A program made the translations under genes and the position numbers. Below the pieces are notes generated by a model, which saw only the letters and a list, made by a program, of their open reading frames with translations, was not told the origin of the DNA and ran no database searches. A DNA stretch of 64,000 nt from contig NC_018025.1 in assembly GCF_000266945.1 (NCBI RefSeq), positions 2,852,001-2,916,000 of the forward strand. The letters are read 5' to 3'. This document shows, one piece after another, positions 1 through 64,000 of this stretch. Each line of letters begins with the position of its first letter. Positions within the stretch are counted from its first letter, which is position 1. The stretch is from Desulfomonile tiedjei DSM 6799 (GTDB lineage Bacteria; Desulfobacterota; Desulfomonilia; Desulfomonilales; Desulfomonilaceae).

Positions 1-2007
1 CACTTCCACTTCGGCCGCGCAGCAGTGCCAGGGAGGAGCGTTGAACGGGATAGTCCTGCCAATCCCGAGAAATTGCTTATTTCGTATGTGGGCATAATAG
101 CTCAAGCCTTCCAGGGATATCCCTTGCTGGGCACCTGTAGTGTTCACGGGGCTGATCATTTCATGATCCACTGGCGGAGGAACAGGTGCGGCCTGGGCCT
201 CTTCGATGGCGCCGGGCAGAGTGGCTGGATCGACTACGGTTACGTCCTCGCCTGAGGAGGTCAGCTTTTTGATGATTGAGTCTTCGATCGTCAACTCTCC
301 AGGGGACACTTTGAATAGGGGTGCCGCATATTCCAAAATCTGCTTTCTGGCATCTTCAGCAGCCGCCTTGACCGTAATTCCCTGGGCATAAGCGCCTCGG
401 CTCGCATGGTTGCCGATGGTGAATGGGGTGGATGCCGTATCCCCGAAAGTAAATGTCAAGTCTTCGAATTTTATCCCCAGTGTCTCAGCGCATACCTGGG
501 GCAGACAGGTGCTGGTACCGGTGCCCATGTCACAACAGCCCACCGACAGGTTTACGGAACCGTCCTGCTGCACGGCCACATAAGCATTGTCATAATCGAC
601 GCAGAAAGGCCAAGCATTGGAAACATGAGTCCCCACCGCCATACCAAGTCCGCGTCTAATGGTACCAGAATTGTTCTTGAATTTGCCGCGGCGTTCCCAG
701 CCGATGCTCTCTGCGCAACGTTTGATACATTCAGCCAGTTCGGAACTGCTGCATGGGTAAGGCAGGAACCAAGGCTCGCCGGCTTTCATGATATTCTTTT
801 CGCGGAGGTCCTTGGCATCAATGTTGAGCTTCTCAGCCATCATGTCTACTACCCGTTCCAATGGAAAGTTGCCCTGGGGATTGCCAAAACCCCGCATCGC
901 TCCTGCATGGGTGCAGTTCGTGTACACGCTGTGGCCATAATACCGAATGGCGGGAATGTTATAGATGGCTAGTGTCATAGCGCCCAGAACGCCCGGAAGC
1001 TCCGCGCCGAAAGTACAGTATGCGCCTGTGTTCGTATAACCTTTCAGATCGAGGGCAACAAAAGTACCGTCTTTCATGGCGCCCAATTTCACACGTACGA
1101 TGGCACCATGCCTGGTGTCTGTGGCCAAAAAGTCTTCTTCTCTGGTGTATACGACTTTCACAGGCTTCTTGGCGGCCAGGGACAGCGCTACGGCCATAAT
1201 TTCCGCTTTGGCACTCAGACCGATACGAACGCCGAAACCACCCCCGACAAAAGGCGGGTTGCTCACCCTGATCTTGCTCGCCGGAACACCGAAAACCTTT
1301 GCCAGGATTGCTCTGGCAGGATGAGGTGTCTGGGTGGTTGAAATCACATTGATTTTGCCATCAGGCTCCACCACGGCCAAGGCAGCCATAGTCTCCATCT
1401 GGCATTGCTTCACAATATTGATGTTGAACTCTTCCTCTATGATGACGTCAGCCTTCTCAAATGCTTTTTCGACGTCGTCGCTTGGCGGGCCGGGAGGTAG
1501 ACGGATGATCTCCGCAACGATGTTCTTCCCTTCCGGGGTAATCTTGGGATCGTGGATCTCCGGCGCATCCTCAGCCAGTGCCTCTTGAATGTCAAATACT
1601 GCTGGTAGCACTTCATACTCGACTTTGATCAGCCTGCACGCCTCTGCAGCGATTTTTTCAGATATGGCGGCCACAGCGGCCACTTCATCTCCCACAAAGC
1701 GAACCTTCTCGGAAAATATCTGTTGATCCAACACCGGTTTCAGGTAAGGAACCGTCAGGTACATAGGGGCGGCAGTATTGAAAGGATTGTTCGGCACGTT
1801 TCCACGATGGATGACCGCCTTGACACCTGGAAGTTTCTCAGCTTCGCTGGCGTCGACTTTGAGTACTCTGGCATGAGGATGGGGGCTTCTCAGGATTTTG
1901 CCAAAAAGCATACCTGGCGCAATCATGTCACTGGCAAACGTTGCCGATCCCGTAACCTTTTGCACTCCGTCCAGTCTGTTGATGCTTTTTCCGACATATT
2001 TTCCCAT
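1..2007 (-). CDS. Molybdenum hydroxylase large (Mo-cofactor) subunit, xanthine dehydrogenase family, partial
   Basis: The gene starts at an ATG at 2007 behind a G-rich Shine-Dalgarno stretch and stays open to the left edge, so 669 codons are visible and the C-terminus is missing. Visible family motifs are VRFVGDEVAAV (residues 102-112), the cofactor-binding VGGGFGVR (254-261) and AMRGFGNPQ (370-378). The family hydroxylates N-heterocycles, aldehydes or CO using molybdopterin; the substrate cannot be read from the visible part because the catalytic Glu loop near the C-terminus lies outside the window. It is the last visible gene of an operon read leftward, two bases after the 2Fe-2S subunit gene, and probably forms a cytoplasmic heterotrimer with the two upstream products. 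Confidence 0.95.
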   Translation of the reverse strand, partial: MGKYVGKSINRLDGVQKVTGSATFASDMIAPGMLFGKILRSPHPHARVLKVDASEAEKLPGVKAVIHRGNVPNNPFNTAAPMYLTVPYLKPVLDQQIFSEKVRFVGDEVAAVAAISEKIAAEACRLIKVEYEVLPAVFDIQEALAEDAPEIHDPKITPEGKNIVAEIIRLPPGPPSDDVEKAFEKADVIIEEEFNINIVKQCQMETMAALAVVEPDGKINVISTTQTPHPARAILAKVFGVPASKIRVSNPPFVGGGFGVRIGLSAKAEIMAVALSLAAKKPVKVVYTREEDFLATDTRHGAIVRVKLGAMKDGTFVALDLKGYTNTGAYCTFGAELPGVLGAMTLAIYNIPAIRYYGHSVYTNCTHAGAMRGFGNPQGNFPLERVVDMMAEKLNIDAKDLREKNIMKAGEPWFLPYPCSSSELAECIKRCAESIGWERRGKFKNNSGTIRRGLGMAVGTHVSNAWPFCVDYDNAYVAVQQDGSVNLSVGCCDMGTGTSTCLPQVCAETLGIKFEDLTFTFGDTASTPFTIGNHASRGAYAQGITVKAAAEDARKQILEYAAPLFKVSPGELTIEDSIIKKLTSSGEDVTVVDPATLPGAIEEAQAAPVPPPVDHEMISPVNTTGAQQGISLEGLSYYAHIRNKQFLGIGRTIPFNAPPWHCCAAEVEV

Positions 2008-2009
2008 GG

Positions 2010-2507
2010 CTACTTCCCCCCGCCTTTTACTATTGTCTCACACATGATTCGAGCGGCATGGTTGATCGCGTCTTCGATTTTGACATAACCGGTGCAACGA
2101 CAGATATTTCCGCCGATGGCCTCCCGCACCGCATGCTTGTCCGGTGTCTTATTTTTGTCGAGCAGCGCTTTAGCCGACATGATGATACCCGGTGTACAGA
2201 AACCGCATTGAACTGCGCCCTTTTCGATGAAAGCCTCCTGAATGGGATGGAGTTTATCGCCATCGGCCACACCCTCAATAGTTTGGATGTTTTTGCCCAT
2301 GGCTTTTGCAACCGGAATGAGACAAGAATTCACAGCTTCACCGTCCATGATGATCGTGCAGGCGCCACATTCGCCTTCGCGGCAACCGATTTTCGTTCCT
2401 GTAAGAAAAAGGTTGTCACGGATGACATCTACCAGCATCTTGTCAGGTGCGCACGATACCTCAACCGCTTCCCCGTTGATTGTAAAACTGACGGTTATGT
2501 TTTTCAT
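2010..2507 (-). CDS. 2Fe-2S subunit of molybdenum hydroxylase (CoxS/XdhC-like)
   Basis: This 165-residue protein carries the eight cysteines of the family. Cys42, 47, 50 and 62 form the plant-ferredoxin-type N-terminal cluster, and Cys101, 104, 136 and 138 form the second cluster (CGFC and CRC motifs). It passes electrons from the Mo centre to the FAD subunit. An in-frame ATG 75 bases upstream would extend it into the FAD gene, but the ATG at 2507 has an AGGAG about ten bases upstream and gives the usual family length, so it is preferred. It lies 28 bases after the FAD subunit gene and 2 bases before the Mo subunit gene, so the three are almost certainly cotranscribed. Confidence 0.96.
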   Translation of the reverse strand: MKNITVSFTINGEAVEVSCAPDKMLVDVIRDNLFLTGTKIGCREGECGACTIIMDGEAVNSCLIPVAKAMGKNIQTIEGVADGDKLHPIQEAFIEKGAVQCGFCTPGIIMSAKALLDKNKTPDKHAVREAIGGNICRCTGYVKIEDAINHAARIMCETIVKGGGK

Positions 2508-2535
2508 TCTGTTCAATCTCCTCAGAAATGGATTG

Positions 2536-3405
2536 TTATGCTTTGACGCAGGCGATAGCTTCTGTAATCGCCCGTTGAGCAAGAGTGCCGATCACTGCCA
2601 ATCGATAGTGTCTGGAGCCGCGCACCAGGCTGTTTCTGGGGTCACATTGATTGACAACCAGTTGGGCGGCCGCTCGCGTGTTCTCCTCTGAAATGGTGCG
2701 TCCGGACAGTCTGTTTTCCGCATCAAATGCCCGTTGCGGTCCAGGCCCTACCGGCCCCATGGCAATGGATGCCGCTTTAATGGTCTCCCCTGTCAAGACG
2801 ACCTTGCAGGCGATGTTCAGGATGGGTAAAGAGAGGGCTTTGCGCTTATCAAGTCGCACGTACGAAGAGCCTTCTCCTGCCCCGTGTGCCGGCACAGTGA
2901 TGAAGGTCACAATCTCTGAGGTGCTGTCGATCGTCGAAGTGGCAAAACCCTTACCATAGGCATCCAGGATATCGATGATGCGCGAGCCGCCCGCCGAGAC
3001 AACCTCAACTTTCGCTCCCAATGCCACGAGAGGAACCGCTGTGTCGGCTGCAGGTTGGGCGCGAACGATATTGCCCGCTACGGTCGCTATATTTCGGATT
3101 TGCTTCGAACCCAATCTACGAGCACCTTGGTGCAATGCCGGGGCTTTTTCTTGAATCAGCTTTGAATTGACGATTTGGGTGCAAGTTACATTGGCGCCGA
3201 TTTTTATGTCTCCATTCTCTTCCGTAATCCGGCCCAACTCTTTAATTTTGCCCAAATCAACAAGCTGTTCGACCACATGCCGCCCTCTTTGGATGTCCAA
3301 CATGAGATCAGTGCCGCCGGCAATGATCCTTGCCATCCCATTGCTACCGTTCAAGACCGAAATAGCCTCTTTGATCGTGTCTGGACATAAGTACGCTTGC
3401 CACAT
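2536..3405 (-). CDS. FAD-binding subunit of molybdenum hydroxylase (CoxM-like)
   Basis: The 289-residue protein has the FAD-binding motifs of the CoxM/XDH middle subunit: AGGTD at 29-33 and TVAGNI at 108-113. It delivers electrons from the 2Fe-2S subunit to an acceptor. The start ATG has a strong AGGAGG ten bases upstream. There is no cysteine-rich insertion like the extra 4Fe-4S loop of the 4-hydroxybenzoyl-CoA reductase beta subunit, which argues against that enzyme; another heterocycle or aldehyde is more likely. It is the first gene of the operon, and the 490-base gap upstream separates it from a sigma54 activator gene on the same strand. Confidence 0.95.
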   Translation of the reverse strand: MWQAYLCPDTIKEAISVLNGSNGMARIIAGGTDLMLDIQRGRHVVEQLVDLGKIKELGRITEENGDIKIGANVTCTQIVNSKLIQEKAPALHQGARRLGSKQIRNIATVAGNIVRAQPAADTAVPLVALGAKVEVVSAGGSRIIDILDAYGKGFATSTIDSTSEIVTFITVPAHGAGEGSSYVRLDKRKALSLPILNIACKVVLTGETIKAASIAMGPVGPGPQRAFDAENRLSGRTISEENTRAAAQLVVNQCDPRNSLVRGSRHYRLAVIGTLAQRAITEAIACVKA

Positions 3406-3586
3406 TCGAGGTTTCCTCCTTGTTTGTCAGTACGAGTAGAAGCAGATCGGTAACTCTCCCGTACAGGAAATCGTTACGAAGGCTTTGGCTCACGCGGAGC
3501 CGCCCATTTGGAATCTTTAGGTGTAGAAAGGTGTGGCTGATGTAAACACTTGAATCGCTACCGATCTCCAACTGAGCCGGATGCAT

Positions 3587-3604
3587 GTCAATATGTGTGC
3601 CAAG
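3587..3604 (-). promoter_or_regulatory. Candidate sigma54 (-24/-12) promoter of the molybdenum hydroxylase operon
   Basis: On the minus strand the sequence reads TTGGCAC, five bases, then TTGAC, which matches TGGCAC-N5-TTGC at every consensus position except the last C of the -12 element. It lies about 180 bases before the FAD subunit start and directly downstream of a gene for a sigma54-dependent activator. The -12 mismatch is the weak point. Confidence 0.45.
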
Positions 3605-3698
3605 TGCGGTGAAGGTTAGTGTTTGAGGCAAGTAAGCGATATTACATATAAATATCACTCTGCAGTCATGCGTACAGGGGAAGAGAACGAATCGTTAA

Positions 3699-3731
3699 TT
3701 ATGATATTTCAGAAGCTGTTATGATATTTCA
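3699..3731. promoter_or_regulatory. Phased direct repeat, candidate enhancer (UAS) for the sigma54 activator
   Basis: The 13-mer TTATGATATTTCA occurs exactly twice, at 3699-3711 and 3719-3731. The starts are 20 bases apart, close to two helical turns, so both copies face the same side of the DNA. They lie about 95-145 bases upstream of the candidate -24/-12 promoter, the usual range for enhancer sites of NtrC-type activators. Confidence 0.5.
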
Positions 3732-3896
3732 CAAGAGACAAGACGCAAAAACATACCGGGTCAGCAGAGCAGCTATTCTCGACAAAGAGCATTTTGCGAG
3801 AATCGCGGAACGTGAAGGGGGAGCTTGTTCTTTTTGTTAAATATAATAATACGAGCCCAAGGCCCAACTCCGGGGAACGACCGAAACACCACGCCC

Positions 3897-5438
3897 CTAT
3901 GCCAGCAACTGCTCACGTGTGATCCCAAGCCGTTTCATCTTTGAGTACAGGGTCTGAGGATTGAGACCGAGAATCTTTGCGGCACCTTTCTCACCACTCA
4001 CAAGCCCATTCGTTATCTTCAACGCCTTGATAATATGGTTCCGCTCGGACTCTTCCATTGTTACCAAACCACATTCCAATGGTTCGATGCGTTTGAAAGG
4101 CAACCAGTCTCCAAATTTGAGTTGTTTCCCCCTGCAAACAATTACACCACGCTCGATGATATTCTGAAGCTCGCGAACATTTCCCGGCCAATGATAGTTC
4201 TGTAGCGCTTCCAGGGTTTTCTGCGGGATGGATTCTATCTTCTTGCCGCACTTGGCACTGTATTTAATGGCAAAATGATTGGCCAGCACAGAGATGTCTT
4301 CTTTTCGATCCCTGAGGGGCGGCAAGAAAACAGGGAACACATTCAACCGATAAAACAGATCCTCCCGAAACTCACCTGACCTTATTAGTTTTTCAATATC
4401 TCTATTGGTTGCCGCAATGACGCGAACATCCACCTTAAGCGTTTGCGATCCGCCAACCCTTTCATATTCGCCGTCTTGAAGCACACGAAGCAGCTTGCTT
4501 TGCAGTGTCTGGGGAAGTTCAGCTACTTCATCTAAAAAGACTGTTCCGCCGTGAGCCAGTTCGAAACGGCCGATACGCCGAACCGACGCTCCTGTGAAAG
4601 CCCCTTTTTCATGACCGAATAATTCGCTCTCGACAAGATTTGCAGGAAGAGCGGCACAGTTGACCTTCACCAGAGGCCGGTTTTTTCTTTTGCCGATACT
4701 GTGTATTGCTCGTGCAATCAACTCCTTGCCGGTGCCGGTTTCACCCGTGATCAGCACACTGGAATCGGTGACGGCCACGGTCTCCACATTGCTGAGCACT
4801 TTCCTGAGCGCAATGCTGCGGCCGACAATCTCGCCAAAATTGTGCTCGATATTGATCTCTTCCTGAAGGTAGATATTTTCTTGCTGGAGCTTGTCTTTCA
4901 GCCTCTTCAACTCTTCCACCGCTTGTTTGCGGATTGTGATATCACGCATAATGGCTAAGATGTTGGCAGTATTTGCAAGCTCCACAAGAGCGAGACTTAC
5001 TTCTGCATCAAATAGAGTCCCATTGGGACGGCGGTGTTGCCATTCAAAGAACTGGTGACTGCCGGAGTAAGCCTCTGTGATACGTCTGTCGGCTTCCAGA
5101 TCCGAACATTTACCGTTTGGCTGTAATTGAGGGGACAAATCAAAGGGGATCTTGCCAATCAGTTGATCGCGGTTACAGGCAAAGAGCGTACATGCCTTTT
5201 GGTTCAGATCGACTATTCTTCTATTTTCCAGAATAAAGATGCCGTCCCCGGCCTCCTCGAATAAGATCCGGTAACGGATTTCACTGTCCCTATGTTCAGC
5301 GAGTGTTTTGGCATTCTTCCGGGTCATTTTGGTTCGAAGCCGCTCGGTGCTATTGGCGTCATCCCTGTTGGGGATTCTGGGCGAGTTATGCCATCTCCCC
5401 TTTGTCTGTGCAAAAGGGCAAGCACCAAATATCCACAT
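3897..5438 (-). CDS. Sigma54-dependent transcriptional activator, PAS-AAA+-Fis type
   Basis: Domains in order are a PAS sensor (about 55-168), a short coiled-coil linker (172-197), an AAA+ sigma54-interaction domain and a C-terminal Fis-type helix-turn-helix (about 470-510). The AAA+ domain shows Walker A GETGTGKE (232-239), the sigma54-contacting GAFTGA loop (279-284) and Walker B GGTVFLDE (297-304), all intact, so it should hydrolyse ATP and open sigma54 promoters. There is no receiver domain, so control is probably by a ligand or redox signal through the PAS domain. The start is uncertain: an ATG at 5327 would remove 37 poorly conserved residues, and neither start has a clear Shine-Dalgarno sequence. 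It probably controls the molybdenum hydroxylase operon just downstream on the same strand. Confidence 0.93.
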   Translation of the reverse strand: MWIFGACPFAQTKGRWHNSPRIPNRDDANSTERLRTKMTRKNAKTLAEHRDSEIRYRILFEEAGDGIFILENRRIVDLNQKACTLFACNRDQLIGKIPFDLSPQLQPNGKCSDLEADRRITEAYSGSHQFFEWQHRRPNGTLFDAEVSLALVELANTANILAIMRDITIRKQAVEELKRLKDKLQQENIYLQEEINIEHNFGEIVGRSIALRKVLSNVETVAVTDSSVLITGETGTGKELIARAIHSIGKRKNRPLVKVNCAALPANLVESELFGHEKGAFTGASVRRIGRFELAHGGTVFLDEVAELPQTLQSKLLRVLQDGEYERVGGSQTLKVDVRVIAATNRDIEKLIRSGEFREDLFYRLNVFPVFLPPLRDRKEDISVLANHFAIKYSAKCGKKIESIPQKTLEALQNYHWPGNVRELQNIIERGVIVCRGKQLKFGDWLPFKRIEPLECGLVTMEESERNHIIKALKITNGLVSGEKGAAKILGLNPQTLYSKMKRLGITREQLLA

Positions 5439-5718
5439 TGGTTCACTATATCGTCAAAATATAGCATCTTCCCTAACAAAAACAAAAAGAAAATGAATAT
5501 TCATCCAGGCATCGTTGAAACGCCTTTTTTCTCGTTATGATTTACTTTCCTTTCTTCTTCCATTACAATGATTGTGAGAAATTCCGTATGATAACGACAA
5601 ACTACTGTTTTCAACCTCTCGCGACAAAGCCTGGCTAAGGCGCAGGTGAACATTATTGCTCGGCTGATGAGTCTTGTAACTCCTTGAATTGTAATCTTGA
5701 AAGAGTTGGTGAACTCAA

Positions 5719-6582
5719 ATGAGCCTGGGAGAATTACAGATTTGGCCGTCGATTCTCGATCTAGTTCATTCATTGATTCGTCTACGAGCCTTTCGATTGG
5801 CAATCGCAGGGTGGCACTTTCAAGTTGATGCCGTAAGCCTCGTGCATGACCACATCTGGGACGGTACTTCGCTTCTACTGCGGAAAGGGATCAGGCGTTA
5901 TGCTCGGGACGGGTACAGGGTTCTTGACCTTGGAACCGGCCACTTGGGCTTGCTTGCCGTGTACTGTGCGAGAACGTACGAGGTGAGGACTGTAGCTGTA
6001 GACATCAATGATGAGTTTGTAGCCAACGCCCGGATTGTGGCAATGGCCAGCCATGTTCCGGAAATCGTTTTTAAGCAGAGCGACTGGTTTTCCAATGTTG
6101 ATGGCACTTTTGATGTGATTTTCGGCAATGTCCCCTATGTCCCGACCGAGTGTTCGACGAATGCGAACTCGCGTGAACATCCGGAAATATGGCAGGGAGG
6201 CAAAGACGGGTCATCCCATGTACGTTGTATCCTCCAGCAAGTAGCCGATTATCTCAAGCCTCACGGTCTTTTGCTGCTCGGGATTAATACCCGTTACCTT
6301 CCAAGAACCTCAACCATGGGGTTGATCGAGACGTCTCAAGAACTTGAATTACGCACAATCGTGGAATCATGGATCTCCCGCAACGAGATTTACGTATTGG
6401 GGCTGAAACATCCCATCTATGAACGTCTGCATGAGACACCAGGCATAAGAGCGGAGTGTCCGGAAAGCTTTTCACGACCCCACATCTGGGATGCTCATTT
6501 TATGATCCCCACCAGTAAACCTCTTTCAGCCTGGATCAAATACTGGCCGGCTAATAGTCGCGTGCATGAGTTGAATCACTAG
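5719..6582 (+). CDS. SAM-dependent methyltransferase, PrmC/HemK-like
   Basis: This 287-residue class I methyltransferase has motif I VLDLGTGHLG (68-77), an acidic residue at the end of strand 2 (AVD, residue 95) and GNVPYVP (136-142). The last matches the NPPY motif of PrmC and N6-adenine or glutamine methyltransferases with N-V-P-Y instead of N-P-P-Y. The family methylates amide or amino nitrogens in proteins, DNA or RNA. The N-terminus does not resemble the PrmC release-factor-binding domain and the protein is not next to prfA, so it is not the housekeeping PrmC. It is transcribed alone, divergently from the sigma54 activator, and the substrate is unknown. Confidence 0.75.
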   Translation: MSLGELQIWPSILDLVHSLIRLRAFRLAIAGWHFQVDAVSLVHDHIWDGTSLLLRKGIRRYARDGYRVLDLGTGHLGLLAVYCARTYEVRTVAVDINDEFVANARIVAMASHVPEIVFKQSDWFSNVDGTFDVIFGNVPYVPTECSTNANSREHPEIWQGGKDGSSHVRCILQQVADYLKPHGLLLLGINTRYLPRTSTMGLIETSQELELRTIVESWISRNEIYVLGLKHPIYERLHETPGIRAECPESFSRPHIWDAHFMIPTSKPLSAWIKYWPANSRVHELNH

Positions 6583-6670
6583 CTCGGGTTCAATAAATGG
6601 TTATGCAAAGAGCATTTTCGTGGGCTGATAGCGGCTAGACATCGAATGAGTTCTGTTCATGCGGTGTTCT

Positions 6671-6720
6671 CAAAAAGAAATCCCGTCTCGTTGCAGTTTC
6701 AGCGAGACGGGATTCTTTTT
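6671..6720. terminator. Bidirectional intrinsic terminator
   Basis: A perfect 12-bp stem (AATCCCGTCTCG, 6679-6690, with its complement at 6703-6714) encloses a 12-base loop and has a T run on both strands. It lies directly downstream of tRNA-Phe on the minus strand and downstream of the methyltransferase gene on the plus strand, so it can end both transcripts. Confidence 0.85.
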
Positions 6721-6727
6721 CGATTCA

Positions 6728-6803
<76 letters not shown>

Positions 6804-6960
6804 GTAAGCAAATATTTTATTCTGAATCGTGGGGCCTGTCAAATGAAATTTGCGCTAAATTTTTTGCTTTTCCGATCCTTCGTCACTTAGCCGATCTGCA
6901 AAAGCAGTCTCATAATCTAATTTCTTGACAAACTTTGTAAATACGAATAGATGATCGATC

Positions 6961-8904
6961 ATGTTAAAGAAGTTTCTTAATCAACTTGAGAGACGCTATC
7001 CGGCCGAAGCTTTGGTGACGAACTTCCCATCACTCTTTTTGTATGATTCGGAGGGTCGGCAGTTTTCCGACGCTGCGTTTTCTGAATTGCTGTCTTTCCT
7101 GGAAAACGGGGAAGGATCCTATCAAAGCGTTGCAGTGCAAGCTGGAGTTCGATGGTGCGCCTCAGGCCAGAAGATAGTGCTCCGGAACACCATTTCGCGG
7201 CGCGGTTTTCTCACCCCATCATGTTTGTGGGCGTACCGCCAGCTCAGGGGGGGCGCCGATGTGCTCTTCAAGACGTATCCTTCTGCGGAAATGGGCTTTA
7301 TGCAGATTGTGCTTTTGAAGGAAGCCGATCCTGCTCAGGCAATTCCTTTTCTGATCGAAAATTTCTTTACCCGAAAGGATGTGCAGGAAGAACTACGAGC
7401 CGTATCCAGGCTCTGTATCCTGAGATTGCTGGAAGGAGGTATTTCCCCCGACCTCCTTTCTGAGCTGAGATCCCGTTTTAAAGGTGTAGAAATCCTGTAC
7501 CAGTGGCGTCCAACTCTTCCAACGAGCAATCGGGAAGCGAGCACGAGCGCTCAAGGAATCGTCGATTTTCACCAACTCCTCCGCTCCGTGCACGATATGA
7601 AGGAGTTGTCTTCACTCACGAGAATCGTGTACTTGCTCTCGCTTTTTTATGTTCCCCTCACGGAAAAGGAATGGGCATCCCTTTGGCTGAGTCGCACGGA
7701 CCGATTCTTTTTTCAGAGACTGAGAACAGCAAAGATGGTGGAGGCGTCCAACGGCGGATTTCTGCTGTCTACGGAAAATGCGAAGCAAAGCTTAATCAAG
7801 ACTTTTCTCTTCGAATCTTATTCCCTCGCGAAGGAGTCGGTCCACCGCAATCGGACGGAGCGACTCCGGGAAGAAAGAGAAAAGAGAGTCCGCAACAGCG
7901 AACTGGACAGGCAAGCACTGGAAATGGTCCCTGAAGGAATCATCTCCATCGACCGCACGGGCCTTCTGTATTACATGAATCCTGCTGCGGAATCGCTCCT
8001 GACCGAAAACAAACAGTTAACCGAGTTATTGTTCGGAAGAGGTTCCCTGGAAGATACCCTGAAGCGCTATTCCCGCAATGATGTCCTGTCCAGAATTACC
8101 GCGTCCGTCAAAGCAAATCGAGAATCATGCGAAATATTCGGCGACCGCATCATCGTGCATATTGGAGGAAAGCGATTCGAGGTTGAGCTGCAACCTCAAG
8201 TGGTTCTCCTCAGAGACACCACGGACCAGTTTCTCATTGATGAAGAGATCGGAAGACTCTACAGGCATGAGCTAAAAGCCGCCCTTGACGTCATGGGTAT
8301 CGGCCTGGAAACGGCCAGACAACTCATCGGAGAAGGGCGAGGTGACGAGGGGACTCAGATGCTGGAACAAGTAGAGCAAAAGCGGGTGGAACTCTTCACG
8401 ATGCTCGAAGAGCGTATGGATTTTATCCGCCTGCACTCCGATTCGTTTCAGATCATGCCTTCCACGGTGAATCTCAATTTTGTAGTCGACCGGTGCGTAT
8501 CCAATTACAAAGAAGCTGCAGCAGGAAAGGGTGTCCGGATAATCTCGGATCATCTTCTCCAACCAGCCGTATACGTTCGCGGGGAAGAACGATTTCTGGT
8601 ACGTTCCTTGGATAACCTTGTGCGCAACGCCATAAAATTCACTGACAAAGGTGGAGAAATCGAGATTTCCGTGGGAAGGGAAAAACTCGAAGCTTTCGTG
8701 AGAGTCCGGGATAACGGACCAGGCATAGCGCCGGAGCATCTGGGAAAAATATTTCAGCTTGGATTCACAACCGGCGGCACAGGAAGAGGGCTGTACCTGG
8801 CTCGAAGGATAGCTGTGGCTCATAGTGGCAGGATCGAGGTAAAAAGCGTTCCGGGTGACGGTGCATGCTTTGTGTTGCGATTACCCGTGATAACGGAGCC
8901 GTAA
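6961..8904 (+). CDS. Sensor histidine kinase with PAS domain
   Basis: The 647-residue protein has no obvious membrane segment. The first 300 residues match no domain I recognise and may be the input module. A PAS-like segment follows (about 315-420), then an H-box with the phospho-accepting His436 (YRHELKAALD) and a HATPase domain with N-box Asn556 (RNAIKF), DNGPGI, and a glycine-rich TGGTGRG lid. The family autophosphorylates on His and passes phosphate to a receiver. Its stop codon directly abuts the ATG of the next gene, a receiver-kinase hybrid, so translation is probably coupled and the receiver there is the likely partner. No Shine-Dalgarno sequence is seen at this start. Confidence 0.9.
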   Translation: MLKKFLNQLERRYPAEALVTNFPSLFLYDSEGRQFSDAAFSELLSFLENGEGSYQSVAVQAGVRWCASGQKIVLRNTISRRGFLTPSCLWAYRQLRGGADVLFKTYPSAEMGFMQIVLLKEADPAQAIPFLIENFFTRKDVQEELRAVSRLCILRLLEGGISPDLLSELRSRFKGVEILYQWRPTLPTSNREASTSAQGIVDFHQLLRSVHDMKELSSLTRIVYLLSLFYVPLTEKEWASLWLSRTDRFFFQRLRTAKMVEASNGGFLLSTENAKQSLIKTFLFESYSLAKESVHRNRTERLREEREKRVRNSELDRQALEMVPEGIISIDRTGLLYYMNPAAESLLTENKQLTELLFGRGSLEDTLKRYSRNDVLSRITASVKANRESCEIFGDRIIVHIGGKRFEVELQPQVVLLRDTTDQFLIDEEIGRLYRHELKAALDVMGIGLETARQLIGEGRGDEGTQMLEQVEQKRVELFTMLEERMDFIRLHSDSFQIMPSTVNLNFVVDRCVSNYKEAAAGKGVRIISDHLLQPAVYVRGEERFLVRSLDNLVRNAIKFTDKGGEIEISVGREKLEAFVRVRDNGPGIAPEHLGKIFQLGFTTGGTGRGLYLARRIAVAHSGRIEVKSVPGDGACFVLRLPVITEP

Positions 8905-10059
8905 ATGAATCGATTGCATGTTCTCGTGGCAGATGACGAGACAATCATACGTCGAAAAGTCTGTCTGATGTTGGAACCGCGTTTCCAAATCGATCAGGCG
9001 GAATCGGTCGCAAGCGTCCACAAAAAACCATTGAACTGTTACGATGCTTTTGTCCTGGACATCATGTTTCCTGACGGAAACGGAATAGATCTCTGCAGAG
9101 CAATCAAGCAGTCCAATCCTCATAGCACGGTGTTGATCAGCTCCTCGATGGAGACTGTTGATGCCTGGAATGATGCATTTGCCGCGGGTGCGGACGGATA
9201 CCTGGAGAAAAGGGAGCTGCTTAACCTGAATCCCAGGAAGATAGCTCTCATGATCGAAAATCTGGTCGAACGGAACCGGCTTCGCCGCCAGGCGGAAGAA
9301 CTCAATCGTCGCCAGGCGGAATTGCTTTCGGTCCTGTCGCATGATGTCAGGGCTCCCTTTCAGGCACTTCTGGGAACAATCGAGCTGATCCGGCGGACAA
9401 ACGAACCTTCCTTCACTGCCGAAAAAATTGAGACACTGTACCAATGTGCCAAGGATCACCTGGGCTTCATCAATTCCCTCCTGGAACTGCTACGATTGGA
9501 ATCCGGGGCGTCAGGTTTGCGCCGCATGTCGCTGGACCTCAATTTGCCGGTAAATCAATGCACTCAGTCATTGCGTGTCCTTGCCGAGGCGAAAAATATA
9601 TCGATTGAAACAGATCTCCATCTGGATATCCCAAAAATACAAGGGGATCTGGGCCGCATCGCGCAGGTCCTGAACAATCTGCTGACCAATGCAATCAAGT
9701 TTACTCCGTCCGGCGGCACCGTGAAGATTGTTACTCGGTCGCATGTGGAGAACGGCATAGCTGGCGCGTACGTGCGCGTGGCAGATTCAGGTGTAGGCAT
9801 CAAACCTGAGGATCTTCAGAAAATATTCCAACGCTTTTACAGGGGACGCGCTCGGGGAACGCAGGGGGAATCAGGAACAGGACTCGGCCTCGCCATCTGT
9901 AAGGAAATCATGCAGCTTCACGGCGGTTCCCTGGAAGCTGAATCTCGTGAACAACACGGAACTGTCATAACCGCCTGGTTCCCGTCGGATACCGTCGAAA
10001 AGGACTGCGGATGCGATTATTCCAAAGCCAAAAGATTGGCGACGGGTTTTGCGAATTGA
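8905..10059 (+). CDS. Hybrid receiver-histidine kinase
   Basis: An N-terminal receiver domain (1-115; acceptor Asp52 in VLDIMFPDG and an acidic DDE pocket at 10-12) is followed by a coiled linker, HisKA with His146 (LSHDVRAPF) and a HATPase domain (about 250-365) with N-box NNLLTNAIKF, DSGVGI and GTGLGL motifs. The 384-residue protein is soluble and has no DNA-binding output. The gene starts on the base after the stop codon of the upstream kinase. The likely scheme is that kinase one phosphorylates this receiver, which controls the second kinase; the final output regulator is not nearby. Confidence 0.92.
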   Translation: MNRLHVLVADDETIIRRKVCLMLEPRFQIDQAESVASVHKKPLNCYDAFVLDIMFPDGNGIDLCRAIKQSNPHSTVLISSSMETVDAWNDAFAAGADGYLEKRELLNLNPRKIALMIENLVERNRLRRQAEELNRRQAELLSVLSHDVRAPFQALLGTIELIRRTNEPSFTAEKIETLYQCAKDHLGFINSLLELLRLESGASGLRRMSLDLNLPVNQCTQSLRVLAEAKNISIETDLHLDIPKIQGDLGRIAQVLNNLLTNAIKFTPSGGTVKIVTRSHVENGIAGAYVRVADSGVGIKPEDLQKIFQRFYRGRARGTQGESGTGLGLAICKEIMQLHGGSLEAESREQHGTVITAWFPSDTVEKDCGCDYSKAKRLATGFAN

Positions 10060-10232
10060 CTCACGAGCAGATTTAGGTTTGAATAACAGCCTGCAATGAA
10101 ATCGGTTCGGAGTCAGATTCACCAATGTATCGACAATAAGGGGCTCAGGTAATCTGATGCTCCGCGAATGCGGCCGCGACCGGAAGATGAAACAATTTCC
10201 GGCAAGTCGTCGAAAGGAGCCGACCCGATTTA

Positions 10233-10898
10233 ATGGCTGTCCGCAGCACGACCCTTTGCGTACCCTCTCACCTCGGAATCGTACCCGGTCAGATGAGATT
10301 TGTGGGGATTTTGGTGATATTGGCGGGTATCCTGGCGAGCTGCCAGTTAATCCCGAGCAAACCCGATGCCGTGTTCGTGCTCTATCGCGATCGCATGAGA
10401 AGTGAGAACCTGACGGAAGCGAGACAACTTCTGGATGCAGAGTCCCGCAAGCTCGTCACATCACTGGAATCCGAGTACAAGTTGGATCAGCCCCCGGAGG
10501 CGCTTGCTCTTCTCAACGCTCTCGATCCTACAGCCACGCCGGTTGTGATGCAAACGGAAGACAATTTGACGCTCTTGCAGATAAGAACGCTTAAAGGCGG
10601 TCAACGAATTGTACGAATAGTTCGCAAAGATTCGGGATCTCCGTGGAGTCTGGATATCAGTGCGGAGTTGAAGTCTCTTAAAGCATTTCTCGAAGCACGA
10701 AATGCTCTTGAAATGATGAGGGACCAGGCTGGTGAGTACGCGGCTGGCTGGAGAGCATTTAACGAACAAATCAAGAAGATGCCGGCACCGGCTCCGGAAT
10801 CGCCGACTGCATCCCCTCCGAAACAGCACCTGCAAAAGCCGCCTGCAAAAAAGACTACCCCCAAAAAAGGAAATACAAAGAAACCCAAGCGGGACTAG
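10233..10898 (+). CDS. Predicted lipoprotein of unknown function
   Basis: The protein has a hydrophobic N-terminal segment ending in a lipobox (LASC, Cys at residue 37 of this start), so it should be lipid-anchored in the envelope. The middle is mostly helical without a family I recognise, and the last 45 residues are rich in Pro, Lys and Thr and may be an unstructured wall- or surface-binding tail. An ATG at 10293 gives a more usual lipoprotein signal peptide and may be the true start; the first ATG has a GGAG at a longish 13-base spacing. It converges with the Cys-rich secreted protein gene on the other strand. Confidence 0.7.
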   Translation: MAVRSTTLCVPSHLGIVPGQMRFVGILVILAGILASCQLIPSKPDAVFVLYRDRMRSENLTEARQLLDAESRKLVTSLESEYKLDQPPEALALLNALDPTATPVVMQTEDNLTLLQIRTLKGGQRIVRIVRKDSGSPWSLDISAELKSLKAFLEARNALEMMRDQAGEYAAGWRAFNEQIKKMPAPAPESPTASPPKQHLQKPPAKKTTPKKGNTKKPKRD

Positions 10899-10910
10899 CT
10901 GTGGATCGCA

Positions 10911-10938
10911 GCGGCTGCCCGGAAAGACGGGCAACCGC
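10911..10938. terminator. Hairpin between convergent genes
   Basis: An 11-base stem with one mismatch (GCGGCTGCCCG against CGGGCAACCGC) and a 6-base loop fills most of the gap between two convergent genes. It lacks a clear T run, so it may end transcription weakly or protect mRNA ends. Confidence 0.45.
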
Positions 10939-10950
10939 AATGAGCCTTTC

Positions 10951-11247
10951 TCAGTACCAAAGCACTGGCGCCTTCATAGGACCGCAGGGCATGGGACCGC
11001 ACATAGGAGGAGGGCAGGGCATGGGACCACACATGGGTTGGGCTTTCACCTTGCTGATCTTCTTGGGCATCATCTGCATTCCAGCGTAAGGAGACACGGA
11101 AATGGGCGGACACCCCGTTGGCATGCACGCCCCCCCGGCACCATAAACAGTGGTTGTTCCTCGCTGACTCGTATACGCATCTCCGATGGATGTCAGAGAA
11201 AAGATCAGCGCCACAACGCCGAGAGTAATTGCTAAGGACCTGAACAT
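10951..11247 (-). CDS. Small secreted Cys/Met/Pro-rich protein
   Basis: This 98-residue protein begins with a clear signal peptide (hydrophobic residues about 5-20, cleavage likely after GDA). The mature part is rich in Gly, Pro, Met and Cys and holds two copies of MCGPMPC separated by three residues, plus an upstream CMPTGC. The six cysteines and many methionines suggest binding of copper or another soft metal, or disulfide cross-linking; this is inference from composition only. GGAAGGAG lies just before the ATG. A roughly 300-base promoter region separates it from the divergent gene at 11546. I recognise no family. Confidence 0.8.
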   Translation of the reverse strand: MFRSLAITLGVVALIFSLTSIGDAYTSQRGTTTVYGAGGACMPTGCPPISVSPYAGMQMMPKKISKVKAQPMCGPMPCPPPMCGPMPCGPMKAPVLWY

Positions 11248-11545
11248 ACGGAACTCCTTCCTTCGTGATATAGCAACGTATCAGCCAAAACTGACAGTAA
11301 GTCCTATTTTCGGTTACCATATCAAAGTTGAAAGAATATGTCAAGAAACCATTTTGATTCCGGCATAATAAGTCTATAAACAGCAGATAAAAATGAATAC
11401 GAGAGTTAATTACCTACTTTAATTGATTATTTTTGACATCCTAATACTTCTTGACCGTGGCAGATGACGCGTGGTATCGGTATATACCTGGGAAGCGTTC
11501 GTTCAAACAGCCTATCTAAGCCATCTTCGAGTTCCGGGAGGAACG

Positions 11546-12016
11546 ATGTTTTCAAAACTGGTTAACACGCAAGAAGCCATGTATCTCCTGGATCTCCAGG
11601 ATCGAACGGATTTGGATCGGGCGATCAAGTCCGGTCTTCTGAAAAAGACTCAATCCGGCAAAGCTCAACGATTCAAGATCTCGGAAATTGTGCTGTTCAA
11701 GCTGGCACAGACGCTTACCCATGTGGGGGTTGAACCCGACAAGGCTGTGAGATACGCAGAGGCAATTCTTGGTTCCCGCATAGGGGAGCACGAAAACAAC
11801 GCGATGGAATGGATTGAAAACGAGGCCCAGGAACTCTTCTGTATCATTGCGGACGATCAACTGGCGAGAATATTTCTCCGGAACAGGGAAGATTCCAAAG
11901 AAGTGGACGTGGGAGCCGTCCGTCCCGTGCTTTTCCCGACTACAACCTGTGAAATAAACGTTTTTCGGGTGATTCGGCCTATTGTCTACCGCATGCGGAA
12001 TCTCGAACAAGAATAA
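11546..12016 (+). CDS. Hypothetical protein with possible MerR-like helix-turn-helix
   Basis: I prefer the ATG at 11546, which has GGGAGG eight bases upstream, over an earlier in-frame start. The 156-residue protein opens with a helical section followed by a short basic turn (KKTQSGKAQRFKISEI, about 33-48) that resembles a MerR/excisionase-type winged helix, in which a regulator recognises DNA. The rest is helical with no recognised domain. It has no signal peptide or membrane segment. It stands alone, divergent from the Cys-rich secreted protein gene. The regulatory role is a guess from shape only. Confidence 0.7.
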   Translation: MFSKLVNTQEAMYLLDLQDRTDLDRAIKSGLLKKTQSGKAQRFKISEIVLFKLAQTLTHVGVEPDKAVRYAEAILGSRIGEHENNAMEWIENEAQELFCIIADDQLARIFLRNREDSKEVDVGAVRPVLFPTTTCEINVFRVIRPIVYRMRNLEQE

Positions 12017-12216
12017 AACGCGGACTCTCACGGAAAATCCTGTTCGTGTTCGGTTCCGTTTTTTCGTCTCGTGAGGCACGGCAACGCATTGTGCAGAGCC
12101 CGATCTGTCATAATTTCTTCGGCACGACGAAATCTTCTTTGATTGCCTTTGCACTCAATACAAACCCAAATTGTTCTTTCATCACTTCGGGGTTGACTTT
12201 TTGCCTTCTACGTTGA

Positions 12217-14328
12217 ATGATTGATCCCATTCTTTTTCTAAAAGTTGTTTCATGTAGTGTGACATTTTGTGAGAAGTTTATGGTTTTACATAACTGGCCG
12301 AATCCTATCCAAATCGGCATGACCGAAAAATCAGGATCAGACTCGAACATATCAGTATGGGCTCTCATTTATTCATTTGGTATATTCACAGCCTTTCTTT
12401 TTTTAATATTTGTTGAGTGGGAGAGGTATTCTATAGCGGCGGGAACGCAATTTGCCTCATTGAACCCAGCCGATCAGATCGCTCTTGCAATTCTGCTTCT
12501 CGCCAAAACGTTGGCTATCTTGACGCCCTCATTCCTAATATGTGAAATCCTTTTATTGTTTAAATTTACCAGAGCATCCAAAGTATTTTTCAGTTGTTCG
12601 CTAATAGTAGTCTACTACTTTATGATTTGCGATTTGGTTTTATACGGATTTGCCGGGTATCATGTATTCGATCCAATCTTCTATTTCATCGATATGTTGA
12701 GAAGTCCGGATCAGAAGATTTGGCAATGGGCCGGCGACAAACTGAACTCGGAAGTCGGCCTGGTTTTGCTTATCTTCACTATCGGCGTTCCGTTGTGCTT
12801 TCTCTGTTTTGAATACTTCTTTAAGAAGATTCCCGCTCACATTACTAATTGTCGTCTACTAAGACCTTCCTATTCTTTGGCCTTTTTGCTTTCATTTGTA
12901 GTGATCATGCCTACTGTGTGGCTCAAATGTTTCAACAACAAACCTTGCCTTGACCGGTTCTTGCGAACTCTGCCGCTATTGCCGGATTGGCGAGAGGTCC
13001 TTGAGCATATGGCTTTTGATGAAATGGTAGTAATCCCTTCGGCGCATGCTGACATCGATCGCGCCATACCAAGGCCGGATGCGTCAACCACGTGGAGGGA
13101 TGATGGATCGACCTTGCGTGACGGAGCTTTTGCCCGACTATTCAACCCACTCAAAGATTCCCTGGCTATGAAAGTTTTCACGGAGACTGTCAAGCCCTCA
13201 CCGGTCGATGTCCGTGCCAAAATAGAGGCCAAAGATCTCCCGAATATAGCTCTGATAATTTTCGAGAGCCTTCGTCCGGATGCGGTCTCGCCTGAAGGAA
13301 TGAAAGAAATTCACATGTGGGCCGAGGGAGGCTTGAGGCTGGAAAACCATTTTTCCGGATCGAACTGCTCACATTTGGGGTTGTTTTCACTCTTTTACGG
13401 CCGGAATGCGTCAGGCTACGATCAGACCCTTGAAAACAAAATACCTCCGCAAATGCTGCATTCTTTGCGCAGATCAGGATACGAAATCACTTTCTTGACC
13501 TCAGGCGAAGTGAAGGGTTTCCGGCGAGTCGACAAGTTTCTTAACACCGAATATTGCGATAACGTCGTTGCGCATAATGAATATTTGAATGGGATGAATG
13601 ACTGGCCTGATTCCGATCGACGCAAATTACGGCAGTTCGTTTCTATTATGAATGCCCGTAAAGACAGGCCACAATTCGTCTTTTTTTATCTGGTCTCATC
13701 GCATTATGGGTACGCTTTTCCTCCCGAGTTTCAGATCCATGACGAAACCCCTTCACTGTTGCACTTTTTCGATCTGCAAAGCCAGGTGCAAAATCATAAG
13801 AATCGATACGCCAATTCATTGCTTTTCCTGCAATCGGAACTCTTGAAATCCTTGAACTGTTTGGATCCAAACAAAACAGTTGTCGTCCTGACCGCGGATC
13901 ATGGCGAATCTATGGGTGAAGACGGAGTTTTCACGCATGGAAGTCGAATGTCCGATGTTCAAATGCGAGTGCCGTGTATTATGGTGGGGTCCGGAATTGC
14001 ACCACAAGAGATAAAAGTACCCACCACTCATGCAGACGTTTTCCCCACTCTCTTTCATGCAATCGCAGGGAAGCATGTTCCGATCGACGGATGCCAGGGG
14101 CGGGATCTGTTGGAGGCTCGTGATCGTCCCAATGAAATAGCCGTCGCACCGAGCATAGGGCCGGGATGGGAAGGGTTCATGATCATCCGGGACAATGAAC
14201 GCATACTTTGCAGAACAAAGACAAAAGGCATGCGAAAACCTGTGATTGAATTTGATGGTATTATGGACGAATTCGGTCAGTACGAGCTGAAAATGGGTCT
14301 TGGCGGAACGATACGTTATGGGCAATGA
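12217..14328 (+). CDS. Membrane-anchored sulfatase/phosphoethanolamine-transferase-fold enzyme
   Basis: About five N-terminal membrane segments (roughly residues 45-240) are followed by a periplasmic alkaline-phosphatase-superfamily domain (about 340-690). Its motifs are LIIFESLRPDA (metal ligand and strand), NCSHLGLFSLFYG around the predicted nucleophile, and TADHGESMGEDG...HG near the C-terminus. The layout matches LtaS/YejM/OpgB-type enzymes that transfer or cleave phospho-head groups or sulfate esters on glycans and lipids. The nucleophile region carries Cys-Ser where sulfatases have C/S-x-P-S-R, so a phosphotransferase is more likely than a sulfatase. The start is uncertain: ATGs at 12280 and 12319 also precede the first membrane segment. 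Confidence 0.85.
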   Translation: MIDPILFLKVVSCSVTFCEKFMVLHNWPNPIQIGMTEKSGSDSNISVWALIYSFGIFTAFLFLIFVEWERYSIAAGTQFASLNPADQIALAILLLAKTLAILTPSFLICEILLLFKFTRASKVFFSCSLIVVYYFMICDLVLYGFAGYHVFDPIFYFIDMLRSPDQKIWQWAGDKLNSEVGLVLLIFTIGVPLCFLCFEYFFKKIPAHITNCRLLRPSYSLAFLLSFVVIMPTVWLKCFNNKPCLDRFLRTLPLLPDWREVLEHMAFDEMVVIPSAHADIDRAIPRPDASTTWRDDGSTLRDGAFARLFNPLKDSLAMKVFTETVKPSPVDVRAKIEAKDLPNIALIIFESLRPDAVSPEGMKEIHMWAEGGLRLENHFSGSNCSHLGLFSLFYGRNASGYDQTLENKIPPQMLHSLRRSGYEITFLTSGEVKGFRRVDKFLNTEYCDNVVAHNEYLNGMNDWPDSDRRKLRQFVSIMNARKDRPQFVFFYLVSSHYGYAFPPEFQIHDETPSLLHFFDLQSQVQNHKNRYANSLLFLQSELLKSLNCLDPNKTVVVLTADHGESMGEDGVFTHGSRMSDVQMRVPCIMVGSGIAPQEIKVPTTHADVFPTLFHAIAGKHVPIDGCQGRDLLEARDRPNEIAVAPSIGPGWEGFMIIRDNERILCRTKTKGMRKPVIEFDGIMDEFGQYELKMGLGGTIRYGQ

Positions 14329-14389
14329 AAGAATTCCATTCACGGCGCAAAGTCAGAATCCTGCACAAATTCTTCCTGCACTTGTAACG

Positions 14390-15322
14390 TCATCGATGCG
14401 CAAGATCGGCCAGCGCTGCTTCTAAACGCTCCCGTTGTTCGGGTGTGGTTATTTCTCCAAGGAGAGCCCGGAAACGGGAATGCTCCACCCCGGAGAAGAT
14501 ATATTGCCACCTGTATGCATCGAGCAGGCAGTTGCGAATTTCTTCGCGTTGAGCCTCATCAAACTTCTGTTCGCAAATCTGCAGAAAATAGTTGGCATCC
14601 AACCTGCTCTGTTCCGTAAGAATTTCATCGACAGATCCGATCAACTCTATTACTTCGTCAACAGCCTTATCCCGTTGTTCATTATTCATGCCCGCATCTA
14701 TTCGTGGCCATTCCAGGGCGTCCATGATTGCATGATGACTCTCTTCTTTCCAATGGAACAGGAAAACGTCTCGATAGAGCTCTGATAAGTCAGGTTCGCG
14801 TGCCATGCTTTGGCGATAGTGCTCCTGTGTGAAGAGTTCTATCTCATAGATCAGCGCCATTACCGCCCATGTACATTTCTCAAGAATCGCTCGAGAGACC
14901 GTGTTCGGATCCCACGGGAATTTGTACCCCCCGGGCATCTCCGTTGCGATCATGACCTCAAGCCGTCGGAAAAGTTCCTGATGTTTCAACTCCTCATCCG
15001 CAAAACGGATCAACGCTTCCAGCGCAATTTGGTCTCCAAACACGTGATCCCCCGCAAGTTCGAGTATTTTTGCGGTGATAAAACGTTCTACAAAGCCGAA
15101 CATGCTGGAATACGTGCGACCTTGAATCTGACTCAACCGCACCTTACCGAGATCCTCGAGAAAAGGAAGCCGATCTATCCGGGATAGTCCATCGGGCAGA
15201 AACTTCTTGGTAAAATCGAAAGTGCGATCGCGAATCACATCTTTATCAATATCCCATCGTATTCTCTTCGATCCTGCGATGCATTTGGCGTACTTTTCCG
15301 ACTCAATAGGGTAACTGTTCAT
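14390..15322 (-). CDS. Ferritin-like diiron protein
   Basis: The protein is strongly helical with repeated E...ExxH patterns: EELKH in the first half, E..LFTQEH in the middle and KEESHH later. These are the spacings of carboxylate-bridged diiron centres in ferritin-like oxygenases and rubrerythrin relatives. It could be an oxygen- or peroxide-consuming enzyme or an AurF-type N-oxygenase, but the substrate is unknown. I prefer the ATG at 15322 (AAAGGA upstream); a TTG at 15352 would overlap the stop codon of the OsmC gene upstream. Cotranscription with OsmC, a peroxide-reductase family, supports a role in oxidative defence of an anaerobe. Confidence 0.75.
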   Translation of the reverse strand: MNSYPIESEKYAKCIAGSKRIRWDIDKDVIRDRTFDFTKKFLPDGLSRIDRLPFLEDLGKVRLSQIQGRTYSSMFGFVERFITAKILELAGDHVFGDQIALEALIRFADEELKHQELFRRLEVMIATEMPGGYKFPWDPNTVSRAILEKCTWAVMALIYEIELFTQEHYRQSMAREPDLSELYRDVFLFHWKEESHHAIMDALEWPRIDAGMNNEQRDKAVDEVIELIGSVDEILTEQSRLDANYFLQICEQKFDEAQREEIRNCLLDAYRWQYIFSGVEHSRFRALLGEITTPEQRERLEAALADLAHR

Positions 15323-15348
15323 TGTCAATCCTTTGTGCGAAGCGCCGG

Positions 15349-15915
15349 TCAAGGTTCCAACTCAACCGATACGTTGACGGGGTTGGCAATGGTGTTATAA
15401 ACGGGTGAATACTTCTTTGCCATTTCGATCAACTCTTTTTTCTTGTCCACGGAGACATCTGCATCTATCTTGAAATACACTCGAATATTCTCGTAACCGA
15501 CTTTGACGTCTGGAGACAAACCGAGAAAACCTCGTAAATCGATGTCGCCCTCCAATCTCGATTCCACCGCTTTTACCGTGATACCCTTTGCTGCAGCGTG
15601 ATAGACGAGTGAGCTCGTCAAACATCCTGCAAGAGCGGTCAACGCATATTCGACGGGATTGGGCCCGATGTCGTTTCCCAGCAAAAGCGGAGGCTCGTCC
15701 TCTTCCAATTCGAAAGGGATCTCATGGTTATGTGTTTCCTTGGCACCGTAAAAGTCGATAATAGTCGTGTGGTTATGTCCGCCATCGATCCATTTGTTCC
15801 TAGCACGAAACGCAAATTTAGCAATGTCGGGATTTTGTTTTATAGCGTCGATTGTTTCGAATAATTTCTCGACATTGACACCGTTGATTGCGCCGTGATG
15901 TGTGTGATGTGTCAT
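15349..15915 (-). CDS. OsmC/Ohr family protein
   Basis: The 188-residue protein has the OsmC core with the peroxidatic-type cysteine in ALAGCLTSSLVYHAA (central helix), after a His-rich N-terminus (THHTHHG). In classic OsmC/Ohr a second cysteine near the C-terminus resolves the disulfide during hydroperoxide reduction; here that site reads SPVYNTI, so Ser replaces Cys. It may use an outside thiol or belong to the single-Cys YhfA-like group. GGGAG precedes the ATG. It is the first gene of a two-gene unit with the diiron protein. Confidence 0.88.
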   Translation of the reverse strand: MTHHTHHGAINGVNVEKLFETIDAIKQNPDIAKFAFRARNKWIDGGHNHTTIIDFYGAKETHNHEIPFELEEDEPPLLLGNDIGPNPVEYALTALAGCLTSSLVYHAAAKGITVKAVESRLEGDIDLRGFLGLSPDVKVGYENIRVYFKIDADVSVDKKKELIEMAKKYSPVYNTIANPVNVSVELEP

Positions 15916-16116
15916 ATTACTCTCCCAATGGTGTCTTTTGGTACCAATTTCAAAACTAAGTTTTTAGAGTCCCCATGAATGAGGAAGGTTTCGGAATTGC
16001 CAAAAACAGTGCTCGGATTGAACCGAGTAACGATCCCAAAATGAACGATAACGGAATCCGGATATCCAACTTTTGCATCTGTTGAGTACAGCCCTCACAG
16101 GAAAGGAGATGCACCC

Positions 16117-16374
16117 ATGAAAATACATTCTGTGCTGTTGATCGCTATACTCTATGCGCTTTCAGCAAATCTTGCTTCTGCACAATATGCAGATGTGAAT
16201 CGCGGGATCACCGGTGCCGACGTGAATCGTGGAATAACGGGAGGGGATGTGAATCGCGGAATCACCGGAGCGGACGTGAACCGTGGTATTACCGGAGCAG
16301 ATGTCAATAGAGGTATAACCGGCGCAGACGTAAACCGCGGAATTACGGCAGCGGATGTCAATAGACCCTACTGA
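16117..16374 (+). CDS. Secreted nonapeptide-repeat protein (ADVNRGITG repeats)
   Basis: This 85-residue protein has a clean signal peptide (residues 1-22, cleavage after LASA). The whole mature part is then six copies of ADVNRGITG, with one G and one A variant, plus a final ADVNRPY. An AAGGAG lies eight bases before the ATG. Codons differ strongly between repeats (Arg is CGC, CGT or AGA; Val is GTG, GTC or GTA) while the peptide is nearly invariant, so selection acts on the protein. Each repeat has one Asp, one Arg and Gly-Ile-Thr-Gly, compatible with a beta-solenoid or an adhesive or mineral-binding fibre; this is inference. No family recognised. It is transcribed alone and ends in a good terminator. 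Confidence 0.85.
   Translation: MKIHSVLLIAILYALSANLASAQYADVNRGITGADVNRGITGGDVNRGITGADVNRGITGADVNRGITGADVNRGITAADVNRPY
16189..16371 (+). repeat. 27-bp coding tandem repeat, six full units and one partial
   Basis: Units start at 16189, 16216, 16243, 16270, 16297, 16324 and 16351, each encoding the nine-residue motif. The DNA units differ mainly at synonymous sites, so this is an old repeat kept by selection on the peptide. Confidence 0.9.
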
Positions 16375-16508
16375 ATCAAGCCACCTGTTACATTTGTAAT
16401 GGTGTCTTGTTTCAGAGAAGAAGTGTTTGTTCTGCCGTGGAAACGGTCAATCCTCGCAATTTGAGCCACTGAGAAGCCATTTTCGTTTCTTGGAGCGATA
16501 GCGGGGAG

Positions 16509-16542
16509 AGGGAAAGACTGAAAAAGTCGCTCTTTCCCTTTT
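16509..16542 (+). terminator. Intrinsic terminator after the nonapeptide-repeat gene
   Basis: A 9-bp stem (AGGGAAAGA, 16509-16517, with TCTTTCCCT, 16531-16539) is followed by TTTT on the plus strand. It lies between the convergent repeat-protein and ankyrin genes. Confidence 0.7.
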
Positions 16543-16559
16543 GCAGGCTCATGCGACCA

Positions 16560-18071
16560 TCACTCTTGGGCTCCGTGACGAATCAGAATCTCCGCTATTT
16601 TGTCCCGGCCTTTCATTTTTGCCAGGGTCAGAGCTGTCAACCCTGCGGTATTTCTGATATTTACATCAGCACCCTTTTCCAGGTACAATCTCACGAGATC
16701 GTCGTAGCCTTCACACGAAGCTTTCATGAGAGGAGTCACACCATTTGTCGCTTGGGCGTTCACGTCTGCCCCGTGATCAAGGAGCGGTTTGGCCATCTCG
16801 GGTTTGTGACAAAAGTGCAGTGCGGTGTATCCATCCTTGTCAGTTGCATTCGCGTCGAAGCCGCTTTGAAGGTAAAATCTGACGGCATCCGGGCAATTGC
16901 GTTGTGCGGCCTGAATCAACACGCTCCGACGATCCTCGATCGGTCTGCCGCTATTCGCACCATTCGCAATTAACAGCATAATCATGTTGGTATTACAGGC
17001 CTGAGATAACGCATCGTTACCCTTCCGATCCTGAGCATCGATTTGAGCGCCTTGAGCAATTAACAGCTTTGCCAGCGCCACATTGTCGCCATCGGAACAC
17101 ACCTGAATCAGAGGAGTTTGTCCTGATCCAGTGCGCGAATTGATGTCGGCACCATGCCGGATGAGAATCTCGGCGATTATCCGGTATGTATCCCAATAAA
17201 GCGAATTCTTGGCCGCCGATTGCGCCAAATGGTTCAGCGCTGTTCCCGAGGCGATACGATCGTTGACGTTTGCTCCATTGGCTATAAGTTTCTCCACGAT
17301 CTCCGGATTCCTTTTTTCAATCGCCATCATCAAAGGAGTGAAGCCGTTCTGGAATTTCGCATTCGGATTTGCCTTCTTCCTCAATATCGCGGCTACTATG
17401 TCCGTGTTTTCTTGGATTATTGCGCGTCTCAAGGATTCATCCAAACCGGTGGTTTCTTCTCCTTTTCCTACGTCGCGAGCCCACCTCAATTGTTTCAATG
17501 GAGGAAAATTTCCCAAGAAAGGAAGGGTGATAATCGTGCATGCCAACGGCGTGACGATGCTCATGAGACAAGCCGTCCGGAAGAGCTTCCATCGAGAGAG
17601 AAGAGGGCCTTTGTCTGTTGCCCGCAGAAATACAATGTGAGGAATCAGTGTCACGCAAAAGCAAAACGGTATCGTCACTATGGCTGTAACAAGAAAGCTT
17701 TGTGGAGTGTATTGAAAATACCAAATGGCCAAAGTATCGGATATCCGGCCGAGAATTCCCAAAAGACGATCGTCCGCCACGAGCCAGGGACTGGCCTTAA
17801 GACACAAGGCGACGAGTATCCCTTCCAGAACCGCGATGCCCAGCAGTCTCCATCTCAGTGTAACCTTATCCGTGGATAGAGCCGTTCGTGCGATTTTCCG
17901 CTTTCCAAACGCGGCCAACAGCAGCGGCAAGATAAACAGTGCCGCTCCGCCTCCCACGAGAATTACAAACCCCAGCAAATCGGGAGTAGCATGAGCCGAC
18001 GAAGGTTCGAGCAAAAATTCTAGAGTCAGAAAAATGGCAAGCAGACGGAATAGCGTGAGCGGCCTGAGCAT
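16560..18071 (-). CDS. Membrane protein with C-terminal ankyrin repeats
   Basis: A signal-like N-terminus and roughly four membrane segments (to about residue 190) precede an ankyrin region from about residue 205 to the end (residue 503). About eight repeats can be read, several with clear G-T/F-T-P-L-M and GADVN signatures. Ankyrin repeats bind proteins; here the domain is joined to a membrane anchor, and the side of the membrane is not certain. It may form an operon with the GT39-type transferase that ends 18 bases upstream. The start ATG follows directly after that gene, which suggests coupling. Confidence 0.85.
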   Translation of the reverse strand: MLRPLTLFRLLAIFLTLEFLLEPSSAHATPDLLGFVILVGGGAALFILPLLLAAFGKRKIARTALSTDKVTLRWRLLGIAVLEGILVALCLKASPWLVADDRLLGILGRISDTLAIWYFQYTPQSFLVTAIVTIPFCFCVTLIPHIVFLRATDKGPLLSRWKLFRTACLMSIVTPLACTIITLPFLGNFPPLKQLRWARDVGKGEETTGLDESLRRAIIQENTDIVAAILRKKANPNAKFQNGFTPLMMAIEKRNPEIVEKLIANGANVNDRIASGTALNHLAQSAAKNSLYWDTYRIIAEILIRHGADINSRTGSGQTPLIQVCSDGDNVALAKLLIAQGAQIDAQDRKGNDALSQACNTNMIMLLIANGANSGRPIEDRRSVLIQAAQRNCPDAVRFYLQSGFDANATDKDGYTALHFCHKPEMAKPLLDHGADVNAQATNGVTPLMKASCEGYDDLVRLYLEKGADVNIRNTAGLTALTLAKMKGRDKIAEILIRHGAQE

Positions 18072-18089
18072 AACTACCTCGAAATCAAC

Positions 18090-19688
18090 TTAATCCGAAT
18101 CGTAGAAGAGAGACCGCGGCCCTAATCGGCGGGGAGAAAATGGATCGAAATTCTTGCCACGATAGACGTGTATGGTGCGGATAGGCTGCCCGTGATACAT
18201 GACGTGGTAGGGAGCAAGTTCTTCAACTACTTGGAAATTTTCATAAACCGTGGTTAGCACGTCTGATGAAGGCCGAAGCGGAACAGGCGAAACATAGAGA
18301 ATATTGGTGCCTTTCATATCGTCAAATGATGGATTCCAAACATCAAACTGGGTCGGACGTTTCCAGGGAGCGAGATATCGCACATACGGCTGCCCGGGAA
18401 TATTGAACTCCATCAATGCGCAGAGCTGATAACTGTCCCCTGCAAGAATATCCTGAGGCTCCCGCAATTCGTTAATATGACGGCCGAGACCTGCCCAACC
18501 TCGCGTCTCCCAGATGACGCGATCTTCTTTGGCGTACTTCTTTTCCAGGAAAGCGGGAATGAGCCCGATCCAGGCATGGAGAATCACGAAGACGACCGGA
18601 CCTACGGCCAGAATAACGCTCCATTTGAGGAAACGACCGGTGAAGAAACTCCATACCCCGGATTTCCCCTGCTCGCGACGGGTAAAGATAATCTGCACTG
18701 CAAGAATGGCCAGAGAAGGATAGCCGATGAATCCCCAATTGGCCTCGACATGCCCTTTGAAAGCCATAATCCCGAACAAGACAACCGGAAGGCCAAAACT
18801 CAAGAGCAATGTCTCTTCTGGTCGCGGATTCCTCAAGTTCCTGACCAGTGCCACAAATGCGCCGACACATAAAGCGATATAGAACAACGGGGAGACAAGA
18901 CCGAACTGAGCAAGATGATACCCGAGCCCGTCGAGCAAACGGCGTGTAATATCAGTGGCTCCGGAACCGATATAAAATATGTGCCCCAGAGAAGCCCAAT
19001 CGTGTTTGATGTTCCACCACAGTATCGGTAAGCTCATGATTACCGCGATGGCTACGCCGATCCATGGTTCTTTTCGGAATACTTGCCGTCGAAACTCCCG
19101 ATTCCATATAAGAAAGAGCAAAATGCTGAAGAGTACGAGCAAGCCCGTATACTTGCTCAGTATCGATGCGCCTGCAGCGAATCCCATTACATAGAACCAA
19201 CGCGAATCCTGTGATCTGAGATATCTGGCAGCGGCCCACAAGGCAAGCATCCAAAAGAAGATTGAAGCATTGTCATGGATAGCCGCCGATCCCCCAAGGA
19301 GGAAGGGTGGGGTGAGATTCACCGCAACAGCACAGAAAAGCGCACGAGGTCTACTTTGAAACAGTTGATTGCTGACGCTGTACAAGAGAAACGTCGTGGC
19401 CAGAGAGAGCACAAGAAAAGGAAAGCGGACCGAAAAAACCGTCGATTCTCGGAATAGTTCGGTGGAAAGCCGGATCAAATACGCAACCATTCCGGAATTG
19501 TCGAAATACGACCAGTCCAGCCGTCTCGACCAGGTCCAGTAGCTGCATTCATCGGGAATCAGGTTGACCCAGGATGCAAACAGAATTCTCCACGTAAATA
19601 CCGCGAGAAGAACGGCCAACAGCGGCATGAAAAGAGTTGCGGGTTTGCTCTCAACGATTGGATCTTGGATTTTTGGTTCCGGAATCAT
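18090..19688 (-). CDS. GT39/ArnT-like membrane glycosyltransferase
   Basis: The 532-residue protein has about ten membrane helices. The first periplasmic loop carries a conserved acidic patch and aromatic run (NLIPDECSYWTWSRRLDWSY, about 40-59), typical of the GT-C fold in which a carboxylate near the first loop is catalytic. Such enzymes move a sugar from a polyprenyl phosphate to lipid A, glycolipid or protein on the outer face of the inner membrane. Sugar and acceptor cannot be told. The downstream ankyrin membrane gene is close enough for cotranscription. Confidence 0.88.
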   Translation of the reverse strand: MIPEPKIQDPIVESKPATLFMPLLAVLLAVFTWRILFASWVNLIPDECSYWTWSRRLDWSYFDNSGMVAYLIRLSTELFRESTVFSVRFPFLVLSLATTFLLYSVSNQLFQSRPRALFCAVAVNLTPPFLLGGSAAIHDNASIFFWMLALWAAARYLRSQDSRWFYVMGFAAGASILSKYTGLLVLFSILLFLIWNREFRRQVFRKEPWIGVAIAVIMSLPILWWNIKHDWASLGHIFYIGSGATDITRRLLDGLGYHLAQFGLVSPLFYIALCVGAFVALVRNLRNPRPEETLLLSFGLPVVLFGIMAFKGHVEANWGFIGYPSLAILAVQIIFTRREQGKSGVWSFFTGRFLKWSVILAVGPVVFVILHAWIGLIPAFLEKKYAKEDRVIWETRGWAGLGRHINELREPQDILAGDSYQLCALMEFNIPGQPYVRYLAPWKRPTQFDVWNPSFDDMKGTNILYVSPVPLRPSSDVLTTVYENFQVVEELAPYHVMYHGQPIRTIHVYRGKNFDPFSPRRLGPRSLFYDSD

Positions 19689-19774
19689 CGATCGACTATA
19701 CAGGCAGAGAAGAAAAAACCCAATACCGAGTTATGAAGTTTGTTCCATTAAGATCCACCGGAATCGAAAAGGAC

Positions 19775-19816
19775 TTGACATATATCGATACGATATATAG
19801 CCTATACGGCTATAGG
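19775..19816 (+). promoter_or_regulatory. PadR promoter with two inverted repeats, likely autoregulatory operator
   Basis: A TTGACA -35 box (19775-19780) runs into the perfect inverted repeat ATATATCG-ATA-CGATATAT (19780-19798). A second one, CCTATA-CGGC-TATAGG (19801-19816), overlaps the start of the PadR ribosome site (AGGAGG). PadR regulators bind such AT-rich palindromes and usually repress their own gene; the position between -35 and the start codon fits repression. The -10 box is not clear. Confidence 0.6.
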
Positions 19817-19823
19817 AGGCACT

Positions 19824-20378
19824 GTGGATATTCAATCCATCCTGCTTGGATTTCTCATGCGTAACAGCATGACCGGCTATGATCTGAAGAAAGCTTTCTC
19901 AATCTCCTTCGCTTTCTTTTCAGGGCTGAGCTACGGTTCCATTTACCCCGCACTCAGAAAGATGGAGAAAAACGGGCTCATTACCAAGCAGGTGGAGATC
20001 CAGGATGGCGCGCCAAACCGCAAGGTGTATACGATTACCGAAACAGGGCGCACGGAATTCCTCAACTCGCTGAAATCGCCGCTGTCCCCAGAGCAACCCA
20101 AGAGCACTTTCCTGATGAGGCTTTTCTTCTTTGGTCATCTCTCTCCACAGGATCGAAAGTCCGTTGCGCAGAAGCATCTTGGGGCAATCAAGCAAATGCA
20201 GGCGCAACTGCAGTCGGTCCAACCTCAGGTGGCTGCACACGCAGACCGTTTTCAGTACTTATGCTATGAATTCGGTCTCCGTTCTCTCAGCGACCTGGCT
20301 CGCAATCTTTCCCAAGTCATCGATGCCCTCGAAGAAGAGCCCAATGTGCAGAATCAGTTCGAGAAGATACAAACCTGA
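19824..20378 (+). CDS. PadR family transcriptional regulator
   Basis: The 184-residue protein has an N-terminal winged helix (about 1-80) with the PadR signature: LLGFL...MTGYDLKK, YGSIYPALRKMEKNGLI and a wing ending in YTITETG. A helical C-terminal domain probably dimerises, as in the AphA/VirR subgroup. It starts with GTG, five bases after a strong AGGAGG. Palindromes in its promoter suggest autorepression. The next gene, an iron-sulfur flavoprotein fusion, lies 32 bases downstream on the same strand and is the likely regulated target; the inducer may be an aromatic or xenobiotic compound, as for other PadR members. Confidence 0.93.
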   Translation: MDIQSILLGFLMRNSMTGYDLKKAFSISFAFFSGLSYGSIYPALRKMEKNGLITKQVEIQDGAPNRKVYTITETGRTEFLNSLKSPLSPEQPKSTFLMRLFFFGHLSPQDRKSVAQKHLGAIKQMQAQLQSVQPQVAAHADRFQYLCYEFGLRSLSDLARNLSQVIDALEEEPNVQNQFEKIQT

Positions 20379-20410
20379 TAACTCCGTCAACCTTGAAAAG
20401 GAGAACCAGT

Positions 20411-21484
20411 ATGAAAGTCATCGCTCTCAATTCCAGTGCAAGAGATGAAGGAACCAGTAAGACAAGGCTCATGCTCGAAGCGCTCGTAAAGGGCATGGTC
20501 GAGGCCGGAGCGGAGGTGGAGACTATCCATCTGCGCGATAAGAAGGTGAAACACTGTGTCGGCTGTTTCACCTGTTGGACCAAGACTCCCGGGATCTGCG
20601 TGATGAAGGACGACATGACCAATGAAATCTTTCCGAAATGGTTAGAGGCTGATGTTGCAGTATATGCTACGCCTCTGTACCACTACACGGTAAACGCAAC
20701 GATGAAGGCTTTCATTGAACGAACACTCCCGGTCATAGAACCCTTCATGTACAGGGAGTCGGATCTGACACATCATCCTCTACGCCATCAACCTCCTAAG
20801 GCCGTGTTCATATCAGTAGCTGGTTTCCCCGAATCGGCAGTTTTTGACCACCTCAAATCCTACGCCAATCGTCTGTTTGGTAAGAGTCTGCTGGCAGAAA
20901 TCTATCGGCCCGCGGCTGAAGGAATGGTTCAGCCCGAATTCCGGGAACAGATGAATGACATTCTGGATGCTACTGTCCAGGCGGGTCGAGAATTGGTCGA
21001 ATCGATGAAGATCTCTGAACCGACTATGGAACGGATTACCCAACCTTTAGACGCCGACTTCGACTCCCAGGCGAAAATGGCAAACGCGTTCTGGAAAACC
21101 TGCATAAAAGAGGGAGTGACCCCCCGGGAGTTTACCGAAAAAGGAATGATACCGAGGCCCGATTCTATCGACACGTTCCTGATGATTATGTCCAGCGGAT
21201 TCAACCCCAAATCTGCGGCCGAAATTTCTGCCGTGCTTCAATTCAATTTTTCCGGAGAAATTCAGGGTTCCTGTTATTTGGCCATTGAAAACGGCCGAGT
21301 CGAAGCTCGAGAGGGAGCGTCTCAGAAACCGGATTTGATCGTGGAGACACCTTTCGAGACCTGGATGGATATCATCACAGGAAAAGCGGATGGCCAGCAG
21401 ATGTTCATGCAACAAAAGTACAAAACGATCGGCGACATTACGTTGCTTCTCAGAATGAAAGATTTGTTCGGCAAACAGGACTAG
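20411..21484 (+). CDS. Iron-sulfur flavoprotein-type NAD(P)H reductase fused to an SCP2 sterol-carrier domain
   Basis: The N-terminal part (1-190) is a flavodoxin-like NADPH-dependent FMN reductase with the loop NSSARDEGTS for FMN phosphate and the cysteine cluster C-x2-C-x2-C-x7-C (HCVGCFTCW...C), matching the compact 4Fe-4S motif of archaeal and anaerobe iron-sulfur flavoproteins. The C-terminal part (about 255-357) looks like an SCP2 lipid-binding domain (FSGEIQGSCYLAI...DLIVETPFETWMDIITG). The family moves electrons to oxygen, quinones or small organics. The SCP2 part suggests a hydrophobic substrate. An ATG at 20411 with AAGGAGA upstream is preferred to a TTG at 20393. It probably forms an operon with padR. 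Confidence 0.85.
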   Translation: MKVIALNSSARDEGTSKTRLMLEALVKGMVEAGAEVETIHLRDKKVKHCVGCFTCWTKTPGICVMKDDMTNEIFPKWLEADVAVYATPLYHYTVNATMKAFIERTLPVIEPFMYRESDLTHHPLRHQPPKAVFISVAGFPESAVFDHLKSYANRLFGKSLLAEIYRPAAEGMVQPEFREQMNDILDATVQAGRELVESMKISEPTMERITQPLDADFDSQAKMANAFWKTCIKEGVTPREFTEKGMIPRPDSIDTFLMIMSSGFNPKSAAEISAVLQFNFSGEIQGSCYLAIENGRVEAREGASQKPDLIVETPFETWMDIITGKADGQQMFMQQKYKTIGDITLLLRMKDLFGKQD

Positions 21485-21509
21485 CATGAAGGGAGGAGTC
21501 TCCGAATCC

Positions 21510-22463
21510 TCAGGAACCGTCATCAGGGATCGCGCATATTTTGCAGGCCGTTCCTTCACTGCATACCAGGTCTTTTGTGGCGACGCGGAGTTCGTGAGTC
21601 TCCTCCAATTGTATGGTGACATGATGTATGTGAAAGCGTTCGGCTAGAACCGCGTTCAGACGTGCGAGCAATTCCGTTCTGCTCGCTCCGTCATCCGACA
21701 TCACGACATGAGCAGAAAGTCCATTCACGTCCGCGCCGATAATCCAGACGTGCAGATCGTACACGCAGCAAACGCCGTGCTCGTCAACCATGGCCTTCTG
21801 GACGTCGGCAATATTCAAATCGCGGGGAACTCCTTCCATGAGCACGTGTACGGATTCCCGAATCAGTTCCCAGGAAGAGTAGAGAATCAGTAATCCCACA
21901 AGAACACTGATCGCCGGATCGAGTCTATATTCACCTGTCAACAGGATCAAGATTGCCGCGAAGATTGCTCCCAGCGAACCCAGAGCATCGGAAACGATGT
22001 GGACGTAAGCCCCTCGGAGGTTCAAACTCTCTTGCCTCGTCGAAAAGAGCAGGAACGCCATGATCGCATTTACCGCCAGACCGAGGCCCGCAACAATCAA
22101 CATTCCGCCGCCCTGGACCGGCTCAGGCACAAGAAAGCGGTGCACAGCTTCGTAAAAAATCAGTGCAACTATAGCCCAGAGCGCCAGCCCATTGGCCAGA
22201 GCCGCAAGAATTTCGGTCCTTCGAAAGCCGTACGTATGTCGCTCCGTGGGAGATCTGGTTCCTACGCGTATAGCGAACCAGGAGAGTCCGAGAGCGGCAA
22301 CATCGGAAAGCATGTGTCCGGCGTCCGCGAGCAATGCGAGGGAATTGAATACGAGACCTCCCACTGCTTCGACGATCATGAAAACGCCCGTCAGTAAGAA
22401 TGCCACTCCCAGCCGGCTCTCAGCCCGATTATGTTTGTGGTCATGGTGGTGAGCGTGACCCAT
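21510..22463 (-). CDS. Cation diffusion facilitator (CzcD/ZitB type) metal exporter
   Basis: The protein of about 317 residues has a His-rich N-terminus (HAHHHDHKH), six membrane helices and a cytoplasmic C-terminal domain. Metal site residues of the CDF family are present: LADAGHMLSD (helix II) and HIVSDALGS (helix V), the H-x3-D patterns used for zinc transport by proton antiport. The C-terminus has an unusual CSEGTACKIC tail. ATG at 22463 has GGGAGG upstream; earlier in-frame starts fall within or at the edge of a repeat element. It converges with the flavoprotein gene. Zinc or a similar divalent metal is the likely substrate. Confidence 0.93.
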   Translation of the reverse strand: MGHAHHHDHKHNRAESRLGVAFLLTGVFMIVEAVGGLVFNSLALLADAGHMLSDVAALGLSWFAIRVGTRSPTERHTYGFRRTEILAALANGLALWAIVALIFYEAVHRFLVPEPVQGGGMLIVAGLGLAVNAIMAFLLFSTRQESLNLRGAYVHIVSDALGSLGAIFAAILILLTGEYRLDPAISVLVGLLILYSSWELIRESVHVLMEGVPRDLNIADVQKAMVDEHGVCCVYDLHVWIIGADVNGLSAHVVMSDDGASRTELLARLNAVLAERFHIHHVTIQLEETHELRVATKDLVCSEGTACKICAIPDDGS

Positions 22464-22497
22464 GAGGATTTTTGTCCTCCCGACGGCTTTCATTTTA

Positions 22498-22656
22498 CAA
22501 TGTGCGTTCAAAGAAGTAATCCCGCCACCGGCGGGAGCAAATCCGGTTCCGGCATGTCTCCGAAGCGAAGTCAGGCCCTGCCGTTCGTAGCGGAGGAGAT
22601 TTGGCGGGACCGGCCAAAAACAGATCTCTCAATATTCCCTCTATGAAAGCACATTG
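22498..22656 (-). repeat. MITE-like element, copy A
   Basis: This 159-bp stretch is about 80% identical by eye to the reverse complement of 37719-37865. Both copies end in the 8-bp inverted repeat CAATGTGC/GCACATTG and have no coding capacity. The copy lies just upstream of the CDF gene start and may influence its expression. No obvious target duplication is seen. Confidence 0.75.
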
Positions 22657-22674
22657 GTATCACATGTACAAAAC

Positions 22675-22686
22675 CTATGTACATAG
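22675..22686. promoter_or_regulatory. Perfect 12-bp palindrome upstream of mntP
   Basis: CTATGTACATAG is a perfect palindrome 108 bases before the mntP start and also lies upstream of the divergent CDF gene. It could be an operator for a metal-responsive regulator, but I cannot assign the protein. Confidence 0.3.
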
Positions 22687-22793
22687 TAAACAGCATTCCC
22701 ACCGGGAATCAAAGATCCTCTTGCACACGAAGGTTGACGGGAATTGAAACCGGTTGCTACAGTATGTCCATTCGAACGGGTTAGGAATCAGGC

Positions 22794-23366
22794 TTGGACG
22801 CATTAACTATCCTGGGGACCGCAGTTGCACTCGGCATGGACGCGTTTGCCGTGGGAGCTGCAGTTGCAGCCGGACTCGAAAACGTGACAGGTCGCCATCT
22901 GTTCAGACTGGCATGGCATTTCGGCCTATTTCAGTTTCTCATGACTGTTGCAGGTTGGTTGGGTGGAGATGGTCTCTCGACCTTCATGGGGGGACTAAGT
23001 AACTGGATCGCGTTCGGACTCCTTTCACTACTCGGAATCAACATGATACGGACTGCTTCTCATGCGGAAGACGCGCCTGAGAGCTTCGATCCGACTCGAG
23101 GTTGGAGTCTTGTCGGTCTGTCTGTCGCAACGAGCATCGATGCGCTCGCAGTGGGGATCTCGCTCGGGTTGATCAACGTCGAGATTTGGGCCCCATCGAT
23201 AATCATAGGTTGCACCGCACTGGTAATGACATTCACCGGCATGAAGCTGGGCGACAGAGTCGGAATGCATTTGGGCCAGTGGGCCGAGCGTATCGGCGGA
23301 ATCGTCTTGATCGCCATAGGATTACGAATTCTCATCGAACAGCTCATGCAAAAAACCTCCCCTTAA
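22794..23366 (+). CDS. mntP: Manganese efflux pump MntP
   Basis: The 190-residue protein has six membrane helices in two repeated halves. Each half carries the family signature around a conserved Asp (ALGMDAFAVGAA near residue 16 and SIDALAVGISLG near 115), which line the Mn path. The length equals E. coli MntP. The start appears to be TTG. MntP exports manganese and protects against its excess; in some bacteria the gene is preceded by a yybP-ykoY riboswitch, but I see no such structure in the 137 bases after the repeat element. It stands back to back with the CDF exporter, so the pair forms a metal-efflux locus. Confidence 0.92.
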   Translation: MDALTILGTAVALGMDAFAVGAAVAAGLENVTGRHLFRLAWHFGLFQFLMTVAGWLGGDGLSTFMGGLSNWIAFGLLSLLGINMIRTASHAEDAPESFDPTRGWSLVGLSVATSIDALAVGISLGLINVEIWAPSIIIGCTALVMTFTGMKLGDRVGMHLGQWAERIGGIVLIAIGLRILIEQLMQKTSP

Positions 23367-23414
23367 TTCGCGCTCCCTTCTTGCCGATAGCGGAGCTAAA
23401 TGAGGTAATCGGCC

Positions 23415-23927
23415 GTGATTCTCGATTTTCAATCCAATCATCTGACTACCGTGGAAGATCTCGGACAGGGACTCTTCCGAATTTGTTCAAGAGCCGACGA
23501 TGCGCTCTTTTCCGCGGAAATCCTTTTGGATGTCAAAGTTCCGGCTCTTGACATTCGAAAAGCGGATCTCGCCGTAAAGCGGGATGTGCTTGGGATTGTT
23601 CCCGATCTTGGCCCAGCTGCGGAAAAATTGATCGGAGTTCGCGTCGGTCCCGGTATGACAAAAATAGTCCGGGGATTACTCGGCGGACCTGCAGGATCGG
23701 ACCGTATTGCCGAGATGGTGCTTGAAGCCATGGAAATGCTCGTGAATGCCCTGACGGTTCCTGAGTTGAAAAAAGGAATGGAATCCGGCGGCTTATCGAC
23801 GAGATTGGAAATGGACGGTCCAAAGGTGTTTCTCAATGATGTGCTCATAGGGGAGCAGACTGTCGGCGTAATGGCTGATAATCCTCGTCTCAAGAATAGT
23901 TGCGCCGCCTTCTCCGATTTGGATTAA
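23415..23927 (+). CDS. DUF2889-like protein
   Basis: The 170-residue soluble protein resembles the DUF2889 family: an N-terminal beta-rich segment (roughly 15-75), a basic run, and a helical part with the pattern G...IA.MVLEA. Its function is unknown. It starts with GTG 48 bases after mntP and may be read through from it. A second member lies at 24254, but the two are only distantly similar. Family assignment is from memory of the pattern and is tentative. Confidence 0.55.
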   Translation: MILDFQSNHLTTVEDLGQGLFRICSRADDALFSAEILLDVKVPALDIRKADLAVKRDVLGIVPDLGPAAEKLIGVRVGPGMTKIVRGLLGGPAGSDRIAEMVLEAMEMLVNALTVPELKKGMESGGLSTRLEMDGPKVFLNDVLIGEQTVGVMADNPRLKNSCAAFSDLD

Positions 23928-24064
23928 TCTCAATTTGCTTTCAAAGCAGTAACATCCGGGAAACTTCTTTAAATGGATTATGTCCTTAGTTCAGCCGAGA
24001 GTCAGCCAGAAATTCTGGCAAAGTCTGTTCCTGATCCGGCGGATGAAGGCCGATGTGGAGCCGG

Positions 24065-24126
24065 GTAGGGGCATCCCTTGTGGGTGCCCGGTCATTCCTG
24101 GTGGGCAGGCACGAGACCTACCCCTA
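24065..24126 (+). repeat. Palindromic intergenic repeat (GTAGGGGC family), copy 1
   Basis: The element starts with GTAGGGGC and ends with CCTACCCC, and its middle carries TTGTGGGTGCCCGG and GGGCAGGCACGAGACC. The reverse complement of 52731-52815 matches it closely. It lies in the 326-base non-coding gap 23928-24253, which otherwise shows nothing. Such elements are scattered in many bacterial genomes and probably move by an outside transposase. Confidence 0.75.
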
Positions 24127-24253
24127 TCCGAGGCTTTGCCCGCAATACCGGGACTCTATGTCAGTTGATAAAGCACCTGAGCTAACGACATAATGCATTT
24201 GTTAAAAAAGGTTTCCCACATCTCATCTCTTTGAATCCGTCAGGAGGCCAACA

Positions 24254-24703
24254 ATGCTCTTGTATTCGCGCATGAAATCAATTGGCGTGCAAGTTCAGGG
24301 TCCCGAATCGCGCGTTGTCAGCGGAGTCCTGGAAGACGAGTTGTACGGTATGGAATGTCATATCCAGGTGAGCTGCCCGGATTTCACGATTACCTCCGTT
24401 CAGGCTCGGATGAAACGGTTCACGACCATCAGATGTCCGCGTGCGATGGAGGCTTTCACACGAGCCGAAGGATGGAAATTTGACGCTGAGTTGAACGGGA
24501 AAATCAAGAAAGAGATCGGACGGCTCGGCTGCCGACACATGGCCGTGCTCATGGTCGATTGTTGCAGAAGTCTTGCCAGAGCGGAATTTGCCAGAGAACT
24601 GCAGGCTGCGCAGAAAAGCGATCCCAATCTCGACAAGAAGTCCTTTATTCAGGATTTTTTCGGAAAATACCCCTCACTTTCCGGATATCTGAAGCTTCAG
24701 TAG
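24254..24703 (+). CDS. DUF2889 family protein
   Basis: This 149-residue soluble protein fits DUF2889: an acidic DDELYGMECHI segment (about 28-38), a beta strand leading to ARMKRF (residues 51-56), and the helix RLGCRHMAVLMVDC (about 90-103) with the family's G-C-x-H. Function unknown; conserved Cys and His might bind metal or a cofactor. AGGAGG precedes the ATG. It is followed after 13 bases by a PHP-domain gene and then a DUF169 gene, giving a three-gene operon often seen in anaerobes that metabolise CoA esters or aromatics (inference). Confidence 0.75.
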   Translation: MLLYSRMKSIGVQVQGPESRVVSGVLEDELYGMECHIQVSCPDFTITSVQARMKRFTTIRCPRAMEAFTRAEGWKFDAELNGKIKKEIGRLGCRHMAVLMVDCCRSLARAEFARELQAAQKSDPNLDKKSFIQDFFGKYPSLSGYLKLQ

Positions 24704-24716
24704 GAGTAAAGCCTGG

Positions 24717-25343
24717 ATGAAACTCGATCTTCACATCCATACTACCGAATTTTCTTCTTGCAGCACAATGAGTCCCGATGAGTTGATGATTGCAGCGCGG
24801 GAGAACGGACTCGACGGGGTCTGCATTACCGAGCACAATCGCATCTGGACGAAATCTCAAGCCGAAGCTCTGAGCAATAAACACGGTCTTGCTGTGTTCC
24901 GCGGCATGGAAGTGACCACAACCGGCGGTGACATTCTGGTATTCGGTTTAGAAGAAGAGCCTGACGGCATGTGGACTCCTGCGATGCTGAAATCGAAAGT
25001 AGATGCTGTTGGAGGAGCGGCCATAGCGGCTCATCCTTTCCGCGGCTTTCTCTTGTTCGGATTTGGCGATCTCAAGATGCAGGTGCAGGATGCCCTTGAT
25101 AACCCTACGTTTTCTCAGGTTCATGGACTGGAGGTCTGCAACGGTCTTGTAACGGAAACCGAGAACAATCTGGCTCGTGAAGTTGCGGAGGCAGCAGGCC
25201 TTATAATGATTGGAGGCAGCGATGCCCATCGGCCGGAAGCGGTTGGAACGTGCATCACGGAATTTCATGACTTCATTGCCAATGAAAAAGAGCTTGTTCA
25301 GGCGATTCTCAGCTCCAGGTTCAGTCTTCGTAAGATAAAATGA
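24717..25343 (+). CDS. PHP domain phosphoesterase-like protein
   Basis: The 208-residue protein carries all main PHP metal motifs: DLHIHT (4-9), TEHN (37-40), GMEV (62-65), AAHPFR (about 97-102) and GSDAH (about 160-164). These bind three metals and hydrolyse phosphate esters in histidinol phosphatases and polymerase nucleases. With all ligands present it is probably active. The substrate is unknown. It lies between a DUF2889 and a DUF169 gene, 13 bases after the former and 22 bases before the latter. Confidence 0.92.
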   Translation: MKLDLHIHTTEFSSCSTMSPDELMIAARENGLDGVCITEHNRIWTKSQAEALSNKHGLAVFRGMEVTTTGGDILVFGLEEEPDGMWTPAMLKSKVDAVGGAAIAAHPFRGFLLFGFGDLKMQVQDALDNPTFSQVHGLEVCNGLVTETENNLAREVAEAAGLIMIGGSDAHRPEAVGTCITEFHDFIANEKELVQAILSSRFSLRKIK

Positions 25344-25365
25344 TCCGAATTCCAGGGAGGTGACA

Positions 25366-26157
25366 ATGGAAGGCGAAAATATCAAATGGTCCGAATGGAC
25401 TCGCAGCATGGAACGCCTCTTGCGGCTGAAGACGTTTCCTGTGGGGCTGAAGCTGCTGGAGAACCCCGACGATCTCACCAAGAGCCCGTGGATCCGACGA
25501 TCTCCTGAACCTCTGTCTCTCTGTCAATTTATCACCATAGTCCGGACGTTCGACTGGACTGTGGGCGGGACTGCGAACGATCTGGCCACCCCGGGGTGCG
25601 CGAGTATCCTGGGATTGAGCGAGCTTCCCGAGTACGTTACCGACGGATCCATGCGCAACGTGGTCTGGCTCGAGAAAAAGGAGGACGCTGCAATATGTGA
25701 GTCGGTGATTCAGAGGATTCCGTTCGGAAAGTATAAGGCTTTTCTCCTTGCGCCTACGGCATACGATCCCTTTGTTCCGGATATTGTGCTGATCTATGGG
25801 AATCCGGCGCAAATGTCTCTCATGGTCAATGCAATCCAATACGATCGTTTCGAGCGATTAACATTCTATTCCGTAGGGGAGACTTCATGTTCCGACGTGA
25901 TCGGCCGATGTTTTGTGGATGGAGTTCCGGCGCTCTCCATACCCTGTTACGGTGAGCGAAGATTCGGTCACGCAGCGGATGACGAGCTGGCAATAGGGCT
26001 TCCTGTAAAAGAATGCGCTCGTATCCTTGCGAACCTGGAAATCCTGTACAAAAAAGGAATCCGGTATCCTATTTCCCACTATGGAGCACAGGTGAGCCCG
26101 GCGGCTGCTTTGGCTGCAGTGTATAAGTTTGCCGAATTGGAGAAGAAGCAAAAATAG
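25366..26157 (+). CDS. DUF169 domain protein
   Basis: The 263-residue protein matches the DUF169 family, which is common in anaerobic bacteria and archaea. Typical features are an N-terminal helix with LKTFPVGLKLL, a cysteine-containing stretch near CQFITIVRTFDWTV, a central VWLEKKE...AFLLAP segment and a C-terminal SCSDVIGRCF...IPCYGERRF motif. The function is not established. The start ATG at 25366 has GGGAGG upstream, so I skip an in-frame GTG two codons earlier. It is the last gene of the DUF2889-PHP-DUF169 unit. Confidence 0.88.
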   Translation: MEGENIKWSEWTRSMERLLRLKTFPVGLKLLENPDDLTKSPWIRRSPEPLSLCQFITIVRTFDWTVGGTANDLATPGCASILGLSELPEYVTDGSMRNVVWLEKKEDAAICESVIQRIPFGKYKAFLLAPTAYDPFVPDIVLIYGNPAQMSLMVNAIQYDRFERLTFYSVGETSCSDVIGRCFVDGVPALSIPCYGERRFGHAADDELAIGLPVKECARILANLEILYKKGIRYPISHYGAQVSPAAALAAVYKFAELEKKQK

Positions 26158-26232
26158 AGCGGTCGGAACCCCGTCTTCAAAATCCATGCGTTTGCAAGGC
26201 ATGAATCGAGACTGAACCTCAGAGTAGGAGAA

Positions 26233-26535
26233 TTATTTCTTCTGGAGAGTTTTGGGGTCTTTCTTGGCTTCTATTTCCTTTCTTGCCTGCAGGTAGAGTT
26301 CGCGGATATCATCGAGCCGGTCCGCTGAGACATCATACCGATCTCCCAGAGAAGGTGGCGGCTGGTTCATCTGATGGCTCACTCCTTGATCCCGTGTAGC
26401 GGGGCCAGTCTGGTGAGCAGTCTGGGCAATGGCTTCAAAGCCGAGGGGAAAGCAAAGAAGCAATCCTGCGAGTAATCCTGTTCCGTATAGTTTCAGCAAC
26501 TGATTTATGCTTTTGTCGGCAATGCGGATCTTCAT
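26233..26535 (-). CDS. Small exported protein of unknown function
   Basis: The 100-residue protein has a long signal peptide (hydrophobic LYGTGLLAGLLLCFPLGF, cleavage after AIA) and a hydrophilic mature part with a Gln/Pro-rich linker and a charged C-terminal helix (DRLDDIRELYLQARKEIEAKK). GAGGA lies upstream of the ATG at 26535. I recognise no family. It is transcribed in the same direction as the zinc-ribbon/pseudokinase pair but is separated from it by 168 bases. Confidence 0.75.
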   Translation of the reverse strand: MKIRIADKSINQLLKLYGTGLLAGLLLCFPLGFEAIAQTAHQTGPATRDQGVSHQMNQPPPSLGDRYDVSADRLDDIRELYLQARKEIEAKKDPKTLQKK

Positions 26536-26703
26536 TCGAGAGTCCTCTGATTTCAACACACGGTCAGCCAAGAATCTCCATCGGGACTCGTCCCGGGGTT
26601 GTCCAGGAACATGGGATAAAACAAGCCCCTCAGTGGCTTCCCAATAGCACAGAAAATCGCCCGGATCAATGGCCGAGTGCGAGTCTCCGATACCGAGTTC
26701 GCA

Positions 26704-27774
26704 CTATTCCACAAGTTTCTGCTGCTGGCTCTGAATGGTATGAGGCTCTTTGGTGCGGACCTCCCGAACAATGTTGTCTATCCCGAGAATAATAGTATCC
26801 AGCTCATCTGAAAGTCGCGACGTCTGTTTGTAATCCTGATCGAGACTACCAAACCAGGTTACGGTTTTTTCCAAGAGTCTGAAAAGGTCGTCAAGTTCAC
26901 CTCTGAGCCGTTGGGCTTCTTCCGGGAATTTTGTTATTTCATGACCGATCCGCACTGCAGAGCTGAGAATTTCTCGCAATTTTACGTACAGATCCCCCAT
27001 TTCCGATCCCGCGGCCGCTGCAGGAAGGGATTGGTCCTTGAGTCGATTTCTCAGATCAAAACCTTCTTCCATGATCGAGGCCAGCTTGGATCTGTCGTCG
27101 ACGGACAAACCCTTTACCACCTCTGCATAATCTCCGGCTAGAACACGCCAGCCCTCAGAGAGCAAACCCGGTCTGGTCCCCGAAACGAGCGGTCTTCGAT
27201 ATTTCATCCGAAACGCTGCAACCGCGATCGGTGCAACAAGAGCAACGAGCAACAGCAGAAATGCGGTAAGTCCACCAAACAGCGGAGCTCCAATCAGGGC
27301 AGCAGCAGACAAAATAAGACCGGGATTCCAGAGTTGTTCCCAAACCTTCTTTGGTCCGCCGGGAACAATTGTTCCTTCAATGTTGATTGCTTTGAGAGCA
27401 CGAATGAGGCGTTCCGCCGATTCTTCGTCAATTCCGCTTGCTAATAGGGACCTGCCCCGGAATAGCCGCGTGTCCGCCTCGAAGAGATCGACCTCAGGAA
27501 ACCAGCTCCGAATAAGTGATACTGCATTGGTTCGCAGTATTTTCGAGGGCACTTCCTGAATCTCAACCGCCAGATCTCCGGAAGAAATCGATGACGGAGA
27601 CAATTCTCCGCAAGCCGGGCAAAACGGGTAGCCTTGCTTTATGCTCTTTTCACATGATGTGCAGGTGTGTCCGATGGAATCCAAAGCAAAAACCTCTCCT
27701 GGAACAGATTCTTGCGTATCAACTACCGTTTTGAAAAGGCTGTGGTTCTCGCATGTGAACATCGGAGAATGCAT
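26704..27774 (-). CDS. Zinc-ribbon protein with central membrane segment
   Basis: Four cysteines at 38, 41, 52 and 55 (CTSC...CPAC) form a zinc ribbon. A region of about 70-145 follows that looks like a small ferredoxin-like ATPase-associated or ribosomal-like domain, then one or two membrane helices (about 165-195) and a helical C-terminal half. Function unknown. It is 31 bases downstream of a zinc-ribbon pseudokinase gene on the same strand, so the two products probably act together; the shared ribbon type suggests binding of the same partner. The start is uncertain; an ATG four codons later is possible. Confidence 0.8.
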   Translation of the reverse strand: MHSPMFTCENHSLFKTVVDTQESVPGEVFALDSIGHTCTSCEKSIKQGYPFCPACGELSPSSISSGDLAVEIQEVPSKILRTNAVSLIRSWFPEVDLFEADTRLFRGRSLLASGIDEESAERLIRALKAINIEGTIVPGGPKKVWEQLWNPGLILSAAALIGAPLFGGLTAFLLLLVALVAPIAVAAFRMKYRRPLVSGTRPGLLSEGWRVLAGDYAEVVKGLSVDDRSKLASIMEEGFDLRNRLKDQSLPAAAAGSEMGDLYVKLREILSSAVRIGHEITKFPEEAQRLRGELDDLFRLLEKTVTWFGSLDQDYKQTSRLSDELDTIILGIDNIVREVRTKEPHTIQSQQQKLVE

Positions 27775-27805
27775 TCATGAGCATTCGAGCTTGGGAAAGA
27801 CTTTC

Positions 27806-29221
27806 TCAGGTGAACGATTTTCCGATGGTCACCTCCATTTGGGTGGCACTTCTCCATCGCTGAGACAACTCCTTCTCCAGGCACTTGAGAATCATAGCGT
27901 CCAGCCAGGCCGGAATTTGCCATCTGTGAACCCGAGGAGGCACAGGAAAAGTTTTCAGATGAGCGAAGCGATATTCTTCGATTTCTGCAGCTTTGAATGC
28001 GCACTTTCCTGTGGCAAGCCTGTAGAGAGTCGTTCCCAGAGCATAAATATCCGCAAAGAAATGATTTACGAACTTGCTATCCAGCACGAAGCACTCGGGG
28101 GCAAGGTTTGCCGGGTCCACTTCGGGCTCCTCAAACATGCGTCGCTTGAATCCCCGGACTTCCACAAGTGCCTTCCAAATGCCACATTCATCCAATTTCA
28201 CAGTATTAGTGTCCGGGTCGAAGAGGAACTTTCTTGGGCTTAATGCTCCGTGAGGCAGTCTTCGTGCTACTCCATCAGCCCCCCGATGCATGTGGGAATA
28301 TCCAACGGCATTCAGCAATTGCGGAAGCAGCTCCATGAACAGATCGAGAGAAATCCCGTCTTGGGTGGACTTGAGTAGAGACTCCAGATTGGACGGCATG
28401 TGTTCGTAAACGAGCGTTGGCTTGCCTTCCACAAATGTCTTTCCGTACACCTTCAGAATATTCGCGTCTCTCATTGCGAACTGATATGCAAACGCCTTTT
28501 CCATGAATTCGGAAACGATACCGTCCTCGGTGTCTTCGAGATGAAATACTCGCACATTGAGAAGCGGCCGTTCTCCGTCATAAGAATCAAGTGCAGAAAA
28601 AAGAGTCGATCCTGCAGAATGCTCCAGTATTTCAACAAGGTTGTATGAACCTTGCGAGATTTCTTCCGGCGTTTCGTCAGAAAATGCAACTTGCTCCAAC
28701 GGAATGCCGATCATATCCTGTACTTCTTCAGGGAATGACTCTTCCGGCACGGGCTCGGACACCGGTTGCGCGGGTACTGCAGGCGGGCTCGTCATAAGAG
28801 GTTCCGGAGCAATGGCAACGGGATCTTGGGGAACTTTCTCTTTTTCGGGAATTATGACTAAAGCCGTGTCATTCGAGGATTCGGATTCCACGGCTTGGAG
28901 TCCGGGGTCGGGGATAGATTCCTTCGTAACGTCGATCCCGCACGCGGGACATATGGTGAACGCAGTAGGGTGAATATGGCTGCAGACCGGGCAATGATAG
29001 AGAGATTTCAGAAAATCCTTCTCCTGTCGAGCCTCGATTTCCTGAATGACTCTGTTTCGATCGAAATACTGATCTTTCGATATGTGACCGTCGTTTATGA
29101 GCCGTCTCACGACTCCGATCAGCTCTTTAGGATTCAGGCCATACTTGACCAGCAGATCTCTATCCTTGAGTCCTCTGCAATAATCTTTGACGAATTCTTG
29201 AATATCCAGTCTTGTGCCCAT
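27806..29221 (-). CDS. Zinc-ribbon pseudokinase
   Basis: A helical N-terminus (1-70) is followed by a zinc ribbon (Cys77, 80, 91, 94), an acidic/Pro linker (100-190) and a eukaryotic-type Ser/Thr kinase fold (about 200-471). Key residues are lost: the HRDLKPEN loop reads HGALSPRK (324-331; the catalytic Asp is Ala and the metal-binding Asn is Lys), DFG reads DEC (344-346), and the beta3 Lys region reads NVRVF. The C-lobe motifs APE (LAPECF) and D.YALGTTLYRLATG are kept. So it is probably a scaffold or regulator and not an active kinase. It is the first gene of a pair with the zinc-ribbon membrane protein. Confidence 0.88.
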   Translation of the reverse strand: MGTRLDIQEFVKDYCRGLKDRDLLVKYGLNPKELIGVVRRLINDGHISKDQYFDRNRVIQEIEARQEKDFLKSLYHCPVCSHIHPTAFTICPACGIDVTKESIPDPGLQAVESESSNDTALVIIPEKEKVPQDPVAIAPEPLMTSPPAVPAQPVSEPVPEESFPEEVQDMIGIPLEQVAFSDETPEEISQGSYNLVEILEHSAGSTLFSALDSYDGERPLLNVRVFHLEDTEDGIVSEFMEKAFAYQFAMRDANILKVYGKTFVEGKPTLVYEHMPSNLESLLKSTQDGISLDLFMELLPQLLNAVGYSHMHRGADGVARRLPHGALSPRKFLFDPDTNTVKLDECGIWKALVEVRGFKRRMFEEPEVDPANLAPECFVLDSKFVNHFFADIYALGTTLYRLATGKCAFKAAEIEEYRFAHLKTFPVPPRVHRWQIPAWLDAMILKCLEKELSQRWRSATQMEVTIGKSFT

Positions 29222-29403
29222 TCAGTTCCTCATCCAAAGACGTGCCGGGCAAGCGCAGGAAAATTGTAATCGACCCCATTACCGATCGACGATGCTGAGC
29301 AATATTTTCGAACTCTTACGGCTTGGCTGATAGAGAGTATACCATCAAATCTAATGGGAGGGGTAATGGAAAGACACTGTCCTTCCCGGCATGGGGTACG
29401 CTT

Positions 29404-29637
29404 CTAGTGTCCTCTGAGTTGATTCTCCCACCATTGAATATCAGAGTGCACCAGACCGGTCAAATCGTTGGATCTCAATATGCCTCTTATCCATCGCAAT
29501 GATTTCTCGGGCGGGTGAAGATAAATATGATTCCAAGCATGGGCCCCGGCTATTCCCAGAACCAATACGGTAGCGACGGCATTTGCGAAGTCTTCCGGCA
29601 CCTCTTTCGGGATATGCAATCTTCTCTCCTGGGGCAT
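29404..29637 (-). CDS. Small hypothetical protein, possibly membrane-associated
   Basis: The 77-residue reading frame has a short hydrophobic stretch (FANAVATVLVLGIAGAHAW, about 18-36) and a basic C-terminal half. A weak GAGAG lies before the ATG. The next gene upstream on the same strand is a clear single-span membrane protein (29746-29907), so the two may be cotranscribed. No family recognised. Confidence 0.45.
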   Translation of the reverse strand: MPQERRLHIPKEVPEDFANAVATVLVLGIAGAHAWNHIYLHPPEKSLRWIRGILRSNDLTGLVHSDIQWWENQLRGH

Positions 29638-29745
29638 GTGAACTCTCTAGAACATAATGCGGCGGTCACCGGATTGACGCAAAAAGGCTCAACGTTTCAT
29701 TGCACGCAAAACGCTCCTCTGAGCCTCAGGCTGACACCGTCGACA

Positions 29746-29907
29746 TTACTTTAACAGATCGTTCTTCATGAAGAAACCTATGGCAATTCCGATGAATCCC
29801 AGAACCGAACCGACCCAGAAAGCCCAGGCCCAGTAAGAGAACAAAGAACCCCATTCCGTTCCATGAAAATCGGCAGCAGCAATTAAAGAATAAGCCAGAT
29901 AATCCAT
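29746..29907 (-). CDS. 53-residue single-span membrane protein
   Basis: The frame MDYLAYSLIAAADFHG... is 53 residues long, with a predicted membrane helix at about 28-47 (AWAFWVGSVLGFIGIAIGFF) and a charged KNDLLK end. AGGAGG lies eight bases before the ATG, which is the strongest reason to call it. A 67-residue frame overlapping on the same strand gives a less convincing protein. It might be a small subunit of a membrane complex, but no partner is obvious nearby. Confidence 0.7.
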   Translation of the reverse strand: MDYLAYSLIAAADFHGTEWGSLFSYWAWAFWVGSVLGFIGIAIGFFMKNDLLK

Positions 29908-30031
29908 AGTACGCTCCTCCTGACATCAATGTACACGAATCAGCTCCCGCAAGTCAAAGAGACGCTTCGATCGATAGCATGTACGGTCGAACGCAGAACC
30001 ATAGAGAACGACGGAATTACCGCATCTAAAA

Positions 30032-32980
30032 CTAGTCGAACAAGTCGCATTGATGAGGCGACCGCGGCCGTGCCTTGGATGCTGGTTTAACAAATTCACA
30101 GAGGTCCTTTCGAGTTTCGGATATGAAGCGAGAACACGGGAGTTCACGGACCTTTCCTCTGAATACCCGACGCGTGGAATAGGTCATGTAGAGCATATCT
30201 GCCGCGCGGGTCATCCCTACGTAGAGCACCCGGCGTTCTTCGTCCCAATCAGTGCAATCGGGACCGTCACCGTTTCCCACGATGTGCGGGATGATTCCGT
30301 CCTCGCATCCTGCAATAAATACTACTGGAAATTCAAGGCCTTTTGCGGCGTGTATTGTCATGAGAGCTACGGATTCCGCTCTGGGGTCGTACGCTTCCGC
30401 CTCCTCCGTTGGAGAAGATTTTCTGGCTCTCTGAAAGGGAATTCCGGATGACTTGAATTTAGCTTCCAATGCATCGCCCACTGAATTCAGGCGAAAAAGA
30501 ACTGCAAAATCACGGAATCCGTAATTGCCGGAACCTTCTTCCGCCCTGCCTGAATCTTTGGAAAAAAAAGAAGTGCCGCCAATGATTGCATCGATGGTTC
30601 TGGATATGAACTCCGCCTCATAAACTTCGGTCGGCACATGCACGATTTTCGGTTTGGCTTTCCCCTGTCTGTGAGCAGTGAGATTTTCCGATAGACCTGT
30701 ATGGTCAAGAACGTGTCGTGAAAACTTGAAAATCGGCGCTTTGGATCGATAATTGGTTCCCAGATTTATCTTGCAGACTGAAGGATAATCCTGCTCGAAT
30801 GTGAGGAAGAATCGGCGATCCGCTCCACGAAAACCATAAATCGCCTGATCGGGATCTCCGATGGCAAAGAGCCCTGCACCGTCAGTTCCAGCGAGAGACC
30901 GTACCATGCTGTATTGCGCGAGATTCGTATCCTGAAATTCGTCAATGCACAGGTGACGAGCGTATGTTCGGGAAAAAGCTTCAGCCTGGTCGCGATGGGA
31001 GCGTAGCAGATCGGCAGGTTTCATCAGCAGATCGTCCAGATCGAGCAGTCCCTCCTTTTCAAGGTGCTGCTGGTAAAGGGAATATGCCCGCGCAAGTTCA
31101 GGGTTTTCGCACCGATCCCAACGTATGAGCTTCTGCTTGCACGAGCTGATTGTCTCAAGCATCGAACGGTGAGTACCGGGGACTTTCATTCCGGCCGATT
31201 TGATTGACTCGACAAAAAACTCGAGTGCCTGATCCCATGTGAGTATCGAATCGGGCGGCGGACAGATTCCTTGATCCGCAAAGAACTTCAGCAGCCGAAT
31301 ACCCAACTGATGGAACGTTCCAGCCCAGCACTGCTCGGCTTTTTCCTCTGGAAGTGCCTCTGCCAACCGATCCCGTACTTCCTGCGCGGCTTTACGAGTG
31401 AACGTCACAGCAACAGTATGTTGTGGATCGGCAATTCCGTTCTGAACGGCCTGAGTTATCCGGGCAATGAGCGTGCGGGTTTTTCCCGTGCCGGGACCGG
31501 CCTGGACGAGAACAGGCTTGTCAAACACAGATGCGGCCAAGTGCTGTTGCTCGTTCAGTTCGACCGCGGCAAGCTCCGGGGCAACACAGTCGATCTTCGG
31601 GGAAATCTTTTCACGAGGTTTCCGAGCGACCGGCTTCGATCTGGTACGAGGCGCAGGAATGGGCTTGTGTCCTGGCAGGAGTGATTCCTGTCCCAGGAGT
31701 TTTTCCCGTTCCCCCGGGGAGAAGAGTTCCACTGTACCGTATTCTCCGTCGTATCCAGGTTGGATGATAACGTTTCCGTCACGCACCTTTTTGAGTGCTT
31801 CCGCAATAAGAGGGGATTTTCGCGCCACGGTTTCGAGATCGAGAGACCACAATAAATCGAGTTCCGGCCCCAGCTTGGAAAGGATCTCCCTGTAAATTGC
31901 GTCCACTTTTTTGCTCTGACGTCCGACACCCAATGTTTGTGCGATGATTTCCGGGAGGGACAGCATCCTCCAGAAAGGTGAAAATCCGGGCCTGTCTCCC
32001 GATTCCCGGTCCGAAAGCTCGTGCACCCGGTTTACGACTCCCACAGTGACCACATGGCCGCAAACAGGGCACCTTCCGCCGGCTGCAACTGTCTGGGAAG
32101 GCTCCAATCGGACCGAACATTTTCTGTGGCCGTCCAGGTGGTACTTGCCTTCTTCGGGAAAGAACTCGATTGTTCCAATGAAACGAGCTTCGTCTCGGCC
32201 TTCGCCGGTTCGGCCGCCAGTAGCGGTTCTGATGGCTTCTCTGATGGCCTGATACCCCGCTATCCCTTCGAAGATATTGACTTCTCGCCCCAATCGTGAC
32301 GGCGAGTGGGTATCCGAATTGGAGATGAGCGTGTAATTATCGAGAGAACTGACTCTCCGGTTCATCTCGGGATCTGAAGAAAGTCCGGTTTCCAGGGCAA
32401 AGATGTACGGAGATAGATCCTCGAAGCACTCCTCCACTGAATCGAATCCCGATTTGGACCCCAGGAGGGAAAACCAGGGTGTCCACACGTGAGCCGGAAT
32501 CACAAAACTCTCGGGAGTGACTTCGAGCGCGATTTCCAGCAGGTTGCGGCTATCCAGCCCTAGAATCGGTCTCCCGTCCGATCGTATGTTGCCAATGCGA
32601 TCCAGCCGGGCATTCAGTTTCCTCATGGAATCCTTGTCCGGCATGAAAACGAGATTATGGACTTTTCGAGTGGCTCCATGCTTTTTGTAAATCGAGCTGA
32701 TTTCCACATTGAGAATGAACCGGACGTCTCCCGGGCCAAATCCGCCGGGTAATGGCGCAATGTCAGGCAAATACTCGTCCTTCAACCGAAGCAGCCCATG
32801 TTCCGCTTCCTCGAGCATTTCTTCTATTTCAGCAGACCATTGAGGATGCGTGAAATCTCCGGTTGCGAGTACACGGATCCCCTTTAAAACAGCCCAGCGG
32901 GTGAGTTCAATGAGGTTGCTGTCCCGGGAAGTGGCTATAGAGTATTTGGAGTGTATATGTAAGTCGGCAAAATAATGCAC
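30032..32980 (-). CDS. Fusion of EndoQ-like PHP nuclease and UvrD/PcrA-type helicase
   Basis: Residues 1-400 resemble EndoQ, the nuclease that cuts DNA 5' of deaminated bases: DLHIHSKYS at 6-14, ATGDFTHP, NVEISSIY, PAHVWTPW, SNSDTHSP, and a zinc ribbon partly visible as CS...CPVCGH. Residues about 470-960 are a superfamily 1A helicase: Walker A QAGPGTGKT (493-501), VTFTRKAA, DEFQD (680-684), GDPDQAIYGFRG, TIHAAKGLEF and YVGMTRA. The last residues QCDLF (977-981) match the pentapeptide used to bind the DNA polymerase sliding clamp. So one chain can recognise, nick, unwind and contact the replication clamp. AGGAGG precedes the ATG. Confidence 0.9.
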   Translation of the reverse strand: MHYFADLHIHSKYSIATSRDSNLIELTRWAVLKGIRVLATGDFTHPQWSAEIEEMLEEAEHGLLRLKDEYLPDIAPLPGGFGPGDVRFILNVEISSIYKKHGATRKVHNLVFMPDKDSMRKLNARLDRIGNIRSDGRPILGLDSRNLLEIALEVTPESFVIPAHVWTPWFSLLGSKSGFDSVEECFEDLSPYIFALETGLSSDPEMNRRVSSLDNYTLISNSDTHSPSRLGREVNIFEGIAGYQAIREAIRTATGGRTGEGRDEARFIGTIEFFPEEGKYHLDGHRKCSVRLEPSQTVAAGGRCPVCGHVVTVGVVNRVHELSDRESGDRPGFSPFWRMLSLPEIIAQTLGVGRQSKKVDAIYREILSKLGPELDLLWSLDLETVARKSPLIAEALKKVRDGNVIIQPGYDGEYGTVELFSPGEREKLLGQESLLPGHKPIPAPRTRSKPVARKPREKISPKIDCVAPELAAVELNEQQHLAASVFDKPVLVQAGPGTGKTRTLIARITQAVQNGIADPQHTVAVTFTRKAAQEVRDRLAEALPEEKAEQCWAGTFHQLGIRLLKFFADQGICPPPDSILTWDQALEFFVESIKSAGMKVPGTHRSMLETISSCKQKLIRWDRCENPELARAYSLYQQHLEKEGLLDLDDLLMKPADLLRSHRDQAEAFSRTYARHLCIDEFQDTNLAQYSMVRSLAGTDGAGLFAIGDPDQAIYGFRGADRRFFLTFEQDYPSVCKINLGTNYRSKAPIFKFSRHVLDHTGLSENLTAHRQGKAKPKIVHVPTEVYEAEFISRTIDAIIGGTSFFSKDSGRAEEGSGNYGFRDFAVLFRLNSVGDALEAKFKSSGIPFQRARKSSPTEEAEAYDPRAESVALMTIHAAKGLEFPVVFIAGCEDGIIPHIVGNGDGPDCTDWDEERRVLYVGMTRAADMLYMTYSTRRVFRGKVRELPCSRFISETRKDLCEFVKPASKARPRSPHQCDLFD

Positions 32981-33034
32981 GAAGACCTCCTTTTAGGCTG
33001 ATTCTTCGAAACACTCTGAAGAAGAGAGTTCATA

Positions 33035-34483
33035 TCAAGGCTTCTGAAGCGCATCGATCTTTTTCGTCAGTGTTGTTTTGAGTGCCGGATCTTCTGCTGA
33101 TTCCAGCGCAGTTGTATAGTTCGACAATGCTTTCGACGGATTTCCCGATCGTTCGAACGCCTGTCCGGTAAACAGAAGAGTTCCGGCCTTTTGATCCGGA
33201 GTCGACGATCGTTCGAATGCCTTTTTGTAGAAAGAAAGCGCTTTGTCCAGTTTTCCTTTTTCCATCCATGCGTGTCCCAGGCTGAGGAGCACTTCCCTGT
33301 CTTTCGGGGCGACCTTCAAAGCTCGTTCCAGGACGGCAATTGACTCGTCCACCTGATTGTCCTTTAAGTACACCGATGCCAGATTCACGTAAGCCAACAC
33401 ATGCTTGGAATCATGCTCTATCGCTTTCGTGAAATCCTGTGTGGCAGATTGAGTGTCCCCACTCATCCAGTAGATGACTCCACGATTTGTCAGTGCCTCC
33501 GCATGTTTCGGGTTCATGTGCAGGACCTGATCGAAATCGCGCCCTGCTTTTTCAGATTCCCCGAGCTTGGACAGAGAAACGCCCCTGTTATAAAAATAAC
33601 GCGGCGTCTGTTCGTTGATTTCAATTGCTTTGGAAAAGGCTTCAACAGCCTCCGTGTGACGATTCAAAGCCTGCATGCAATTGCCAAGATTATAGAATCC
33701 TTCGGGATTGTTCGGATCCAGCCGAACGCTCTCGGTGCAATCCTCCAGGGCTTTATCCGGATCGTTCAATTTGAGAAGTGCAGAGCAACGATTCATGTAC
33801 AGTAATGGAGTCGGCTGCCGTTTCAATGCTTCCGAATAATATGTGACCGCCTCGCTGAATCTGCTGCTCAGGAAATGTGCATCGCCGCTTCCGGCCAGCG
33901 CTTCAACTTGTTCCGGATCCCCGGTCAGGACCGTCTGGAATTCCTTAAGAGCTTTGTCAGGCAGTCCCGAAACGATATGAATCTTCCCCAGGAGAACGCG
34001 CGCTTTCTTCTGGCGTGGATCGATACGAAGAACCTGATTAATATCTTCGAGTGCTTCTTTGTTTTGATTTTGCCGAGATTTCAGTGATGCACGGTTGTAG
34101 AGCGCTGTTATGTTTTGAGGATCGCACACCAGAGCGCGGGAATAGTCCAGGAGCGCTTGCGAAAAATCTCCCTGTTCCTGATACACCATTCCCCGATTAG
34201 TGTAAGCTTCGGCATACGCGGGATCGAATTCCAGTGCACGATTGAAACTCTCCAGAGCAGCGTCCCAGTCCCTGTTCTTAGCGTGGATCACTCCTTTGTT
34301 GTTACTGATCGCCGGATTCTTGGGGTCCAATTCTTCAGCTTTATCCAGCAGTTCCATAGCCTCGGTTGTGTCACCCGACCTGATCGCTGTCTCGGCTCGC
34401 TCGAACAATTCTTCCAGGGAATCCGCAGAAGCTATTGTGCACAGACTAATTAATAAGAAGATGGATGCAATTGTCTTCATCAT
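33035..34483 (-). CDS. Exported TPR repeat protein
   Basis: A signal peptide (1-20, cleavage after ASA) is followed by about twelve tandem 34-residue TPR units covering nearly the whole mature protein (such as AYTNRGMVYQEQGDFSQALLDYSRAL). TPR arrays form a superhelical scaffold for protein binding; in the periplasm they often serve envelope assembly complexes. The ATG pair at the start has AAGGAGC upstream. It is transcribed divergently from an envelope gene set (34700-37682), with a 216-base promoter region between. Confidence 0.93.
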   Translation of the reverse strand: MMKTIASIFLLISLCTIASADSLEELFERAETAIRSGDTTEAMELLDKAEELDPKNPAISNNKGVIHAKNRDWDAALESFNRALEFDPAYAEAYTNRGMVYQEQGDFSQALLDYSRALVCDPQNITALYNRASLKSRQNQNKEALEDINQVLRIDPRQKKARVLLGKIHIVSGLPDKALKEFQTVLTGDPEQVEALAGSGDAHFLSSRFSEAVTYYSEALKRQPTPLLYMNRCSALLKLNDPDKALEDCTESVRLDPNNPEGFYNLGNCMQALNRHTEAVEAFSKAIEINEQTPRYFYNRGVSLSKLGESEKAGRDFDQVLHMNPKHAEALTNRGVIYWMSGDTQSATQDFTKAIEHDSKHVLAYVNLASVYLKDNQVDESIAVLERALKVAPKDREVLLSLGHAWMEKGKLDKALSFYKKAFERSSTPDQKAGTLLFTGQAFERSGNPSKALSNYTTALESAEDPALKTTLTKKIDALQKP

Positions 34484-34699
34484 AGGGCTCCTTCTTTCGG
34501 TTGCAAAGAACGGCCAACACGATACAATGAATTTCGAGCCAACTTGACCTGACGGACCAGAATTGTTAAAAGCAGAATCAGTTGGTCTCCAGGTTTATGG
34601 TGCATCGATCGTATTATTGCGTACGGAGAAAAACGCTTATTCGGGAGCAAACTCAAATATTCCACTGTCTGACCGCGAGAATGGGGGTATGCATATCTG

Positions 34700-36070
34700 A
34701 TGGTCAATCTGTTGTCAATTGTTCAAAGCCGGCGAACGATTCGGAGTCATGGAAGCAGTCGTTTTTTGATGTTTCTTTTTCTGGTTCTCCAACTTTCAGT
34801 TTCAATAACGTGCAGTGCAGATTCTTTTGACGAATCGCCACCCGTATGGGAATTCATACTGTGGGGCGGCAAGCCCAAACTGAAGCCCACTGCGGTTGCT
34901 CGAGCAGAAGGAAACGGTAGAGAATCTGAACGGCCTGCAAATCCCGTGGCAGATCCGACGCGGAAACCGGATGGGGAGTCAGTTGATTCGACGGCAGGAG
35001 AAGATGAGACTCCTCAGCGCACCATCGCCTTGAAACCTCGTATGGCCGATTCCAAGAGTGCCACCGTAGCAGTGGGAGCCCTGGGCGACGTCGGACCCGA
35101 ACCTTCGCTCGCGCAGCTCCGTGTCTTGGCTCCGAAGAATATACCTCCATTGTACGTCACACCGCCCATGCCTGGAGAAGGAGTGTGGACTTCTCAGGGA
35201 ATGCCGACCGATAAGGACGGGCGCCCGATCGGGTTTCGCACGAGCTATAGACCCAGCTTGGAATACCCCAATGCAGTGGCTCACATGCTCGTACTCGACA
35301 TGAAACGCCTTACAATGAACCTCTACATCGGTTCAACCGAGCCCTGGGCAGGAATGGCTGCTTCATCAGTTGAACCGGATTTACGGAGCCAGATGGTATG
35401 CGTGACGAATGCGCTCTGGAAACAGAAGCACTCAGGTGAGGGTGGTGCGGTATTCCGCGGCAAAGTGCTGAAACCTCTGGCCCATGGAGTAGCGACAATT
35501 GTCACGTACAAAGACAATTCGGTGGACGTTCTCGAATGGAACGAGGGAATTCCTCTTTCCATGGTAAAAGACGCACGTCAACTCCGGCACTTAATCGTTA
35601 AAGACGGTAAGGTGGTGGATTCCATTGTAAAAGCCGGGAAGAAGTCCGATTCGGAAATAGGACTCGGTTTTCTTCTTGTGGAAGACCAGCAGCAATCTGC
35701 CGAGCAGAACTGGTGGGGCGGCTATGGCGGCGGTCAGGTGAACACCTATGGGGCCGACTGGTTCATTGCCACGAGAAGTGCTTTCGGTATCAGGCCTGAC
35801 GGGAATCTGGTGTTTGCTATAGGACATCACATCAGTACGAAAGACCTTGCCAAAGCGTTGGTACTCGCAGGCTGCGATCGAGCAATTCATGCCGACGCAA
35901 ATCCTCACAATGTCGTGGGTAATCTGTATTATTTCGATCCGAGCGGTGGGACCGCAAAGAAGGCTAAACTCTCGCCGGACCAGAAGAATTATACTTTGGA
36001 CAGATATGATCGTAGTTACTCGAGTGATTTCTTTGGTTTCTTTCTGAGACGAGGGGGGGATGAGTCATGA
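34700..36070 (+). CDS. Exported phosphodiester glycosidase-like (NAGPA/DUF2233) protein
   Basis: The 456-residue protein has an N-terminal signal segment (MFLFLVLQLSVSITCSA; the ATG at 34769 may be the true start). A Pro/Glu-rich linker runs to about 125. The C-terminal domain (about 190-450) resembles the NAGPA family, which opens phosphodiester bonds of sugars in periplasm or lysosome: GADWFIATRSAFGIRPDGNLVFAIG and LAGCDRAIHADANPHN are like the family's GR..ig and GgsS.mv motifs. The match is from memory and moderate. Its stop overlaps the next start by four bases (ATGA), so three genes form one operon. Confidence 0.65.
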   Translation: MVNLLSIVQSRRTIRSHGSSRFLMFLFLVLQLSVSITCSADSFDESPPVWEFILWGGKPKLKPTAVARAEGNGRESERPANPVADPTRKPDGESVDSTAGEDETPQRTIALKPRMADSKSATVAVGALGDVGPEPSLAQLRVLAPKNIPPLYVTPPMPGEGVWTSQGMPTDKDGRPIGFRTSYRPSLEYPNAVAHMLVLDMKRLTMNLYIGSTEPWAGMAASSVEPDLRSQMVCVTNALWKQKHSGEGGAVFRGKVLKPLAHGVATIVTYKDNSVDVLEWNEGIPLSMVKDARQLRHLIVKDGKVVDSIVKAGKKSDSEIGLGFLLVEDQQQSAEQNWWGGYGGGQVNTYGADWFIATRSAFGIRPDGNLVFAIGHHISTKDLAKALVLAGCDRAIHADANPHNVVGNLYYFDPSGGTAKKAKLSPDQKNYTLDRYDRSYSSDFFGFFLRRGGDES

Positions 36071-36642
36071 TTCGAACATCGAAATTGAGCATGGTTCTGG
36101 TAATTATCTGTGCATTTATTCCGGGTTATGTGTTTGCCCAAACCCTCTGTGATTCCGAACAAACCCGATGGTCGGATGCTTTCGCTTTACTCCAAAAAGA
36201 TATGAACGAGCATCGCAATGCCAAGCAGGAATCGATTACCCCGAAGATTCAAGAGCTGCTTTCCGGCGCAGCCAAGATGGATATGGCTGGCGCAATTCAA
36301 TATGTGCTCAAGGATCGGAAAAGTCGTCTATCAGAATTGGAAGAAGCGTGCAGGCGTTCTGCAGAAACCGAAAAAACCGCTTACGATCAGTGGCGTCGTT
36401 GCGCCGGTTCCGGCAAGAAAGGCGGTTCGGCGGCTTCCGGTCCCGGAGCCGTTGCTCGCGAACGGGAAAAACTTCTGGCCGAATTGCAGGAATTGCTTCT
36501 GGACGAGGCCTATGTCCAATATAAGAACGACCACTCCTCTTCAGGATCGTATTCTCAGGAGAGACAACAGCAGGATCGCTGGATGGGAGGCCAATACCAG
36601 AACTCATGGCCCGGGTACCAGGGCTATGGCTATTATCGATAA
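36067..36642 (+). CDS. Exported helical protein of unknown function
   Basis: The 191-residue protein has a signal peptide (1-24, cleavage after VFA), a long charged coiled-coil-like mid region, and a Gly/Tyr/Gln-rich tail (WMGGQYQNSWPGYQGYGYYR). It is translationally coupled to the upstream NAGPA-like gene by a four-base overlap. Two cysteines (in LCDSEQ and in RRCAGS) might form a disulfide. I recognise no family; the tail composition is like low-complexity surface or biofilm proteins. Confidence 0.75.
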   Translation: MIRTSKLSMVLVIICAFIPGYVFAQTLCDSEQTRWSDAFALLQKDMNEHRNAKQESITPKIQELLSGAAKMDMAGAIQYVLKDRKSRLSELEEACRRSAETEKTAYDQWRRCAGSGKKGGSAASGPGAVAREREKLLAELQELLLDEAYVQYKNDHSSSGSYSQERQQQDRWMGGQYQNSWPGYQGYGYYR

Positions 36643-36668
36643 TCCCTGAAAAGGGTACAAAGGACTCC

Positions 36669-37682
36669 ATGTCTGAATATTTCTATCTGAAAAGGCCGCT
36701 TTCGTTAACCAGGAAATTCCTGATTCCCTTTCTATACATCGTCTCATTCTCCTTACTAACAAGTAACTTGTGCTCGGCCGCGGATCCCGGTGCATACTCC
36801 AGAGCCTCGTATGTGCTGCCTCCGGACCTTGTAAAGCGGGGATTTTCCTTCGCTGACGTGAAGATCCCGCTGGAACGCCAGGACGTCGTCTCTCGCGTCT
36901 CCGATCAGATCAACTATTTGCTGATGGATAGAAAAGCAGGGATGATGGAATGGTTCGATCGTCTCGCAGTGTACGGTCCCACAATTAAGAAGGTCCTGGC
37001 GGACGAGAAGGTTCCGGCCGATCTCATTTATCTTCCAACGCTCCTGAGCGATCTCATGCCGAATGCCCGCTCTCGGTCCGGGGGAATTGGTTGGTGGGCT
37101 CTGGGCAATGCCAAGGATAAGAAAGATTCGGCTGTTCCCTGGGTTCAAACCAATGATTGGGACGACCGCAGAGATCCTGTCCTGTCCACGAGAATTGCTT
37201 GCACGCTTCTCCAGACCTATGCTCGAAAGAACCAGTCTTCCGATTGGCTCCTGACGATATGCTCCTTCGTCGACGGGTCTGACAAAATTGAAGCGGTGGT
37301 AGCCAAATCGCCGGGTTTCGGTTACTGGGATCTGGTGATGCCACACTATTCGGAAATCCTTATCCCCAGGCTCGTTGCTTTGAAAATCATCTCCACCCAT
37401 AGAGAGTTCTATGGCGTTGATGTTCCGCCTTTGCCTTCGTTGGCATACCATTTTATGGATCGTCTCAAGCTATCGAAAGAGCTTCCGCTTTACGTGGTCG
37501 CCGATTGGTGCGGAACCAATCCCAGATCCATATGGGAGATGAATCCGGGAGTCGATCCTTCCACAGGGGTACTGCCCAAACCTGATAAGAGAAGCCCGTC
37601 CGGTTTTCCTCTCAGAGTACCGAAAGGGAAAGAAACCAAGGTTCGCGAATTGCTGGTTCGTGAAGGTTACCTTGCGCCATAA
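36669..37682 (+). CDS. MltD-like periplasmic protein, probably inactive lytic transglycosylase
   Basis: A signal anchor (about 17-35 of this start) is followed by a lytic-transglycosylase-like fold and a C-terminal LysM-like segment (LYVVADWCGTNPRSIWEMNPGV, then LRVPKGKE). In MltD the catalytic motif reads VES...A.S..GA.GLWQ; here the matching stretch is LPTLLSDLMPNARSRSGGIGWW, so the catalytic Glu is replaced. The helical frame with DWDDRRDP and ACTLLQTYA is kept. It probably binds peptidoglycan without cutting it. ATG at 36669 has AAAGGA upstream. Third gene of the 34700-37682 envelope operon. Confidence 0.75.
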   Translation: MSEYFYLKRPLSLTRKFLIPFLYIVSFSLLTSNLCSAADPGAYSRASYVLPPDLVKRGFSFADVKIPLERQDVVSRVSDQINYLLMDRKAGMMEWFDRLAVYGPTIKKVLADEKVPADLIYLPTLLSDLMPNARSRSGGIGWWALGNAKDKKDSAVPWVQTNDWDDRRDPVLSTRIACTLLQTYARKNQSSDWLLTICSFVDGSDKIEAVVAKSPGFGYWDLVMPHYSEILIPRLVALKIISTHREFYGVDVPPLPSLAYHFMDRLKLSKELPLYVVADWCGTNPRSIWEMNPGVDPSTGVLPKPDKRSPSGFPLRVPKGKETKVRELLVREGYLAP

Positions 37683-37718
37683 GTGATTATTCTGTGATTA
37701 TTGAAGTCTTCTAATCCC

Positions 37719-37865
37719 AATGTGCTTTCATAGAGGGAATATTGAGACACCTGTTATTTTCCGGTCTCGGCAAATCTCCTTCGCTACGAACGGCACCGCC
37801 TGACTTCGCTTCGGAGACTTGCCGGGACCGGATTTGCCAGATGTTACTTATTTGAACGCACATTG
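37719..37865 (+). repeat. MITE-like element, copy B
   Basis: This 147-bp element matches the reverse complement of 22498-22656 over nearly its full length and ends in the same CAATGTGC/GCACATTG inverted repeats. Its right end lies 22 bases before the CULT gene start, so it may carry or disturb that promoter. Confidence 0.75.
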
Positions 37866-37887
37866 GTATGACTCACACGAGGTCCTC

Positions 37888-38265
37888 ATGCTTGCGTATG
37901 TAAAGACGGACCGCAACGATAAGAATCGACAGTCTTTTCACTGCGCATGGTGCGGGATTTTTATCACCGATTCCGGACAATTATTCAGGATTAACGGCGC
38001 AGATTCTCATTCCTTCGTCAATCCTTCCGGCGTGCAATGCAATTTCAGAACATTTCATCATTGCGAGAACGTCATCGTTCACCACGATCTTTATTTCGAG
38101 CATTCCTGGTTTTCCGGGTTCGGGTGGCGCTTCTTGATGTGCGCCCGTTGCCTTCATCATCTTGGATGGAAATATGACAGAGGCAACGAACACATGGATA
38201 TACACGGCTTTTTCGGGGTGTTACAGGAGGCTGTGGAGTCCGTATCGGCAGATGATGGAACGTGA
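37888..38265 (+). CDS. Stand-alone CULT-domain (cereblon-like, thalidomide-pocket) protein
   Basis: The 125-residue protein is one CULT domain. Zinc ligands are Cys19, Cys22, Cys85 and Cys88. The three pocket tryptophans Trp74, Trp80 and Trp94 have the same spacing (6 and 14) as Trp380, 386 and 400 of human cereblon, and Glu71-His72-Ser-Trp74 matches E377-H378-S-W380. Asn45-Pro46 stands 29 residues before Trp74, as Asn351 does in cereblon. The family binds glutarimide or cyclic-imide ligands and uracil-like compounds; the bacterial role is not known. GAGG lies before the ATG; earlier in-frame starts lie inside the repeat element. It converges with the next gene. Confidence 0.88.
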   Translation: MLAYVKTDRNDKNRQSFHCAWCGIFITDSGQLFRINGADSHSFVNPSGVQCNFRTFHHCENVIVHHDLYFEHSWFSGFGWRFLMCARCLHHLGWKYDRGNEHMDIHGFFGVLQEAVESVSADDGT

Positions 38266-38267
38266 TA

Positions 38268-38573
38268 TTAGCGGTGTAAATTCAAGAGCAATTTCTTCAT
38301 GTGAGTCAGTCCGGCAATAATCCCGCTCAACCATCCTCCCACACAACCTGCAAGAAAAAGCATCGCATCCATGTCTCTGTAGTCGGTCAGCTTGAAATGG
38401 AGAAACACATAGGTGATCAAAAAGGATACGATCCCTGCGAGCAAGAACACCCGGATAAAGCTGCGTCCGGAAGTGCTCATGAACTTTCCCGCTATAAAAA
38501 AGACCAGCATCAAGGCTCCCAAAGAAAGAGCAAAACCCAGGAACCCTGCTTTCAACAACAAAAAAATGTTCAT
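38268..38573 (-). CDS. Small membrane protein with three predicted helices
   Basis: The 101-residue protein has three hydrophobic segments (about 4-29, 39-58, 68-88) and short polar ends. I recognise no family. It ends two bases after the convergent CULT gene and lies 21 bases downstream of the small exported protein at 38595, so those two are probably cotranscribed. Confidence 0.75.
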   Translation of the reverse strand: MNIFLLLKAGFLGFALSLGALMLVFFIAGKFMSTSGRSFIRVFLLAGIVSFLITYVFLHFKLTDYRDMDAMLFLAGCVGGWLSGIIAGLTHMKKLLLNLHR

Positions 38574-38594
38574 TCCCGGACCAGTTCTGAATCC

Positions 38595-38924
38595 TTAAAT
38601 GCCTGAATCGGATTGTGTTCCCGAGACTTCCCACGGTGTTTGGAGGTAGTTTAAGCCGTAGATGACCGCACCTTCGTCTTTGTCCTTGTAGAGGACACGC
38701 ACACGGTCGCCTTTAAGCGGAAGTCTTGGCGGGTCGAATCGGGCGTTCCATCTCAATAAAAACTTGCGGGGCTGTTGGGCATCACCTTTGGCAACGATCC
38801 AGACGTTTTCATCTTTCACGTCCACAATTACCCCGTCCACGATTTGAATCGGCGCCCCATTCGCGATGATGGCAATCAACATAAAAAAAGAAAGTAACAA
38901 CGCTGTTCTTATTGATACGCGCAT
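38595..38924 (-). CDS. Small exported OB-fold-like protein
   Basis: After a signal peptide (about 1-24, cleavage near ANGA) the mature 85 residues are beta-rich (IVDGVIVDVKDENVWIVAK, then DRVRVLYKDKDEGAVIYGL), like the small OB-fold or DUF5666-type exported proteins. Function unknown. ATG at 38924 is preferred to a TTG eight codons upstream because it starts right at the basic n-region of the signal peptide. Confidence 0.7.
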   Translation of the reverse strand: MRVSIRTALLLSFFMLIAIIANGAPIQIVDGVIVDVKDENVWIVAKGDAQQPRKFLLRWNARFDPPRLPLKGDRVRVLYKDKDEGAVIYGLNYLQTPWEVSGTQSDSGI

Positions 38925-39020
38925 CCTGAGGGTAATCTCGTCATCCAATCGGTGATCTATGGTGAATATAAGACTGCGGTCCCCTGATTAGGTTCCCGTA
39001 GGAGACCGCAATCCAGTCGT

Positions 39021-40433
39021 CTATTTTATGCCGAAGGTATCGAGCATGGATAACGCAGCCTTTCTGCCGGCTCCCATAGCGAGAATGACCGTGGCGGCTC
39101 CAGTAACTATGTCACCGCCTGCCCAAACGCGATCCTTCGAGGTCTTACCGGTTTCCAGATCGGCAACAATATTTCCCCACTTGTTGGTTTCCAGATTCTT
39201 CGTGGTGCTGGGAACCAGAGGGTTCGCTCCATTGCCGATGGAGACGATTACTGTATCGCATTCGATATCGAAGAACTCATCCGTGGGCATGGGGCGTCTT
39301 CTTCCCGAATTGTCGGGCTCGCCCAGCACCATTTTCTGACAGTGCACGCCTACTGCCCAACCGGTTTCATTCCCGATGATTTCTGTCGGGGCAGTGAGCA
39401 ACTGGAATTTAATCCCTTCTTCCACTGCATGATGCACTTCTTCCGCTCTGGCGGGCAGTTCTTCCATAGTTCTGCGATAGACGATGGTGACTTCTTCGGC
39501 TCCGAGGCGTAAAGCACTTCTGGCAGAGTCCATAGCCACGTTTCCGCCTCCGAATACGACGACCCTGCGGCCTTTTGCCGTTGGTGTATCGGATTGCGGA
39601 AAGAGATAGGCCTTCATGAGATTTGCACGAGTGAGAAATTCGTTCGCGGAATAGACACCGTTCAGGTTCTCTCCCGGAATCTTCAAGAAGAGGGGAGCAC
39701 CCGCTCCGGTTCCGATGAACACGCCATCGAACTTCGCTTTTTCCAGCAGGTCGTCGACAGTTTCGATTCTTCCCACAACCCAGTTTGTCTTGAATTCCAC
39801 TCCGAGTTTGCGCAACTCGTCGACTTCCGACTTGACGATAGCTTTCGGCAAACGGAACTCGGGGATGCCGTAGACCAGAACCCCACCAAGTTCATGAAGC
39901 GCTTCGAAAACCGTCACAGCCACGCCCTTCTTGATGAGTGCTCCAGCCAGAGTCAGACCTGCCGGTCCTGAACCCACAACTCCCACGCGTAGCCCAGTGG
40001 GTTTGGGCAATTCTGGAGTCTTGCCTTCTCCATGAACTGCTGCATAATCTGCAACGAATCGTTCCAACCGTCCGATTGCGCAGGGCTCGCCTTTTTTCCC
40101 AAGGACACACTTAGATTCGCACTGGGATTCCTGGGGACACACGCGGCCGGCAATGCGCGGCAGGCTGTTCTTCTCCTTCACTTTCCACGCAGCGCCGATA
40201 AAATCGCCTTTCTTGACCATTTCCACGAAATCGGGAATATCCACTTCCACTGGGCATCCGGCCATGCAATAGGGTTTCTTGCAATGAAGGCAGCGGCTCG
40301 CTTCCAAGAGTGCGAGATCGTTATCATACCCAAGAGCTACTTCGTAGAAATTGTGCGCCCGCTCTATAGGATTCTGTTCAGGCATCTTTTGCCTGGGAAT
40401 CTTCGGTTTCTTCGGTTTTTGTTGTTCGGACAT
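39021..40433 (-). CDS. nfnB: NfnB/SudA-type NADPH-binding subunit (glutamate-synthase beta-like)
   Basis: The 470-residue protein has two N-terminal 4Fe-4S sites (CLHCKKPYCMAGCP and CPQESQCESKC), an FAD-binding GSGPAGL motif, a second dinucleotide site GGGNVAMD for NADPH, and the C-terminal GDIVTGAATVILAMG. This is the large subunit of NADH-dependent ferredoxin:NADP oxidoreductase (NfnAB), also described as sulfide dehydrogenase SudAB. It is cytoplasmic and balances NADH, NADPH and reduced ferredoxin by flavin-based bifurcation. The ATG overlaps the stop of nfnA by one base, with GGGAGG upstream. Glutamate synthase is unlikely because gltB is absent and the partner is nfnA. Confidence 0.92.
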   Translation of the reverse strand: MSEQQKPKKPKIPRQKMPEQNPIERAHNFYEVALGYDNDLALLEASRCLHCKKPYCMAGCPVEVDIPDFVEMVKKGDFIGAAWKVKEKNSLPRIAGRVCPQESQCESKCVLGKKGEPCAIGRLERFVADYAAVHGEGKTPELPKPTGLRVGVVGSGPAGLTLAGALIKKGVAVTVFEALHELGGVLVYGIPEFRLPKAIVKSEVDELRKLGVEFKTNWVVGRIETVDDLLEKAKFDGVFIGTGAGAPLFLKIPGENLNGVYSANEFLTRANLMKAYLFPQSDTPTAKGRRVVVFGGGNVAMDSARSALRLGAEEVTIVYRRTMEELPARAEEVHHAVEEGIKFQLLTAPTEIIGNETGWAVGVHCQKMVLGEPDNSGRRRPMPTDEFFDIECDTVIVSIGNGANPLVPSTTKNLETNKWGNIVADLETGKTSKDRVWAGGDIVTGAATVILAMGAGRKAALSMLDTFGIK

Positions 40434-41293
40434 TAGGCACCTCCCGGAAATGTGCACTGGCAGCCCCGGTCTGTTTCCCGGAATTTATTCAAGGCTATCA
40501 GTTCCGGTCCTTTGTACATGGCCAGCCGTTTCATCAGAAGTTCAAAATCAACTTCATGACCATCAAATTCAGGACCATCCACGCACCCGAACATGGTCTT
40601 TCCGCCTACTTCCACACGGCATGCTCCACACATACCCGTGCCATCCACCATGATGGGGTTGAGGCTGACTACCGTGGGCAGATTAGCTGCTTTTGTCACT
40701 TTGACCACAGCTCTCATCATGGGCACAGGACCGATAGCAACACAAAGATCGATCTTCGTACCTTTGTCGATGAGACTTTGCAAAACCTGAGTGACAAAAC
40801 CGTGAATACCGAAAGAGCCGTCATCTGTGGCTATGAGAAGTTCGTCACTGACTTTTCTCATGTCTTCGGTCATAATGAGGAGGCCTTCAGTGCGTGCTCC
40901 CACGATGGTTATCACGTGGTTACCGGCATCATGCATACCTTTTGTGATGGGAAACAACGGAGCGACTCCGATACCGCCGCCTATGCCAACCACGGTTCCG
41001 AATTTCTCTATGTGCGTCGGTTTGCCGAGAGGACCGCACAGATCCTGCAGTTTGTCGCCAACACACATGGTTCCCATGTAATAGGTTGTGACTCCCACTT
41101 CCTGCCAGACGAGCGTAATTGTGCCTTTATCAGCGTCTTTGTCCGCTATGGTCAGGGGAATTCTTTCACCGTCTGCATGTGTTCTGAGAATGATGAACTG
41201 GCCGGGCTTGTGAGCTCGGGCAATTTCCGGAGCAAAGATCACGGCCCTGTTGACTCCGGGGCCGATTCGCTCTTTTTCGAGGATTTCAAACAT
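40433..41293 (-). CDS. nfnA: NfnA/SudB-type NADH- and 2Fe-2S-binding subunit
   Basis: The 286-residue protein is a ferredoxin-NADP-reductase-type flavoprotein: FAD-binding RIPLTIAD (about 46-53), the nucleotide-binding GIGGGIGVAPLFP (about 105-117), and a C-terminal 2Fe-2S motif GTGMCGACRVEVGGK...GCVDGPEFDGH. This is the small subunit of NfnAB/SudAB. It binds NADH and starts the bifurcation path. AGGAGG lies upstream, and the end overlaps nfnB by one base, so both are made in equal amounts. Confidence 0.92.
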   Translation of the reverse strand: MFEILEKERIGPGVNRAVIFAPEIARAHKPGQFIILRTHADGERIPLTIADKDADKGTITLVWQEVGVTTYYMGTMCVGDKLQDLCGPLGKPTHIEKFGTVVGIGGGIGVAPLFPITKGMHDAGNHVITIVGARTEGLLIMTEDMRKVSDELLIATDDGSFGIHGFVTQVLQSLIDKGTKIDLCVAIGPVPMMRAVVKVTKAANLPTVVSLNPIMVDGTGMCGACRVEVGGKTMFGCVDGPEFDGHEVDFELLMKRLAMYKGPELIALNKFRETDRGCQCTFPGGA

Positions 41294-41353
41294 CTTAAAA
41301 AGAACCTCCTAGGGGTGTTGAAGAACTGACTTCTCCTGAGTGAACGATCAAAA

Positions 41354-41383
41354 GGCATGATCCGGTCTTCAGCCGATCATGCC
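41354..41383 (-). terminator. Intrinsic terminator after the SGNH/TPR gene
   Basis: A perfect 9-bp stem GGCATGATC/GATCATGCC with a 12-base loop is followed by TTTTGATC on the minus strand. It lies between the SGNH/TPR gene and nfnA, so it separates their transcription. The gap 41294-41549 holds nothing else I can support. Confidence 0.65.
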
Positions 41384-41549
41384 GACAGTTCTTTTCAAAG
41401 GGCTGAACACCGACTGTTCCACCCTATGTGCCAGATCATGTGATTGCGCGGTTTCTGAGGCGACATCTTCAAGGAAATCGCAGACAAGAACCGTAGCATA
41501 ATTCATTGGTTCGGATCAATCAAATTCCACGTCGGACGAGGGATTCAGA

Positions 41550-43763
41550 TCAGCGAATTCGCTGCAAAATTCTCTCGAATTCCGGTGTACTTCGCACTGA
41601 GTGGAAGACCGGGTCGCGAGACAATTTTTCCCAATTTGAATATCCCGCATGAAGCGCGCGGTCCAGCGTGTCCAAAGCTTTTTCTGTCTTCCCGGAGATG
41701 GCGTACATACCAGCAAGATTGTAGAGAGCCGCCGAGTCGCCCGGCTCTGCATCTACCGCACGAATCATCCAGGGAACAGCCTCTTCAACTCGATCCGACA
41801 TGGCAAGTGCCAAGGCATAGGGTGAGAAAAGAACCGATGCATCCGGATTCTGATCCAAAGCATTCTTAAGAAGTGCCGATGCATCCGCTATACGTCCCTG
41901 TTCAAGGTACATCATGGCGAGATTTCCATAGGCCTCGGCCAACGGTTTTTCACGATTGATCAATTTTGTATATATTCCCTCGGCATCACTGGATTTTCCC
42001 GATCTATAATATGCCACGGCAAGAGAAAACATGAGTTCGGGGTCTTCTTTGGAAAGTGCTACCGCAGTCTTGTATTCCGTGATTGCCTTTTCATGGTCTC
42101 CGTCTTCGAGATAGTAGCTGCCCAGCATTTTGTGGATTTCGATATTGTCGGGCAGGTGCTCAGTTGCCTTTTGGAGCGCAAATCGTGCTTCTTCCTTTTT
42201 GCCGGCCCATCGTAATGTCTTGGCCAGGTTGAGATCCCTGAGGCCGAAATATTCGGGTTCGAGGCTGCTCATTCCTTTGTCGTACACAACCTGAATGTCG
42301 TCCCTGGAGAGAGTCTTTGTGCTTTTGACAAATCCGTTCTTGCGGATTTCTTCAAGAATCATCTCAGCCAGGAATTGATGATTTTCAATTGTGGGATGCA
42401 CGTGATCCAGGAAGCTCTCGTTTCCCGGAATTCCCGATCTGTCGCCCGATTGCGCAGCTTTCCCGTCCAGAGCATCCTTGAACGGCACGAGAACTGTCTT
42501 CGTTTCCTTCGCCACGGATAGAATCTTGTTCTCCAGGACAGACGTGCACCGCAGAGGACAGACGTCCAGATCTTTCGCTCGCACGAATGCCTGTCTTGCC
42601 GCATCGTACTGCTTGGCCTTCAGCAAGGCCCGACCGTGCAGGAAGTGCAGTTTCGCATTGAGTCGGTCTTTCTCTATAAGTTCTTGGATGGGTTGGAGCG
42701 TCGCCTGAAAATCGCCCGATTCGAAGACTTTCTCCAGTCGACCGGCGTTCGACATTATCTCTCGTTTATCTGCAGCAGATAATTCAGGCGAGCTTTCAGA
42801 TTTGAACGGTGAAAAGTCTTTGAGATTCGACGCGGGGTGTACGAGAATGAGACGTACACCTGCTTTCGTACACGTAGATATGATGGCCCTGAGGTTGTGA
42901 TCGAGGTGTTCTTCCACACCTTTCGCAAATACATCATCTCTGTGGTACAGCTCTAATCCTGCACTTCTATCGAGAATAGCCGAGACCTCTCCCTGGAGCA
43001 CCGGTTTACGGCTGTCTTGCGATAACTTGGGACTCGGACTTGTTTTCCGGTCGGCGGACGTAAAGGGTTGAAGAAGTAGTTGGAGTGCCCGGAACGTGTG
43101 AAAGCTTTCCAACCGTGCCCCTAGAGCAAGGAATCCCGAAGGCTTATCCAGTAATCCGGAATATGTCCTTCTCTCCAGGAATTCATTCTGGCCGGTGTAT
43201 ACGACCATCAGATCGGGCTGGTACTTGAGCGTCTCTTCGATTATGGGGAGAATTCTGTACGAAGCGTAAGAAATTCCACCGGCATTCAACACTTCATAGG
43301 TGTGTTGAGGATCGGCAGCGTTTAACAAATCCTGGAGCCATCGTGGAAATGAGGTCCTCCCATCGAAGGGGTGACCGTACGTTGTGGAGCCGCCGAAACA
43401 GAACACCCTTACGGTGCCCGAGGGTTTGGGTACCTTAAAAGATGCTTCGTTGAAATACCTTAGCTTTTCGGGTGCCGTATGTGCGATCCCGTTTTCCACT
43501 CTGAAAAGAGGATGAATTCCGGAAAAACCTACAAACGGATCGCCACCTTCGGTTTGGGGAGGGAATCCGGCCAATCGCAGGGCACTTTCTACCAAGAAGA
43601 AGAATGCCAAACAGACAACCAGACCGAATAGCACATCGCGGAATCGAAATCCTGCATGTTGCGTTGGTTCAGTGTCCGAAATCTTCTCTTTTCTTCCGGA
43701 AATTTGTGACTGTTCGCTTTTTTGGGCTTTGCCCGGAGCTTTCTTTATCTTGCGCGATTTCAT
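41550..43763 (-). CDS. Membrane-anchored SGNH hydrolase with C-terminal TPR repeats
   Basis: A basic cytoplasmic tail (1-40), one membrane helix (43-63) and a periplasmic SGNH/GDSL-like domain are followed by TPRs (about 500-737). Block I is FGGSTTYG with catalytic Ser126, block II has NAGGISYASY, block III is YTGQNEF, and block V is DHVHPT with Asp453 and His456. All triad elements are present, so it is likely an esterase or deacetylase acting on envelope polysaccharide. An inserted helical region of about 310-390 also has TPR-like character. It is followed by a terminator and is probably its own transcription unit. Confidence 0.88.
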   Translation of the reverse strand: MKSRKIKKAPGKAQKSEQSQISGRKEKISDTEPTQHAGFRFRDVLFGLVVCLAFFFLVESALRLAGFPPQTEGGDPFVGFSGIHPLFRVENGIAHTAPEKLRYFNEASFKVPKPSGTVRVFCFGGSTTYGHPFDGRTSFPRWLQDLLNAADPQHTYEVLNAGGISYASYRILPIIEETLKYQPDLMVVYTGQNEFLERRTYSGLLDKPSGFLALGARLESFHTFRALQLLLQPFTSADRKTSPSPKLSQDSRKPVLQGEVSAILDRSAGLELYHRDDVFAKGVEEHLDHNLRAIISTCTKAGVRLILVHPASNLKDFSPFKSESSPELSAADKREIMSNAGRLEKVFESGDFQATLQPIQELIEKDRLNAKLHFLHGRALLKAKQYDAARQAFVRAKDLDVCPLRCTSVLENKILSVAKETKTVLVPFKDALDGKAAQSGDRSGIPGNESFLDHVHPTIENHQFLAEMILEEIRKNGFVKSTKTLSRDDIQVVYDKGMSSLEPEYFGLRDLNLAKTLRWAGKKEEARFALQKATEHLPDNIEIHKMLGSYYLEDGDHEKAITEYKTAVALSKEDPELMFSLAVAYYRSGKSSDAEGIYTKLINREKPLAEAYGNLAMMYLEQGRIADASALLKNALDQNPDASVLFSPYALALAMSDRVEEAVPWMIRAVDAEPGDSAALYNLAGMYAISGKTEKALDTLDRALHAGYSNWEKLSRDPVFHSVRSTPEFERILQRIR

Positions 43764-43982
43764 ACGGGCTTTCTACGCGTGTTACGAGACGATTCCGTCA
43801 CGGTATTTAGTGCTTGAATAGTATCAACCTATTGACACAGGAAAACAAGTGCGAAGGAAAGGTCGTTCTGACGGGAACTATTTCTCATTCTCTTATTTCC
43901 AAGCATACAGACTCGAGCACAGTCTTCGGATTGCGATCGATCGCGATCGATGTGTGACCTTTGAATGAAGAAGGACTGAATT

Positions 43983-44276
43983 ATGGCTGTAACCCTGATA
44001 AATGCATTCGAAGTCCCGCCGGGCAAAGAACAGGAAGCTCTGGAATTCTGGGAGAGAGTTGCAGAATTCATGAAAAGACAGCCTGGCTATATTTCGACGC
44101 GATTGCATAGAGCAATCGTGCCATGGGCTCGCTTTCACTTGATCAACATAGCAGAGTGGCAATCGGCAGAGGATTTTCAAGCGGTGATTGGGAGCGAAGA
44201 ATTCAAGGAACTCACAGAACCTTACAGCGAGATTTTTCCCCACTATCCAGGGCTGTACGAGGTTATTCGAACCTGA
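43983..44276 (+). CDS. Antibiotic biosynthesis monooxygenase (ABM) domain protein
   Basis: The 97-residue protein has the ABM dimeric ferredoxin-like fold pattern: VTLINAFEVPPGKEQEALEFW, then RQPGYISTRLHR, then FHLINIAEWQSAEDFQAV. The family contains quinol monooxygenases, heme-degrading enzymes and many proteins without known function. In an anaerobe an oxygen-independent role is possible. AAGGA lies before the ATG. Between it and the SGNH gene lies a 219-base divergent promoter region. Confidence 0.88.
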   Translation: MAVTLINAFEVPPGKEQEALEFWERVAEFMKRQPGYISTRLHRAIVPWARFHLINIAEWQSAEDFQAVIGSEEFKELTEPYSEIFPHYPGLYEVIRT

Positions 44277-44440
44277 GGTGATATGCTTCACAATCAGGTG
44301 ATACCCATGAACCAAGGATCCACGAGAGATTTCACGAGGAAACGGCGAAGCATCTCTCTGATTCTCCGGGAACACCTTGACACGTGGGGTGTTTTAAAGG
44401 TAAGGTTCTGTGTTTTACAGGGACTCTAAAGAGGTGATGC

Positions 44441-44833
44441 ATGCCGTCGGAGACTATCGAAACCAGAAACGAGCAGAAAGCACGATTTATCCAGCAGTCG
44501 GAAGCCCGAACAGCTTTTCTGAAAGAGAAGGGGATTCCGGAACAGAAGATCGAAAAAGATCCCCTGTTGAGGAGCATAAAAGCCAGAATCAAACAAGTGG
44601 ACGCTGCGATTGCACGGATTGGCTTTCTTGACGATCAAACCAAGAAACTAAAGGAACGAAAAGAGCAGCGTTTGGCGGAGAAAGAAGCCGAGAGAGTTGC
44701 TTTGATGAAAGGCGAGATCAAGAAGAGCAAGAAGAAAGCGGAAGAAGCTCCCCCCGAGCCCAAGAAGAAGGGTGGAGGCAAAGCTCCCGCTGCAGGAAAA
44801 GGCAAGCAGGAACCCAAAAAGAAATCCAAGTAG
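44441..44833 (+). CDS. Lysine-rich coiled-coil protein
   Basis: The 130-residue protein has a charged helical core (about 8-95) likely to be a coiled coil, and a Lys/Pro/Gly/Ala-rich tail (PPEPKKKGGGKAPAAGKGK) like histone-H1 or ribosome-associated tails. It probably binds nucleic acid or ribosomes through the tail; this is composition-based. AGAGGTG is near the ATG. No family recognised. Confidence 0.72.
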   Translation: MPSETIETRNEQKARFIQQSEARTAFLKEKGIPEQKIEKDPLLRSIKARIKQVDAAIARIGFLDDQTKKLKERKEQRLAEKEAERVALMKGEIKKSKKKAEEAPPEPKKKGGGKAPAAGKGKQEPKKKSK

Positions 44834-44905
44834 GTGCCGAATCCGCATTCAAGGAAATCGCCGAACTGAAAGTCCTGATCTCTTCAGGGCTTTCGGATAG
44901 CATAC

Positions 44906-45562
44906 ATGGACATCACAGATATTTTTAGATGGCTTCAGAGGCTGGCTCTTCTTGCTCCGGGTTTTCTCCTGGCGGTTACGGTCCACGAGTTTACCCACGG
45001 ATATGTGGCGTACAGATTGGGAGACCCCACCGCGAAAGCGATGGGCAGATTGACGTTCAACCCGATCAGTCACCTTGATCTCTTTGGGACAATCGTGCTC
45101 GTGCTCACGGGAATGATCGGCTGGGCAAAACCCGTGCCCGTCGACCCCAGATATTTGCGCCATCCGCGAAGAGATATGCTCTGGATCAGCCTGGGCGGTC
45201 CCGCTGCAAATCTTGTGACCGCAATCGCTTTGTCGCTTGTTCTGTATGCTATGATCTTGGGCACGGGTGGGCAGGTCGGACCATCTGCCGCGTACATTCT
45301 GATACCGCTGGTTGGCATTCTTCAAAAGGGAATTCTGATCAATGTGGGTTTGGGAATATTTAACCTTCTTCCTGTGCCGCCACTGGACGGGGCCAAGATT
45401 CTGGAAGGGGTGCTTCCTGCGCAACAGGCGTATCAGTTTTCTAAACTGGAGCCTTACGGTTTCATAATCCTCATGATACTCATCTTCACGAGAGTCCTGG
45501 ACTACATTATCATTCCTCCCATCCGTCTGATTGTGAGCTTCCTATTACCAGGCTTGAGCTGA
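44906..45562 (+). CDS. Site-2 protease family (M50) membrane metallopeptidase
   Basis: The 218-residue protein has about five membrane helices and both catalytic elements of compact site-2 proteases: HEFTH (27-31) with two His zinc ligands, and NLLPVPPLDG (about 154-163) with the Asp ligand. The short form without PDZ is like the YwhC/SpoIVFB-type minimal members. The substrate is unknown. It lies four bases before scpA, an arrangement common in many bacteria, so the two are cotranscribed. Confidence 0.93.
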   Translation: MDITDIFRWLQRLALLAPGFLLAVTVHEFTHGYVAYRLGDPTAKAMGRLTFNPISHLDLFGTIVLVLTGMIGWAKPVPVDPRYLRHPRRDMLWISLGGPAANLVTAIALSLVLYAMILGTGGQVGPSAAYILIPLVGILQKGILINVGLGIFNLLPVPPLDGAKILEGVLPAQQAYQFSKLEPYGFIILMILIFTRVLDYIIIPPIRLIVSFLLPGLS

Positions 45563-45566
45563 TCGC

Positions 45567-46337
45567 ATGTCCTATGAAATCAAGCTGGAGGTTTTTGAAG
45601 GTCCCCTGGACTTGCTTCTCCATCTGATTCACAAGAATGAAGTCAGCATTACCGATATTCCCATCGCCTTGATTACCCAACAGTACCTGGAAACCATTGA
45701 GCTGATGAAATCGCTCAACCTGGATGTTGCGGGAGAATACCTCATCATGGCGGCGTATCTCACCCATATCAAATCCCAAATGCTTCTGCCTGCCGATGAA
45801 TCCGAAGAAGAAGGCTCAGAACAGATTGCAGATCCGAGAGACGAGCTGGTAGCTCACCTGCTGGAATACAAGCGGTACAAGGAAGTTGCTGAAATGCTCG
45901 GCACCATGCCTCAACTGGAAAGCGACGTATTTGCACGGGAATCCGCTGAAGACTCCGAGGAAATTCCCAAGTCGCATCAACCGCTTGAAGTTCGGTTATC
46001 GGATCTCCTGTCAGCGCTCCGGGACGTTTTGGAACGTACCCCCAGGCGCGATCTCATGGAATTGCAGCCGGAAACGCTTCTCGTGAAGGACAAAATTATC
46101 GAAATATTGGATCGGCTCGGTTCCCGGCCCTGGATCACGTTTCAGTCTCTTTTCGATAAGGACGAATCTCGACGAAACGTGCTGACCACTTTCCTCGCGC
46201 TTCTCGAAATCGTAAAGCTGCAGCTCGTGCGAATCTATCAGGAGGTTCCATACGGGACTATTCTGATTTCCAGAAGGGAAGGTGAGGAGGCGAAAACAGC
46301 AGGAGATGCGGCGGAAACAATCGATTCGGCTGAATGA
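45567..46337 (+). CDS. scpA: Segregation and condensation protein ScpA
   Basis: The 256-residue protein begins with the ScpA/kleisin signature YEIKLEVFEGPLDLLLHLIHKNEVSITDIPIA split over residues 2-33, followed by YLIMAAYLTHIKS and acidic linkers; the C-terminal winged helix includes TFLALLEIVKLQLV. ScpA bridges the SMC heads and ScpB in the condensin that compacts and separates chromosomes. No scpB follows here, which is unusual since it normally does; the next gene is a convergent ferredoxin. Confidence 0.96.
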   Translation: MSYEIKLEVFEGPLDLLLHLIHKNEVSITDIPIALITQQYLETIELMKSLNLDVAGEYLIMAAYLTHIKSQMLLPADESEEEGSEQIADPRDELVAHLLEYKRYKEVAEMLGTMPQLESDVFARESAEDSEEIPKSHQPLEVRLSDLLSALRDVLERTPRRDLMELQPETLLVKDKIIEILDRLGSRPWITFQSLFDKDESRRNVLTTFLALLEIVKLQLVRIYQEVPYGTILISRREGEEAKTAGDAAETIDSAE

Positions 46338-46340
46338 TGA

Positions 46341-46369
46341 CCGTGCCGACCTCTAAACGATCGGCACGG
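46341..46369. terminator. Hairpin between convergent scpA and ferredoxin genes
   Basis: A perfect 9-bp stem CCGTGCCGA/TCGGCACGG with an 11-base loop fills the 39-base gap between the convergent genes. It has no strong T run on either side, so it may act as a bidirectional but weak terminator. Confidence 0.55.
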
Positions 46370-46376
46370 AAACAAA

Positions 46377-46562
46377 TCAGACTTCTTTGACTGTTATTGC
46401 CTCTTCAGGGCAGACTGATACGCACGATTCGCAACCCAGACAATCTGCAGGATTGGCTACTACGGTTTCATTGTTGTCCACCACCAAAACGTCAGCCGGA
46501 CAGATATCCACACATTCACCACACTGCTTACACTTTCCTTCAGCTATCTCGGGAACAAACAT
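46377..46562 (-). CDS. Two-cluster 4Fe-4S ferredoxin
   Basis: The 61-residue protein has two C-x2-C-x2-C-x3-CP motifs (CKQCGECVDICP and CLGCESCVSVCP), each for one 4Fe-4S cluster, with the pseudo-twofold symmetry of bacterial ferredoxins. It is a low-potential electron carrier; NfnAB in this window is a possible partner. ATG at 46562 follows AGAGGTGG at good spacing; an in-frame ATG ten codons earlier (46592) has a poorer ribosome site. Confidence 0.93.
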   Translation of the reverse strand: MFVPEIAEGKCKQCGECVDICPADVLVVDNNETVVANPADCLGCESCVSVCPEEAITVKEV

Positions 46563-46920
46563 CCAATTCCACCTCTGATTCTTGGTATGCATGAGGCTTC
46601 TTCTCCGGGACGTGTGATGTCAGTCCCAGGTACCTACCGCTGATGCCAGGGAATTTGTCCGGCTCAGAGCCTCATTGGTCGTGACCTGTAATTCTACATC
46701 AAAGAAGTACCAAGTCAATGAACAACCTGCCGCGCAAATGCTAAATTCTAAGTAACAATCGTACGGAAGCTTTTTTCATCTTGATCGAGCTTCTAACCCA
46801 CTCTGCGGAGCGAACCGTTCCCGCAACTCATTGACAAAAGAAGATTCACGATGTTACCTTTTGATGAAGGCACAGACATGAGGCGTAATCGTTCTACTTT
46901 CCCCAAGATTGAAGGTAAAT
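46563..46920. other. Divergent intergenic region between ferredoxin and DUF151 genes
   Basis: This 358-base stretch must hold promoters for both neighbours, but I see only a TTGACA at 46831 without a good -10 box and no other supported signal. Confidence 0.5.
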
Positions 46921-47454
46921 ATGAAAAATGAAAAGAATTTTAAAGAGATGTCAATCACAGGAATCGCCTCGGACACACGTAATATGCAACCCGTTGTAGT
47001 TCTCAAAGAAAAAAACGGAGACCGAGAGTTGTATATCTGGATTGGGCCGGTCGAAGCCATGGCACTGCAAAGAGCAATTAACAAGGAAGTCTATCAGCGC
47101 CCGCTCACGCATGAACTCTTGAGATCTATAATAGACAAGACCGGCACCCGAATCGAGCACATAGAAATAGACGATCTCCGGGATCATACGTATTACGCTA
47201 CCATCTATTTAAAGAACGCTGAATCCAAATTGGTTACGGTTGATGCTCGACCGTCCGATTCACTGGTTCTGGCAACATGGATGGGAGTTCCCATATTCGT
47301 TAGTGAAAAAGTGATCGAAGGAATGACACAGGCTGAGCAAGAAGAGGCCCCCAAGCACAAGATCATCTTCACCCAGGAAGACATTGAGCAAACTGACGAG
47401 GAACTGACTAAAATCCTCGAGAGAATCAACCCTGACGATCTGGGGAACGCTTGA
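46921..47454 (+). CDS. Bifunctional nuclease family protein (DUF151)
   Basis: The 177-residue protein matches DUF151: DTRNMQPVVVLKEKNGDRELYIWIGPVEA..., the LTHELL segment, and the central VDARPSDSLVLA motif, conserved in the family. Members show DNase/RNase activity in plants and occur in many bacteria; the bacterial role is unclear. The C-terminus has an acidic helix often called the UVR-like tail. ATG at 46921 has AAGGT upstream; an earlier TTG is less likely. The gene ends in a strong terminator. Confidence 0.92.
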   Translation: MKNEKNFKEMSITGIASDTRNMQPVVVLKEKNGDRELYIWIGPVEAMALQRAINKEVYQRPLTHELLRSIIDKTGTRIEHIEIDDLRDHTYYATIYLKNAESKLVTVDARPSDSLVLATWMGVPIFVSEKVIEGMTQAEQEEAPKHKIIFTQEDIEQTDEELTKILERINPDDLGNA

Positions 47455-47483
47455 CGTCTGTTTACAATCTCAGTTGCCAACAG

Positions 47484-47510
47484 AACCGGGGATAATCTCC
47501 GGTTTTTTTT
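47484..47510 (+). terminator. Intrinsic terminator after the DUF151 gene
   Basis: ACCGGGGA and TCTCCGGT pair with one mismatch around a 3-base loop (47485-47503) and run into eight T residues. This also shows that the next gene cannot start upstream at the in-frame TTG at 47474. Confidence 0.88.
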
Positions 47511-47530
47511 ATCTTTTGTCTGTAATTCCC

Positions 47531-48208
47531 ATGAATCGCGATCGCATGAAAAAACTGCTCTTGAGTATGTACCGACAATTGGTCGCTGTTTTCGGGAAAA
47601 GGAACTGGTGGCCTGCCGGTTCTCCTTTTGAAGTATGCGTTGGAGCGATTCTTACGCAGAATACTGCTTGGGCAAATGTGGCTAAGGCCATAGCAAACCT
47701 GAAAGAGGCCTCTGCGTTGGATCCATTGGCGATTTATCATTCGTCTCACGAGCAATTAGCTGCATGGATAAGACCGGCCGGTTACTACAACATAAAGGCA
47801 GTACGACTCAGGAATTTCATCAATTATCTTGTGGAACGCCATTCCGGCAGCCTGGATTCGCTGTTTTCTGACGATGTTCAGGTCTTGCGAACAAATCTCC
47901 TGAGTATCAAGGGTATCGGAAAAGAGACTGCAGATAGCATGATTCTTTACGCTGCACATAAGCCGATCTTCGTCATTGATGCATACACGGGGAGAGTAAT
48001 GAAACGACACGGAATCGTACCTTATTCTGCAAATTACGATGTCATGCAGGAGCTCTTCCATGAAAATCTGCCGGTGGATGTTGAACTGTACAATGACTTC
48101 CACGCGCAATTTGTGGCGCTGGGCCACCATTACTGCAAGAAGGTGCCTTTATGTCACTTCTGCCCGCTGGAATCTTCTTTGCCCAACGGAAATCCCGTGA
48201 TCGGCTAG
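47531..48208 (+). CDS. Endonuclease III-like HhH-GPD DNA glycosylase
   Basis: The protein of about 225 residues has the glycosylase core: NTAWANVAKAI, the helix-hairpin-helix SIKGIGKETADSMI and the catalytic Asp in FVIDAYTGRVMKR. Near the C-terminus is an iron-sulfur loop C-x5-C-x2-C (HYCKKVPLCHFC), but the fourth Cys is not visible, so the cluster may be altered or lost. The catalytic Lys of Nth sits just before the HhH glycines, where GIGK shows Lys in a nearby place. It removes damaged or mispaired bases; the clade with this pattern is often annotated as an endonuclease III domain protein of the TM-Nth type. ATG at 47531 follows the terminator directly. Confidence 0.88.
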   Translation: MNRDRMKKLLLSMYRQLVAVFGKRNWWPAGSPFEVCVGAILTQNTAWANVAKAIANLKEASALDPLAIYHSSHEQLAAWIRPAGYYNIKAVRLRNFINYLVERHSGSLDSLFSDDVQVLRTNLLSIKGIGKETADSMILYAAHKPIFVIDAYTGRVMKRHGIVPYSANYDVMQELFHENLPVDVELYNDFHAQFVALGHHYCKKVPLCHFCPLESSLPNGNPVIG

Positions 48209-48421
48209 AAACGGAATAAGGGGGCGCGAGTGGCGCAGCGAAGCAATCTCCCAATGAGGACCACGGTACAGACAATGGGGCCCCACCTGCTCATAAGCCT
48301 TAAGATAAGAGCATCCACTCCCAGCTTTCCTGGTGGGGGTCGGCGTCTCTGCCGACCCACGTTGATGGAAAACGCCCGCGAACAGCGAGGAATCCACCAT
48401 TCAGCAACTAACTTAATCCTT

Positions 48422-48508
48422 GTCATTGCGAGGAGCGCAGCGACGTGGCAATCGCCTGGGACTCAGGTGCTTAATTTCAGGCGATTGCTTCGCTTCGCTC
48501 GCAATGAC
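48422..48508. repeat. Palindromic REP-like repeat (GTCATTGCGAG family)
   Basis: The left arm GTCATTGCGAGGAGCG...GGCAATCGCCTG and the right arm CAGGCGATTGC...CTCGCAATGAC form a long imperfect inverted repeat. A related half-copy lies at about 48230-48260, and a GTCGGCG...CGCCGACC-like palindrome near 48338-48362. Together they fill the 427-base gap 48209-48635, which has no gene. Confidence 0.75.
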
Positions 48509-48635
48509 AGTCATTCAGGCATCTTGGCAAAAGGATGCGGTTCGCTTTGGTCATCACATCCTACGCCGGATTCTTATTTTTTGCCTGATTTCCCAATCTC
48601 TTGTTAATCTGTCATTCTTACGACCTGCGGCATTC

Positions 48636-49055
48636 TTATTCTCCAATGATTTTCACCAACACTCGTTTCCGCCGACCTCCATCAAACTCACCGTAAAAGA
48701 TCTGCTCCCAGGGGCCGAAATCGAGCTTTCCTTCAGTGATCGCGACAACAACTTCTCTTCCCATAATCTGTCTTTTCAGGTGCGCGTCGCCATTGTCTTC
48801 TCCGGTCCGGTTATGAAGGTACTTGCTCACAGGTGCATGGGGCGCCAATTCTTCCAACCATCGGTCATAATCCTGATGCAGACCGGATTCATCATCATTG
48901 ATAAACACCGATGCAGTTATGTGCATAGCATTCACAAGGACCAGACCTTCCCTCACCCCACTGTCATGGAGCGCGCCTTCCACCTGGGGCGTAATGTTTA
49001 TAAATCCTCTTCTCTTAGGAATATTGAACCAAAGTTCCTTGCGATAGCTTTTCAT
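48636..49055 (-). CDS. YjbQ family protein (UPF0047)
   Basis: The 139-residue protein is a full YjbQ member: [25 protein letters not shown], and the C-terminal [24 protein letters not shown] motif. Conserved His and Asp residues bind metal, and members have weak thiamin phosphate synthase activity. The physiological role is unclear. GGAGG lies before the ATG. It is divergent from the CBS gene with a 94-base gap. Confidence 0.95.
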
Positions 49056-49149
49056 GGAATCCTCCGTTAGTATAGGATGCTTGTATTATCCTATTTTCAG
49101 AGCGCGGAACAACCCTGCGCAACGTGCACACGAATGCAGGAGGAGCAAT

Positions 49150-49599
49150 ATGGCTAAGATTGCAGATATCATGACCCGTGAAGTCATCACCGTCACTCCG
49201 GACACTCCCATCCGTGAACTGGCGAGAATACTTGCAGAAAAGCGCATCAACGGCGTCCCGGTGGTAGATGAAGATGGAACGGTCCTCGGAGTAGTATGTG
49301 AATCCGACCTCATCGAGCAGGGCAGACCTCTGCATATTCCTACCGTCTTCGTGATCCTGGATTCCTTCATCCCCCTGGAAAATCCGTGGAGACTGCAGAA
49401 AGAGTTCAAAAGAATCACCGCAACCAAGGTTGAAGAAATCTACTCCAGGCCCGCTGTTTGCGTATCTCCTGAATCGGACGTATCCGAAGCGGCAAAGCTC
49501 ATGAGCGAAAAAAAGTACTATACGATACCGGTTTGCGATGATGCAGACAGACTGGTGGGGGTATTGGGGAAGGTGGACGTAATAAGGGGACTCGCGTGA
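49150..49599 (+). CDS. Two-CBS-domain protein
   Basis: The 149-residue protein is a tandem CBS pair: MTREVITVTPDTPIRELARIL...INGVPVVDEDGTVLGVV and, after a long linker, YSRPAVCVSPESDVSEAAKLM...YYTIPVCDDADRLVGVLGKVDV. CBS pairs bind adenine nucleotides and regulate a partner. The start ATG with GGAGG at 49150 is preferred to a far-upstream one. No partner domain or gene is fused. Confidence 0.93.
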   Translation: MAKIADIMTREVITVTPDTPIRELARILAEKRINGVPVVDEDGTVLGVVCESDLIEQGRPLHIPTVFVILDSFIPLENPWRLQKEFKRITATKVEEIYSRPAVCVSPESDVSEAAKLMSEKKYYTIPVCDDADRLVGVLGKVDVIRGLA

Positions 49600-49774
49600 T
49601 AACATCAATTAAATTAAATATATACGTTATTTTTTTAAATAGATTGTTTTGGTATTTAGGATATTTTTTAGAATATGCTTTAAAATATATTGACAACTAT
49701 CTGGAATCATGGTTTAAGCGATCTCACACAGCGGGAGGCGTAGCCCGCTGCCAAACATACCTTTTCCCCATGCG

Positions 49775-49811
49775 AAGCCCCGGTTCTCATCCTCCTTTCC
49801 GGGGCTTTCCT
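49775..49811 (+). terminator. Intrinsic terminator before larB
   Basis: An 8-bp GC-rich stem AGCCCCGG/CCGGGGCT is followed by TTCCTTT. It ends transcripts from the CBS gene. The gap 49600-49887 is very AT-rich at its left (49600-49700) and otherwise empty. Confidence 0.7.
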
Positions 49812-49887
49812 TTGTACGTTTTCTTTCCCTTCGCTGCCATATTCCTCAACAGGGTTCAAATTCCCGCGAATTTCGAGAGGCAAGCAA

Positions 49888-50643
49888 TTGGATCGTGATC
49901 GACTGAAGAAGATAATGGAAGATGTCCGTGACGGATTGCTCCCCTGTGAAGAAGCCTGCAGAATATTTCAAGATCTCCAAACAGAGGATCTGGGTTTTGC
50001 AGCAATCGATCATCATCGAGCCGTGAGACTCGGTTTCCCGGAGGTTATTTTCGGACAAGGTAAGACAGCTCAGCAGATCGTCGGTATTGCGACGAGTCTG
50101 ATGTCCAGGCAGGACGTTGTCCTCATCACGAGAGTTGACGAAGAAAAAGCAGCGGCAATTCTCAAGGAAATTCCCGAGCTTGACTACAACTCTCTGGCCG
50201 GAACACTTCTTTTCACCCGAGGCGAAATGAGGAACAGGGGAAAAGGCGAGATTTTGGTGGTGGCTGCCGGAAGTTCGGATTTGAGCGTTGCCGAGGAGGC
50301 CAAAGTAACTGCTGTATCGATGGGGAACAGTGTAGGGACGCTGTACGATGTTGGTGTGGCGGGTATTCACCGGCTCTTGACGAATAATCGAAGACTCAGG
50401 GATGCTGCCGTGGTCATCGCTGTTGCAGGCATGGAAGGTGCCTTACCGAGTGTAATCGGAGGATTGGTCGATCGGCCGGTCATAGCCGTACCTACCTCTG
50501 TCGGATATGGTGCAGCCTTCGGCGGAATAACCGCGCTGCTTGCGATGCTGAACTCCTGCGCGCCGGGAATCGTAGTGGTCAACATCGACAATGGATTCGG
50601 AGCAGCCTATGCAGCGACGTTGATGAACAGGATAGCGGAATGA
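49888..50643 (+). CDS. larB: LarB, nickel-pincer cofactor carboxylase
   Basis: The 251-residue protein matches LarB: an N-terminal helical part, RAVRLGFPEVIFGQGKT, and an AIR-carboxylase-like domain with VVAAGSSDLSVAEEA, TLYDVGVAGIHR, VAGMEGALPSVIGGL and PTSVGYGAAFGG. It carboxylates and hydrolyses nicotinic acid adenine dinucleotide as first step to the pincer nucleotide of lactate racemase. It appears to start at TTG with GAGAGG upstream. larC and larE are not in the window. Confidence 0.95.
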   Translation: MDRDRLKKIMEDVRDGLLPCEEACRIFQDLQTEDLGFAAIDHHRAVRLGFPEVIFGQGKTAQQIVGIATSLMSRQDVVLITRVDEEKAAAILKEIPELDYNSLAGTLLFTRGEMRNRGKGEILVVAAGSSDLSVAEEAKVTAVSMGNSVGTLYDVGVAGIHRLLTNNRRLRDAAVVIAVAGMEGALPSVIGGLVDRPVIAVPTSVGYGAAFGGITALLAMLNSCAPGIVVVNIDNGFGAAYAATLMNRIAE

Positions 50644-50831
50644 GTGCAACCATTTGTATGTAGATAAGGAGGTCTATGGATATCAGTCGTTTATGTAGTT
50701 GAGTTTATATAATATCCCCTCGGGCAGTAAGTTACTCTTTTCATTGATGGTTGTGGCCGCTTCGGCCATGGATGTTCAGTTATGAGCTGGCACTAAGAAT
50801 TCTGCGCCCTGGAAGGGCGGCCCAATACTAG

Positions 50832-52536
50832 CCACGGGTGTCAGAAAGCGTCTCAAAACCTGCGCACTGCGGCGAATCACGCAAGCCGGACGGGAGGACC
50901 TGCTTCTGGGAAAAAAGCAGTCCCGTCAAGTGAAGATCAGGCGAGGTTCGATCCGAGTGTACTGTCCGTTATAAGGTCATGGTCTCCCTCCGGCTGCTTA
51001 CGTGAATGCCACCTCGCCGGATACCCAATGGTGGTAGAGCTTCCTGAGATTTATGGTCGTGCAAATAAGGTCCCACTGGGCCTTTACGTTGTCGATTCCG
51101 GCCACGGTCCATCGCCGAAAGCTTAATGCGCTCTTGATCCAGGCAAACGGTGGCTCGATAATCTTCTTTCGAGTCTTCAGGCGCTCTTTGTTCTCTGGTT
51201 TTTCCCTCTTGCTGCGGTGTCGTTCTAGGGCCGCCTCGTAAACGCTGAGGTCTATGAGGCGTCCGTTCTTGCTCTTGGAGCATTTCCAGCGATTGGGACA
51301 CGTTAGAAAATCCTTGCAGTGATACCTGCGAACCTCATTGTGGTTCTTGCCGTTAATTTTCCGCTGATGAAAAGGCAACAAGCGCCCTTCAGGGCATATG
51401 AAGCAATCACGCTCCTGATCAAAGACGAACCGGGATCGGTGATAGAGATCCTCATCCGCACCTCTCTCGGAAACAATTTCCCCTGACGATTTCCCGATAA
51501 GAATGCCGTATTCTCGCTCATGGGCCAGACCTATCTGCCCTGAGGAAAAATATCCCCCGTCCGCCACATTTTCCTCTGCCACAGCGCCCAGATTCTCTTT
51601 CACCTTGTCGAGCATGGGGACCAATTGCCCGTTGTCGGCCCCATCCGTGACCACATCTGCGGCCACGATAAGGCCGCTCTTTTGGTCGGCAACCGCCTGA
51701 GCGTTGTACGACAAGTCTTTGGTCCGGCGATTCTTCATAAAGCGAGCTTCCGGTTCCGAAGGGTGAACTGACTTCTTGTCCGATTCATCCAACTCCTTCA
51801 GAGCCTCTTGTATCCGCTGTTTCCGTTTCAATCCGTCTTGCATGGACTGCGGAAGGCGATACTCACCGGTCTCTTCCCGCTCGGCTCTCTCTATCTCAGT
51901 CATCGCATCGGCAATCGTGCGGTCCAATCTCTCCGAAACACTTTCCAGAAACCTCTCCAGGTGCTCACGACCCCGAGCCTTGTCGTTGGATGAGACGGCT
52001 TGGATCTTGGTCCCGTCCACGGCATGAAGAGCTAGACCGATCAGATCGGCCTTCAGAGCAACACGAATCGACTGTCTGAACAGATGCCTCAATGATTTCT
52101 TGTTCGCCTTGAAGAATCGCCATAAGGAATTATGATCCGGAGCATTCATCCCCGTCAGCCAAATCAGCCCCATATTCTCAAGGCAACCCTTTTCAAGCTT
52201 ACGGGTACTCCTGATCCGATTGAAGTATCCGAAAAGCCACACCTTCAACAGAAGATCTGGCGCATACGGAGGACGTCCTGTATCGCTGTCGGGAACCTCG
52301 ATTCCCAACTCGGACAGATCCAAGGAATCCACGAAATCTCGGATAAAGCGCGCCGGGTGATCCTTAGCCACCCAGTCTTCCACTGACGGCGGAAACATCA
52401 AGATCTGTTCGTAATCGGCCCGGATCTGTTTGCCCATGACAGCCTCGTGGTTGTTGAATTCCTCTCCTTTCTAGTACATCTCTTGGCAAATCGCGAGCCC
52501 AAAATGGAGTTTTGAGACAGTTTCGTCAACCCGTGG
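50832..52536 (-). mobile_element. IS1182-type insertion sequence, boundaries approximate
   Basis: The transposase gene lies inside an inverted repeat: GAAAGCGTCTCAAAAC at 50844-50859 and its imperfect complement at 52509-52524 (14 of 16 identical). Both sides continue outward with CCACGGGT (50832-50839) and its complement (52529-52536). The span of about 1.7 kb fits IS1182. I see no direct target duplication, and a similar end sequence at about 52873-52930 suggests that these ends also belong to a genomic repeat family, so the exact ends are uncertain. Confidence 0.7.
50998..52437 (-). CDS. IS1182 family transposase
   Basis: The 479-residue protein has the N-terminal IS1182/DUF772 domain (FPPSVEDWVAKDHPARFI...GRPPYAPDLLLKVWLFGY) and a DDE catalytic domain. 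The acidic residues are visible in AVDGTKIQA, ENVADGGYFSSG and EPPFAWIKSALSFRRW. The reading frame is intact, so the element may still be active. A Cys-rich segment before the last motif (CKDFLTCPNRWKC) resembles a zinc knot. It lies in a repeat-dense gap next to larB. Confidence 0.95.
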   Translation of the reverse strand: MGKQIRADYEQILMFPPSVEDWVAKDHPARFIRDFVDSLDLSELGIEVPDSDTGRPPYAPDLLLKVWLFGYFNRIRSTRKLEKGCLENMGLIWLTGMNAPDHNSLWRFFKANKKSLRHLFRQSIRVALKADLIGLALHAVDGTKIQAVSSNDKARGREHLERFLESVSERLDRTIADAMTEIERAEREETGEYRLPQSMQDGLKRKQRIQEALKELDESDKKSVHPSEPEARFMKNRRTKDLSYNAQAVADQKSGLIVAADVVTDGADNGQLVPMLDKVKENLGAVAEENVADGGYFSSGQIGLAHEREYGILIGKSSGEIVSERGADEDLYHRSRFVFDQERDCFICPEGRLLPFHQRKINGKNHNEVRRYHCKDFLTCPNRWKCSKSKNGRLIDLSVYEAALERHRSKREKPENKERLKTRKKIIEPPFAWIKSALSFRRWTVAGIDNVKAQWDLICTTINLRKLYHHWVSGEVAFT

Positions 52537-52568
52537 ACAGCGCCATGCCCATAAGCATGGTTCAACGC

Positions 52569-52630
52569 CCCTGAAAGGGTCGACCGACCAGACAATGATT
52601 CCCAAATGTCATTGGTGGACCCTTTCAGGG
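52569..52630. repeat. Large imperfect hairpin
   Basis: CCCTGAAAGGGTC at 52569-52581 pairs with GACCCTTTCAGGG at 52618-52630, with further partial pairing toward the centre. It lies just outside the insertion sequence and resembles other short GC-rich palindromes near 50808 and 60965. Confidence 0.65.
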
Positions 52631-52730
52631 TCATGAAGACAAAGGATTTGCCGTTCCGCTTCCGTGGGTTTGCGAAACTGGCTCAAAAATCTTGAATGCA
52701 CAACACATCGTGCCACGATTCATCATCCTT

Positions 52731-52815
52731 GTAGGGGCAGGTCTCGTGCCTGCCCTCCCGCAATGACCGGCACGGAGGCCGGTCACTACCGGGCACCCAC
52801 AAGGGGCGCCCCTAC
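52731..52815 (-). repeat. Palindromic intergenic repeat (GTAGGGGC family), copy 2
   Basis: The reverse complement of this segment matches the element at 24065-24126 almost throughout, with an extra central palindrome CCGGCC...GGCCGG. It begins and ends with GTAGGGGC-type inverted repeats. It is one of three repeats in the 453-base gap between the insertion sequence and the next gene. Confidence 0.75.
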
Positions 52816-52989
52816 AATCAGGCCGTGAAGATGATGAGAATTTCGTGCCACGATCTGGGACAAATTTCGACTTCTGAGACAGTCTCTTGCACCCACGGCT
52901 ACTGTTGGGCAGCCCCTATGGGGCTGTAGAAAGCTCCTCCCCGCGCAACTGAACAGATGCGACTGAGTCCTAGTAACAAAGCAACAAAG

Positions 52990-53493
52990 CTATTGCTGCT
53001 GTTTTCGGATGCTTCTGGGAGATTTTCGGGCAGGATTCAGAAACACCATAAAACAATAGATGCTCAATGCCCCCGAGAGAACAGATCCGACAAGGTTTTC
53101 ACCCTCCAGTTGGACGAACTGTTCGAGTTCACCGGGGATATCTCCCAACGCGTACATGAAGTGAAACAGGTCCCAAGCCTGATAGAAGAACCATCCGCTG
53201 AGCAACGCCAGGAGTCCGCAAAAATAAAGATATGCCCATTTTCTCCCCTCGATACTCTTCTGGGACCAGAGAAAGGCACGAATCGCCTGGACCGCAATGT
53301 AAGGTGAGACTACTTTGAAGAGCATGCCCCATATGGAGCCCATGGGACCGCCCCCGGACACAATATAGCGGAACACGAATATCAATCCGGTGTCCACAGC
53401 TTCCCCATGCAAGAGCACCAGCAGAACCGCGACGGGAAATAATGACAAGGAAAGAATGAGAATTATAAGTTCACGAATGACGATGTACCACAT
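52990..53493 (-). CDS. Integral membrane protein, about four helices
   Basis: The 167-residue protein has hydrophobic segments at about 5-28, 56-75, 87-107 and 133-152, and a basic C-terminus (NPARKSPRSIRKQQQ). No family recognised. There is no Shine-Dalgarno sequence before the ATG; a TATACT ten bases upstream could be a -10 box, so the mRNA may be leaderless. It is transcribed alone. Confidence 0.72.
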   Translation of the reverse strand: MWYIVIRELIILILSLSLFPVAVLLVLLHGEAVDTGLIFVFRYIVSGGGPMGSIWGMLFKVVSPYIAVQAIRAFLWSQKSIEGRKWAYLYFCGLLALLSGWFFYQAWDLFHFMYALGDIPGELEQFVQLEGENLVGSVLSGALSIYCFMVFLNPARKSPRSIRKQQQ

Positions 53494-53832
53494 GCTTTTA
53501 GTATAACATGCCTTTGAGGGGAATGTCCGGCAAGAACCACCGATAGAAAGGTGATCATGACGAGACGCATCTTTCTCATGGCAAAAAAGGGACTAATCTT
53601 TGACAAATACTTCAGGAATGGCAAAAAATGAGTGATGAGACTGCATACAAGCTGGAATTACGAAGAATCGCCACATTGTCCGGAATTCGGATCCCGCGAG
53701 TTCGGGAGAGAATACGAACAATATACGGCGTTCATGTGAATGAGGCAGCGGGGGCGGGAAGTTCTCCGGAAATCTTGTTAGGATGGTGACGAATTTCCCG
53801 GGAGAGCCGTATCGACCTCCCGGGATAGAGGC
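53494..53832. other. Intergenic region with a GC-rich hairpin
   Basis: This 339-base gap holds a hairpin TCCCGGGAG (53797-53805) with CTCCCGGGA (53817-53825) just after the DUF35 gene, a likely transcript end although without a T run. Nothing else is supported; a 66-codon frame here runs through the hairpin and is rejected. Confidence 0.5.
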
Positions 53833-54246
53833 TTATGCTGCGGTAAGCTGATAGCTCAAACGATCGCCTTCCAAACTGACCACCTGAAGCTTGACTTTCA
53901 TTCCTGCTTTCACCGCATCATCGGGGAGTGATTTATCCAATCTGCCGAATACTTTTATCCCGTCTGCGAATTCTGCCACACCGAGAAGATAAGGGACGTC
54001 CTTTTCGAAACCTGCGGGTGCATACATGGCTTTGGTAAAGGTGATAAGGGTACCCTCTCCGGAGATACCAAACCAATCCATGTCATTCGACAGGCATTTG
54101 TCACAATCGCTTCGCGGAGGAAAAAACTTGGCGCCGCAGCTCTTGCAAACGGTTCCGCGCAGTTCATTATTCTTGAGGAACTCGACGAATTGCTCCGCTT
54201 TGGTCACTCCGGTGAAGCTTATAATTCCGAATTGTTCGAATCCCAT
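53833..54246 (-). CDS. Zn-ribbon OB-fold (DUF35) acyl-CoA-binding partner of thiolase
   Basis: The 137-residue protein has an N-terminal zinc ribbon (CKSCGAKFFPPRSDCDKC, about 34-51) and a C-terminal OB fold (EGTLITFTKAM... to ...VKLQVVSLEGDRLSY). This family pairs with thiolase-like enzymes and helps channel acyl-CoA, as in archaeal HMG-CoA synthesis and steroid degradation. It follows the thiolase gene by 37 bases on the same strand, so the two form a complex and an operon. Confidence 0.93.
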   Translation of the reverse strand: MGFEQFGIISFTGVTKAEQFVEFLKNNELRGTVCKSCGAKFFPPRSDCDKCLSNDMDWFGISGEGTLITFTKAMYAPAGFEKDVPYLLGVAEFADGIKVFGRLDKSLPDDAVKAGMKVKLQVVSLEGDRLSYQLTAA

Positions 54247-54283
54247 TTTTCCTTTCTCTCCTTTTGCCGTGGGGGAATCTGGA

Positions 54284-55438
54284 TCATTCTACGCCGAAGA
54301 TGCTCACGTTACCGTAAATTCCCACGCCGCCAATATTGTGAACAAGCCCGATCTTTGCCCCGGGGACCTGCATCGGTCCAGCTTCATCTCTGAGTTGGAG
54401 CACGATTGTCCTGATTTGCGATCCGCCCGTTGCGCCAATGGGGTGTCCCTTGGAAAGCAGCCCCCCATCGACGTTAACCGGTATCTTTCCTTCTTTGTAC
54501 GTTTCTTTGTTTCGGATCAGTTGAGGCCCTTCACCTTGTCGAGCAAACCCGAGATCTTCATATGCCATCATTTCGGCAATGGTGAAACAATCGTGAACCT
54601 CGGCAACATTCACGTCCGACGGGCTGATGCCAGCCATTTCATAGGCGCGTTTGGCCGCGAGCTGAGCACATTTCAGTCCGCTGAAGGAATCCCTTCCGGC
54701 CATATTGATCGGTGCTGTGGCCATTCCCAAACCCTTTATCCATACGGGTTTGCTGCACAGGTCCTTGGCTTTTTCCTCGGATGCCACTATGACACAGGAA
54801 GAACCGTCCGCGTTGGCACAGCAATCCATCATTTTCAGGGGAGTAGCGATATATTTGGGTTCAAGGATTTTCTCGAGGGTCAGTGATTTTCTGAACACGG
54901 CTTTCTCGTTAATGACACCGTACGTAGATGATTTTAGTCTAATGAGCCCGAGGTCCTCTTCGGTTGTTCCGTACTTTTCAAAGTGTCCCCGCGCGTACAT
55001 TGCATAATACGCGGGCATCATGGTTCCAAAAGGAGCTTCCCACTGAATGTCCGCACCGCGACCCATTCGCTCCTGAGATTCGGCAGAGGATATTTCCGAC
55101 ATTTTCTGAAAACCCAGAACCATAACCACATCGTGAAGCCCGGATGCAACCAGCGCGTACGCTGTTCTGAGTCCGCTCGAGCTCGATGAGCAGACGCTTT
55201 CGACATAGAACGTGGGTTGAGGATTCAATCCCAGATATTCGGCCATCAGGCCGGCGGGTGTTCGCTGTTTATCGTATTCGGGTGCAGAACATATAACCGA
55301 TGCATCAATCTGCTCCGGTTTAATTCCTGCGTCACGCATTGCATCTTTGTAAGCCTCGAAGGCCAATTCGCGAATGGAGCCCGGATACGCCCTCACAAAT
55401 GCACTTTGTCCGACGCCGATCACCGCGACTTTTGCCAT
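54284..55438 (-). CDS. Thiolase-family acetyl-CoA acetyltransferase
   Basis: The 384-residue protein has the thiolase fold with the reactive Cys83 (VESVCSSSSSG), EVHDCFTIAEM, and the GHPIGATGG motif near the C-terminus. It belongs to the SCP-x/acetyl-CoA acetyltransferase-like group, which usually needs a DUF35 partner; that partner follows. It probably cleaves 3-ketoacyl-CoA in beta-oxidation or aromatic ring degradation. AGGAGG precedes the ATG. Confidence 0.93.
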   Translation of the reverse strand: MAKVAVIGVGQSAFVRAYPGSIRELAFEAYKDAMRDAGIKPEQIDASVICSAPEYDKQRTPAGLMAEYLGLNPQPTFYVESVCSSSSSGLRTAYALVASGLHDVVMVLGFQKMSEISSAESQERMGRGADIQWEAPFGTMMPAYYAMYARGHFEKYGTTEEDLGLIRLKSSTYGVINEKAVFRKSLTLEKILEPKYIATPLKMMDCCANADGSSCVIVASEEKAKDLCSKPVWIKGLGMATAPINMAGRDSFSGLKCAQLAAKRAYEMAGISPSDVNVAEVHDCFTIAEMMAYEDLGFARQGEGPQLIRNKETYKEGKIPVNVDGGLLSKGHPIGATGGSQIRTIVLQLRDEAGPMQVPGAKIGLVHNIGGVGIYGNVSIFGVE

Positions 55439-55842
55439 CTATTCCTCCTTGTCAGCAGACTGTATGCTTTTCCTGAGTCGAGATCAAAATAATATCATAG
55501 ACCGAATTTCCGATCAATGAATGTGAAGCGGTCCTTTTTTGTGGTAAATATTTTATCTGATACGTCCAGAGTGTTTGCAGAAGTTCACAATAGTGGACTC
55601 CTGACCCGACCTGGAGTTCTTTTTTTCCTCAAGAAGGACCGTACTTCGGAAGTCCTTGATCCTAGCCCCATTGTTCTGATATTTATGTTGTTTATTGGTT
55701 AGTGTGGTTCACCAGTTTTTTCCTTCGCCAACACGAAAAAAAAGTGTGATTTCAAGTTGCCGGATCCGGTGCGGTGCTCTGCATGTGCCATGCGGTTTGC
55801 ACGGGTCCATATACATGCTGCAATTAAGAAATGGAGATCAGT
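55439..55842. other. Divergent intergenic region between thiolase and 3-hydroxyacyl-CoA dehydrogenase genes
   Basis: The 404-base AT-rich gap must hold the promoters of the two divergent beta-oxidation units. I see no clear -35/-10 pair, operator or terminator, and the short frames here lack ribosome sites. Confidence 0.5.
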
Positions 55843-56700
55843 ATGGAAATCAAAAGAATCGGAGTTATAGGCGCGGGGCTCATGGGTGCAGGCATCGCTC
55901 AAGTGGCGGCCCAAAGTGGGTTCGACGTTACCCTTATGGATGTGGAGACCAGATTCCTGGACAAAGGACTATCCACTATAGAGAAAAACCTCAAGCGCAC
56001 CGTCGAGAAGGGCAAACTTAGCCAACCAGATGCGGACGCCATTCGAGGGAGGATACATGGCGTACTGTCTCTGGCCGAGGCAGCTAACGGAGTTGACGTC
56101 ATAATCGAAGCCGTCATTGAAAAAATGGCACTCAAGAAAGACGTGTACAGTGAGCTGGATCAGCATGCTCCGGCTCATGCGATCTTCGCCAGCAATACTT
56201 CCGCATTGAGTGTTACGGAAATGGCCGCAGTCACCACCAGGCCGGAAAAATTCATCGGGATGCATTTTTTCAATCCGGTGCCGGTCATGAAACTGGTGGA
56301 AGTGATTAGCGGAATAGCCACAAGCAACGAAACGGTAGCGGCGATTAAAGAGCTTTCCAACAAGATGGGAAAGACTGCCATTGAGGTGCAGGAAGCTCCT
56401 GGATTTGTCGTGAATCGTATCCTGGTGCCCATGATCACGGAGGCCATATTTGTGCTTCAGGAAGGGCTTGCCAGTGCTTCGGAAATCGATGAAGGCATGA
56501 AGCTGGGGGCGAACCATCCCATGGGACCGCTTGCTCTGGCAGATCTGGTGGGACTGGATACACTGCTTAATGTGCAACAGCACCTCTACGAAGAGTTCGG
56601 CGATCCCAAGTACAGACCGCCCGGATTGCTCAAGAAGATGGTAAGGGCAGGCAGATTGGGCCGGAAATCAGGACGAGGCTTCTACGATTACGGTTCGTAA
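55843..56700 (+). CDS. 3-hydroxyacyl-CoA (3-hydroxybutyryl-CoA) dehydrogenase
   Basis: The 285-residue protein has the NAD-binding [10 protein letters not shown] motif, [28 protein letters not shown], and the catalytic His in [17 protein letters not shown]. Length and layout match Hbd/PaaH. It oxidises 3-hydroxyacyl-CoA with NAD, or works in reverse. GGAG before the ATG at 55843 makes this start better than an in-frame ATG four codons earlier. Next to it is an acyl-CoA dehydrogenase, and opposite is a thiolase, giving three of four beta-oxidation steps; no enoyl-CoA hydratase is in the window. Confidence 0.95.
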
Positions 56701-56799
56701 AAGGACGACAGTCATTGAGATAGAAATATCTAAACTGCAGCGGCTTTCGAGTCCGGAAGAATGCCGCTCTCCCCGAGAAGGATATTAACTGGAGGAACT

Positions 56800-57972
56800 A
56801 TGCAGCAGAAGGAAAGGTTCGGGTTGACAGAAGAAGAACAGATGCTTCGGGACATGGTCCGGCGGCTTGCCAAAGAAAAGATAGCTGCTGGAGCCGAAGA
56901 ACGAGATAGGGTAGGCGAATATCCGTACGACATGCTGGAGCTTATGAAGGAAAACGGCCTCATGGGCGTCGATTTTCCCGAGAAATACGACGGCATGGAG
57001 GCAGGCCTGCTGGCCCACTGCATCGTCGTTGAGGAACTGGCGAAAGTGGACGCTTCCGTGGCTTTGATCCCGTCCTGCCAGGAACTCGGGAGTCTTCCCA
57101 TCATTCTTGCCGGAAATCATGAGCAAAAAGAGAAATACCTGAAACCTCTGTCCACAGGTGAAACGTTAGCTGCATTCGGTCTTACAGAGGCAAAAGGGGG
57201 GTCGGACGTAGCCGCTCTGAGAACTCGTGCTGTACGCAAAGGGGACAAGTACATCATTAACGGCACAAAGACTTTCATTACCAATGGTGGTGTTGCCGAC
57301 ACCTATTCCGTTTACGCGATCACCGATCCGGATTTGCCTTCTCACAAGGGAGCCAGCGTGTTCATCATGGAAAAAGGGATGCCTGGTTTCACCGTAGGCA
57401 AGAAAGAACACAAATTGGGTATTCGCTGTTCGGATACCAGGGAGTTGATTTTCGAGGACGTTGAAGTGCCCGTAGAAAACCGACTGGGGGAAGAAGGAGA
57501 AGGTTTTCACATCATGATGAAAACGCTGGATTTCTCCCGCCCGTCCGTTGCAGCTCAGGCGCTTGGTATCGCCGCCGGAGCCTTCGAGTATGCCACGCAG
57601 TACGCGAAAGAGCGGGAGACCTTCGGGAAGCCGATCATTCGGCATCAGGCTATTGCCTTCAAGCTTGCCGACATGGCCATGAAGATAACAGCAGCCCGGC
57701 AGCTTTTGTACAAAACCTGCGATCTCTTACAGGCACATGTGGGAAAGGATCTCTCCCGAGTTCCTGCCGAAATCATCCGCCATTCCTCTATGTCAAAAGC
57801 ATTCTGCTCCGACACCGCAATGGCCACGACCATTGAAGCCGTACAAGTGCTCGGCGGATACGGCTACATCTCGGAATACCCCGTTGAACGCATGATGCGG
57901 GACGCCAAGATCACCCAGATCTACGAAGGCACTAACGAGATACAGAGGATCGTGATAGCATCGACGTTGTAG
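56800..57972 (+). CDS. Acyl-CoA dehydrogenase
   Basis: The 390-residue protein has the three-domain fold and motifs FGLTEAKGGSD, TKTFITNGGVAD, KLGIRCSDT, RETFGKPI, QVLGGYGYISEYPVERMMRDAKI and the catalytic Glu376 in IYEGTNEIQR. It resembles butyryl-, glutaryl- or aromatic-pathway members. It introduces a double bond and passes electrons to ETF. GGAGG precedes the ATG at 56800. The gap to the upstream gene is 99 bases, and it ends in a terminator. Confidence 0.96.
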   Translation: MQQKERFGLTEEEQMLRDMVRRLAKEKIAAGAEERDRVGEYPYDMLELMKENGLMGVDFPEKYDGMEAGLLAHCIVVEELAKVDASVALIPSCQELGSLPIILAGNHEQKEKYLKPLSTGETLAAFGLTEAKGGSDVAALRTRAVRKGDKYIINGTKTFITNGGVADTYSVYAITDPDLPSHKGASVFIMEKGMPGFTVGKKEHKLGIRCSDTRELIFEDVEVPVENRLGEEGEGFHIMMKTLDFSRPSVAAQALGIAAGAFEYATQYAKERETFGKPIIRHQAIAFKLADMAMKITAARQLLYKTCDLLQAHVGKDLSRVPAEIIRHSSMSKAFCSDTAMATTIEAVQVLGGYGYISEYPVERMMRDAKITQIYEGTNEIQRIVIASTL

Positions 57973-57985
57973 AAAAATCTTCAAT

Positions 57986-58020
57986 GTGGGGGGCCTTACT
58001 GCCCCCCACTTCTTCACTTT
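57986..58020 (+). terminator. Intrinsic terminator after acyl-CoA dehydrogenase
   Basis: A perfect 9-bp stem GTGGGGGGC/GCCCCCCAC with a 6-base loop is followed by TTCTTCACTTT. The rest of the gap to 58244 is AT-rich and shows no other signal. Confidence 0.7.
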
Positions 58021-58244
58021 GCGATTCTTACTGCAATTCAAAATCTGAATCGCAGTGTTATATCTGCGATGCACATATTGGTAAATCGGCTGTAGGAGCT
58101 ATTGGCTCACCGGCAAACGACTAATGTGGTCTCAATTGTTTATCGCTAATAACCCTTGTCGTTTTAGCGCTCATACTTGGATGTAACCTGATCTTTTTTC
58201 CTTATTTTTCTATTTCCTTCCTTGCACACTACTTAACTCAATGC

Positions 58245-58652
58245 CTAGCAAACACCCTCACAAAGCAACTTCGATAACGCTGCTCCTTTTAATCCACCAA
58301 TTGCAGCCGCTGCAACGGTTGGTGTAATTCCAAATTTAGCTGCTATGTACGATGCCGCAGCCCCCGACGAAGCTATTGATGGTGCTAAGGCAACACAGGC
58401 AGCCGTAATAGCCGCTGACAATCCCATATTGATTGCAACACATCTAGCGCATTTCCATCGATCGAATGGGCTTTCAACACCTATGGAGGGGATTTCTCCT
58501 CCAAAAAGCTGTTTTAATTCTCTCTCATAAACCTCGTCTGGAGGAAACATAGATTCTAATTCCGACACAGCTTGGTCGAGTTCTTCCGGTTTTCCGAACG
58601 CCTGAAAAGGTCTTTCTTCCATTGTCTCCAGAAGCATTTTTCTAAAATCCAT
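58245..58652 (-). CDS. Small Cys- and Ala/Gly-rich protein, possible bacteriocin-like precursor
   Basis: The first 52 residues are charged and helical and end in LFGG, like a double-glycine leader. The rest (53-135) begins with a short hydrophilic part containing CARC and becomes a long Ala/Gly/Ile-rich hydrophobic segment (about 75-125) that ends in LLCEGVC. A Cys-x2-Cys start and a Cys-x3-Cys end around a hydrophobic core recall halocin C8-type bacteriocins. GGGAGG precedes the ATG. A trypsin-like protease gene precedes it by 97 bases on the same strand and might mature it. Both ideas are inference; it could equally be a membrane effector. Confidence 0.7.
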   Translation of the reverse strand: MDFRKMLLETMEERPFQAFGKPEELDQAVSELESMFPPDEVYERELKQLFGGEIPSIGVESPFDRWKCARCVAINMGLSAAITAACVALAPSIASSGAAASYIAAKFGITPTVAAAAIGGLKGAALSKLLCEGVC

Positions 58653-58686
58653 TTAAGAAACCTCCCGTAGAGAAAAGATTAGACTT

Positions 58687-58742
58687 AATTCGTGCAAGAC
58701 ACGAATTCTTAGTGACCCCGAATTTCTTAAAACTAAGAATTC
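58687..58742. promoter_or_regulatory. Two overlapping perfect inverted repeats between protease and small Cys-rich gene
   Basis: AATTCGTG-CAAGA-CACGAATT (58687-58707) and GAATTCTTAG...CTAAGAATTC (58703-58742) share five bases, so their hairpins exclude each other. Such overlap in a 96-base intergenic gap fits an attenuator or an mRNA processing site that sets the ratio of the two products. Confidence 0.5.
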
Positions 58743-58748
58743 TTCTAG

Positions 58749-59693
58749 TCAAAGAAACTCCTTTAATATTTCCGCTACCTTGGAACTCGAAACAGCCCAG
58801 TTGCCCTCAAGATATATCCCTCCAAAATGCAAACCGACTGCTTTTCCACTATTTATATCGAGAACAACTGATCCCGAGTTTCCTCCTAATGTTGAACAAT
58901 CATGCTTCAAAATTGAGTCTTGATCAGACAAAGAAATTTTTCCAGGAGCCAGGCGTTTCACATCATAAATACTGCCAAAAATGCGTTCCATTTCTTCAAA
59001 ATCACTTCTGCTGTCCTTAGCAGGATATCCAATTACAACAACATCTGTTCCGTTTTTGGGTGCTTTATCGGCCAATTCTATTGGAGTGAGTTTTTCATCG
59101 GAGTCAATTACTACTTGCAGCAAGGCGATATCGTAGTCATTATTAGAAACATACAAAATCTTGGAAATATCTAATTCAATTTGATCTGGAAGATTGTACT
59201 CTTCGCGCATATCTATCCAAGCCTTCATTTCACGATTTCTAAAATTTCGGCGAAAAACGAAGTCCTCACCATTTCTTACCGAGAACTCCTCGGCAATATG
59301 ACGATTTGTCACTATTATGTTCTCCGCCACAAACCAACCAGTACCTAGCCATTGATATCTCGGATGTTCTCGAAGTTCGATTCTTCCGACAGAACTGATG
59401 GCTTTTTCAATTGTGGGACGGTTTGCCTCTAATTTGGAATTCCATTCTGACGACAGAGGTAATTCATACGTGCCATGTCGTATTTTCAGAACCGGCCTCC
59501 CTACTAGAAGTACTATCTGTTCCAAAGTTAAATTTGCTGGCAATTCCTTATCAAAATCACCTCTTTTCAGCAGCTCGTAAACCTCTTCAATTTTGTTTCC
59601 AAATATCTCTTTTAGCTCTCCAGATCTGAGGCTTCTTATTATGTCATTAATCATACTCGGCTCAGCCAATATTTCACGAACTAACCTTTTCAT
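58749..59693 (-). CDS. Trypsin-like serine protease with helical N-terminus
   Basis: The N-terminal 100 residues are helical and of unknown type. The rest is a chymotrypsin-fold protease with all triad residues visible: His in NRHIAEEF, Asp in NDYDIALLQ and Ser in LGGNSGSVV. There is no clear signal peptide, so it may act in the cytoplasm, where it could cut a partner protein. It is AT-richer than its neighbours and is followed by the small Cys-rich gene, so the pair looks like an acquired cassette. Confidence 0.85.
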   Translation of the reverse strand: MKRLVREILAEPSMINDIIRSLRSGELKEIFGNKIEEVYELLKRGDFDKELPANLTLEQIVLLVGRPVLKIRHGTYELPLSSEWNSKLEANRPTIEKAISSVGRIELREHPRYQWLGTGWFVAENIIVTNRHIAEEFSVRNGEDFVFRRNFRNREMKAWIDMREEYNLPDQIELDISKILYVSNNDYDIALLQVVIDSDEKLTPIELADKAPKNGTDVVVIGYPAKDSRSDFEEMERIFGSIYDVKRLAPGKISLSDQDSILKHDCSTLGGNSGSVVLDINSGKAVGLHFGGIYLEGNWAVSSSKVAEILKEFL

Positions 59694-60930
59694 TGCAAAA
59701 ACTCCTTTCCACAGCTTTTTTGTGACAGTCTGCGTTAATCATTACACTTCTTAACAACGGCAAATCTTACAGAAAATCGAGGACCTGAAAGAATCTGTGG
59801 TTATGACAAGCTTGAACCGGATGACAAACAGATTTTGGACATTAAAAAAGATCGGCCAGTTACTCTCGCCCTAACGCCTCCCCCGACACATCATTAATCC
59901 GATACCTGCCAATATAATCTGGCTCTCAGCCACTTTCTTTGCTTCCGCTGTATACCCTCCGGAAGCAATTCGCCATTTTTCTCGATTCCTACTTCTCTTT
60001 ATTCGCTCACTTCGCCCTTAACTTTTCGTTCAAATAGGTTTTCTCAACCGCAATACTGTACGTCTTTAGCGCCCAATGATTGAAAGGGTTTCACGCTTAA
60101 CCGCTTCCCAAGACTGTCACGATCCACAACCGGATGCTTCTTCAGTCTGATTGCCTCGTTCTGTACTGACCTAAATTGTCCCTTCATATTCCCCCATCCC
60201 AAAAGGCATTTAGTTTGATTATTGCTCCTTCTTTTTCAGGACGTATAAAGACAAATTACCCGCTAACATCTGGGGCTCTGGAGACAGCGCTGTAAATAAT
60301 TTGATCGTATGGCATGGCTGATGAATATCCCCACCAAGTGAAGCATCCAACATAATTTCTTGGCCCGATCAGCGGTATTATCGAGCATCGGAGACAGCCT
60401 TTTGCAGTGTGATCAAATTCATCGCACTGCCAGGAATTAGACTTCGCAGCAAGATTTTAGCGTACACTTTTGCATAAAGAAATTAGAAGTCAATTTCTAA
60501 AATTGGGTATTGTTGGTGGTATAATTTTAGCCTCTCGCATATTTGAGACAGTCACTGATGAATACTTTGCAATACTATCTAATTTGGAATGAAGTAAACT
60601 GATTGGATAAAAGAAAGGATCGGTTTGGCGCGTATCTCAAACTATCGAGTGGATAGACAGATCAGTTCCCTTATGAATGATGATTCCACCCATTTCTGTC
60701 ACTTTTTTGCAGGACACATCCAGCCCGATAGTGAGCACCGTCCAAATTTAAACGTGTCCACCTCAGTAAATGCGTATGAACTCCGGCGGTTATCTCTGTG
60801 TGGACACCAGATACCTCTTCTGGCTATATGGGGTATTATCCAATAGAAGAAAAAGCACTGTATGATGAAGTGCGCTAAGAAATTCTGAGGGAGGGATACC
60901 CCGCAGAAGGTGTCTAGGTTGCAGTTAAAT

Positions 60931-60979
60931 GACCCCCGGCAAAGCCGGGGGCATATTCCTGTTAGCCCCTCAAAGGGGC
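60931..60979. repeat. Pair of GC-rich hairpins
   Basis: CCCCCGGC-AAA-GCCGGGGG (60933-60951) and GCCCC-TCAAA-GGGGC (60965-60979) stand close together in AT-rich DNA. Similar palindromes flank the insertion sequence near 50.8 and 52.6 kb, so they belong to a scattered genomic repeat family. Confidence 0.65.
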
Positions 60980-61019
60980 ATGTTCATGTGACAAACCGGT
61001 TGCTGTAAAATGGGGTAGG

Positions 61020-61154
61020 ATGGCGTATGAAATTGTTCGTGATAAAGAAAAACTCGCAGACGGAAAATTTGAGTGCGAATTCAAAGCAATTCTTGATGCT
61101 GACGATTCGGAATGGTGCGGATACTTCGCCCTGGAAATGCTGTGTTTTGGATGA
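61020..61154 (+). CDS. Possible 44-residue acidic protein or gene fragment
   Basis: The frame begins MAYEIVRDKEKLADGKFE and ends with a cysteine-containing helix. It looks like real protein composition, with an even spread of acidic and aromatic residues, but has only a weak ribosome site and may be the remains of a longer gene. No family recognised. Confidence 0.3.
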   Translation: MAYEIVRDKEKLADGKFECEFKAILDADDSEWCGYFALEMLCFG

Positions 61155-61404
61155 TATTTGGATTGCTCGCTTGTACGGGCACTTAGTTTGACGCTGCGAC
61201 AAACAGAGAGGCGTACATAATCGCTTCTCTGTTGTTCTTTGGCCCAGGTAAAACCGGACTCTCTAATCCCTCCTCAGAGTAAAATCTCCATGTCGCTCAG
61301 CTATGTAGAGTAAGAACACGATCTTTCCACAATGCGGTGCTTGCCCGCGAGTGCCGCTCCGTGTATGATAGCTGACTCAAAATTCGTAGAAATCCGAGAT
61401 AACC

Positions 61405-62616
61405 ATGAGCCAAAGCTGGGTACCCATATCGACCATTCTGAAGACCGCTCCCAAACTCCTGGAACGGCCTGCGTACGCGAAAAACGTGACAATGATCCAG
61501 GTGGACAAGTTCCTCCGAAACATCTTCCCCCGTGCCGAGGAAGGCACAGCTCAGCAGATCCGCCAATGCAGCATCAGAATTACGGATTTGTGCAACCTCC
61601 GATGCCACACCTGCGGGCAATGGGGAGACCACGGATTCCTCAGGTCGTGTTCCATTAAAGAATTGAGAAGCCGTGAAGTGACCCCGGAACGGTACATAGA
61701 ATTGCTCCATGACCTGAAATCCCACGGCCACACCCCGTCAGTCTATCTATGGGGTGGGGAACCCATGCTGTACAAAGGGTCCGTGGAAATCATAGAAGAA
61801 GCCGCGCGTCTTGGAATGGCACCGAGTATTGCCACAAACGGAACAGGGCTTTCGGAGCAGGCGGAGCGTCTCGTAGACGCGCCCATGTTCGTGGTGCAGA
61901 TCAGTGTGGACGGTCCGGATGCGGCAACTCACAATGCGAGTCGGCCCGGTTCCAGCCCAAGCATCGATAATTTCGCGACTATTACGCGTGCAATCGACCG
62001 CATCACGGAACTGAGAAAAGATCGGAAGCAGCGCCTGCCTCTCATTGCTGCGCTCACCACAATCAACAACGTAAACTACAATCGTCTTGTGGATATTTAT
62101 GAGGTATTCAAAGACAAGGTGGATGTGTGCGTGTTCTATCTCGCATGGTGGATTGATGAAGCATCAGCGGAAAAGCACACGAAAGATTTCGCTGAACGTT
62201 TCGGATTTCAACCTGAAAAGCATTTCGGTTGGATCGGGAGCTGGCGCCCACCGGACTATCAGGTGCTTTCGGATCAGCTAAAAAAGCTGAACGGCTATGC
62301 CGCCCGCTTTGACGGCCCTGCAGTAATCATTATGCCTCCACTCACGGAAGTCCCACAGTTGGAGCAATACTATACCGATCATGACAGCACATTCGGGTTC
62401 GATCGATGCGTTTCCATATTCAGTGCGGTGGAAATCAACTCCAACGGGGATATGTCCCCGTGCAGGGATTACCATGACTTTGTCGTGGGCAACGTGAAAG
62501 AGAACACCATAACAGAGCTGTGGAATTCCGAGCGCTATAAAGTTTTCCGGAAGAGTCTGTCAGAAAAAGGGCTCATGCCGGTGTGCACGCGATGTTGCGG
62601 ACTCATGGGGTATTGA
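61405..62616 (+). CDS. Radical SAM/SPASM-type enzyme
   Basis: The 403-residue protein has the radical SAM cluster motif C-x3-C-x2-C (Cys63, 67, 70), the GGEP motif (YLWGGEPML), and TNGTGLS after it. The C-terminus (about 330-400) has Cys in FDRCVSIFSAVEIN, MSPCRDY and PVCTRCCG, like the SPASM region that binds further 4Fe-4S clusters. SPASM enzymes modify peptides or proteins, or act on small molecules. No short peptide gene is evident nearby except the small frame just upstream at 61020. The next gene is an amidohydrolase. Confidence 0.92.
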   Translation: MSQSWVPISTILKTAPKLLERPAYAKNVTMIQVDKFLRNIFPRAEEGTAQQIRQCSIRITDLCNLRCHTCGQWGDHGFLRSCSIKELRSREVTPERYIELLHDLKSHGHTPSVYLWGGEPMLYKGSVEIIEEAARLGMAPSIATNGTGLSEQAERLVDAPMFVVQISVDGPDAATHNASRPGSSPSIDNFATITRAIDRITELRKDRKQRLPLIAALTTINNVNYNRLVDIYEVFKDKVDVCVFYLAWWIDEASAEKHTKDFAERFGFQPEKHFGWIGSWRPPDYQVLSDQLKKLNGYAARFDGPAVIIMPPLTEVPQLEQYYTDHDSTFGFDRCVSIFSAVEINSNGDMSPCRDYHDFVVGNVKENTITELWNSERYKVFRKSLSEKGLMPVCTRCCGLMGY

Positions 62617-62777
62617 TCCTCCAAGGCACCGATTATCTTGTGTTTCATTGTTTGGTCTGACTAACCGAAGCCTCGAAGGCACTATCCAATAGCAGTCGGC
62701 AGATTCTCTGTCTTTCACGCAAAGCAGCGCGATCGAGTTTGTTTTTGTATTCGCGTGTGCTGAAAGGAAATCTTTCA

Positions 62778-63668
62778 ATGGATCCGTTCATGGGAAATCT
62801 CCCGGCAGATAACGGACCGGAGGGGGCGCGCGTTCCCGATAATCTTCCGGAGATCGTGGATGCTCATGTTCATCTGTTTCCGGATGAGCTCTTTGAAGCC
62901 ATTTGGACCTGGTTCGACAATTTCGCCTGGCCGATCCGATACAAAATGCGGTCTGAGGAAGTTGTTGAGTTCATGCTGTCCAGAGGCGTACAACGCATAG
63001 TCGGGCTGCATTATGCTCATAGGCCCGGAATTGCTCGGGATTTGAACCTGTACATGGCTGGTCTGTGCAGAGAATATCCCGAAGTCATCGGCTCTGCCAC
63101 TGTGTTTCCCGGAGAATCCGGAACCCGCGAAATATTGAAAAGTGCATTCGACATGGGATTATCCGCAGTGAAACTTCATGCTCACGTTCAATACTTTTCT
63201 CTCGATAGCCCGGGGATGCATGAGATCTACCAGGTCTGTGCCGAACACGGAAAGCCTCTGGTCATGCACGTAGGCAAGGCACCGAAGAACCCGGTGTTCC
63301 CATACAAGATCGACCCGGATGAGATCTGTGGGGCTAAACACGTGGAGCCCGTCCTGAGACAATATCCCGAACTCAAGGTTCTCGTGCCCCATCTGGGCGC
63401 AGATGAATTCGACCCGTTTCAGAGGCTTACCGAACAGTATGACAATCTGTGGCTTGACGTGGCGATGGCAATAGCCGATTATTTACCTGTAAAGACATTT
63501 CCGCAGCTTCAGGAAATGCGCCTTGACAGAATTTTGTACGGCACGGATTTTCCCCATCTGCCGTACGCTTGGGATAGGGAACTGAAATATATCTGTACGC
63601 TCGATCTTTCAGAAAAAGATCTTCAGGCTGTTCTTGGAGGCAATGCGCTGGGCCTCTTCTCCGGATGA
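62778..63668 (+). CDS. Amidohydrolase family 2 (TIM-barrel metal-dependent hydrolase)
   Basis: The 296-residue protein has DAHVHLFPDEL (HxH metal motif), AVKLHAHVQYF with a Lys/His pair, GKPLVMHVGKAP, VPHLGADEF and YGTDFPHLPY (the Asp ligand). This is the amidohydrolase 2 fold, including ACMSD-like decarboxylases and lactonases. ATG at 62778 has AAAGGAAA upstream and replaces a TTG 39 bases earlier. It is 161 bases after the radical SAM gene and could be cotranscribed with it. Confidence 0.92.
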   Translation: MDPFMGNLPADNGPEGARVPDNLPEIVDAHVHLFPDELFEAIWTWFDNFAWPIRYKMRSEEVVEFMLSRGVQRIVGLHYAHRPGIARDLNLYMAGLCREYPEVIGSATVFPGESGTREILKSAFDMGLSAVKLHAHVQYFSLDSPGMHEIYQVCAEHGKPLVMHVGKAPKNPVFPYKIDPDEICGAKHVEPVLRQYPELKVLVPHLGADEFDPFQRLTEQYDNLWLDVAMAIADYLPVKTFPQLQEMRLDRILYGTDFPHLPYAWDRELKYICTLDLSEKDLQAVLGGNALGLFSG

Positions 63669-63737
63669 ATTATTCTCGGAGAACGGAGGGCTTCTGTCAC
63701 CTCATGAGAGTGAATTCGCAAAGGGGGAGGTAATACC

Positions 63738-64000
63738 ATGAGATATTTTGTATTTTTGGCCTGTCTTCTCGCAATATGGACCGTTGCGGTCGATGCTCAA
63801 GAGACCGAGTTGAAACATTATCCTCTGGATGATGTCTCAGGCCTTATTACGCAATCAGACGTCTCAATAGATAAAGATGTAACATCTGACGGTAAGGGGT
63901 CTCTCAAAGCAACAGCATCACAGCCCCGTGTAGTGCGCCTGTTCGAGACCGGAGATCTCGGGGTTGACAATGCTCGTCTCATTTACAGGGCTCGTCTCAA
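63738..64000 (+). CDS. Exported protein, N-terminal part only
   Basis: A signal peptide (1-20, cleavage after VDA) is followed by a beta-rich region (YPLDDVSGLITQSDVSIDK...GKGSLKATASQPRVVRLFETGD), which resembles a carbohydrate-binding or LamG-like fold in general pattern. The gene runs off the right edge after 87 codons. GGGGGAGG lies before the ATG. Family not identified. Confidence 0.85.
   Translation, partial: MRYFVFLACLLAIWTVAVDAQETELKHYPLDDVSGLITQSDVSIDKDVTSDGKGSLKATASQPRVVRLFETGDLGVDNARLIYRARL

Follow-up and report, generated by a model that had tools for sequence, protein, structure and literature searches.

The question raised by this locus is what a cereblon-type domain does when it stands alone in a bacterium, as we found no established function for the bacterial relatives of cereblon in the literature. 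The window, that is, the whole 64,000-nucleotide stretch of Desulfomonile tiedjei DSM 6799 that was analysed, contains a gene for such a protein (Table 1). Its translation gives 125 amino acids followed by a stop codon, and a GAGG lies at 37879-37882, 5 bases ahead of the ATG. The protein contains the zinc cysteines C19, C22, C85 and C88, the asparagine N45, the stretch E71-H72-S73-W74, and W80 and W94, with spacings of 29 from N to W, then 6 and 14 from W to W. The four cysteines, the three pocket tryptophans, the Glu-His-Ser-Trp and Asn positions and their spacings were all found in the translation as the first-pass annotation had read them. Both CxxC zinc motifs of the CULT family (zinc being predicted from sequence) and its three cage tryptophans (W74, W80 and W94) are present, and C19, C22, N45, W74, F75, W80, C85, C88, G93, W94 and F108 are invariant in 59 aligned CULTs. 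PF03226 (Yippee-Mis18) is the only Pfam family above its cut-off (36.4 bits, 6e-9, cut-off 26.6); the protein is CULT domain throughout, with no second Pfam domain above cut-off in its 125 amino acids, and NCBIfam gave no match at E up to 1. Searched by phmmer against PDB sequences, it matched MsCI4 at 6.3e-12 and full-length cereblon chains at about 1e-9, well above chance expectation. It is the single CULT match in the source genome (6,527,027 bases, two contigs). The window protein is thus a stand-alone cereblon-type CULT domain with all the zinc and cage residues.

Table 1. Features at the CULT locus, with positions counted from the first letter of the window
Feature	Position	Strand	Basis or remark
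CULT-domain (cereblon-type) protein, 125 aa	37888..38265	+	translation, PF03226, phmmer, predicted structure
MITE-like imperfect palindrome, about 160 bp	37713..37872	.	approximate limits, set by how far the genomic copies extend
Transglycosylase-like gene upstream of CULT	36669..37682	+	weak PF01464 below cut-off; start chosen, longest ORF from 36606
Putative membrane protein, 101 aa, convergent, 2 bases from the CULT stop	38268..38573	-	sequence reading, no Pfam match
117-aa protein, conserved downstream block	38595..38948	-	part of that block
GltA/NfnB-like gene, after the 117-aa gene	39021-40457		name from sequence reading

The thalidomide-binding domain of human cereblon shares fold and sequence family with the window protein. 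Its cage and zinc residues presumably agree with those described above, and we take it to have a histidine at the corresponding position of the E-H-S-W stretch, human residue numbers and register being assumed as well. Human cereblon also has a LON domain and a DDB1-binding region, whereas the window protein is bacterial and stand-alone and has neither; since it counts 125 amino acids without a LON match, it is not cereblon itself. Given the alignment of 59 CULTs as input, AlphaFold2 produced a model with a mean pLDDT of 91.3, the cage residues falling in ten-residue blocks of mean pLDDT 94-95. The 50 Foldseek matches listed are all entries holding cereblon or MsCI4 (1e-9), and VIA-align superposed the model on thalidomide-bound MsCI4 (5amh) with a Z of 19.1 and 1.1 A over 106 residues, so that the predicted fold is the beta-tent of cereblon. 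The earlier description of a cereblon-like CULT protein with an intact three-tryptophan cage is backed by sequence, profile and predicted structure alike. The CULT family, to which the window protein belongs, has been known since 2015, and bacterial stand-alone members, mainly from delta-proteobacteria, are already described in the accessible part of PMC4287342. The same part presents Yippee/Mis18 (PF03226) as beta-tent relatives of CULT; the best sequence and fold matches of the window protein are cereblon entries instead.

MsCI4 (Cereblon isoform 4, MGR_0879, from Magnetospirillum gryphiswaldense) resembles the window protein in having a single CULT domain, the CxxC pair, and the asparagine and three tryptophans at equal spacing. 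The two are 27-30% identical, and in an ungapped alignment the three tryptophans of the window protein fall on W79, W85 and W99 of MsCI4. Wild-type MsCI4 differs by a phenylalanine at the place of the histidine of E-H-S-W, and it is the humanised MsCI4 (9gjq) that H72 of the window protein matches. Judged by its close relative at locus L028 as a proxy, MsCI4 also belongs to another CULT clade, and L028 has a PpiC-like gene upstream (name from sequence reading), unlike the window locus. The contig of L028 is titled Stygiobacter, its CULT is very similar to MsCI4 of Magnetospirillum, and contamination of the bin is possible.

CULT was present in 39 of 395 genomes sampled evenly over the phylum, and this patchiness makes transfer elsewhere possible. 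A contig scan with two short peptide patterns found 25 CULT loci, mostly in records titled delta-proteobacterial, with a few from Nitrospirota, Myxococcota and other proteobacteria and one from Stygiobacter. Neighbour genes were called by a custom script without an annotation pipeline and named by sequence reading, except ComM and LonC (Pfam); L073-L075 were left out of the counts as their CULT is identical, while L108, whose CULT is incomplete, is outside the 59-row alignment yet enters the GNG count given below. Across 60 non-redundant loci, no neighbour cluster is universal except CULT itself. The survey of homologues' neighbours thus gave no universal partner, and it did give recurrent lineage-bound ones: ComM/YifB (9 loci), a CobA-HemD type gene (6), an alpha/beta hydrolase (3), a DksA-like gene directly upstream of CULT (3) and LonC. 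In several CULT clades, the midpoints of CULT and of ComM/YifB, a Mg chelatase-like AAA protein, are no more than about 2.6 kb apart (L016-L019, L021, L025, L031, L096 and L102). ComM/YifB gave one match each in 44 of 47 CULT genomes, of which 3 have it close to CULT (G172, G182 and G221), and it was not adopted as a partner. Four long CULT ORFs (L083, L105, L091 and L104) were considered as fusions; by eye their N-terminal parts look like wrong starts, and therefore no CULT fusion is claimed.

The recurrent neighbour that may bear on function is LonC. At L076 and L079, a LonC-type gene lies downstream of CULT on the same strand, and both CULTs belong to the window protein's clade, which comprises 19 rows, 6 from its own family and 13 others, with an SH-aLRT of 98 in a quick tree of few columns (support 100/98 in an earlier version of 15 rows); L121 and, from the same order, L107 are outside it. 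The order of L076 and L079 (85 genomes) provided three more CULT/LonC clusters, at L117, L118 and L120, and none at L119 and L121. By Pfam, the CULT-linked LonCs contain AAA_32, LonB_AAA-LID, LonC_helical and Lon_C, and the third gene of the cluster encodes a BFN (bifunctional-nuclease) domain protein, recognised by Pfam at L076, L079, L118 and L120 and by phmmer at L117. Same-strand CULT/LonC/BFN clusters therefore occur in 5 of the 13 non-family clade genomes. The order is CULT-LonC-BFN at L076, L079 and L118, with 444, 87 and 13 bases between CULT and LonC at the three loci, and LonC-BFN-CULT at L117 and L120, with 266 and 121 bases between BFN and CULT. LonC followed by BFN is a recurrent pair that is also found without CULT (L155, L156, L157, L162, L185 and L186).

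Once duplicate loci had been removed, the CULT-linked LonCs grouped in a clade of 12 rows (support 100/100), of which five are clustered with CULT, three lie apart from it in CULT-bearing genomes (G172, G415 and G476) and four come from genomes without a detected CULT (G473, G479, G487 and G488). The five clustered LonCs have GPPKAGLT-like segments for Walker A, with the lysine absent, keep GDSASS around the serine, and keep a CX3GLXG insert (consensus CX3GLX(G/E), PMC3391209, in its accessible part). According to the same part of that source, LonC has no ATPase activity and degrades only unfolded proteins, without ATP and without an adaptor. The LonC of Meiothermus taiwanensis likewise has the LonC domains and the insert found in this partner from the sister branches (not a gene of the window), but the sister-branch LonC differs in forming a separate 12-row clade that co-occurs with one CULT clade. 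Among the matches listed in open-licence PMC, we found no paper on bacterial CULT neighbourhoods or a CULT-LonC link, nor one on such a CULT partner for LonC. What is new here is that CULT and LonC co-occur, and in part cluster, in the sister branches.

This co-occurrence extends beyond the clusters. A LonC of the 12-row type is carried by 13 of 13 non-family genomes of the CULT clade, one fragment counted. Five of them (those of L016, L017, L018, L020 and L021) were examined for LonC after the clade was defined: the L079 LonC was matched at 61-62% in the genomes of L016, L018 and L021 and at 60% up to a contig end in that of L020 (G493), and the genome of L017 (G490) has a 155-residue LonC fragment of 53.5% beside a run of N; over this stretch, LonCs of the clade reach 54-69% and all others 44% at most. 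As L016-L021 are close relatives, these are not five independent tests. None of the 24 genomes with other CULTs carries a LonC of this type (best match 42%, 6 of the 24 without any LonC). In a further screen of genomes with other CULTs, 19 gave no AAA_32 match, and G474, G197, G171 and G193, with one copy each placed, fall outside the LonC clade. The comparison of 13/13 with 0/24 gives a Fisher value of 2.8e-10, or 7.0e-9 with the fragment taken as a miss, and in the order sample a clade CULT is found in 6 of 11 genomes with the 12-row-type LonC vs 0 of 74 without it (Fisher 1.1e-6); all these values overstate the case, because shared ancestry is ignored. The 11 include G423, whose second LonC copy is of the 12-row type (71.5% to L079, with BFN), and unfetched copies were judged by their AAA_32 score (at most 165.7 bits vs 175.8 or more for the 12-row type). 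Five genomes have such a LonC without a detected CULT (G423, G473, G479, G487 and G488), but in G423, G479 and G488 LonC starts near a contig end, so that an upstream CULT could be missing from the assembly. An N-terminal GNG motif is present in 13 of 13 non-family clade CULTs vs 0 of 6 in the window family and 1 of 46 others; the motif was spotted in hindsight and could be a sign of kinship only.

These observations reach the window protein only through its relatives. The 12-row-type LonC is absent from all six CULT genomes of the window family, where the only match is 39-41% identical. In the source genome this match (39%) is outside the 12-row clade; it lies at roughly C1:1.93 Mb, some 0.96 Mb away from CULT, and no CULT lies beside it. 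The GNG motif before the first CxxC is likewise absent from 6 of 6 family CULTs. Since the family has neither, the link to a protease is indirect for the window protein, and the protease hypothesis comes from its relatives and describes no property of the window locus. PCMT, reported to make the human cyclic-imide degron, was also considered as a CULT partner; it was found in every one of the 66 genomes tested and therefore does not discriminate. Two PCMT copies are found in the CULT-bearing G000, G004, G006, G008, G009 and G011 and one in the CULT-less G005, G007 and G012, a small set of related genomes.

At the locus itself, the first-pass annotation had proposed a gene without operon partner, next to a MITE-like element and perhaps horizontally spread. 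The absence of an operon partner holds for the source genome, but the locus is common to related genera. CULT orthologues occur in 6 of 18 family genomes, a match in G001 (E 3e-4) having been rejected after three frames were read without a CULT-like CxxC/Trp pattern. The transglycosylase-like gene lies upstream in 4 of these 6 loci (window, L007, L008 and L011; L012-L015, whose contigs are equal in length to those of L007, L009, L011 and L008, were left out of the counts), and the convergent 101-aa gene is common to the window, L007 and L008. At L008, an MvhD/HdrD-type ORF (by reading; 7236-7712) stands between the transglycosylase-like gene and CULT. At L009 and L010, CULT is elsewhere. With four of six loci sharing the upstream gene and these two displaced, CULT has descended mainly vertically in the family, relocation having occurred in at least some cases.

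The MITE-like element itself is confirmed: its ends form inverted repeats of 29 nt (76% complementary), and none of 200 shuffles folded as well as the intergenic stretch containing it (z -4.1). With 40 of 127 candidates scored, at least 40 further rows were found in the genome, two of these rows being adjacent pieces of one place, and a second copy in the window is 83% identical (22498-22660, minus strand). The element ends about 15 bases ahead of the CULT ATG and therefore may carry or replace its promoter; a promoter/terminator scan gave no excess over shuffles. We conclude that it is a local insertion of an element dispersed through the genome. That CULT is a horizontally spreading, MITE-associated ligand sensor, for which the position of the element directly upstream and the patchy occurrence in the phylum could be invoked, is consequently highly improbable: the locus is shared in four of six family members, plasmid and phage collections gave no CULT match at E 1e-5, viral contigs gave none by two short patterns, and the element is scattered over the whole genome.

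As to function, we tentatively favour the possibility that the window protein reads cyclic-imide, that is, damaged C-terminal, ends in protein quality control. It would be a small, non-catalytic binder stabilised by zinc, and its tryptophan cage would accommodate a cyclic imide with a ring of five or six members. In this mechanism CULT would read C-terminal aspartimide or glutarimide ends left by chain breakage or damage, or alternatively a small imide signalling such damage; in the sister branches the LonC-type protease would then remove the proteins marked by the reader, reader and protease being two separate chains in the place taken by a ubiquitin ligase in eukaryotes. The ligand, the reading of protein ends and the hand-over to a protease are what we infer as our preferred mechanism. 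In human cereblon, the domain recognises cyclic imides at the C-termini of proteins that are damaged or processed, according to the accessible part of PMC11974815. Since the pocket residues are the same and such ends arise at Asn chain breaks, reading them would be the simplest function suiting bacteria. The co-occurrence with a Lon-like protease suggests that bacteria may use the pocket to mark damaged proteins for breakdown; against this, such a link is missing from the other CULT clades, some of which have recurrent neighbours of another kind, and the LonC described in PMC3391209 acts without an adaptor. A more specific form, in which CULT and a dedicated LonC carry out a ubiquitin-free destruction of cyclic-imide-ended proteins, the GNG segment being a candidate for docking and another protease being used in the window family, seems to us unlikely.

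Two other readings have to be weighed against the reading of damaged ends. A sensor for a uracil-like or cyclic-imide ligand, as proposed by the first-pass annotation, is plausible from the biochemistry of MsCI4, which binds uridine and thalidomide with low micromolar affinity (PMC4449219) through a site that folds upon ligand binding (PMC4449219; PMC4287342), as given in the accessible parts of both papers; the binding of uridine allows for a nucleobase role. The cage would here bind uracil, uridine or a metabolic cyclic imide, ligand-induced folding would alter a protein contact, and the association with LonC would be secondary. The invariance of the cage residues over 59 rows is compatible with such a sensor or buffer, but no pyrimidine, hydantoin or imide-degradation gene was seen among 40 neighbour clusters or the nearest genes (by eye, some Pfam-annotated), and no fused output domain is evident by eye in the four longest CULT ORFs; we rate this reading as somewhat unlikely. 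The gene context in the sister branches points towards proteolysis more than nucleobase metabolism. CULT and LonC could also form a co-inherited, partly mobile block without physical cooperation, the window protein doing something unrelated. LonC does occur with BFN but no detected CULT at L155, L156, L162, L185 and L186, the window family keeps CULT without the 12-row-type LonC, and the two genes are apart in the assembly in 8 of 13 genomes (the contigs of L020 and L022 end close to CULT). In all 8 of these genomes, however, LonC is present (in one as a fragment, in another truncated at a contig end), the gene order varies between clusters, and none of the 74 relatives without the 12-row-type LonC has a clade CULT; a mere block is somewhat unlikely in our judgement.

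Cereblon is a widely used recruiter in targeted protein degradation, and CULT clusters with a named protease offer a concrete test of the function of bacterial CULTs. If the joint action of CULT and LonC is true, cereblon would have arisen late, by the rewiring of an older logic of CULT plus protease. Finally, as the E-H-S-W stretch is natural in the window protein and engineered in humanised MsCI4, the window protein could serve as a convenient bacterial stand-in in ligand studies.
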